Shown in pieces: positions 1 through 33,187 of a DNA stretch of 33,187 nt. The position numbers and the translations under genes are program-made. The notes beneath the pieces were generated by a model, which ran no database searches, had not been told where the DNA came from, and saw nothing but the letters and a program-made list of their open reading frames with translations. Every line of letters begins with the position of its first letter. The stretch's first letter is position 1. The DNA comes from Gemmatimonadota bacterium (GTDB taxonomy: Bacteria; Gemmatimonadota; Gemmatimonadetes; Longimicrobiales; Gaopeijiaceae): the NCBI GenBank assembly GCA_028874995.1, contig JAPPGM010000162.1, positions 1 through 33,187 of the forward strand. Direction: 5' to 3'.

Positions 1-48
1 GCGTAAAGCTCAAGCGTCTCTATCCGACGTTTGATGCGTGACATGACA

Positions 49-3000
49 CTAGTGCAGAATGTTGCGCGAGCGCAGGTGCGTGATCACCGCGCCGGTCATG
101 AGCGGCCGTAACCGGTAGCGCGTCTCGGCGGCCGGCTCACCGGGGGCTGGCGGCTCGTCGTTCGGGAAGCGGCAGGCCTCGATGAAGTGATTCTCTTCGA
201 GGGATCGCAGCGTGTGCGCGCACTCCCGGGCCGAGGTCCGCAAGACCTCGCAGTACTCGCCGGTGCTCAGGGTTCCGTGATCGAGGATGGCCTTGAGGGC
301 GAAGCTCCGGGTCAGATCGAGCGTGTCGGTCGGAGGGCTCAGGGGATCCAGCGGGCGTACGAGAAGGCTGCCTTCGACGGTCGTGAAGTCCGCGGAGCGC
401 AGCCAGTGGAACAGCGCGAGGCGGATCGATCCCAGCGATGCCCGGTGCAGGCGCTCGAAGTAGTCCTTCTCGATCAGTTGCTGTTGACGGTCGGTCGCGT
501 GGATGCGGCGTGCCCGGGTGCGCAGGGCGTCCGCTCCGGCCCGTGGCTCGACGTATTCGAGGGGGAGCCCGCTGCGCAGGTGGCGGGAGGTGATTGCCTC
601 CCTCAGTTCGTTCGGAGACAGGGGCCGGAGGGCCAGTTGCCTTGTTTCGCCGGCCATTTCGGGCGCGCGTGTCCGGACCAGCTGCCACGCCGACGAAGTC
701 ATGGAGAGCACCCAGAAGATGCGCGACTCGGTCTGCGAGACGAGGGTCATGAAGCGCCGGCAGAGCTTCCCGCCTCCGGGCGAGCGCATGTGGAGGTGCT
801 CGACGCCTTCGAGGATCACCAGCCGGGGAATCGACCCCTCCGGGGCCGCGGTCACCATTTGCGCGAGTTGGTCGAGGCTCGTGGTGCCGTCGAGACCGAG
901 CCAGCGGGCCAGTTGACCCGCGAGGGACTCTTCTTCATGGATGCGCTCGCGCAGAACCCGCCGGACCAGTCGGGGCGCCTCTTCGGAGAGGCGCGTCGCG
1001 GCAACGTTCAGGAAGCTGGTGATCCCCGCGCCGGGCGGCGTGATCACCAGAAGGCATCCGGGCCCTCCCGCCTTCCAGCGCGCCCACGACGCTTCGGCCT
1101 CCGCCAGATCGTCGTCGCGTCCGGCGAGGAACTGCGGGTCCGTCAGGGGGGCGAAGGCGAAGAGCCGCTGGTAGACGACGGGGAGCGTCCGGATGAACTC
1201 CGCCGCTGAAGCCAGGGTGTTTTCGGCCCTCTCCGAAGTCCGCTTCGGCTGTGGACGCAATCCGAGCGCGACCAGCAGTCCCCCGAATCGCCGGCCCAGT
1301 GACCGGGCGCGCTCCCATGCGCGCCGCCAGCCCGCTGCGACGCGTTCCCGCCTCTGCTTCCAGTCCCGCGCAACTTCGGAGGCCAGGTAGGTGCGTGCGT
1401 CCAGGTAGCCGGCGCGCAACCGATCGGCGGTTACCCTCCGGGTCAGCCGCGCCGCGCCCTCCATGACCTCTTCGCGAACGCGGTCCGACGCCGATTCCAG
1501 CCCCTGGCGGAGCTCGGCCCGCGCAACCGCCAACTTGTCGCCGGCTCGCGAAAGCCCGTCGGTGACCAGGGCGCGAGCGTGATCCAGGTCACGGATCGCC
1601 GCGTCCTCCAACCCGCCGATTGCCGCCTCGTACCCGTAGTCCGATACGACTCCCAGATCCCGCACCGAACCGCCGGCACGATTCATGGCTTCCGCGACTA
1701 CGGACGGGGCAGTGCGGATGCGCTCCATCCGAAGGGTGTCGAAGGCCTGCACGGCGAGTCCCCGGGTCTCGACCAGGCGGGAGTCCCTCCCCGGGTGGCG
1801 TATGGTCTCGCCCGAATCCGGCAGGTCGTGGAGGGTGACTTCCGGCAGTTGCTGGTACATCGCGACCAGGTCTTCCACGGCCTCCTCGGCGTGCCTGGCC
1901 AGATCCCGGAGGAAAGGGCCGGTGTCATTCAGCGTGGTGATCAGTCCGTCCAGGGCCCGGGCGGTCTGCCCCCTCTCCGCCTCGAGAGCACCTCGCAGCC
2001 CGTCGTCGTCGTCCTGCAACGCCTTCGCGCGCGCCACGCCACCGTCCAGGACGGCCGCGATCCGATCCAGGACGGCATGGGCGCCCCGGATCGTCTCCCG
2101 CCAGTGACCGAGCAGTCGGCTGCTGATCGCACCGGCCGCCGCGTGCATGGCCAGGAGACCCCGGTGCAACCGCAGGCGGGCCGCAGCCTGTGCCGCCCAG
2201 TCGTCCCACCTCCGGGCCAGGGCCAGCTCCCGGTCGTCGCTGAGCAGTCGTGTCGGCGGAGGCGACGGCGTCGGCGCCACGAAGGTTCCCGCCACGGCCA
2301 CTGTAGCCGCGAGCACTTCGGAGGACCGCCGAAAGTCCCCCCCCTCCCCCCACCCCACCCCGTCCCCGATCGCCACCAGCTCGCTCTGCAGCGCCGCCCC
2401 CGCGTCCGCCCCCGCGCGCACGACCTCCACCACCCCCGGTGCCTCCCCACCCGCCCCTCGCCTCGGCGGCAACAGCACCGCCCTGGTCCACGCGGCCCAG
2501 GCCCGCTCCACCCGCCCCAGCCACCCCGCGCGGCCACGCTGGCCGGCGCGAAAGGCACGCCTCTGACGCGGGACCACGTCGCCTTCGAGGTAACGGCGCG
2601 CCACGGAGCGCACCTTCACCTCATGGACCTCGTGCCTCCACACGACGGGCCGAAGCAGACGCGCCCAGAGCCGCCGCACCGCCGTTGCGGGCCCCAGTCC
2701 GGCGGCGGTGGCGAGCGCGTCCGGAGAAACCGGTGCCTCGGCCACCTCCTCCAGCTCGCGCACGGCTTCGCGGGCCGCGTTGTCGGCCGAGACCAGCGCG
2801 CGGTGCAGCTTCACCGCGAGGGTGCCGTGGCGGAGCACCAGATGGACGGGCTTCAGCACGTTGCGAGCCACATCCCGCCGGTACTCCACGAGCGCCTGCC
2901 GGGCGGATACGGCGTCCAGCGAGCCGTTGTCGGAATCCGTGGCCTCGGCGAATGCCGCCAGGGAGCTCTCGTGCGCAGTCACCGCCTGCTCCAGGGTGCG

Positions 3001-3141
3001 GCGGACCCGCCCCAGGTCCTCCTCGTCGTGACGACGCCACGCGGCCGCAAACGGCTCATGAACGGCCCGGGCGATGCTCCCGACGATCTCCGCGTCGGTC
3101 ATCCGTCCGGTCCCGTCTCCACCCTGGCCCGCGTCGCTCAC
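49..3141 (-). CDS. Large cytoplasmic P-loop-like (degenerate NTPase) protein, partner of MscS channel
   Basis: 1030 residues, GTG start overlapping the MscS stop as GTGA, so probably translated by coupling; an in-frame ATG 13 codons later is an alternative start. I do not recognise a named family. Residues 1-650 are rich in Arg, Ala and Glu, look largely alpha-helical, and have no convincing membrane segment or signal peptide. An NTPase-like core follows: a Walker-A-like TPPGAGIT at 701-708, with Ile707 where the nucleotide-binding Lys is expected, and a Walker-B-like LVILEGVEHL with Glu778. Residues around 935-985 (ALKAILDHGTLSTGEYC onward) resemble a winged helix. This order, a helical region, a STAND/ORC-like ATPase core and a wHTH, suggests a sensor or scaffold rather than a transporter. 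Whether it binds ATP is doubtful. The tight link to the channel suggests it controls or responds to it (inference). Confidence 0.7.
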   Translation of the reverse strand: MSDAGQGGDGTGRMTDAEIVGSIARAVHEPFAAAWRRHDEEDLGRVRRTLEQAVTAHESSLAAFAEATDSDNGSLDAVSARQALVEYRRDVARNVLKPVHLVLRHGTLAVKLHRALVSADNAAREAVRELEEVAEAPVSPDALATAAGLGPATAVRRLWARLLRPVVWRHEVHEVKVRSVARRYLEGDVVPRQRRAFRAGQRGRAGWLGRVERAWAAWTRAVLLPPRRGAGGEAPGVVEVVRAGADAGAALQSELVAIGDGVGWGEGGDFRRSSEVLAATVAVAGTFVAPTPSPPPTRLLSDDRELALARRWDDWAAQAAARLRLHRGLLAMHAAAGAISSRLLGHWRETIRGAHAVLDRIAAVLDGGVARAKALQDDDDGLRGALEAERGQTARALDGLITTLNDTGPFLRDLARHAEEAVEDLVAMYQQLPEVTLHDLPDSGETIRHPGRDSRLVETRGLAVQAFDTLRMERIRTAPSVVAEAMNRAGGSVRDLGVVSDYGYEAAIGGLEDAAIRDLDHARALVTDGLSRAGDKLAVARAELRQGLESASDRVREEVMEGAARLTRRVTADRLRAGYLDARTYLASEVARDWKQRRERVAAGWRRAWERARSLGRRFGGLLVALGLRPQPKRTSERAENTLASAAEFIRTLPVVYQRLFAFAPLTDPQFLAGRDDDLAEAEASWARWKAGGPGCLLVITPPGAGITSFLNVAATRLSEEAPRLVRRVLRERIHEEESLAGQLARWLGLDGTTSLDQLAQMVTAAPEGSIPRLVILEGVEHLHMRSPGGGKLCRRFMTLVSQTESRIFWVLSMTSSAWQLVRTRAPEMAGETRQLALRPLSPNELREAITSRHLRSGLPLEYVEPRAGADALRTRARRIHATDRQQQLIEKDYFERLHRASLGSIRLALFHWLRSADFTTVEGSLLVRPLDPLSPPTDTLDLTRSFALKAILDHGTLSTGEYCEVLRTSARECAHTLRSLEENHFIEACRFPNDEPPAPGEPAAETRYRLRPLMTGAVITHLRSRNILH

Positions 3142-4445
3142 GGCGTCACCGGATCACCCGTCTCCGGCCCGCCGGATACGGCCAGCGGATACCAGTCGTG
3201 TTCGGGAGCGAGCCCGGCAGCGCGGAATCCGTCCCTTGCGCGCTCGGTGATGTCGCTCCGCAGCAGGAATTCGAACCGGGGGTCCAGGACGTAGGCCCGC
3301 ACCTTCACCCGGGTGACGAAAGTGGTGTGGAATTCGTCCTCTATGAACACCTGGATGGGCTTCTCCAGGAAGACGTACTTGGAGTTGACCGCGGCCTCGA
3401 AGGCGATCGCCTTCGCCAGACGCTCGTCCACCCGTCCCGGCAGGTAGAGGTTCGTCAGGACCTGGCAGTTGAGCTGACCCGCGTTGGCGTTGGCCACCTG
3501 CTCCTCGACGACCTGCGAATTCGGCACGGACACGAAGTCGTCGTCCGCCGTGACAATGCGGGTCGAGCGAAGGCCGATCGACACGACCTCCCCGTAGGTG
3601 CCGCCCACCGAGATCTTGTCGCCCACCTGGAACGGCTGGTCGAAGACGACGATCAGCCCGCCGAAGACGTTCTTGAGCAGGTCCTGTGCGGCAAATCCCA
3701 GCGCCACGCCCAGCGCCGCGCTGGCCGCGAGAATCCCCTGCGCGTCAACCCTGAAGATCGTGCGAATGATCAGGTACGCCGCGATCCCCCAGAGCAGCAT
3801 GCGCGTGATCGGGATCAGCCACTTGAAGGTGAGGCGGCGCCTGACGCTCCGTTCGGCCAGCGTCTCCAGGATCCAGATCACGCCGCGGATCACGAAGCGG
3901 AACAGGACGAGCACCATGATCGACCAGAAGATCGCCAGGCCGAGGTTGGTGACCTCGTCGCGGGCCTCCTCCAGGTCGATACCGCCCGTCTGGTCGGTGG
4001 GCGCAACGCTGTCGACCGGACGCGCGGCCTCCATCGCGTCGAGGCGTGCGAGGATGCGCTCCTGGGCCGCCATGATGTCCGTGAGGGTCACGGCCAGCGA
4101 GTCCTCGGCGGTTGCGGGAGCGGTGTCGGGCTGCTGCCCGGCCGGTGTTGGGGCTGGGGGTTCGGTGGTGGCAACCGTCAAACCCGCCGCGGAGGCCGTG
4201 TCGGAAGGCGCCCGGGCGTCCGAATCCTGTGCTGCCGGCGGTTCGGGCACCTGGTTCTGCGCGTCGTCGGATTCGGTATCCCGTTCGCAGCCGGCGAGCA
4301 GGAGCCCGGCGGCGAGCACGGCGAAACACGTGGGGCGGACCAGGGCCTGGCCGGACCCGGTTGGCCCGGTGCCTCGCCCTGCTCGCCGCCCGTGGGGATT
4401 GTTCCACCGGTTGCCGGGCCTTATCCGGCGCGTGCGTATGTGCAT
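3138..4445 (-). CDS. MscS-family mechanosensitive channel with lipoprotein-like N-terminus
   Basis: 435 residues from the ATG at 4445. An in-frame ATG at 4592 lies upstream of a plausible promoter and inside the polA start region, so I reject it. The N-terminus has an Arg-rich stretch, a hydrophobic segment and a lipobox LLAGC with Cys53, then a Pro/Ala/Asp/Thr-rich linker of roughly 80 residues. The channel part follows: membrane helices around FWSIMVLVLFRFVIRGVIW and MLLWGIAAYLIIRTIF, then the pore-lining MscS helix ALGVALGFAAQDLLKNVFGG. The MscS beta domain (FQVGDKISVGGTYGEV, then VPNSQV) and a C-terminal alpha/beta domain complete it. The family opens under membrane tension and releases ions and small solutes. 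The lipobox-bearing front end is unusual; if it is used, the linker is periplasmic. The last bases overlap the next gene, the large P-loop-like protein. Confidence 0.88.
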   Translation of the reverse strand: MHIRTRRIRPGNRWNNPHGRRAGRGTGPTGSGQALVRPTCFAVLAAGLLLAGCERDTESDDAQNQVPEPPAAQDSDARAPSDTASAAGLTVATTEPPAPTPAGQQPDTAPATAEDSLAVTLTDIMAAQERILARLDAMEAARPVDSVAPTDQTGGIDLEEARDEVTNLGLAIFWSIMVLVLFRFVIRGVIWILETLAERSVRRRLTFKWLIPITRMLLWGIAAYLIIRTIFRVDAQGILAASAALGVALGFAAQDLLKNVFGGLIVVFDQPFQVGDKISVGGTYGEVVSIGLRSTRIVTADDDFVSVPNSQVVEEQVANANAGQLNCQVLTNLYLPGRVDERLAKAIAFEAAVNSKYVFLEKPIQVFIEDEFHTTFVTRVKVRAYVLDPRFEFLLRSDITERARDGFRAAGLAPEHDWYPLAVSGGPETGDPVTP

Positions 4446-4487
4446 GGCTGGGTTGCGTCGTGTCGCATCGTCTCGGGAGGGGAACTC

Positions 4488-4517
4488 GTTATATTGCCCC
4501 GCCGACCAGGTGCGCAA
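4488..4517 (-). promoter_or_regulatory. Candidate sigma-70 promoter of the mscS operon
   Basis: On the minus strand TTGCGC (4517-4512) and TATAAC (4493-4488) are separated by 18 bases, giving a start near 4481 and a leader of about 36 bases to the ATG at 4445. The -35 is imperfect. The same AT-rich patch (TTATATT) could also serve polA on the plus strand, but I see no good plus-strand -35. Confidence 0.4.
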
Positions 4518-4575
4518 GTCCCCGGCAACGCCGTTGCGCGGGCGATTCGCGGACCCCAGCGGCATTCCCCGGCCC

Positions 4576-7344
4576 ATGGACATCCCTCCCAAGACCGCCC
4601 CGCGACTCTTCCTGATCGACGCCTACGCGTTGATCTACCGGTCGTTCTTCGCCTTCCTGAACCGCCCGCTCACGAACGCGCGCGGAGAGAACACGTCCGC
4701 TCCCTTCGGGTTCGCCAACTTCCTCAACGGAATCCGCGACGAGCACGATCCCGACTATATCGCGATTGTGTTCGATTCGGGCCACAGCCATCGAACCGAA
4801 CTTTATCCGCAGTACAAGGCGACCCGCGAGAAGATGCCGCAGGAGCTGCGGGAGAGTCTGCCGCGCATCCGGGAGTTGGTGGAAGCCTTCGGCGACCGGG
4901 TGATCGCCGTCGAGGGGTGGGAGGCCGACGACGTGATCGGGACGCTGGCCATGCGCGCGGTGGAGGGGGGGCTGGAGGCCGTGATCGTTTCGGGTGACAA
5001 GGACTTCTTTCAGCTGGTGCGGCCCGGGGTCCGCCTGTTGAACCCGGGGCGGGGGGGGCCGCACGGCGTGGCGGCCCACTGGGTGGACGAACGGAACGCG
5101 GGAGAGAAGTTCGGGGTCGCGCCGGACCGGGTGGTGGATTACCTGGCGCTGGTGGGCGACAGCTCGGACAACGTGCCGGGCGCGCCCGGGATCGGGCCCA
5201 AGACGGCGCGGAAGCTGTTGGAGACGTACGGCGGCGTCGAGGATATCCTGGAGCACGCCGAGGAGGTGAAGGCGAAGCGGCCGCGGGAATCGCTTCTGGC
5301 CAACAGGGAGCAGGTGCTGCTCTCGAAGGACCTCGTCACGATCCGGACCGATGTAGAGGTCGGCGCGGAGCTGGAGGAGCTGCGTGTCTCGGAGCCCGAC
5401 CATCAGAGGCTGCGGAAGCTGTACGTGGACCTGGAGTTCCGGACGCTGCTGGAGCGGCTCGACCGGGAGAGCGGCCGGCCGGTGGGGAAGGGGGCGGTGG
5501 CGCGGGCCGAATGCGTGCTCGTCACCGATCCGGACGAAGTCGCCGGGATCGCTCGGAGGTGCAGGGAGGCAGGGTCGATGGCCGTTGCCGTGCTGAACGA
5601 CAACCTGCAGCCGGTGCGGGGACGGGTGGCGGGGATCGCGGTGGCTGCGGAGCCGGATGTGGCGTACTACCTGCCGCTGTCGCACGGCGGCGCGGTCGCG
5701 CTGGAACTGGGGGACGCCCAGGCGGGCCGCGACGCCAACCTGCCCGGCCTCGACACGGACGCATTGGGACCGCTCCGCGCGGTCCTGGCCGACTCGTCGG
5801 TCACCAAGGTGGGTCACGACATCAAGCGATCCCTGATCGCGTGCCGGCGCGCCGGGGTGGAGCTGGCGGGGCCGGTGCGGGACGTGATGGTTGCGTCCTA
5901 CGTGCTCGATCCCGGCCGCCGCCGCCAGGATCTGGCCGCGCTCGCCACCGATTTTCTCGGCCGTGACGCGACCGCGCCGGCGAGCGTCATGGGCACGGGA
6001 AAGAAGCGCCGCGCCTTCGCCGATGTCCCGGCCGCGGATGTCCTCTCCTTCGCCTGCGAACAGGTGGAGCTGCCGCTCAGGTTGTGGGACCTCTTTGCGG
6101 AGAGGCTGGAGACCCAGCGGATGGAGAAGCTCTTCGACGAACTGGAGACGCCGCTGATCCCCGTCCTCGCCGACATGGAGATGAACGGCGTGGGAATCGA
6201 CGCCGCCTTCTTCGCGGAGATGAGCCGTCGCCTGGCCGGAGAACTGCGCCTGATCCGCGAGGACATCCACCGGGTCGCGGGGACCGAGTTCAACATCAAC
6301 TCCACACCGCAGCTCCGGGAGGTCCTCTTCGAGCGGCTGCAGCTCCCCGTCATCAAGCGCACCAAGACCGGTCCTTCCACCGATTCCACTGTGCTTGAGG
6401 AGCTGGCCATGCGTGGCCACCAGCTGCCGCAGCTGATGATGGACTACCGTCAGCTGGAGAAGCTCCGAAACACCTACGTGGATGCCCTCCCGGCGCTGGT
6501 CAACCCGGAGACGAGGCGGATCCACACCACCTTCAACCAGACGGTTGCGGCGACGGGCCGTCTCTCCTCCTCCGACCCCAACCTGCAGAACATTCCGATT
6601 CGCACCGCGGTGGGACGCGAGATCCGGCGCGGTTTCGTCGCTGCGCCGGGCACGTTGCTCGTGACCGCCGACTACTCCCAGATCGAACTCCGCGTCCTGG
6701 CACATTTTTCGGGGGACGAGGTCTTCGTGCGCGCGTTCAGGGAGGGCAAGGATGTTCACCGGGAGACCGCGGCGGTGATCTTCGGCGTGCCCGTGGGCGA
6801 GGTGACGGGCGGCATGCGCGACCAGGCCAAGACGGTGAACTTCGCGACGCTGTACGGGCAGGGTCCCTTCTCGCTCGCCCGCCAGCTCGGCATATCGATG
6901 GACGAGGCGAAGCGGTTCATCTCCCAGTACTTCGAACGCTTTGCCGGGGTGCGCGGCTTCCTCGACGAACGGGTGGCGGAGGCGAAGCGGCTCGGCTACG
7001 TGGAGACGCTGATGGGGCGGCGGCGCTTCGTGCCGGAGCTTCGCGCCCGGGCCTGGAACGTGCGTCAGTTCGGGGAACGGGTGGCGCAGAACACGCCGAT
7101 CCAGGGAACGGCTGCGGACCTCATCAAGGTCGCGATGATCCGGTTGGGACGCGTCCTGGATGATGCGACCGGCGTGCGCATGCTGCTGCAGGTGCACGAC
7201 GAGCTCGTCTTCGAGGTCGAGGAGCGGCGGGTGGACGAGGTGACGGGCGCCGTGGTCGAGGTCATGGAGTCGGCCGTGGAGCTGAATGTGCCGCTGCGCG
7301 TGGACACCGGGGCCGGAAGGACCTGGTACGACTGCAAGGGATGA
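4576..7344 (+). CDS. polA: DNA polymerase I, proofreading site apparently lost
   Basis: 922 residues, ATG start. It fills gaps and removes RNA primers in replication and repair. The N-terminal 5'-3' exonuclease domain (about 10-300) keeps its acidic motifs: LIDAYALIYRSFFAF, FDSG, EGWEADDVIGTLA, VSGDKDFFQL, and the helix-hairpin-helix region GDSSDNVPGAPGIGPKTA. The polymerase domain keeps motif A DYSQIELR (Asp699), motif B RDQAKTVNFATLYG (748-761) and motif C QVHDELVFEV (His874, Asp875). The middle domain (about 310-510) keeps the fold but not the DEDD exonuclease residues: the first motif reads VLNDN instead of DxE (339-343), the second KVGHDIKRS instead of KxGxNxKYD (411-419), and the third FACEQ instead of YxxxD. 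It is therefore probably proofreading-deficient, as in Taq and Bacillus Pol I. It is divergent from mscS. Confidence 0.97.
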   Translation: MDIPPKTAPRLFLIDAYALIYRSFFAFLNRPLTNARGENTSAPFGFANFLNGIRDEHDPDYIAIVFDSGHSHRTELYPQYKATREKMPQELRESLPRIRELVEAFGDRVIAVEGWEADDVIGTLAMRAVEGGLEAVIVSGDKDFFQLVRPGVRLLNPGRGGPHGVAAHWVDERNAGEKFGVAPDRVVDYLALVGDSSDNVPGAPGIGPKTARKLLETYGGVEDILEHAEEVKAKRPRESLLANREQVLLSKDLVTIRTDVEVGAELEELRVSEPDHQRLRKLYVDLEFRTLLERLDRESGRPVGKGAVARAECVLVTDPDEVAGIARRCREAGSMAVAVLNDNLQPVRGRVAGIAVAAEPDVAYYLPLSHGGAVALELGDAQAGRDANLPGLDTDALGPLRAVLADSSVTKVGHDIKRSLIACRRAGVELAGPVRDVMVASYVLDPGRRRQDLAALATDFLGRDATAPASVMGTGKKRRAFADVPAADVLSFACEQVELPLRLWDLFAERLETQRMEKLFDELETPLIPVLADMEMNGVGIDAAFFAEMSRRLAGELRLIREDIHRVAGTEFNINSTPQLREVLFERLQLPVIKRTKTGPSTDSTVLEELAMRGHQLPQLMMDYRQLEKLRNTYVDALPALVNPETRRIHTTFNQTVAATGRLSSSDPNLQNIPIRTAVGREIRRGFVAAPGTLLVTADYSQIELRVLAHFSGDEVFVRAFREGKDVHRETAAVIFGVPVGEVTGGMRDQAKTVNFATLYGQGPFSLARQLGISMDEAKRFISQYFERFAGVRGFLDERVAEAKRLGYVETLMGRRRFVPELRARAWNVRQFGERVAQNTPIQGTAADLIKVAMIRLGRVLDDATGVRMLLQVHDELVFEVEERRVDEVTGAVVEVMESAVELNVPLRVDTGAGRTWYDCKG

Positions 7345-7678
7345 CCGGGTCGGGGACTGCCTGGCAGCCCGTGGACAGAATCCCCCGGCATTCGAACGGC
7401 GATGCATCCGCGCTGGATCGCTTCGCTCTTCGTTGCTCCTCGGGCGAATAGCCCTGCTATTCCCCTCTCGTCGCGCCTCGCCAGCCCGGCGCCTCACCGC
7501 TCCCGGTGCTCAGGCGGCTCTATCCAAGGACTGCTGGCGAAATCTGTCCCGAATTCCTATGTAGGCGCCCCGTTTTGGGACCGATCTTGTCAGGCAACAA
7601 CAGTCACCGGGACCAGTTGGCGGGAACCGCACCGGGTGCCGCGAAGCCGGACCCGCAATCGCAGACGGAGGAGCGACC
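7345..7678. other. 334-base gene-free spacer between polA and ssb
   Basis: I see no convincing gene here. The stretch 7405-7500 is a C/T-rich run of short similar words (CGCTTCGCTC, TCGTTGCTCC, TCTCGTCGCGCC) around a small hairpin, GAATAG-CCCTG-CTATTC, at about 7446-7462. This composition resembles the dispersed intergenic repeats of GC-rich bacteria, but no second copy is visible in this window. A weak -10-like TATGTA occurs near 7558, without a good -35. The last bases before ssb hold its ribosome binding site, GGAGGAG at 7667-7673. Confidence 0.5.
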
Positions 7679-8014
7679 GTGAGCCGTTCGGTAAACAAGA
7701 TCATTCTGGTGGGCAACGTGGGAAGCGACCCCGATGTCCGTGTCACGAGCGCCGGAGTCAAGGTGGCCCGGGTCTCGCTCGCCACGAACTGGCGCACGGG
7801 CGGCGAGGAACCGGAGGAGCGTACCGACTGGCACAGGGTGAACCTGTGGGGAAGGCTGGCCCAGGTGACCGAGGACTACGTGTCGAAGGGGGACAAGCTG
7901 TACGTGGAGGGCTACCTGCAGTACGACTCCTACGAACGGGACGGAGTCACGATCCCGACGGCGGAGGTCCGTGCGCGAGAGATGATCATGCTCAGTTCAC
8001 CGAACGAACGGTAG
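7679..8014 (+). CDS. ssb: Single-stranded DNA-binding protein, short form
   Basis: 111 residues from a GTG start, placed seven bases after the ribosome binding site GGAGG. It binds and protects single-stranded DNA in replication and repair. The OB-fold is clear: SVNKIILVGNVGSDPDVR at the start, VARVSLATN, then ERTDWHRVNLWGRLAQV and GDKLYVEGYLQYDSYERDG. The protein ends almost directly after the OB fold, at SSPNER. The Gly/Pro/Gln-rich linker and the acidic DDDIPF-type tip, which recruits partner proteins in typical bacterial SSBs of 150-180 residues, are absent. It could be a second, specialised SSB, with a full-length paralogue elsewhere in the genome. Its end faces the end of the sigma-factor gene, 93 bases away. 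Confidence 0.93.
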   Translation: MSRSVNKIILVGNVGSDPDVRVTSAGVKVARVSLATNWRTGGEEPEERTDWHRVNLWGRLAQVTEDYVSKGDKLYVEGYLQYDSYERDGVTIPTAEVRAREMIMLSSPNER

Positions 8015-8107
8015 CGCGGGGGCGACGTGATGGCAGCGCGATCGACGGGACGTCCGCTAGGCCCGACACGGAGGTGGAGAGTGAGGCCTCGACCGTCGCA
8101 GCGAAGG

Positions 8108-8968
8108 TCAGTTCGTGATCCAGAACCCGGAAAGTGAGTCGCCCTGGGGGCTTTCCCGGAGCTTCTCGAAGGCGCGGTTGCGGATCTGGCGGATGCGCTC
8201 GCGGGTGACGCCCAGAAGCGAGCCGATCTCTTCGAGGGTGCGCTCCTCGCCGTCGTCGAGCCCGTAGTAGAGGTAGAGGATCTTGCGCTCGCGCTCGGTG
8301 AGGTAGCTGTCGAACATGTCCTCGAGGTAGTTGCGGCGGGCAGTCGCCTCCACGTCCTCCTCGATCTCGGTGCCGTCCGCCCCGGCGAAGCGTTCGCCGA
8401 AGCTGGCGCTGTCCCGGTCGCCCCGGTCGAGAGGGGCGTCCAGGCTTAATTCGGCGGCGGCGACGCGGCGCAGGGCGCGTACCGTGTCCAGGGGTTCGCC
8501 CATCTCGCGGGCGAGCTCCTGGTCCGTCGGGGTGCGGCCCAGTTGCTGGGTCAACGTGGTGTTGGTCCGCGCCAGACGGGCCAGATTGGAGTTCTGGTTC
8601 AGCGGAATGCGTACCGAACGGGTCTGCTCGGCGAGCGCCTGGAGCACCGTCTGGCGGATCCACCACACGGCGTAGGAGATGAACTTCACGCCCTTGTCCG
8701 GGTCGAACTTCTTGACCGCCTTGAGCAGGCCCTCGTTGCCGATGCAGACCAACTCCGCCAAGCCGAGTCCGCGGCCCTGGTACTTCTTCACGTAGGAGAT
8801 GACGAATCGGAGGTTGGCGGTAACCAGGCGTTCCGCCGCCTCCTTGTCACCTGTTCGAGCTCGCCTTGCCAGAGCCCTTTCTTCTTCCGGGTCGGAAATG
8901 AGTGGGTATCGCTCCACGTCTTGGAGATACTGATCGAATGAATCGAGGCCTCGCGAAGCTCCGAACAA
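8108..8968 (-). CDS. rpoD: RNA polymerase sigma-70 factor, RpoD/SigA type
   Basis: 286 residues from a TTG at 8968-8966, preceded by a perfect AGGAGG (8980-8975) six bases upstream. An ATG at 9103 would give 331 residues, but it lies between the -35 and -10 of a strong promoter, so a transcript from that promoter would not contain it. Region 1.2 is SFDQYLQDVERYPLI. Region 2 runs from RLVTANLRFVISYVKKY through GNEGLLKAVKKFDP to FISYAVWWIRQTV, which melts and reads the -10 element. Region 3 follows, then region 4 with LTERERKILYLYYGLDDG and the -35-reading helix TLEEIGSLLGVTRERIRQI. Region 1.1 is absent. The size resembles the short primary sigma factors of Bacteroidetes, so it may be the housekeeping factor or a group 2 relative. 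Confidence 0.93.
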   Translation of the reverse strand: MFGASRGLDSFDQYLQDVERYPLISDPEEERALARRARTGDKEAAERLVTANLRFVISYVKKYQGRGLGLAELVCIGNEGLLKAVKKFDPDKGVKFISYAVWWIRQTVLQALAEQTRSVRIPLNQNSNLARLARTNTTLTQQLGRTPTDQELAREMGEPLDTVRALRRVAAAELSLDAPLDRGDRDSASFGERFAGADGTEIEEDVEATARRNYLEDMFDSYLTERERKILYLYYGLDDGEERTLEEIGSLLGVTRERIRQIRNRAFEKLRESPQGDSLSGFWITN

Positions 8969-9090
8969 TGCCGTCCTCCTGGAAAGATGGTTTGCCCTGG
9001 CCCGTTCCCCGGCAGCCCGGGTGCCGAATCGTCGTGCGGCGGCGAGAATCCGCTTGTGTACGATTGTGGATACCGGGGAAAAGTGGAACC

Positions 9091-9119
9091 ATTCTACCGT
9101 CATCGGTGTTTGAAGTCAA
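9091..9119 (-). promoter_or_regulatory. Strong sigma-70 promoter of the rpoD-type gene
   Basis: On the minus strand TTGACT (9119-9114) and TAGAAT (9096-9091) are separated by exactly 17 bases. Transcription should begin near 9084, leaving a leader of about 115 bases before the TTG start at 8968. This is the best-matching promoter in the window. Confidence 0.75.
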
Positions 9120-9196
9120 ATGTTTTCGTCCACGATGAGGGGGCTTCGGGATCGGATGGAGGCCGGACATGCGGTGGACGCTGCTCCCTCGATTGC

Positions 9197-9212
9197 CGGG
9201 AGAATCCTCCCG
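9197..9212 (-). terminator. Hairpin downstream of the Omp85-like gene
   Basis: CGGGAG and CTCCCG form a perfect 6-bp stem with a four-base loop, 23 bases past the stop codon of the minus-strand barrel gene. No U-tract follows, so it is at most a weak or factor-dependent terminator. Confidence 0.3.
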
Positions 9213-9234
9213 CGAACTGCCGAGGGTTCCCCCT

Positions 9235-11079
9235 CTACCGATTGCCGAAGATCGCCCTGGCTGCGCTCGCGCTCCTGCTGCGGCGCGCCTGCTGGTCCCC
9301 GAAACCGGTCAGGAGGCTGACCGGGTCGTAGCCGATTCGGAACCGATAGTCCGCAAGACCTCCAGCGTGCAGCGGCACCGCCAGATCGACTCTCACGACC
9401 TGCCTGGCCCCGGGCGGAAGGGCGATGCGCAGCCCCGCACCCACCGCACCCCTGAGACCGGTATCCGCGCCGAAGGGAACGCCCCCGTGCCAGCCGGCAC
9501 CCACGTCGGCAAAGAGGGTAAGGCCGACATCGAAGAGGCCCGGAAGGGTCCCGAGCACAATCCGGTCCTCCATGTGCGCCACCAGCTTTCGACCGGCCGG
9601 CAAGTCCTCCCTGCTGTAGCCCCGTACTCCGCTCGGCCCCCCTAGCGTAAGCTGAAACGGAAGCGAGGTATCCCATCCCCCCGCCCCCTTCAGCCCCAGA
9701 ACCAGCGTGTGCCGGGACGCGGGCGCAGTGTCGACTGTTGCTCCCCGCCGGCCCGGTTGCCAATAGAAGTAGGCGCCGGCCTCGGCGAGCACGTCGCGCA
9801 TGCCCCCTTCTGCTCGGCCGATGTGCCGGGCCGCTTCGATCGTCAGCTCGGAGTTGAAGACCCAGTTGTCCCCTGCGGCCCCGCCGAAGAGGGAAACCCA
9901 GCCGCGCAGTTCGTGGTAATCGCCTTCAGAGGCCCAGGTGGGTGAGCCCAGGGTGGTGGCGACGGTCAAAAGGGCCTGGGTACCCACGCGTATGTCCTGT
10001 TCGCTGCGAAGCGCATCCAGCCCCCGGCGGGTGACGAATCCGATGTTCCGCTTGCCGGCCATCAGGTCGAGGCGAGCGGTGCGTCTTCGGTTCACATGGG
10101 GCAGAAGCACCTCCGCGGTGACGGCGTCCGCCGTGTCGGGGTTGGAAAAATCGAACCCGGACACCACCGTGACCCCGTCGGGGTAGTCGTCGAAGGATAC
10201 GTCCTCCCAGGAGAACCCCGCGCCCACCACCGTCAGGTCACCCGGCGTCCCGAATCGACGCGCGAGCATCGTCGCCGCCCGAGTGGCACGCATGGGGAGA
10301 TTCACATGCGTCAATACCGAGTCGGCAGGAGCTACGTACCGGAACAGGTCCTCCCTGTGCGAGAAGAACTCGACAAACGCCCAGTGGCCCACCTCTCCGA
10401 CGAACGGGTAGGTGAGCGATTCGTGAAAGAACCTCCCCGTGCGCGTCCGGCCCGCGCCGATCCGGCCGTCCATGCGCGTCCCGGCCAGGCGTGGCGTACG
10501 CAGCTCCAGCCCCAGATCCCGCCTCTCGTCTCGCTCGATGAGGTACACTCCCAGCAGGGTCCCGGTGCCCATCAGGTTCTCTTCGGTGACCGAAACGCGC
10601 GTGATCCTGAGACGCTGATCGAATTCGGGGCGGATGTCGAGCTTGAGCGTCCATTTGTCGCGAGTGTCGACGACGACGTGCACCTCGGTCTCCGAGACCG
10701 CGACGGAGTAGACATCGGCGTCCGCGATGAAGGGCAGGGCTCTCAGGATGCGCGCGGACTCCTCGACGAGGAACGGGTCGAAGCAATCTCCTTCCTCGAA
10801 AAGCAATTCGTCGCGGATCAGGCTCCCCCGGGTACGGCGATGAACCCGGTTGGCGAGCCAGTTCGCCAGTCGGCCCGGCCAGTTCATGGATTGGCCGGAA
10901 TCGGGCACCGGGGGATAGATCGTATGGTTGTCGACAAAGATCTCGTGAATGACGGGCCCGTCGCAGCCGGTCTCACCCGCCGGGTCGCGGACTTCCTGCG
11001 CGGACGTGCCGAGCGGGCGGCCGGCGGTTAGCGACAGGAATACCACGGCAGCCGTCAAGGCGAGGGTAGTACGCCTCAC
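9235..11079 (-). CDS. Omp85/BamA-like outer-membrane beta-barrel protein
   Basis: 614 residues from a GTG at 11079, chosen because a normal signal peptide then begins at once (MRRTTLALTAAVVFLSLTAG, cleavage near TSAQ). A GTG at 11214 would add 45 residues. After the signal, a region with RDELLFEEGDCFDP, RILRALPFIADADVYS and VHVVVDTRDKWTL matches a single POTRA-like repeat. The rest is beta-rich, alternating and aromatic, as in a 16-stranded barrel, and contains LGGPSGVRGYSREDLPAG, the VRGY lid-loop signature of Omp85 proteins. The C-terminus carries about 20 Arg/Ser-rich residues beyond the last likely strand (YRFRIGYDPVSLLTGF), which is unusual. Its role is probably outer-membrane insertion or secretion; with only one POTRA it is unlikely to be the main BamA. 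A TTGACA lies at 11221-11216 without a recognisable -10. Confidence 0.82.
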   Translation of the reverse strand: MRRTTLALTAAVVFLSLTAGRPLGTSAQEVRDPAGETGCDGPVIHEIFVDNHTIYPPVPDSGQSMNWPGRLANWLANRVHRRTRGSLIRDELLFEEGDCFDPFLVEESARILRALPFIADADVYSVAVSETEVHVVVDTRDKWTLKLDIRPEFDQRLRITRVSVTEENLMGTGTLLGVYLIERDERRDLGLELRTPRLAGTRMDGRIGAGRTRTGRFFHESLTYPFVGEVGHWAFVEFFSHREDLFRYVAPADSVLTHVNLPMRATRAATMLARRFGTPGDLTVVGAGFSWEDVSFDDYPDGVTVVSGFDFSNPDTADAVTAEVLLPHVNRRRTARLDLMAGKRNIGFVTRRGLDALRSEQDIRVGTQALLTVATTLGSPTWASEGDYHELRGWVSLFGGAAGDNWVFNSELTIEAARHIGRAEGGMRDVLAEAGAYFYWQPGRRGATVDTAPASRHTLVLGLKGAGGWDTSLPFQLTLGGPSGVRGYSREDLPAGRKLVAHMEDRIVLGTLPGLFDVGLTLFADVGAGWHGGVPFGADTGLRGAVGAGLRIALPPGARQVVRVDLAVPLHAGGLADYRFRIGYDPVSLLTGFGDQQARRSRSASAARAIFGNR

Positions 11080-11259
11080 CAGCGCGGGCCCTCGCCGCTC
11101 GTGGTGCCCGGCGTGGCCCCCGCGCTCGTCGGGTTTGGTCGACGGGCTGCGGGTTGGGGTCTTGATTTCATGCGGGGTCTGGTACCGGTACCGGGAGGCT
11201 GCGAGAGTGGTCACTTGTCAAGATGGTTAGAGCCTGAAGGGCGTCAAAGGGTTCGCCCG

Positions 11260-11289
11260 TTGACGGGACTTCGGCGCGACGGGTAGGAT
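11260..11289 (+). promoter_or_regulatory. Candidate sigma-70 promoter of maeB
   Basis: TTGACG (11260-11265) and TAGGAT (11284-11289) are separated by 18 bases. Transcription would start near 11297. That leaves about 13 bases before the ATG at 11310 but about 58 before the TTG at 11355, and this helped choose the TTG. Confidence 0.55.
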
Positions 11290-11354
11290 TCCAACCCGGA
11301 ATTGCCGGCATGGGCGCGCCACAGCCGGTCCCGCACTACACGGGAGACGATTCG

Positions 11355-13607
11355 TTGTCGACATTCGAGAGCGACGCGCTGGTCTATCACGCGGAGGGCC
11401 GCCCGGGGAAGATCGAGGTGGTCCCCACGAAGGCGGTCGCCACCCAGAGGGACCTGACCCTCGCGTACAGCCCTGGCGTGGCCGAACCGTGCATGGCCAT
11501 CCACCACAACCCCGAGGAAGCCTTTCGCTACACCGCGCGGGGCAACCTGGTCGCGGTGGTCTCGAACGGCACGGCGGTCCTCGGGTTGGGTAACATCGGC
11601 GCCATGGCGGCCAAGCCGGTCATGGAGGGCAAGGGCGTCCTCTTCAAGAAGTTCGCGGGGATTGACGTTTTCGACATCGAGATCGACACGGAAGACCCGC
11701 ACGAGGTCATCCGCTTCTGCCAGCTTCTGGAGCCGACGGTCGGCGGCATCAACCTCGAGGACATCCGCGCGCCGGAGTGCTTTCTGATCGAGGAGACGCT
11801 CCGACAGACACTGCGCATCCCCGTTTTTCACGACGACCAGCACGGCACCGCCATCATCGGGGGGGCCGCGCTCGTCAACGCGCTCGAGATCACGGGTCGG
11901 GACATCGCCGGCGCGCATGTGGTGTTCGTGGGGGCGGGAGCGTCTTCCATTGCCACGGCGCGCCACTGTCTGCGGCTCGGGGTCCGGTCCGAAAACCTGG
12001 TCATGACGGACCGGGCGGGCGTGATCCATGAGGGGCGCGAGGAGGGGATGAACGAGTACAAGGCGCAGTTCGCCACCGAGCGGCCTGTGCGCACCCTTGC
12101 GGAGGCGATGGAGGGCGCCGACGTGGTCATCGGCCTTTCGGCCAAGGGGCTGATCAACTGCGCGATGGTCGAGTCGATGGCGCCCGCGCCCATCATCTTC
12201 GCGCTGGCCAACCCCGATCCGGAGATCACCCCGGAAGAGGTGGCCCGGGTCCGCGACGACGCGATCATGGCCACGGGCAGGTCGGACTACCCCAACCAGG
12301 TGAACAACGTGCTCGGTTTCCCCTTCCTCTTCCGCGGCGCGCTTGACGTGCGCGCGCGCCGGATCGACCAGGGGATGATGCTGGCGGCCACCCGCGCCCT
12401 CGCCGAACTGGCCCGCGACGAGGTGCCCGAGTCGGTGGTCAAGGCGTACGGGGACGACGGCTTCGAGTTCGGCCCCGAATACCTGATCCCCAAGCCGTTC
12501 GACCCTCGGGTCCTGCTCCACGTGTCGCCCGCGGTTGCGAAGGCGGCGATGGAGTCGGGCGCCGCGCGCATCGCCGTCGACCTGGAAGAGTACCGCGACC
12601 GTCTCGAAGCCAGTCTTGGGCCGGGCCGCGAGGCCATGCGGAGGATCCTCGGGCGGGCCAGAAGGGAGCCCGCGCGCATCGTGCTGGCCGATGGCTACAA
12701 CGAGCGGGTGCTCCGCGCTGCCGCGCAAGTGATGGAGGAGGGGACCGCGCGCATCGTCCTGATCGGCAAGACCGAGAAGATCCGCCGCTTCGCCGACGAA
12801 CTGGGGGTCGACCTGCGCGGCGTGGAGTGCATCCATCCGCCCGCGGTCGAGTCGACGCGCTACGCGTACGCCGAGGCCTTCCACCGCCGCCGGGAGCGCA
12901 AGGGACTCACCTTGGCCGAAGCGCGGGCACGCGCCTACCAGCCGGTCTACTTCGCGGCCATGATGGTCGGCGCGGGCGACGCGGACGCCATGGTGGCCGG
13001 GATCGACTCGAACTACCCGCAGATCCTCCGCCCCATGCTGGAGGTCATAGGCACCGCCGAGTTGGTGCGGAAGATCTCGGGGCTGCACATGGTCGCCTTC
13101 CGCGACCGCGACCCCCTCTTCTTCGCCGACACCACCGTCAACATCGATCCCGACCCGGAGACGCTCGCCGAGATCGCCATCTCGGCCGCCCGCTTCGTGC
13201 GCGACCTGGGGATCGAGCCGCGCATCGGCATGCTGTCGTTTTCGAACTTCGGTTCGGTCCGTCACCCCGAGGCCGCCAAGGTCCGCGAAGCGGTGGACTG
13301 GATCAAGCGCCTGGCGCCCGACGTGCTCGTGGACGGCGAAATGCAGGCCGACGTGGCGGTCGACCCGCACATCATCGCCACGAAGTACCCGTTCAGCGAT
13401 CTGACCGGGCCCGCGAACGTCCTGGTCTTCCCCACCCTGAGCGCCTCCAACGCCTCCTACAAGCTGCTGGCGCAGCTGGGAAACGCCGAGGTGATCGGTC
13501 CCGTACTGCTCGGGATGAAGAAGCCGGTGCACATCCTCCAGCGGGGATGCAGCGTCCTCGATGTCGTGCACCTCATAGGAATCGCGTCGGTGGACGCGAG
13601 GACATGA
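11355..13607 (+). CDS. maeB: NADP-type malic enzyme with phosphotransacetylase-like C-terminal domain
   Basis: 750 residues from a TTG at 11355 that follows GGGAG by eight bases and gives the family's usual beginning ([11 protein letters not shown]); E. coli MaeB has 759. An in-frame ATG at 11310 would add 15 residues. It converts malate to pyruvate and CO2 with reduction of NAD(P)+. The malic domain carries the catalytic Tyr in [10 protein letters not shown] (Tyr38) and a Lys in [25 protein letters not shown] holds metal ligands. The Rossmann domain carries [16 protein letters not shown], and ALANPDPEI follows. From about residue 425 a phosphate acetyltransferase-like domain follows ([15 protein letters not shown] onward, [17 protein letters not shown]), which in this family is regulatory, sensing acetyl-CoA, and not catalytic. 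With pckA next door it forms a gluconeogenic/anaplerotic node. Confidence 0.95.
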
Positions 13608-13637
13608 CCCCTTGGTGGGGCGGGAAGTCGGGAGCCC

Positions 13638-13657
13638 GGCGTCCATCGGTGGACGCC
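13638..13657 (+). terminator. Hairpin between maeB and pckA
   Basis: GGCGTCCA-TCGG-TGGACGCC is a perfect 8-bp stem with a four-base loop, 30 bases after the maeB stop. The stem is strong and GC-rich, but no T-tract follows. It may stop or attenuate read-through into pckA, or protect the maeB mRNA end. Its loop and right arm repeat the last codons of maeB (13587-13597). Confidence 0.4.
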
Positions 13658-13761
13658 CGGACAGGAGACGGACACATTACCGGGTTGCCCCGTCTCGCCC
13701 CGCGATACGGGATCGATACCCTTTGACCGCCCAACCCAGGCCAATTCGGAGGCTGTAGAAG

Positions 13762-15330
13762 GTGGACCTTACCGCGCAGGGACTGGCCCCCGGGGGGTGC
13801 GTGCGCCGGAATCTCTCTCCCGCGGAACTCTACGAAGAGACGTTGCGGCTGGGGACCGGCAGACTCGCCCACGGGGGCGGACTCGTCACCAACACCGCGC
13901 CCTACACCGGGCGTTCTCCCAACGACCGCTTCATCGTGCACGAGGCCGGATCGGCCGGCGTCATCGACTGGGGGGACGTCAATGTCCCCATCGGCGAAGA
14001 ACACTACGCGCGGCTCAAGGCCGAGATCATCGAGCGTCTCAACGGGTGCGATCTGTACGTTCGCGACGCCCGGGCGGGGGCGGACCGGCGCTACGGGATC
14101 AACGTGCGCGTGATCTCGGAAAGCCCGTGGCACGACCTCTTCGCCTACAACATGTTCCTGCGGCTCGACCCCGGGGAGGAAGACGGCTTCGCCCCCGATT
14201 TCGTTGTCTATCACGCCCCCTCCATGCAGTCCGACCCCGCGCGGCACGGCACCAACTCGGGCGCCTTCATCGTCGTCCACTTCACGGAAAGGGTCGTGCT
14301 GGTCGGCGGCACCCCGTACGCCGGCGAGATCAAGAAATCGATCTTCGCGTCGCTCAACTTCCTGCTGCCTGCCCAGGGCGTGCTTCCCATGCACTGCTCG
14401 GCCAACATCGGCGAAGGGGGCGACACGGCGCTCTTCTTCGGACTCTCCGGAACGGGGAAAACCACCCTTTCGGCCGATCCGGACCGCCGGCTGATCGGCG
14501 ACGACGAGCACGGCTGGAGCGACGACGGCGTCTTCAACTTCGAGGGCGGCTGCTACGCGAAGACGATCCGCCTCTCGCCCACCGGCGAGCCCGAGATCTA
14601 CCGGGCGACCCGCATGTTCGGCACGATCCTCGAGAACGTGATCCTCGACGAGCGGACCCGGGAGATCGACTACGACGACGGCTCGATCACCGAGAACACC
14701 CGTGCGTCCTACCCGCTCCACTTCATCGACAACGCCGTGGCTTCGGGGCGGGGCGGCCACCCCGAGAACGTCGTCTTCCTCACGGCCGACGCCTTCGGGG
14801 TGCTGCCCCCGATCGCGCGCCTGAGTCCCGAACAGGCCATGTACCACTTCCTTTCGGGTTACACGGCCAAGGTGGCGGGTACAGAGCGCGGGGTCACCGA
14901 GCCCCGGGCCGCCTTCAGCGCCTGTTTCGGGGCGCCGTTTCTGCCGCAGCACGCCACCGTGTACGCCGATCTGCTCGGCAGGAAGTTGCGAACGCACGGT
15001 TCCCGGGCCTGGCTGGTGAACACCGGGTGGACGGGGGGCCGCTACGGGGTGGGCAGCCGCATGAAGCTGGGATACACCCGGGCGATGGTGGCGGCGGCGC
15101 TCACCGGCGACCTCGACTGCGCGCCGACGACGGTGGATCCGGCCTTCGGGTTGCATGTGCCCACGCAGGTGCCGGGTGTGCCCGCGGAGGTGCTGCAGCC
15201 GCGCGACACCTGGGAAGCCGGCGGTGCCTACGATGATGCCGCCGCCGAACTGGCTGATATGTTTAGGAGGAACTTCGAACAGTTTGCGGGCCGTGTGGCT
15301 CGGGAGGTGAGGGCCGCGGGGCCCGTTTGA
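13762..15330 (+). CDS. pckA: Phosphoenolpyruvate carboxykinase (ATP)
   Basis: 522 residues, GTG start nine bases after GGAGG (13748-13752). It converts oxaloacetate and ATP to phosphoenolpyruvate, CO2 and ADP, the committing step of gluconeogenesis from TCA-cycle intermediates. The family signatures are intact: NTAPYTGRSPNDRF near the N-terminus, HCSANIGEGGDTALFFGLSG leading into the kinase P-loop GLSGTGKTTLS with Lys233, the metal-binding Asp pair in LIGDDEHGW, and FNFEGGCYAKTI. NTGWTGGRYGVGSRM near the C-terminus contributes to the nucleotide site. Length is close to the usual 530-540 residues. It follows maeB on the same strand after a strong hairpin, so it may be partly independently expressed. 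The M23 peptidase gene follows after 80 bases. Confidence 0.97.
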   Translation: MDLTAQGLAPGGCVRRNLSPAELYEETLRLGTGRLAHGGGLVTNTAPYTGRSPNDRFIVHEAGSAGVIDWGDVNVPIGEEHYARLKAEIIERLNGCDLYVRDARAGADRRYGINVRVISESPWHDLFAYNMFLRLDPGEEDGFAPDFVVYHAPSMQSDPARHGTNSGAFIVVHFTERVVLVGGTPYAGEIKKSIFASLNFLLPAQGVLPMHCSANIGEGGDTALFFGLSGTGKTTLSADPDRRLIGDDEHGWSDDGVFNFEGGCYAKTIRLSPTGEPEIYRATRMFGTILENVILDERTREIDYDDGSITENTRASYPLHFIDNAVASGRGGHPENVVFLTADAFGVLPPIARLSPEQAMYHFLSGYTAKVAGTERGVTEPRAAFSACFGAPFLPQHATVYADLLGRKLRTHGSRAWLVNTGWTGGRYGVGSRMKLGYTRAMVAAALTGDLDCAPTTVDPAFGLHVPTQVPGVPAEVLQPRDTWEAGGAYDDAAAELADMFRRNFEQFAGRVAREVRAAGPV

Positions 15331-15410
15331 GCGGGCTGAGCACGCAGCTGCCCCTCGGCTCGCCGCTCAGGGCGGACGGGGGGTTCACCACGACTGCCAA
15401 AAGGAGGACC

Positions 15411-16667
15411 ATGGGTCGCCCGCGGTGCCGCCGGTACCGACCGTTTGAGGGATTGCCAGCGGACGCGGGAACGGTGCGCCCCGCTCGGTCCTCGCGGTGG
15501 TTCATTCCGGCCCTGGTGGTGGTGCTCTGTGCCTGCGAGCAGGCGGAGATGCTGCAGGACCGCTTCCGCGACCTGACCCCGCACGAGACCTATCAGGCGC
15601 AACTTGCCGACGCGGGGCTGGCCGAGACGGCGCTCGGGAAGGACTGGTCGCGCGCGGGTGAGAGTGCCCTGGAGGACGCGACCACCATCGCCCTCCCCTT
15701 CCAGGAGACGGGCCACATCACCCCGGAGCGTCCCTCGGCGGTGGGCTACCGGATCACGATACCGCGTGGCCGCAAGCTGACCTTCGAGGTGTCGCTCGAT
15801 TCCAGCGAGGACACCCGCCTCTTCATCGACCTCTTCCGGGTGCCCGCGAACGAGGAGGAAGATCCGTTCCGGCCGGTCTTCTCGTCCGACTCGGTGTCAC
15901 GCACCTTCACGCACGAACCGTGGCGAGGGGGCGACTTCATCCTGCGGGTCCAGCCCGAGCTGCTGCGGGGCGGCAACTACCGCGTCACGCTGCGCGAGGA
16001 GGCGCAGCTGGGATTTCCGGTCGAGGGGCGCGGCATGGGATCGATCCAGAGCGTCTTCGGGGCGTCCCGGGATGGCGGGCGCCGAGAGCATCACGGGGTC
16101 GACATCTTCGCGCCGCGCGGGACGGCGGTTCTGTCCGCCACCAACGGCAGGGTGAGGCGTGTCCGGGAGACGCCGATGGGCGGCAAGGTCGTGTGGGTCC
16201 GCGAACCGGTGCACGAGGCCAGCCTGTACTACGCCCACCTGGACAGCCAGCACGTGAGCAACGGCCAGATGGTCGAGCGCGGGGACACCGTCGGCTTCGT
16301 GGGGAACACGGGGAACGCCCGAACCACGCCGCCGCACCTCCACTTCGGCCTGTACCGGCGGGGGCCGATCGACCCGTGGCCGTTCCTGGATCCTCCGCGC
16401 AGGGAGCTTCCCGAGTTGACCGCCGACGTGGCGATGCTGGGGATGCGGGTCCGGCCGGCGAACGATGGGATCCGGTTGCGTGCGGCGCCGGGAAGACGCG
16501 GTGAGATCATGCGGGAGCTGGATCCGGGGACGTCGCTCCGGGTGCTTGGGGCGGCGGGCGACTGGTTCCGGGTGCGGCTGCCCGACGGGTCGGACGGGTT
16601 CGTAGCTGCGCGGCTGATGGAGAGGATCGAGGTGGAGGTGACGGCGGAGGGGGGTGGGCGGGGGTAG
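15411..16667 (+). CDS. M23-family peptidoglycan peptidase, probable lipoprotein, with C-terminal SH3-like domain
   Basis: 418 residues from the ATG at 15411, directly after AAAAGGAGG; the three-base spacing is tight, and a GTG at 15474 beginning RPARSSRWF is an alternative. A hydrophobic segment WFIPALVVVLCAC ends in a lipobox-like Cys, so the protein is probably anchored in a membrane facing the periplasm. Residues of about 90-205 form a beta-sandwich resembling a PPC-type prepeptidase domain (SAVGYRITIPRGRKLTFEV). The LytM/M23 domain keeps its zinc and catalytic residues: His227 and Asp231 in HHGVDIFAPRGTAV, the middle His in YYAHLD, and His309/His311 in PPHLHFGLY. It is therefore likely an active endopeptidase cutting peptide cross-links. 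An SH3b-like segment (GIRLRAAPGRRGEIMREL, then WFRVRLPDGSDGFV) near the end probably binds cell wall. Confidence 0.88.
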   Translation: MGRPRCRRYRPFEGLPADAGTVRPARSSRWFIPALVVVLCACEQAEMLQDRFRDLTPHETYQAQLADAGLAETALGKDWSRAGESALEDATTIALPFQETGHITPERPSAVGYRITIPRGRKLTFEVSLDSSEDTRLFIDLFRVPANEEEDPFRPVFSSDSVSRTFTHEPWRGGDFILRVQPELLRGGNYRVTLREEAQLGFPVEGRGMGSIQSVFGASRDGGRREHHGVDIFAPRGTAVLSATNGRVRRVRETPMGGKVVWVREPVHEASLYYAHLDSQHVSNGQMVERGDTVGFVGNTGNARTTPPHLHFGLYRRGPIDPWPFLDPPRRELPELTADVAMLGMRVRPANDGIRLRAAPGRRGEIMRELDPGTSLRVLGAAGDWFRVRLPDGSDGFVAARLMERIEVEVTAEGGGRG

Positions 16668-16687
16668 GGGAAGGGCAGATTAGTGAA

Positions 16688-16714
16688 CTGCGCTTGACAA
16701 AATGTAAAGCGTAG
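16688..16714. repeat. Imperfect 27-base dyad between convergent genes
   Basis: CTGCGCTTGACA and TGTAAAGCGTAG are near-perfect inverted repeats (10 of 12 positions) around AAA. The site lies between the M23 gene stop (16667) and the stop of the minus-strand ExbB-like gene (16718). It could act as a hairpin terminator for either direction. It also looks like a regulator-binding site (ACA-N3-TGT core) and contains a TTGACA word, but no gene follows it on the plus strand. Confidence 0.4.
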
Positions 16715-16717
16715 TTG

Positions 16718-17080
16718 TCACGATCTGCGTCCTGCCACGTACTGCAACGCAAGCCACACCACTGCGGCGACACCCAGCACGGAAAACCCGACGACGGACG
16801 GGCCCAGCGCAACCCCGACCCCGCTCCAGGCAGTCGGTCCGGTCGGCGCGCCCGCTTTTGTCATGGCGTCAGCCACAACGCGGACCCCGATCAGGCTCCC
16901 GAGCACGCCCACGCAAGCACCAAGCACCCCGAGCACGAGAATCGAATGCGTCCGCAGGGGACTCCCGGGGCCATCCGAGCGAACCAGTTCGGCGATGCTG
17001 CGCACGATCTGAACGAGCACGAGAAGGACCACGATCAATAGCGGGTACTGGATGGGCCCGAGGGATTCGATGAATGCCAT
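16718..17080 (-). CDS. Small three-helix membrane protein, ExbB/TolQ/MotA-like
   Basis: 120 residues, ATG start overlapping the previous gene's stop as TGATG. Three hydrophobic helices are visible: YPLLIVVLLVLVQIV near 12-27, SILVLGVLGACVGVLGSLIG near 46-65, and VALGPSVVGFSVLGVAAVVW near 90-110. The small-residue pattern of the last two and their spacing resemble TM2 and TM3 of the ExbB/TolQ/MotA proton-channel family, but the protein is about half the usual length and lacks the large cytoplasmic loop. I see no acidic ExbD/TolR partner nearby. A minimal ion-channel component is the best guess; the evidence is pattern similarity only. It is the last gene of the PadR operon. Confidence 0.6.
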   Translation of the reverse strand: MAFIESLGPIQYPLLIVVLLVLVQIVRSIAELVRSDGPGSPLRTHSILVLGVLGACVGVLGSLIGVRVVADAMTKAGAPTGPTAWSGVGVALGPSVVGFSVLGVAAVVWLALQYVAGRRS

Positions 17081-17913
17081 CAGGGTCTACCTCTGCGTTC
17101 GTGTTCGGGCGAAGGGTCGGAAGCAAGCGTAAGTTGGGGCCGCGCTTGGGCGAAAAAGCGGGCGATCCGGCGTTCCGCCTCTTCGTCGGTCAGGAGGCGG
17201 GGTGTAAGCGCGAGCCACCCGAAGAGTCCGAAAACCGCCGCGGCGAGCCCGGTGCCGGCAACCGTCGCCATGCGGCCAACCGCTTCCCAGACAGGTGGCT
17301 CCCACACAGGCGGTTGCTCCATCGGCGATTCCGGCGCGGCAATCGCTGGAGGTTCGAGTGGTGCGAGAGTCGCGTGGCCCACCCAGGCGGCGCCCAACGC
17401 TCCGAGCGCAACCGCGACAACAAGCAGACCGGCGTGCCGGTTCCACAGCAATCGGCGTTGCGTGGGCCGAAGGTCTCCATGCATCAGGAGCTGAGTCACG
17501 GCCCAGCACAGGTTCGCGGCGAGCGCGCCGATGACGGCCACCAGCGGCCACGTTACGAAGGCCGCGACATCGGGCACACCGTATCCATACAGCGCGGCCA
17601 CGGCGATGAAGCCGGCCAGAGTCGCCGCCAGGGCCACGCCCAGCACGACGACCCGGTCGGCCCAACCCGCGGAACGTGCCCAGCGCCCAAGCCGGGGAGC
17701 ATGGCGGGCTGCGAGTTCCTCGAGCGCCTGGTCTGCGGGCACAAAGTGTCGCAGGGCGTCCTGACGAGCCTGGCGTGATGTCCGCCCGCTCCCCTCCAGT
17801 TCGGCCTGCATCGCCCGCGCGTCTGCGTCGACTTCCTCAATCAGGTCGAGACGCCGCCGCGGTGCGACCTTCAGTTCGCGTTCGACGGGCTTGAGCGGAT
17901 GCTCACGCGACAT
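17080..17913 (-). CDS. Four-helix membrane protein of unknown function in PadR operon
   Basis: 277 residues, ATG start overlapping the end of padR by 11 bases. Residues 1-75 are charged and helical (ELKVAPRRRLDLIEEVDADA, then SRQARQDALRHF), reminiscent of the cytoplasmic helical prefix of membrane proteins controlled by PadR regulators. Four hydrophobic stretches follow: VVVLGVALAATLAGFIAVAA, FVTWPLVAVIGALAANLCW, GLLVVAVALGALGAAWVGH and VAGTGLAAAVFGLFGWLAL. A Pro-rich loop containing two PPVWE words lies between helices 3 and 4. A charged tail (DEEAERRIARFFAQARPQL) ends the protein. I do not recognise a catalytic motif. Translational overlap on both sides implies a fixed ratio with its neighbours, and the ExbB-like gene downstream suggests a shared membrane complex (inference). 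Confidence 0.75.
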   Translation of the reverse strand: MSREHPLKPVERELKVAPRRRLDLIEEVDADARAMQAELEGSGRTSRQARQDALRHFVPADQALEELAARHAPRLGRWARSAGWADRVVVLGVALAATLAGFIAVAALYGYGVPDVAAFVTWPLVAVIGALAANLCWAVTQLLMHGDLRPTQRRLLWNRHAGLLVVAVALGALGAAWVGHATLAPLEPPAIAAPESPMEQPPVWEPPVWEAVGRMATVAGTGLAAAVFGLFGWLALTPRLLTDEEAERRIARFFAQARPQLTLASDPSPEHERRGRP

Positions 17914-18232
17914 GGGTGCCCCGGATCAGACCGAAGAGGGCTTGAAACTGCCGCTCCAGCTCCTCCGCTCCGGCTGCCAGTTCCGCTCTCCCCGCGGCGG
18001 TGAGATGATACGTCTTTCGCCGACGGCGTTCCCCGTGCCATTTGCTCCGCAAGCGACCCTCGTCCTCAAGCCGGTGCAGGATCGGGTACAGGGTGCCGTG
18101 CTGGAAGGAAAAGGCGCCGCCGGTACGTTCCTCGACGGATAGCGCGATCTGGTAACCGTGTGCGGGGCCGTGGTCGAGCACCGCCAGCACGAGGAGCTCA
18201 TTGATCCGCTTGGAGAGTGTGATCTGTCGCAT
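17903..18232 (-). CDS. PadR-family transcriptional regulator
   Basis: 109 residues, ATG start. The PadR winged helix is clear: NELLVLAVLDHGPAHGYQIA (helices 1-2 with the HGY signature), then FSFQHGTLYPILHRLEDEG (recognition helix, typical GTLYPxLxRLE) and the wing KWHGERRRRKTYHLTAAGR. A C-terminal helix (ELAAGAEELERQFQALF) provides dimerisation, as in the short PadR subfamily 1. Such proteins usually repress their own operon and release on a small ligand. It overlaps the downstream membrane gene by 11 bases and is separated by 66 bases from the propeller lipoprotein gene upstream. A TTGACA (18291-18286) lies in that gap, but I cannot find a matching -10. What it senses cannot be told from sequence. 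Confidence 0.93.
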   Translation of the reverse strand: MRQITLSKRINELLVLAVLDHGPAHGYQIALSVEERTGGAFSFQHGTLYPILHRLEDEGRLRSKWHGERRRRKTYHLTAAGRAELAAGAEELERQFQALFGLIRGTHVA

Positions 18233-18298
18233 GGGTGTGTCGCCTCATTGGAAGTTGGCCGCGGCCTCGCCGTGGGGCCGCCATCTGTCAAGACCGGG

Positions 18299-19471
18299 TC
18301 ACGTCTTTCCGCGCCGAAGCCGGTGAAGCTGAATGTGGGGAACATCCAGTTCATCCAGGCGGGCCCCGAGCAGGTAGTCGTCCCCGACCTCGTAGAGCCA
18401 GAAGTATGCGTCGAAGCGGACTTCCCCGCGGAACCGGCCCTCATGGTCAAAGACATCAAACACCGTCGCGTCCCGCATTCCCGGAAGGGGGGCTCGCCGG
18501 ATCCATACGTCTCCGCGGACTCCCACGGTCAGTCCGAACGCGGCCGGAACCAGATCGGGTGTCTCGGGTGTGGGTGGTGCCGGCCCGAAAAGCCGCATCG
18601 CCATTTCCAGCGCGGCCTCGATCTCCCGGTCTGTCGGGGGGCGCCGACCGTCCTGGCGGCGGATGATTCGGTGCAGCTCTCCATCGGGACTCCACAATTC
18701 AACCGAATACTCGGGGTTGTTCACGATCGCGACGCTCATCGGCGATCCTCCGGAGGCGGTCAAGGTGCCCAGGGAGAACAGCACTCCCCCGTCCGGCCCG
18801 GCGAAAAGCCCCAGGCGCTGCTCCGCTCCGCCGTTGGCGGCGCGCACGATCCGGGCGGCCCGGCGGTGCCCCCCGTGACCGCCGTCGTCGGGCTGGCCGA
18901 GTTCGCAAAGGAGCAATGATCCATCCGCGAGAAGCGATCTCGGACCACAGAACGCACGATCCCGGGCGTGCAGGCCCATGACGTCGATCGTTTTCTCGCG
19001 GACGTAGTCTCCGCTGGGGGAAAACAAGATGTGGCGGTCTCCCGCGTCCACGAGCAGCGTGTCTCCCTGCAGGCGCACGAAGTCGGCCGCGTACTCGAAT
19101 TCCCCCGGCCCCTCGCCTCTGCCCCCGGCGGTTCGCAGGTGCCGTCCCCCGCCGTCGAAGAAACGCAGTTCGGAGGTCTCACTCTCCAGAATGACGATGC
19201 GCCCGTCACCGAGCCGAGCGGCCTGGGTTACGACGGTGAACACGGCCGGGGGATCGGCCGATACCCCGCCGATTGACAGGAATGGCTCCGGGTCCACCAA
19301 CCAGCTGTCCCCAGGGGATGGGAAGCCGGTGTTCACGGCGATCGGAATACCGGCCGAATCTCGGGTTTCGTAGACGAGGTCAGACGCGGGTGCGGATTCG
19401 GCCTGGCAACCGGCGGCGACGGTCAGGCAGCCAGCGACGAGTGCATCGGTGAGGTGGGGTTTCCGCTTCAT
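18299..19471 (-). CDS. Six-bladed beta-propeller lipoprotein (copy 1)
   Basis: 390 residues, ATG start after AGGAGC/AGAGGA. The N-terminus is a lipoprotein signal with lipobox VAAGC (Cys22). The body is made of repeating beta-blade units: ARLGDGRIVILESETSELRF, TAGGRGEGPGEFEYAADFVR, LQGDTLLVDAGDRHILFSPS and VELWSPDGELHRIIRRQDGR. The GGRGEGPGEF element is the hallmark of the six-bladed, NHL-like propeller family abundant in Bacteroidetes and Gemmatimonadota. I see no enzyme active site; the likely role is binding or sensing in the cell envelope. Two relatives lie at 21520 and 23297. It is transcribed away from blaI, from its own promoter, and padR follows it after 66 bases. Confidence 0.88.
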   Translation of the reverse strand: MKRKPHLTDALVAGCLTVAAGCQAESAPASDLVYETRDSAGIPIAVNTGFPSPGDSWLVDPEPFLSIGGVSADPPAVFTVVTQAARLGDGRIVILESETSELRFFDGGGRHLRTAGGRGEGPGEFEYAADFVRLQGDTLLVDAGDRHILFSPSGDYVREKTIDVMGLHARDRAFCGPRSLLADGSLLLCELGQPDDGGHGGHRRAARIVRAANGGAEQRLGLFAGPDGGVLFSLGTLTASGGSPMSVAIVNNPEYSVELWSPDGELHRIIRRQDGRRPPTDREIEAALEMAMRLFGPAPPTPETPDLVPAAFGLTVGVRGDVWIRRAPLPGMRDATVFDVFDHEGRFRGEVRFDAYFWLYEVGDDYLLGARLDELDVPHIQLHRLRRGKT

Positions 19472-19592
19472 GGTCCTCTGCTCCTATTTTGCGCGCGGAT
19501 CCACTCCTGCCGAGGTGTTCCTGTCCGGCCAATGCCGCGGGAAACGGCCCGCCTCGCCCCGTACCGGTTCACCGAGGGCGTGCGGTCATTCA

Positions 19593-19621
19593 AGGATATA
19601 TCACAGATCTTTATGTCGCAA
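19593..19621 (-). promoter_or_regulatory. Candidate promoter of propeller lipoprotein 1
   Basis: On the minus strand TTGCGA (19621-19616) and TATCCT (19598-19593) are separated by 17 bases. Transcription would start near 19586, with a leader of about 115 bases to the ATG at 19471. It is roughly 90 bases from the blaI operator, so control by BlaI would need a second site. Confidence 0.5.
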
Positions 19622-19704
19622 ATCTCTCGGTCCTCCGGGGCGTTCCACGTAGAATCCCGCGTCCTCACGGCGCCCATCGCTCTGGCGCAGAGAAGCGAGC
19701 TGGC

Positions 19705-19734
19705 TTGACACAATACGGCAATATGTAGTAACAT
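19705..19734 (+). promoter_or_regulatory. Sigma-70 promoter of blaI-blaR1
   Basis: A perfect -35 TTGACA (19705-19710) and a -10 TAACAT (19729-19734) are separated by 18 bases. The start would be near 19741, about 45 bases before the ATG at 19786. The operator dyad covers the spacer and -10 and extends past the start site. Confidence 0.6.
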
Positions 19735-19751
19735 TACGTCAAGTTGCCGTA
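19714..19751. promoter_or_regulatory. 38-base dyad, probable BlaI operator
   Basis: Outer arms TACGGCAA (19714-19721) and TTGCCGTA (19744-19751) are perfect inverted repeats. Centred at the same point is a second dyad, GTAA-CA-TTAC (19728-19737). Over the whole 19-base half-sites 14 positions match. It covers the -10 of blaI, a normal arrangement for autorepression by a dimeric BlaI/MecI protein. The half-site differs from the TACA/TGTA core of staphylococcal operators. Confidence 0.6.
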
Positions 19752-19785
19752 CCGCTATCACTGCGAGACCAGGGACAAACACGCC

Positions 19786-20157
19786 ATGGGCATGCCGAGA
19801 CTGCCGAACTCCGAGTTGGCCGTGATGGAACTGCTCTGGCGGGAAGGCCGCCTGCCGGCCCGCCAGATCCTCGAACAGCTCTACCCGGACTCAAGCCGTT
19901 CCCAGCACGGAGCCGTTCAGAGCCTGTTGAAACGCCTCATGGACAAGGGATTCGTGGTCCGTGACCGTGACGTGGGAGTCTACCTCTTCTCCGCCGTCCC
20001 GAGCCGGGAAGAGTATGCGAGCGACCAGTTGGAGGCGCTCGCGGGCCGGGTGACCGGCGGTTCGGTGGTGCCGATCATCACGCACCTGCTCGACGGGGAC
20101 AGGCTGCCACCTGACGAAATCGAGCGTCTCCGAACGATTCTGGAGGAGTGGCAATGA
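19786..20157 (+). CDS. blaI: BlaI/MecI-type winged-helix repressor
   Basis: 123 residues from the ATG at 19786, with AGGGA ten bases upstream; an ATG two codons later is possible. A TTG at 19744 is excluded because it lies inside the operator and at the transcription start. The family pattern is clear: LPNSELAVMELLWREGRLPA (helix 1), QILEQLYPDSSRSQHGAVQS and LLKRLMDKGFVVRDRDVGVY (recognition helix and wing), then a C-terminal dimerisation part. Such repressors are cut by their partner BlaR1 protease when that protein senses a signal. The stop overlaps the blaR1 ATG (ATGA), so the pair is coupled. No beta-lactamase or penicillin-binding protein gene is nearby, so resistance is not implied; the likely targets are this operon and perhaps the flanking propeller genes. 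Confidence 0.9.
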   Translation: MGMPRLPNSELAVMELLWREGRLPARQILEQLYPDSSRSQHGAVQSLLKRLMDKGFVVRDRDVGVYLFSAVPSREEYASDQLEALAGRVTGGSVVPIITHLLDGDRLPPDEIERLRTILEEWQ

Positions 20158-21605
20158 CCGGTTTCCTGTTACAGATCGCTGCTTCGAAGCTGGCACTCTC
20201 GATAGCCCTGGCCGCCATGGTCTGGCTGGTACAGCGGTGCGCGGCCCGGCCCGCCATCGTCCACTCCCTGTGGCTGCTGGTCCTCGGCAGCCTGCTGGTT
20301 CCTGCGGTCGTCCCCCTGCGTGTTCTGCCCGAGCGGGCCGAGGTGGAGGCCGTAGTGGCGCCCGTGGAGGGCGCCGGCGCCGCCCACGACACCGGGATGA
20401 GTCGTCACGAGATGGGGCCGCAACGGTGGCTCCGGGGAAACGGCGAGTCGTTGATGGTCCTCGCGTGGTTCCTGGGCTCCATCGGCTTCTTCGGGTGGAC
20501 CCTGGTACGAACGGTTCGTTTTCAGCGCAAGCTCATGAGAGCCGCGCGGCCAGCCACACGGCTGCGGCGGCATGCGGCCGAGATTGGCGGCAACCTTGGA
20601 CTGCGTCGGGTGCCGCGAATCTACACCACGCACGCACGCTTGCGTCCCATGGTGTGGTGGACGGGTGGCCGCGTCCGGATTCTGATTCCCTCGATGTTCC
20701 CCGCAGAACTCGACGAGACCGAGCTGCGCGCCCTGCTGGCCCACGAACTGGCCCACGTCCGCCGCCGGGACCATCTCGTGCGGGTGGTGGAATGGCTGGC
20801 GTGCTCGGTCTGGTGGTGGAACCCGGTCGTCTGGTGGACCAGACGCGAACTGCGGTCTGCCGAGGAATCGAGCTGCGACCTCCTCGCGGTCTCCGCAATA
20901 GAGGCAACGCGGGGTGGCTATGCCAGGTCGCTGCTGCGCGCGGTCGAGGTTCTGTCGGCAGCGCCGGTCCGGCCGACGCCGGCCCTGGCGAGTGCTGCGG
21001 TCAGCGGCAGCGATTCGAAGCGGCTGGAGAAGAGGCTCCGGACGGTTCTCGGGACGGGTTCGAATTCGCCCGCGCCCCGGTGGCTTCATGCGGCGGGAAG
21101 GGTTGCGCTGATGTGTGGTCTGTGCGTTGGACTTGTCTATTGCGACGCCGCCGAGCGGGTGGAAACTCCCGAGACGGGGCAACCGCCTGGCGCACAGGTT
21201 CGCGATACCGCTTCGTTTCTGTTCGCTCCGGACACGCTTAGGAACTGGATCGTCCTATGGACCCCGGGAGCGTACCCGAGAGCGTGGTACCCGGAAGAGT
21301 TCATGCGAGGTCCCGGCCCGCTGGCCATGGCGGCAGACCCGACGACGAGCTGCCATCTGGATGCGGCGGCGTGGAATGAGGGGGACCGACCGACGTGGGA
21401 TTGCATCATCATCGATCCCGATGACGCGGTGCTCTTCACGGAGGTGCCGGTAACTTCCGTCTCTGCGAGCGACAGCTCGCGGCTGACTTCGCTTCTCAAC
21501 AGGGACCGCAGGAGGTTGCATGAGGCGTTGCGTTTTTATCTTGGCCGTTCTTCAGGCTATGTCCTGCTTGCAGGACGGGGACACCGACCCGCGAGGCCGC
21601 GATAG
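20154..21605 (+). CDS. BlaR1-type M56-family membrane metalloprotease with unfamiliar sensor region
   Basis: 483 residues, ATG overlapping the blaI stop, preceded by TGGAGGAG. Membrane helices: LLQIAASKLALSIALAAMVW, SLWLLVLGSLLVPAVVPL, MVLAWFLGSIGFFGWTLV and, after the protease domain, VALMCGLCVGLVYC. The zinc protease motif HELAH (His197, Glu198, His201) lies in the large cytoplasmic loop, followed by RRELRSAEESSCDLLA with the probable third ligand. This is the BlaR1/MecR1 arrangement that cleaves BlaI. The last 140 or so residues, outside the cell membrane, show no SxxK or KTG motif of a penicillin-binding sensor. They are acidic, with several Trp and Cys (ATSCHLDAAAW-like), so the signal is probably not a beta-lactam. 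The last 86 bases overlap the next gene in another frame. Confidence 0.87.
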   Translation: MTGFLLQIAASKLALSIALAAMVWLVQRCAARPAIVHSLWLLVLGSLLVPAVVPLRVLPERAEVEAVVAPVEGAGAAHDTGMSRHEMGPQRWLRGNGESLMVLAWFLGSIGFFGWTLVRTVRFQRKLMRAARPATRLRRHAAEIGGNLGLRRVPRIYTTHARLRPMVWWTGGRVRILIPSMFPAELDETELRALLAHELAHVRRRDHLVRVVEWLACSVWWWNPVVWWTRRELRSAEESSCDLLAVSAIEATRGGYARSLLRAVEVLSAAPVRPTPALASAAVSGSDSKRLEKRLRTVLGTGSNSPAPRWLHAAGRVALMCGLCVGLVYCDAAERVETPETGQPPGAQVRDTASFLFAPDTLRNWIVLWTPGAYPRAWYPEEFMRGPGPLAMAADPTTSCHLDAAAWNEGDRPTWDCIIIDPDDAVLFTEVPVTSVSASDSSRLTSLLNRDRRRLHEALRFYLGRSSGYVLLAGRGHRPARPR

Positions 21606-22782
21606 CGTCGGAGCCCGCAACGACTTCGAGGTCGGCCAGAGTCTGTCATCAGGCGACACAATATGGCAGATCGAGGCAGAACCAACCCTGGTCCTCGGAC
21701 TGCTCGAAGGGCCGCCAGAGCACCTCTTCTCCCAGATTCGAGGCGCCACCCGCCTCTCCAACGGAACCGTCGTCGTGCTGGACGGCGCGTCCAGCCAGTT
21801 GCGCGCCTTCTCGCCCGACGGCACCCATCTCTGGACGGCCGGCGGGCCCGGCGAAGGCCCCGGCGAGATGCGCAACCCGACGCACCTCGAGACCCTCCCC
21901 GGCGACACCCTCCAGGTACAGGACGGCCTCTCCAGGATTCGCTACGGTGCCGACGGTAGCGTAGTCGCCGACGAGCAGCTGCCGGTGGAGGAGCTGTTGG
22001 AGTTTGGCCGGTACTACGCATGGGAGTGTCCGGTCCCCGGGTTCGTGGGCAACCGGGTGCTCGCGTGTGCAGGTGGTGGTTTCGACGCCCTCGATATCCC
22101 CCGTAAGGCGGGGCCCTGGCGGGGCGAAACGGAGTTGGCTCTGCTGCCGTGGACGCTGGACTCGATTGCCCCTTTGGGAGTGTTCCTGATGGAGGAGGCC
22201 TGGGCGCTCGCCCCCGAGAAACCCCTGGACCTGCCGGAGGGAATAACGGTGTTGAGTGGCACGGGGTTGGGACTTGCCTCCCCGCCCATGTCCCGCAAGG
22301 GGTTGTTCGCGGTGGGTGGGTGGCCGCGCAGGCTGGTGGTGGCGGACAGCTGGGGGGACCGGATGCACGCCTTCGATCTTGGAGCAGATCACGCGCTACC
22401 CGTGGCGACCATCCCCATCCGACGCGTTCGGCGACCTCCAACCGACGATGAACTGGCCGCGGCCTGGAAAACGGCATCCAGGTGGAGCAGGAATTCACCC
22501 GAGTACCTCAGGGAGCACCTCCCCGCTCCCGACTCGATTCCCAATGTCGATCACCTTCTGGTCGACGACCTGGGCACGGTGTGGGTCGGGTCGTACCGGG
22601 CCGACGCGTCCGCGACCAGACTGTATCACGTGTACGACCCCGAAGGGCCCTTCCTGGTCCGGGTGACGATGCCGGCGGGCGTGGAGGTCCTCGAAATCGG
22701 GGCCGACTACGTCCTCGGGATCACCCGCGACGCCCTTGATGTCGAGCGAGTCGTCTTGCTGAATCTGGCACGGAACCCGTGA
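21520..22782 (+). CDS. Six-bladed beta-propeller lipoprotein (copy 2)
   Basis: 420 residues from the ATG at 21520, which follows a strong AGGAGG by four bases inside the 3' end of blaR1. The N-terminus MRRCVFILAVLQAMSC is a compact lipoprotein signal with Cys16. Blade-like repeats follow: ATRLSNGTVVVLDGASSQLR, WTAGGPGEGPGEMRNPTHLE and LPGDTLQVQDGLSRIRYG. The late blades include LLVDDLGTVWVGSYR and LEIGADYVLGITRD. The RVRRPPTDDELAAAWKTA segment corresponds to RRPPTDREIEAALEMA in copy 1, so the two are closer to each other than to copy 3. The function is unknown, with binding or sensing in the envelope most likely. Overlap with blaR1 suggests joint expression with the BlaI-BlaR1 system. Confidence 0.88.
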   Translation: MRRCVFILAVLQAMSCLQDGDTDPRGRDSVGARNDFEVGQSLSSGDTIWQIEAEPTLVLGLLEGPPEHLFSQIRGATRLSNGTVVVLDGASSQLRAFSPDGTHLWTAGGPGEGPGEMRNPTHLETLPGDTLQVQDGLSRIRYGADGSVVADEQLPVEELLEFGRYYAWECPVPGFVGNRVLACAGGGFDALDIPRKAGPWRGETELALLPWTLDSIAPLGVFLMEEAWALAPEKPLDLPEGITVLSGTGLGLASPPMSRKGLFAVGGWPRRLVVADSWGDRMHAFDLGADHALPVATIPIRRVRRPPTDDELAAAWKTASRWSRNSPEYLREHLPAPDSIPNVDHLLVDDLGTVWVGSYRADASATRLYHVYDPEGPFLVRVTMPAGVEVLEIGADYVLGITRDALDVERVVLLNLARNP

Positions 22783-22785
22783 ATT

Positions 22786-22805
22786 AGGGGACTGAAGTCT
22801 CCCCT
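22786..22805 (+). terminator. Hairpin after propeller lipoprotein 2
   Basis: AGGGGA and TCCCCT form a 6-bp stem with an eight-base loop, beginning four bases after the stop codon. No T-run follows. It may separate the blaI-blaR1-propeller unit from the EVE unit. Confidence 0.35.
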
Positions 22806-22832
22806 GCCACCGCCTCGACACCGGAGAGCACC

Positions 22833-23300
22833 ATGCCCCGCCAGCACTGGCTCATGAAGAGCGAGCCCTATGTCTACTCCATCGACGACCTCGAACGCGA
22901 CGGCACCACCCACTGGGACGGCGTCCGCAACTACGCCGCCCGGAACCTCATGCGCGACAAGATGCGGATCGGCGACCGCGTCCTCTTCTACCACTCGAAC
23001 GCCAAGCCGCCCGGCGTCGCCGGAATCGCCGAAGTGTGCCGCGAGTCGTACCCCGACTTCACCCAGTTCGACACGTCCAACAAGTACTTCGACCCCAAGG
23101 CCACCGAGGAGAACCCCCGCTGGTTCATGGTGGACATCCGCTTCGTGGAGAAGTTCGAGCGCGAGGTCGGCCTCCCCGAGATCCGCGCCACCCCGGAGCT
23201 GGCCGACATGGTCCTGGTGAACCGCAGCCGCCTGTCCGTGCAGCCGGTGACGGGGGCCGAATTCGAGCATATCGTCGCGATGGCCGGGAGCCGGTCGTGA
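22833..23300 (+). CDS. EVE-domain protein
   Basis: 155 residues, ATG six bases after GGAGA. Nearly the whole protein is an EVE domain, a PUA-like fold: HWLMKSEPYVYSIDDLERDG, then THWDGVRNYAARNLMRDKMR, IGDRVLFYHSN and GVAGIAEVCRESYPD, with ENPRWFMVDIRFVEKF in the second half. This is the standard bacterial relative of human THYN1. EVE domains are related to YTH and ASCH domains and several bind modified bases in DNA or RNA; the cellular role of the bacterial stand-alone form is poorly known. There is no restriction or methylation gene in the window to place it in a defence context. Its stop overlaps the GTG of propeller 3 (GTGA), so the two are translated together. Confidence 0.93.
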   Translation: MPRQHWLMKSEPYVYSIDDLERDGTTHWDGVRNYAARNLMRDKMRIGDRVLFYHSNAKPPGVAGIAEVCRESYPDFTQFDTSNKYFDPKATEENPRWFMVDIRFVEKFEREVGLPEIRATPELADMVLVNRSRLSVQPVTGAEFEHIVAMAGSRS

Positions 23301-24526
23301 GCCCGCGGCGTCCTTCCCCGGCAGCCCGTGGGCCGGATCCCGGCTTTCTCCACGGACTGCTCGCCCTGATCGGCGGTGCGACCATCTGCCTTGCCTGCAC
23401 GGGCGCGCCGGACGATCCCCCGCAGTCGGAGGCCGGTGAGTGGGAACTCGTCGAGGACCTGCGACTCGATGCGAACGCCGAGGACTTTTCGGTGGTATCG
23501 TGGGTCTACGTCGGACCGCAGGGTGAGATGGTCGTGCCTGAGCGGCAGGACTACCGGGTGCGCGTCTACGACTCGGCGGGAACGCTGATGGCGACAATCG
23601 GCAGGAGGGGCGAAGGACCCGGAGAATTCCAGGCCCCGGCTCCAGTCTTCTGGGCTGCGGACACGCTGGTCGTCTTCGACATGCTACTGGGCCGCGCGAC
23701 GTACCTGCTACCCGCCGGGACGCCGGCCCGCACGGAGGCCGGGCGGTTCTTTCGCCTGGGCCTGGTTGCCCCGGATGCGGACAGCACCTTCATGGCCTTC
23801 ACTCCTGAAGCCGTCGATGACGAGGGGGCGAAGTTGGGGGTGGCCTATCTGAACTTTTCAACCGGCGGTAGGAGGGAGGCGCAACTGGTGGTTCTGCGGG
23901 TGTCGCGTGACGGGGAACCGAGCGTGGTCGCCACGCCTCCGCGATGGGACGATGAACGTTGGAGCGTGACCATATCCGGCCTCACGAACTCGGTTCCTTT
24001 CGTATTTGACCCATGGCCCGAGATCGCGCCGGATGGAAGCCGGTTCCTCTTCGCGACGGCGGATCAATCGACCCTCCACCCCACCTACAACCTGACGCTG
24101 GTCCGCCCGACCCATGACACGGTGTTTTCGCGGTCCTATCCGTACCCTGGAGAGCCGATTCCCGATTCGGCAATGGACCGGGGCATTGCCGACATGGTAC
24201 CTGAGAGCGACCTTGCCCGCCGCTTCAGAGCGGTGGCCCGCGAACGCGCGCCCGTCGTCTACTCCCCGACCGCCGTCACTCTCGGTCTCGACGGGACGAT
24301 CTGGGTGGAACTGCGCCGCACCGATCGCGGAACGCCCGTCCACGTACTCAGCGAGACGGGAGACCCGATCGGTTCTCTGCTTCTGCCGCCGCGGTCGCGC
24401 ATCCGGCAGGCCAGCATGACCCACGTGTGGGTGACCGAATACGACCCGCTGGATCTCGCAAGCGTGGTTCGCTACCGGGTGATTCGGCACCCCGGCACAG
24501 GTCCCGGAGGAGAGTTGGAAGAATGA
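23297..24526 (+). CDS. Six-bladed beta-propeller lipoprotein (copy 3)
   Basis: 409 residues, GTG start overlapping the EVE stop, with CGGGAG six bases upstream. A hydrophobic stretch GLLALIGGATICLACTG ends in a probable lipidated Cys. The propeller shows the family element ATIGRRGEGPGEFQAPAPVF and blade units such as VRVYDSAGTL and DTLVVFDMLLGRATYL. The later blades include LGLDGTIWVELRR and VHVLSETGDPIGSLLLPP. It is more distant from copies 1 and 2, which share extra motifs. No catalytic residues are recognisable. Overlaps on both sides (EVE upstream, dehydrogenase downstream as ATGA) place a surface lipoprotein inside a translationally coupled three-gene unit with two cytoplasmic proteins, which is odd and suggests a functional link or a genome under strong compaction. 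Confidence 0.85.
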   Translation: MSPRRPSPAARGPDPGFLHGLLALIGGATICLACTGAPDDPPQSEAGEWELVEDLRLDANAEDFSVVSWVYVGPQGEMVVPERQDYRVRVYDSAGTLMATIGRRGEGPGEFQAPAPVFWAADTLVVFDMLLGRATYLLPAGTPARTEAGRFFRLGLVAPDADSTFMAFTPEAVDDEGAKLGVAYLNFSTGGRREAQLVVLRVSRDGEPSVVATPPRWDDERWSVTISGLTNSVPFVFDPWPEIAPDGSRFLFATADQSTLHPTYNLTLVRPTHDTVFSRSYPYPGEPIPDSAMDRGIADMVPESDLARRFRAVARERAPVVYSPTAVTLGLDGTIWVELRRTDRGTPVHVLSETGDPIGSLLLPPRSRIRQASMTHVWVTEYDPLDLASVVRYRVIRHPGTGPGGELEE

Positions 24527-25983
24527 CGACCACCCCACGCGCCCACGCCGGCAACTACATAGCCGGTGAGTGGCTACCCGGTGATGCCTGCGAGAGGCTC
24601 GCCGTCACCGACCCTGCCACCGCCGAAACGCTTGGCACCGTCCCCCTCTCGGGACGGACCGAGGTCGACCGCGCCGTCCAGGCCGCCCGCGCCGCCTTCC
24701 CCTCGTGGCGCCGCACCCCCGTGGTCGAGCGCGCCCGCGTCCTCTTCCGCCTCAAGGCCCTCCTCGACGAGCACCACGACGACCTCGCCGTGAGCCTCTC
24801 GCGCGAACACGGCAAGAACGTCGCGGAGACGTGGGGCGAGGTGCAGCGCGGCATCGAGAACGTCGAACACGCCGCCGGGATGCCGACCCTGATGATGGGC
24901 GACACCCTCGAGGACGTCGCGCGCGGCATCGACTGCGAGACGGTGCGGCAGCCCATCGGCGTCTTCGCGGTGATCACCCCGTACAACTTCCCCGTCATGA
25001 TCCCGCTCTGGTTCTGGCCGTACGCGGTCGCCGCGGGCAACACCGTGGTGCTCAAGCCGAGCGAGCAGGATCCGCTAACGCACCAGCGCGTGGTCGAGCT
25101 GGCCGTACGGGCGGGGCTGCCGCCGGGCGTGCTGAACGTGGTGCACGGCCGCCAGGAGACCGTCGAGGCGCTGATCGACCACCCGGATGTGGCGGGAGTT
25201 TCGTTCGTGGGGTCGAGCCGGGTGGCGAAGATCGTGTATGCGCGGGCGGGGGCGGCGGGGAAGCGGGTGCAGGCTCTCGGGGGCGCCAAGAACCACATGA
25301 TCGTGCTGCCGGACGCGGACCCGGAGATGGTCGCCGATGCGGTGGTGGGATCGGTGTTCGGGTCGGCGGGACAGCGCTGTCTGGCGGGATCGGTGGTGGT
25401 GGGGGTGGGGGCTGCGTATGGGCCGATGAGGGAGGGGATCCTGGACGGAGCGGCGGGGTTGAGGATGGGACGGGGCCTGGACGAGGGTGTGGACTTGGGG
25501 CCTGTGATTTCCGGGGTGCACAGGGATCGGGTGAACGGGTTCATCGACCAGGGCGAGCGGGACGGGGCGCGGTTGGTGATGGATGGCCGCCGAGCCGAGG
25601 TGTCCGGCTACCCGCGCGGCCACTGGGTCGGCCCCACCGTCTTCGAGAACGTGACGCCGGAGATGCCGATCGGCCGCGAAGAGGTGTTCGGTCCGGTGGT
25701 GGGGCTGGCGCGGGCACCGAGCCTGGAGGCCGCGCTGGAGCTGCTGGCGAAGAGCCCGTACGGCAACGCCGCGTCGATCTTCACCAATTCGGGCCGTGCC
25801 GCACGTGAATTCCGGTACCGTGCGGGGATCTCGATGATCGGCGTCAACATCGGGGTGGCCGCCCCGATGGCCTTCTTCCCGTTCGGGGGAGCGCGGAATT
25901 CGTTCTACGGGGACTTGAAGGCGCAGGGGCGGGACGCGGTGTCTTTCTTTGCCGACCAGCGGGTGGTGATCTCGCGTTGGTAA
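24523..25983 (+). CDS. mmsA: CoA-acylating methylmalonate-semialdehyde dehydrogenase
   Basis: 486 residues, ATG overlapping the previous stop; the length matches the family. It oxidises methylmalonate or malonate semialdehyde with NAD+ and CoA to propionyl-CoA or acetyl-CoA plus CO2. The aldehyde-dehydrogenase fold is complete: NFPVMIPLWFWPYAVAAGNT and VLKPSE at the NAD site, GVSFVGSSRVAKIVY, and the nucleophile Cys286 in GQRCLAG. KNHMIVLPDAD and the GQRC context are typical of the MMSDH branch rather than ordinary hydrolytic aldehyde dehydrogenases. It acts at the end of valine, thymine, beta-alanine and inositol breakdown. With the aminotransferase at 27502 and the symporter at 29100 it would complete a route from an omega-amino acid to acyl-CoA; beta-alanine or 3-aminoisobutyrate are candidate substrates (inference). 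Confidence 0.95.
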   Translation: MTTTPRAHAGNYIAGEWLPGDACERLAVTDPATAETLGTVPLSGRTEVDRAVQAARAAFPSWRRTPVVERARVLFRLKALLDEHHDDLAVSLSREHGKNVAETWGEVQRGIENVEHAAGMPTLMMGDTLEDVARGIDCETVRQPIGVFAVITPYNFPVMIPLWFWPYAVAAGNTVVLKPSEQDPLTHQRVVELAVRAGLPPGVLNVVHGRQETVEALIDHPDVAGVSFVGSSRVAKIVYARAGAAGKRVQALGGAKNHMIVLPDADPEMVADAVVGSVFGSAGQRCLAGSVVVGVGAAYGPMREGILDGAAGLRMGRGLDEGVDLGPVISGVHRDRVNGFIDQGERDGARLVMDGRRAEVSGYPRGHWVGPTVFENVTPEMPIGREEVFGPVVGLARAPSLEAALELLAKSPYGNAASIFTNSGRAAREFRYRAGISMIGVNIGVAAPMAFFPFGGARNSFYGDLKAQGRDAVSFFADQRVVISRW

Positions 25984-26082
25984 ACCGTGGTCGACTCTAC
26001 TGTTACATCTTCATGTCCGCCGCGGCACAGGTCCCCGCGAGATCATAGGAACCTGCGTCAATGCAGAGGGGTAGGATTCTTC

Positions 26083-26478
26083 ATGCACCCCGCCTCCGCG
26101 CTCCTCGCTCTCTTCCTGGTCGCAATGGTCGGCTGTGGCGACCCTGTCGAGACTCCAAGTCTCACGGGAGAATGGACAGGCGCGACGAGAGACGGCGCCG
26201 ACCAGTGGACGTTCAATTTCGAATCCACCCCGAATTCGAACGATCTCATGGGCACCGTGCTCCTCGTCGCAGGAGGAACGGCCAGAGGCACCATCTCCGG
26301 CACCTACGATCATCCATCGCTTACCATCGACATCCGCGTCACAGTTGACGGGGTCGACCCCCCTGTCGAGCATCCCGCCGAATACCACGCCACCGTGCAC
26401 GAGGAGCTGGACAGGATGGAAGGCACGATGGTCATCCAGGACCGCACGTACTCTTTGAACCTGACCCGCACGCAATGA
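26083..26478 (+). CDS. Small lipoprotein, unknown function
   Basis: 131 residues from the ATG at 26083, six bases after GTAGGA; the upstream part of the open frame lacks a ribosome binding site. The signal is MHPASALLALFLVAMVGC with lipidated Cys18. The mature part is short and beta-rich: SLTGEWTGATRDGADQWTFN, then MGTVLLVAGGTARGTISGTY, LTIDIRV, and MEGTMVIQDRTYSLNLTR. The pattern 'GEWTG... W.F... G.... G..SGTY ... L.I... G....... MEGT' resembles lipocalin-like small lipoproteins that report how much a compound binds, but I cannot assign a family. The stop overlaps the start of the next lipoprotein gene (ATGA), so the two are a coupled pair. Confidence 0.75.
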   Translation: MHPASALLALFLVAMVGCGDPVETPSLTGEWTGATRDGADQWTFNFESTPNSNDLMGTVLLVAGGTARGTISGTYDHPSLTIDIRVTVDGVDPPVEHPAEYHATVHEELDRMEGTMVIQDRTYSLNLTRTQ

Positions 26479-27272
26479 GCCGCCCCGCGTGCACGCGGCT
26501 TGTCGTCACCATGATCGCGTCGACGGCCGCGTGCAGCGAACCGAACCAGGCTCCGTTCTCATGCGGCGCGACACCACCGCAGACCGTGGCCGTCGGCGAC
26601 TCGATCTCGTTCCTGCCGTGCTTCACGGACCCGGACGCGGACCCGCTCACGATCAGTGCCGAGGTGGCTCATCACCTGCAGGTCCATGCGGCAACCTCCG
26701 TGTCCGGCGAGACCGTGACGATCCGGGGGAAGCACGAGCGCCTTCTGCTGCTCGTCACGGTGACCGCGACCGACCCCGCCGGGCTATATGCCATGGAAGA
26801 GGTGGAGTTGACGGTTCGGGGTCTTCACGACCTGGCCGTTCTGGAGGCCTGGCCCGATTCGCAGACCGTCCAGGACGGCAGAATCGAACTGAGCTTCGTC
26901 TACGGAAATGTCGGCGAAACCCATGCGAGGTTTTCCGAATGGACCGTGCGGGTTTCGAGCGACTCCGTCATCACCACCGCCGATCCGATCTACTACAGGG
27001 CAATTCGCGTGGAACTCCGCGACATGCCCCCGGGTGCCAGGCATACAGACCTCCATAGATTCACCAATCACCCGGACCCGGGCGAGCCGTATTTCGGCCT
27101 GTGCGGCGTATCGCGCACTCCCGAGTACAATCTGGCCAACAACTGCTCGAAGGGATTGAGAGTGGTCTTTCCCGAGACGACCGCCGAGCGGATCCGCCAC
27201 TCGTCGTCGAGCAGTTCCCATGAGGTGATCGTCCACCGGCGGGAGAGATCTCCAAACACCAAACCCCGGTAG
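26475..27272 (+). CDS. Probable lipoprotein with Ig-like/CARDB-like domains
   Basis: 265 residues, ATG overlapping the previous stop. A short signal (MSRPACTRLVVTMIASTAAC) ends in a possible lipidated Cys20. A first beta-sandwich has the cadherin/Ig-like wording SISFLPCFTDPDADPLTISA and VTVTATDPAGLYAMEEVELT, known from repeat-type adhesion or putative-Ig domains. The second part (DLAVLEAWPDSQTVQDGRIE, then FVYGNVGETHARFSEWTVRV, and LANNCSKGLRVVFP) looks like a CARDB-type domain. The final 30 residues are Ser- and Arg-rich (HSSSSSSHEV) and probably disordered. It is a surface or periplasmic binding protein of unknown ligand. Expression is coupled to the small lipoprotein before it. Confidence 0.7.
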   Translation: MSRPACTRLVVTMIASTAACSEPNQAPFSCGATPPQTVAVGDSISFLPCFTDPDADPLTISAEVAHHLQVHAATSVSGETVTIRGKHERLLLLVTVTATDPAGLYAMEEVELTVRGLHDLAVLEAWPDSQTVQDGRIELSFVYGNVGETHARFSEWTVRVSSDSVITTADPIYYRAIRVELRDMPPGARHTDLHRFTNHPDPGEPYFGLCGVSRTPEYNLANNCSKGLRVVFPETTAERIRHSSSSSSHEVIVHRRERSPNTKPR

Positions 27273-27310
27273 TCTTCGGCCAAAGTCTCGTCCGCACGCC
27301 GAGGACGCCT

Positions 27311-27328
27311 CCGATTGAAACCAATCGG
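27311..27328 (+). terminator. Hairpin after the Ig-like lipoprotein gene
   Basis: CCGATTG-AAAC-CAATCGG is a perfect 7-bp stem with a four-base loop, 38 bases after the stop codon. There is no T-tract. A second inverted repeat, CTCCGG-N8-CCGGAG, follows at 27374-27393 in the same spacer, so the region before the aminotransferase may fold or bind a regulator. Confidence 0.4.
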
Positions 27329-27501
27329 TCCACCTGCGAACGGCCGTGAACCGTACGATGCCCTCGGGGTGGTCTCCGGACGCGCGCCCGGAGTCCGGTC
27401 GGCCGACGGGTCCCCGGAACTGGACGGGACACGGCCGGACCGCCAATATGACTCGCCTCTTTTCCACGAAGGAACCTGACCGACAAGAGACGGATCCACA
27501 C

Positions 27502-28911
27502 ATGAGCACTTCGCTGCGCGGCACTACGGAGGTGTCCGGGCTCGCCGGCCGACAGGATGATCACCGTCCGGGCCACGAGGCTGCACCGCCATCCGGCAAC
27601 GGGGCCGGCACTTCACGCGCCGCCGAAATCTTCGCCGAACAGCAACGGCACATCTTCGATTGCGTCAAACCCCTCTACGACGAGCCGCTCGCGATCGCCG
27701 CAGGCTCCGGCTGCCGGGTCAAGGACTACGACGGCCGCGAGTACCTCGACGCCTTCGCCGGCATCCTCACCACCTCGCTGGGCCACTGCCACCCCGCCGT
27801 GGTGGCCGCCGTGCAGGAACAGGCCGCCCGCGTCGGCCACCTCTCGACCCTCTACGTCAACGACCGCCAGGTCGAGGCCGCCCGGGCCCTGGCCGAGATC
27901 GCACCCGGCAACCTCGACCGCACCTTCTTCCTGAACTCCGGCACGGAGGCGATCGAGACCGCCCTCGCGACGGCGCGACTCCATACCGGCCGCACCGAGA
28001 TCATCGCGCTGCGCCAGGCGTACCACGGCCGCACGAGCATGGCCGCCGCGCTTACCGCGCACGCCCCATGGCGCGTCCTCCCCGGCACAGTGACCGGAAT
28101 CACCCACGCGCTCTCCCCCTACCCCTACCGCGCCCCCTTCGGCGATGTCTCCGACGAGGAACTGGTCGAGATCTACGTCCGCGACCTGATCGAGGTCATC
28201 GAGACAACGACCAACGGCCGCCCCGCCGCCTTCATCGCCGAGACGATCCAGGGGGTGGGCGGCTACATCGTCCCCCCAAAGGGCTACTTCCAGCGAATGG
28301 CCGAGATCATCCGGTCGTACGGCGGCCTCTTCATCGCCGACGAGGTGCAGGCCGGGTTCGGGCGCACGGGAAGGCACTGGTTCGGGATCGAGCACTGGGA
28401 CGTGGTGCCCGACATCATGGTGATGGCCAAGGGGATCGCGGGGGGGATGCCGGTCGGGGCCGTCACGACCACGGCGGAGATCGCGGGGAGCTGGCGCGGC
28501 AAGACGATCTCGACCTTCGGTGGCAATCCGGTGTGCATGGCCGCGATGGTGGCGACGCTGGGGGTCATGCACGCAGAGGATGTGAGGACCCGGGCGCGCG
28601 ACCGGGGCGCGCAACTGCGTAGGGCGCTCGACCGGCTGGGCGCACGCTACCCATGGATCGGGGACGTACGCGGAATGGGCCTGATGCAGGCGATCGAACT
28701 CGTCGAAGACCCCGCCACGAAGGAACCGTCTCCCCGTCTGGCCGACAAGTTGCTGCACGCGGCCCGCGACGAAGGTCTGCTCATCGGAATCGGAGGGCTG
28801 CACGGACATGTGATCCGTCTCGGGCCCTCGCTGCTCATCGAGGAGGAAGAGATGGACGAGGTGACTGCTTGCCTGGAACGGGCGTGCGCGACCGTGGAGG
28901 CGGTACGATGA
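27502..28911 (+). CDS. Class III (omega) aminotransferase, AGXT2/beta-alanine type
   Basis: 469 residues from the ATG at 27502; the ribosome binding site is weak, and an ATG at 27448 is possible. It is a PLP-dependent transaminase that moves an amino group from an omega- or beta-amino acid to pyruvate, glyoxylate or 2-oxoglutarate. The fold-type I pattern is complete: GREYLDAFAGILTTSLGHCH, FFLNSGTEAIETALATARLH (phosphate-binding), ALRQAYHGRTSM, FIAETIQGVGGY and LFIADEVQAGFGRTGRHWFG (Asp binding the PLP nitrogen). The Schiff-base Lys310 lies in MAKGIAGGMPVGA, followed by STFGGNPV. This wording is closest to the alanine-glyoxylate aminotransferase 2 group. Beside a methylmalonate-semialdehyde dehydrogenase and an amino-acid-like symporter, beta-alanine or 3-aminoisobutyrate are likely substrates (inference). 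The stop begins a chain of ATGA overlaps. Confidence 0.92.
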   Translation: MSTSLRGTTEVSGLAGRQDDHRPGHEAAPPSGNGAGTSRAAEIFAEQQRHIFDCVKPLYDEPLAIAAGSGCRVKDYDGREYLDAFAGILTTSLGHCHPAVVAAVQEQAARVGHLSTLYVNDRQVEAARALAEIAPGNLDRTFFLNSGTEAIETALATARLHTGRTEIIALRQAYHGRTSMAAALTAHAPWRVLPGTVTGITHALSPYPYRAPFGDVSDEELVEIYVRDLIEVIETTTNGRPAAFIAETIQGVGGYIVPPKGYFQRMAEIIRSYGGLFIADEVQAGFGRTGRHWFGIEHWDVVPDIMVMAKGIAGGMPVGAVTTTAEIAGSWRGKTISTFGGNPVCMAAMVATLGVMHAEDVRTRARDRGAQLRRALDRLGARYPWIGDVRGMGLMQAIELVEDPATKEPSPRLADKLLHAARDEGLLIGIGGLHGHVIRLGPSLLIEEEEMDEVTACLERACATVEAVR

Positions 28912-28973
28912 CCGGCTGGTGTGCAGGTCGCGCCCGAGCCGGTGGGTGGAGGACCGAGGGGGTGCGGCAATGA
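28908..28973 (+). other. 21-codon mini reading frame linking aminotransferase and small membrane protein
   Basis: An ATG at 28908 overlaps the aminotransferase stop (ATGA) and the frame ends with a TGA that overlaps the ATG at 28970, again ATGA. The 21-residue product (MTGWCAGRARAGGW...) has no recognisable feature. It may be a coupling device that carries ribosomes across the 58-base gap, or chance. Confidence 0.3.
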
Positions 28974-29107
28974 TCGCCGGACTTTCCCTGGGCACCTGGC
29001 TCCTCATGGCCGCGAGCACGGTGCCGGGCCTGATCCTGGTCGTCGCCGCCTATCTGGTCCACCGCGATGCGGACATCCGCAAGGGCGGGGAGGACTCCGA
29101 TGGGTAA
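28970..29107 (+). CDS. 45-residue single-helix membrane protein, possible symporter accessory subunit
   Basis: ATG start about seven bases after GAGGGGG. The product begins MIAGLSLGTWLLMAASTVPG and continues LILVVAAYLVHRDADIRKGG, a single membrane-spanning helix with a charged C-terminal tail that should lie in the cytoplasm. It overlaps the symporter start by eight bases (ATGGGTAA). Short membrane proteins are known immediately upstream of several sodium:solute symporters (for example YhdT before PanF, and 'symporter small accessory protein' in other phyla). This one fits the position and size, but I cannot show homology. Such genes are often missed in automatic annotation. Confidence 0.65.
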   Translation: MIAGLSLGTWLLMAASTVPGLILVVAAYLVHRDADIRKGGEDSDG

Positions 29108-30632
29108 CGCCGGCGCCAACACCGCCATCATCGCGGTCCTCATCGGCTATTTCTTCATCCTGATCGGAATCGGGTGGTGGGGCAGCCGCGAGAGCCGTTC
29201 GGTCAAGGGTTTCTACGTGGCGGGCAAGAAGCTGCCGTCGTGGGTGATCGCGTTTTCGTCGAACACCACCGGTGAGAGCGGATGGCTGCTGCTCGGCCTG
29301 ACCGGGATGGGATACCTGGTTGGCTTCCACGCGCTCTGGGTGGTCCTGGGAGAGGTGATCGGCGTGGCGCTCGCGTGGTCGCTGGTCGCGCGTCCCTACA
29401 AGGAGTACACCGACCGCTACGACGCGATCACCGTCCCGGACTACCTGTCCGACCGCTTCGCCGACCGCGCCCACATCATCCGCTTCGTGAGCGCGGTGAT
29501 CATCTTCAGCATGGTGTGGGCGTACACGTCGGCGCAGCTGACCGCGTCGGGGAAGGCGTTTTCGTCGTTCCTGGGGACGAGTTACGAGGGCGGCGTGCTG
29601 ATCGGGGCCGCCGTGATCTTCCTGTACACGAGCATCGGCGGCTTCAAGGCGGTGGCGTACAGCGACGTGCTGCAGGGCGTGCTCATGTTCCTGTGCCTGC
29701 TGGTGCTGCCGATTGTGGGGATCTGGCATGCGGGGGGATGGGGCGAACTGATGGCCGCGGTCGGAGCGGCGGACCCCGCGCTCCTCAAGCCGATGGGCGA
29801 ACACGGCCTGACGCTGACGGGATTGATGAGCGCCGTGAGCTTCGTGGGGATCGGCCTGGCCTTCCTGGGGGCGCCGCAGCTGCTGACGCGTTTCATGTCG
29901 GCGCGCAGCCGGGGCGAGATCCTCGGCGGAGGGGTGATGGCGGTCGTATGCATGATCGTCTTCGACATCGGTGCCGTGCTGACCGGGATCGCGGGACGCG
30001 CCCTCTTTCCCGGCCTGGCCGACCACGAGACGATCCTCCCGGTCATGTCCACCGAACTGTTCCCGGCGATCGTCGCGGGTGTGATCCTGGTGGTGGTCCT
30101 GGCTGCGATCATGTCGACCGTCGACTCGCTGCTGATCCTGGCGTCGTCGGCGGTGGTGCGGGACGTGGTGCAGAAGGTCTACCGGCCGGATTACCCGGAC
30201 CGGAAACTCTCGCTGATCGGGCGTGTGCTCACGATTGTGATCGGGCTCGGGGGACTAGCGGTGGCGCTGCCCGAGAGCCGCATGCTCTTCTGGTTCATCC
30301 TCTTCGCGTGGTCGGGCCTGGCCTCGGCCTTCACCCCGGTCGTGCTGTGTTCGCTCTTCTGGAAGGGGACGACCCGCGCCGGAGCGATCGCCGGGATGAT
30401 CTCCGGGTTCCTGACGGCGGTGATCTGGACGCTGGCCATCAAGCAGCACTTCTACGATCTCTACGAGATGATCCCCGGCTTCGCGGTGGGATTTGCCGTG
30501 ACGATCGGGGTGAGCCTGTTCACGGAACCGCCGGAGGAGGCGGGCGCGGTGATGGACGATGTGAAGAGGGTGGTCGGCGGACCGTTTTCAGCGGGGCAGG
30601 GGGATCCGGATTTGGAGGCGGATCATGGCTAA
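29100..30632 (+). CDS. Sodium:solute symporter, PutP-like
   Basis: 510 residues from the ATG at 29100, after GGGGAGGA. It is an inner-membrane carrier with about 13 helices that couples sodium entry to solute uptake. The start IIAVLIGYFFILIGIGWWGS, then GFYVAGKKLPSWVIAFSSNT and GESGWLLLGLTGMGYLVGFH match the PutP/PanF branch (E. coli PutP has SGWLLMGLPG at the same place). TVPDYLSDRF and YTSIGGFKAVAYSDVLQG are family signatures; LAAIMSTVDSLLILASSAVV corresponds to the helix bearing sodium-binding Ser/Thr residues. The substrate is probably an amino acid or related acid. Together with the aminotransferase and semialdehyde dehydrogenase, it may import the compound they degrade. Its stop directly abuts the stop of the convergent lipoprotein gene. 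Confidence 0.94.
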   Translation: MGNAGANTAIIAVLIGYFFILIGIGWWGSRESRSVKGFYVAGKKLPSWVIAFSSNTTGESGWLLLGLTGMGYLVGFHALWVVLGEVIGVALAWSLVARPYKEYTDRYDAITVPDYLSDRFADRAHIIRFVSAVIIFSMVWAYTSAQLTASGKAFSSFLGTSYEGGVLIGAAVIFLYTSIGGFKAVAYSDVLQGVLMFLCLLVLPIVGIWHAGGWGELMAAVGAADPALLKPMGEHGLTLTGLMSAVSFVGIGLAFLGAPQLLTRFMSARSRGEILGGGVMAVVCMIVFDIGAVLTGIAGRALFPGLADHETILPVMSTELFPAIVAGVILVVVLAAIMSTVDSLLILASSAVVRDVVQKVYRPDYPDRKLSLIGRVLTIVIGLGGLAVALPESRMLFWFILFAWSGLASAFTPVVLCSLFWKGTTRAGAIAGMISGFLTAVIWTLAIKQHFYDLYEMIPGFAVGFAVTIGVSLFTEPPEEAGAVMDDVKRVVGGPFSAGQGDPDLEADHG

Positions 30633-31118
30633 CTATCCCTCCTCATCCTCCTCCTCCGTAAAATCGATCCGGTAGTAGGACCGCTTCGACGGGCCACACC
30701 GAAACAGCGACGCCCAAACGCCTTCGTCGGTAACCGGCCCGGCTAGCTCGCACTCGCCGAGAGTCGGCAACGTGAAGTCGATCACGCGGGTTTCAGGATC
30801 GTCGAACGGAACCTGAATGCCTGATCCCATGGTCACGTAGTAGCACGGCGCTCCGGTATCATCCAGCCACCATAGGTCACACGGATCCACCTGCGTCTCA
30901 TAGATCGATATGGTCGCGTGAACGACGTTGGATTGGGTGTCGCGTTCGTGAAAGACGTAGACCCATGTGGTATCGGCTTCCGTCGTATCGGCGGCGGAGG
31001 CAACGGTGGACGCCAACGGAATGGCGATACCGGACCATACTTCCGCGAAATCGCCTTCCGGGTCCGTCAGTCCGCAGCCCGCCAGACCCGTGAGCAGGGC
31101 CAGGGTGATCGTCTTCAT
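30633..31118 (-). CDS. Small acidic lipoprotein, unknown function
   Basis: 161 residues from the ATG at 31118; the longer open frame upstream would start before the promoter. The signal is MKTITLALLTGLAGC with lipidated Cys15. The mature protein is beta-rich with several Cys and Trp: FAEVWSGIAIPLAS, DTTWVYVFHERDTQSNVVHA, PCDLWWLDDTGAPCYYVTMG and LGECELAGPVTDEGVWASLF. It ends with an acidic tail, DFTEEEDEEG. I do not recognise a family. The stop codon TAG (30635-30633) touches the symporter's TAA (30630-30632) from the other strand, so neither gene has room for its own terminator. It is divergent from the amidohydrolase gene. Confidence 0.78.
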   Translation of the reverse strand: MKTITLALLTGLAGCGLTDPEGDFAEVWSGIAIPLASTVASAADTTEADTTWVYVFHERDTQSNVVHATISIYETQVDPCDLWWLDDTGAPCYYVTMGSGIQVPFDDPETRVIDFTLPTLGECELAGPVTDEGVWASLFRCGPSKRSYYRIDFTEEEDEEG

Positions 31119-31147
31119 GGGGTTACCTTTTCCCTTAGGGGGTCCGC

Positions 31148-31177
31148 AAGGTACGGCTCCGCCGGTTCGGAAGTCAA
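31148..31177 (-). promoter_or_regulatory. Candidate promoter of the small acidic lipoprotein gene
   Basis: On the minus strand TTGACT (31177-31172) and TACCTT (31153-31148) are separated by 18 bases; the -10 is weak. Transcription would start near 31141, about 23 bases before the ATG at 31118. Confidence 0.45.
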
Positions 31178-31263
31178 CTCTTCCGTGACCCCTTCGCGCC
31201 TTGGACGCAACGGCGGCTACCAATCGCCGACAGGAATACCCGCCTTAGCGACAGGAGGGCGAC

Positions 31264-32958
31264 ATGAAGTCATTGACCAGAGGCCAGTTCCTGGGCGCCG
31301 CGGCGGGTGCCGCCGGTGTGGGATTGCTGGCAGGCTGCGACGGCCGGCAGGTCGCCCTGCGAACCGGCTCGGCTTCCGCGACCGCCCCCGACCTCATCGC
31401 GCACGGCCGCCTCATCCACACCATGGACGACGCCAACCCCACCGCCGAATCCCTCGCGGTGAGGGACGGACGCTTCATGGCCGTCGGCACCCGGGCGGAG
31501 ATCGACGCCCTGCGCGGCGCGGACACCCAGGTCTTCGACCACCGCGACGCGGTCATCACCCCCGGCTTCATCGACGCGCACACCCACCCGGCAGGCGCCG
31601 GAGTCCGCGAACTCAAGGACGTCAACGTCGACGTGCGATCCATCGCCGAGATCAAGGAGCGCATGGCCGCCCGCGCCCGCGAGACGCCGCCCGGCGAGTG
31701 GATTCGCGGCTTCAAGTACGACGACACCAAGCTGGCCGAGGGCCGGCCGCTCAACCGGCTCGACCTGGACGAGGCGGTGCCGGACCATCCCGCGGTCGTC
31801 GGCCACCGGGGCGGCCACACCAGCGTCTACAACTCCCGCGCCTTCGCGCTGGCGGAGGTGACCGCCGAGACGCCCGACCCGCCCGGCGGCAGGTTCTACC
31901 GCGAAGACGGAGAACTCACCGGCCTCGTGGCGGAGCGCGCCAACTACGTCATCTCGCGCCTGATCCCCAGCGCCCACACCGACGAGGACCGCCAGGCCGG
32001 CGTCAAGCTCATCACCGAGTTGATGGCCCAGGCCGGCCTCACCTCCTTCCACGACGCCGGCACCTCGTCCAGTAGCCTGCGCGCCTACCAGGCGGCCTAC
32101 CGCGCGGGCGAATTGTCAACTCGGGTTTACATGATGTTACGTGGACCTTACAACAACCTCCGCGACGCCGGCGTCTCGACGGGCTTCGGCGACGAGTGGC
32201 TCCGCGTCGGCGGGGTCAAATACAGTGCCGACGGTTCGGCGTCCGAGCGCACCATGCGCATGAGCACCCCCTACGTCGGCCGCCCCGACGACTACGGCAT
32301 CCTCACCATGAGCCAGGAGGAGATCCACGACGTCGTCGAGCGCGCCCACCGCGCCAACTGGCAGGTCGGCATCCACGCCAACGGCGACGTCACCATCGAC
32401 ATGGTCCTCAACGCCTACGAGCGGGTGCAGGAACTGTGGCCGCGCCCCGATCCCAGGCACCGCATCGAGCACTGCTCGCTCGTGAACCCGGATCTGCTCG
32501 CGCGCATCAAGGCCGTCGGCGCCGTTCCCACCCCCTTCTACACCTACGCCCACTACCACGGCAACAAGTGGGTCGAGTACGGCCCCGAAAAGATGGAGTG
32601 GATGTTCGCGCACCGCTCTTTCCTCGACTACGACATCCCCGTGGCCCCCGCGTCCGACTACACGCCGGGCCCCTACGAGCCCCTGATGGCCATCCAGAGC
32701 ATGGTCACCCGCAAGGATTTCGAAGGCCGCGTGTGGGGCCCGAGCCAGCGCATCACCGTGGCCGAGGCGATGCGGATCTGCACGATGGGCGGCGCCTACG
32801 CGTCCTTCGAGGAGAACATCAAGGGGTCGGTGACGGTGGGGAAGCTGGCGGACTTCGTGGTGCTGGCGGCGGACCCGCATGAGGCGGACCCGGACGGGAT
32901 CAAGGAGATTCCGGTGTTGAGGACGGTGGTGGGGGGAAGGGTGACGTGGGGGGGTTGA
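31264..32958 (+). CDS. YtcJ-like amidohydrolase (amidohydrolase 3 family), exported lipoprotein
   Basis: 564 residues, ATG five bases after AGGAGG. The N-terminus LTRGQFLGAAAGAAGVGLLAGC looks like a Tat-type or Sec lipoprotein signal (single Arg, lipobox LLAGC), so the enzyme probably works outside the cytoplasm. The metal-dependent hydrolase fold has ITPGFIDAHTHPAGAG with the HxH pair, GHRGGHTSVYNSRAFALAEV (typical of YtcJ), VKYSADGSASERT, the metal-binding His in VGIHANGDVTIDMVLNAYE, RIEHCSL, and the late Asp in PVAPASDYTPGPYEPL. The final part (GSVTVGKLADFVVLAADPHE) is the small composite beta-domain that closes the family. Members hydrolyse amides, N-acyl or cyclic amide compounds, but most, including YtcJ, have no proven substrate. 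A short frame overlaps the stop (TTGA). Confidence 0.93.
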   Translation: MKSLTRGQFLGAAAGAAGVGLLAGCDGRQVALRTGSASATAPDLIAHGRLIHTMDDANPTAESLAVRDGRFMAVGTRAEIDALRGADTQVFDHRDAVITPGFIDAHTHPAGAGVRELKDVNVDVRSIAEIKERMAARARETPPGEWIRGFKYDDTKLAEGRPLNRLDLDEAVPDHPAVVGHRGGHTSVYNSRAFALAEVTAETPDPPGGRFYREDGELTGLVAERANYVISRLIPSAHTDEDRQAGVKLITELMAQAGLTSFHDAGTSSSSLRAYQAAYRAGELSTRVYMMLRGPYNNLRDAGVSTGFGDEWLRVGGVKYSADGSASERTMRMSTPYVGRPDDYGILTMSQEEIHDVVERAHRANWQVGIHANGDVTIDMVLNAYERVQELWPRPDPRHRIEHCSLVNPDLLARIKAVGAVPTPFYTYAHYHGNKWVEYGPEKMEWMFAHRSFLDYDIPVAPASDYTPGPYEPLMAIQSMVTRKDFEGRVWGPSQRITVAEAMRICTMGGAYASFEENIKGSVTVGKLADFVVLAADPHEADPDGIKEIPVLRTVVGGRVTWGG

Positions 32959-33113
32959 GTTCAAGTGAGCGGAGCCGGATTCGGCACGAACACGAGTCGG
33001 CCTTGGACCGGGCTCTCGAAGACTGTTCCGGGGCGGATTGGGACGGCTATGGAGCAGCGCCTGCTGATGAGCTGTTGGGAGAGTGGGCCAGGAAGGTGGT
33101 GGCGAGGACCTGA
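32955..33113 (+). pseudogene. Short frame with 'DWDGYGA.P' motif, probable truncated remnant
   Basis: From a TTG overlapping the amidohydrolase stop (TTGA) the frame codes for 52 residues: a helical charged start (SERSRIRHEHESALDRALED), then CSGADWDGYGAAPADELL and EWARKVVART. The motif WDGYGA followed by a Pro and a helix is the beginning of a widespread family of small proteins, usually 120-200 residues, whose second half is beta-rich. Here the stop comes about 25 residues after the motif and no continuation is evident in the remaining 74 bases, so the gene is either decayed or a mini-protein. There is no clear ribosome binding site. A different frame at 32965-33180 has less support. Confidence 0.4.
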
Positions 33114-33187
33114 AAGGGTTTTCATCGTCAGCCTAGAACCTATGGAAGGGCCGGCCCCTCCCGGTGTTACCGTGGGTTAGCGCCCCG

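Follow-up and report, generated by a model that had tools for sequence, protein, structure and literature searches.

A near-obligate pairing of an MscS-family channel with a large AAA+-like protein in Gemmatimonadota and Bacteroidota, a candidate osmotic or ionic release system

Introduction

To our knowledge, MscS channels are textbook tension-gated valves that are thought to need no partner; MscK and MscM carry extra domains within the same chain, and we know of no such partner for either. MscS is a heptamer, as are several AAA+/STAND assemblies. The cation-chloride cotransporters (CCC), the CPA antiporters and Trk are systems of monovalent ion and osmotic transport, and in Trk/Ktr a membrane channel is combined with a TrkA/KtrA ring.

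Here, a gene pair at one end of a 33,187-nt stretch of Gemmatimonadota DNA (the window; contig JAPPGM010000162.1) was compared with these systems. The channel is a member of the MscS/MscK/MscM group by its PF00924 beta domain, three predicted transmembrane helices and a conserved pore-lining helix, but differs in its lipoprotein anchor (in the window and in most Gemmatimonadota partners) and in having a near-obligate separate partner gene. In the predicted model of this partner, a 1030-aa protein here termed BIG, residues 651 to 1028 are alike in fold to ORC/Cdc6, TnsC/MuB and STAND proteins (Apaf-1 and archaeal SSO1545/PABY2304), whereas the absence of the Walker A lysine in the window's clade, a huge helical N terminus and a position almost always beside a channel set BIG apart. 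Trk/Ktr offers a like layout, with a cytosolic regulator, dedicated to the channel and of the nucleotide-binding kind, encoded by an adjacent gene, and both TrkH and TrkA are present in some BIG loci; however, BIG is AAA+-like rather than RCK/Rossmann, and its partner MscS is a release valve. SLC12 cation-chloride cotransporters and CPA2 antiporters are joined to the BIG N terminus in eight loci, whereas the window BIG is standalone. The parts belong to known superfamilies, and the BIG family and its near-obligate pairing with an MscS subfamily appear undescribed. The preliminary description of this DNA knew of no system with both parts, and a literature search, with most subscription journals outside its scope, likewise turned up neither an MscS-AAA+ pair nor a CCC/CPA-ATPase-MscS fusion.

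Results

The gene pair in the window

The features of the pair are as follows.

49..3141, minus strand: BIG, the 1030-aa cytoplasmic partner protein (ORF call; GTG start at 3141; dN/dS about 0.30)
3138..4445, minus strand: MscS-family channel gene with N-terminal lipobox Cys53 (ATG start at 4445, alternative GTG start at 4340)
3138..3141, minus strand: GTGA overlap, formed by the MscS stop TGA (3140-3138) and the BIG start GTG
3483..3683, minus strand: MscS beta domain (PF00924), Pfam match
1393..3096, minus strand: N-terminal helical domain, BIG residues 16-583 (AlphaFold2 pLDDT 89.7, pTM 0.84, this half modelled alone)
337..1191, minus strand: ORC/Cdc6/TnsC-like AAA+ core, BIG residues 651-935 (Foldseek E value, 5.8e-7; VIA Z, 15.9)
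67..315, minus strand: winged-helix domain, BIG residues 943-1025 (AlphaFold2 model and VIA; weak profile matches to winged-helix repressors)
1015..1038, minus strand: degenerate Walker A motif PPGAGITS, BIG residues 702-709 (K replaced by I707)
808..822, minus strand: Walker B strand with Glu, LVILE, BIG residues 774-778 (followed by GVEHLHMR)

Both ORFs and the GTGA at 3141-3138 were confirmed, in agreement with the initial account of an MscS-type channel coupled by this overlap to a 1030-residue protein. Overlaps of 4 nt such as GTGA are a very common operon junction, and a single one is ordinary; an NTGA junction between MscS and BIG recurs in nearly all Gemmatimonadota relatives, however, which is far beyond chance. 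Sequence comparison with two congeners (73% identity; dN/dS about 0.30) indicates that BIG is a genuine gene, maintained by purifying selection. Its divergent neighbor in the window is polA. No RNA was found in an Rfam scan of the window. Elsewhere in the window, two minus-strand genes for proteins of 800 and 527 aa (11244-13646 and 13573-15156), both without a Pfam match, adjoin a gene for an Omp85 protein (9235-11214), and this order is kept in congeners.

The window channel matched MS_channel_2nd in Pfam (E value, 2.9e-20) with 72.6 bits against a curated cut-off of 20.2, and with 76.6 bits in a genome-wide search, where the only other match in the 4.5-Mb genome was a fragment at a contig edge. 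Hydropathy of homologues and their alignment gave three predicted transmembrane helices and a Gly/Ala-rich pore helix, the pore-lining helix being conserved. The channel had been described as a lipoprotein, and a lipobox was indeed present in the window MscS (LLAGC, with Cys53 counted from ATG 4445) and in most Gemmatimonadota partners. GTG 4340 is the more plausible start codon, since it yields a normal lipoprotein signal peptide, VRPTCFAVLAAGLLLAGC, with the lipobox Cys. Second or third MscS paralogues adjoin the pair in four other loci (L133:5982-6902, plus strand; L172:3782-7998, L189:4365-5444 and L110:1693-2781, minus strand), with L133 arranged as an MscS-BIG-MscS sandwich.

Predicted structure of BIG

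BIG has no family of its own in Pfam or NCBIfam, and its best Pfam match, AAA_22 (E value, 0.006), fell below the cut-off. TrkA_N and TrkA_C, the domains expected of a Trk/Ktr RCK regulator, were absent from BIG in the Pfam search. An AlphaFold2 model built on 43 homologues had a mean pLDDT of 84.6, and here the long helical region, STAND/ORC-like core and possible winged helix of the preliminary description were all recovered. The N-terminal domain was predicted as a two-part bundle of long helices with one beta hairpin per half (134-137/172-175 and 435-438/454-457). Signs of an internal repeat in this domain were only suggestive. Foldseek returned no PDB match for this domain at an E value of ≤0.001. 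Generic helical bundles were considered as kin (Z of 15.6 to a designed bundle and of 7 to 10 to dynamin-type stalks), and no kinship was read from these scores.

For the core, VIA aligned 249 residues at an rmsd of 3.5, and in the predicted model the AAA+ core together with the C-terminal winged helix was closest to ORC/Cdc6 and TnsC, a TnsC heptamer being among the Foldseek matches. The C terminus also weakly matched winged-helix repressors in profile searches (SmtB; E value, 0.001). The protein had been called P-loop-like, which holds for the ORC/STAND-like core but not for the P loop itself; this is degenerate, reading TPPGAGITS in place of GxxxxGK[ST], with the catalytic lysine replaced by isoleucine.

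Short BIG proteins of ∼440 to 466 aa (L179, L188, L194 and L215 to L219), which lack the N-terminal helical domain and still lie directly upstream of MscS, are a natural minimal version. In two loci, the full-length BIG gene was followed ∼5 kb downstream by an extra 122-aa copy of its C terminus (L115:12315-12680 and L136:12529-12894, both plus strand).

Distribution and linkage of MscS and BIG

BIG occurred in each of the 23 genomes of the window's genus and, in a scattered fashion, elsewhere in the class, in further genera, families and orders. Genome-by-genome searches covered Gemmatimonadota and Bacteroidota. Using a partner-MscS profile at an E value threshold of ≤1e-40, the MscS subfamily was identified in 45 of 395 Gemmatimonadota genomes, every one of which also carried BIG. 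BIG itself was found in 49 of the 395; the four without an MscS match comprised three contig-edge cases (G007, G015 and G402) and one cotransporter fusion with a divergent MscS (G066). Fisher tests, which ignore shared ancestry, gave p values of 5e-55 when genomes were counted and 2e-16 when genera were counted. In genera g5 and g6, the two genes were either both there or both missing. Judged from these gene counts, the pairing of BIG with this MscS subfamily is near-obligate.

Profile searches identified further BIG relatives in Gemmatimonadota and Rhodothermales, and in the phylum to which the Salinivenus record belongs, taken here as GTDB Bacteroidota with Rhodothermales included, 57 of 296 genomes had relatives. 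The contig scan that reached Rhodothermales used a single peptide pattern and therefore under-counts other phyla. No relative of the L055 BIG was found on the plasmids searched. Across 114 surveyed loci, MscS was the immediate same-strand neighbor of BIG in 104 (MscS first in 57, BIG first in 47), with 8 of the remainder cut by contig ends and 2 (L196 and L197) very remote and without a scored MscS. As L107 and L123 duplicate L232 and L229, adjacency amounts to ∼102 of 104 loci not cut by contig ends. In L196 and L197, a remote BIG is accompanied by a 240-aa membrane protein, which by eye looks like a worn or degenerate MscS, and then by a Na+/H+ exchanger.

Linkage persisted in both gene orders and with BIG down to ∼21% identity. 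In ten congeners, the pair adjoins polA and usually also ssb and a sigma factor gene; in other lineages these neighbors are absent and MscS still precedes BIG, so that the outer neighbors vary by lineage while the pair is constant. The idea of a two-part machine, for which a search for co-occurring neighbors across phyla had been proposed, is borne out to this extent: the genes are adjacent in Gemmatimonadota and Bacteroidota, and because the pair is gained or lost as a unit and linked across two phyla, it is not inherited only among close relatives. That a conserved two-gene system exists is virtually certain.

Four records carrying the pair are titled Gammaproteobacteria (L107, L114, L117 and L121). 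We read the class name as a label given by the submitters; at least L114 (G271:C66) falls within the window's own Gemmatimonadota family, and the titles look like mislabels. The Gemmatimonadota class includes the marine, salt-related Palauibacterales (PMC10469786). A record named Candidatus Palauibacter poriticola (L120) has the pair. In 15 Bacteroidota loci (L171:4106-6091, minus strand, and equivalents), genes for an N-acetylmuramoyl amidase and of uridine-kinase type are divergent from the pair, and an M49 peptidase-like gene lies 3′ of it in 8 Bacteroidota loci.

Gene order and the Walker A lysine

A tree was built from 63 BIG cores with the P-loop columns left out. The MscS-to-BIG order arose once on this tree, on a branch with an SH-aLRT of 99, details of its deep part being uncertain given long branches (L193, L134, L133 and L055) and a chosen root. 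In the window's clade, MscS is first wherever the order is known, and the Walker A lysine is absent from 36 of 36 proteins, with I, V, T, L, R, H or A in its place. BIG-to-MscS loci kept GxGK[ST] in 23 of 27 cases. On this tree, the order switch and the lysine loss fall on one branch; four BIG-first (type B) proteins also lack the lysine (L172, L181, L175 and L199), and its loss is therefore not strictly bound to gene order. The BIG-first, lysine-keeping type is probably ancestral. The window BIG, judged by its lost lysine, most likely derives from an ATPase and is now a pseudo-ATPase.

Fusions with and proximity to ion transporters

In eight loci, BIG is fused at its N terminus to a transporter, of the K-Cl cotransporter type in four and a CPA antiporter in four. 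The former, each a single chain, are as follows.

L135, 4146-9392, plus strand: K-Cl-type cotransporter-BIG fusion
L182, 7986-13079, minus strand: K-Cl-type cotransporter-BIG fusion
L183, 8536-13671, minus strand: K-Cl-type cotransporter-BIG fusion
L184, 10082-15142, minus strand: K-Cl-type cotransporter-BIG fusion

These chains are ∼1690 to 1750 aa long, are followed by a divergent MscS gene and all match AA_permease (E value, about 1e-48). In L183, an SLC12 domain scored above the cut-off and the K-Cl cotransporter model TIGR00930 (E value, 5e-114) below its own. In L180 and L187 the CPA antiporter was identified by PF00999, in L203 and L204 through similarity; TrkH adjoins the pair in each of these four loci. 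L193 has the order TrkA, TrkH, a polytopic domain fused to BIG, and MscS. Overall, recognized ion transporters were found in ∼1/10 of the surveyed loci, and the fusions sit in lineages other than the window's clade.

Discussion

We consider it fairly probable that MscS and BIG work together as a two-component system for osmotic or ionic release, in which BIG is a dedicated controller of the channel and, in the window's clade, a pseudo-ATPase. Its parts differ in strength: a role of the pair in ion or osmotic homeostasis is likely, and direct control of the channel by BIG is slightly favored. MscS would be the membrane valve. On the cytoplasmic side of this channel we would place BIG, whose synthesis is probably matched to that of MscS through translational coupling. 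We infer that BIG contacts MscS and gates it; its N-terminal helical half may sense or anchor, and its AAA+/winged-helix half may be an assembly or switch module acting on the MscS cytoplasmic cage. In the BIG-first type with the lysine, nucleotide probably drives the switch; in the window's clade, BIG is probably a nucleotide-independent scaffold or sensor. Given a heptameric channel and heptameric AAA+/STAND assemblies, such as that of the TnsC match, a symmetric cap is conceivable. More tentatively, the MscS cage may be capped and controlled by a dedicated AAA+/STAND-type ring, a pseudo-ATPase in one large clade, with BIG joined to SLC12, CPA2 and Trk settings as a general volume-control module.

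The preliminary description leaned toward immune or phage-defense machines and gave stress or osmotic systems as its other option. Abortive infection, with BIG as a STAND-like infection sensor and MscS as a membrane-leak effector, would suit the joint presence of a membrane effector and a protein with a STAND/ORC-like core and a long helical region, as well as the patchy presence outside the genus and weak, P-loop-level PADLOC matches to mad8 in BIG relatives. Among the PADLOC models, however, the window BIG had no match even at an E value of 10 and the window MscS matched only ZorF (E value, 0.77); the occurrence of BIG throughout the genus, beside housekeeping genes, likewise disfavors defense, as do the loss of the P-loop lysine in the window's clade and the K+ and Cl− transporter linkage in other lineages. 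Defense is thus quite unlikely, and relatives fused to or beside CPA, K-Cl-type and TrkH/TrkA transporters point to the ionic and osmotic option instead. Within the window's clade, admittedly, the neighbors (polA, ssb and the sigma factor gene) are uninformative on ions, the fusions belong to other lineages, and DNA binding is one possible meaning of the winged helix.

The last point, together with the DNA binding of ORC/Cdc6 relatives, would fit a transcription regulator of osmotic genes that merely shares an operon with MscS. This is very unlikely: a role on DNA sits uneasily with BIG chains that are themselves fused to integral membrane transporters, and AAA+/winged-helix folds are likewise frequent in switches without DNA binding. 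The same fusions and neighbors would agree with BIG as a regulator of K+/Cl− transport in general, with MscS as one of several outputs and not the main target, and the antiporter loci L196 and L197, with only their degenerate MscS-like protein, lend themselves to it; yet MscS alone among the partners occurs in all but these two loci and recognized ion transporters in about a tenth, making this unlikely. The commonness of 4-nt junctions would allow an ordinary operon of unrelated genes that overlap by chance and are co-inherited by close relatives, a possibility already refuted by the co-occurrence and locus-survey data, and practically negligible in view of two-phylum linkage at such low BIG identity, in both orders and with gain and loss as a unit.

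Osmotic or ionic control by the MscS-BIG pair is favored over immunity by the joining of BIG to K+, Na+/H+ and Cl− transporters. A near-obligate overlapping partner across two phyla would put a whole MscS subfamily under active cytoplasmic control. Cation-chloride cotransporters, antiporters and Trk loci are connected by the fusions to a single regulator module, which may therefore act as a shared unit of bacterial volume control. The pair thus points away from phage defense and toward an undescribed means of regulating salt and water balance.
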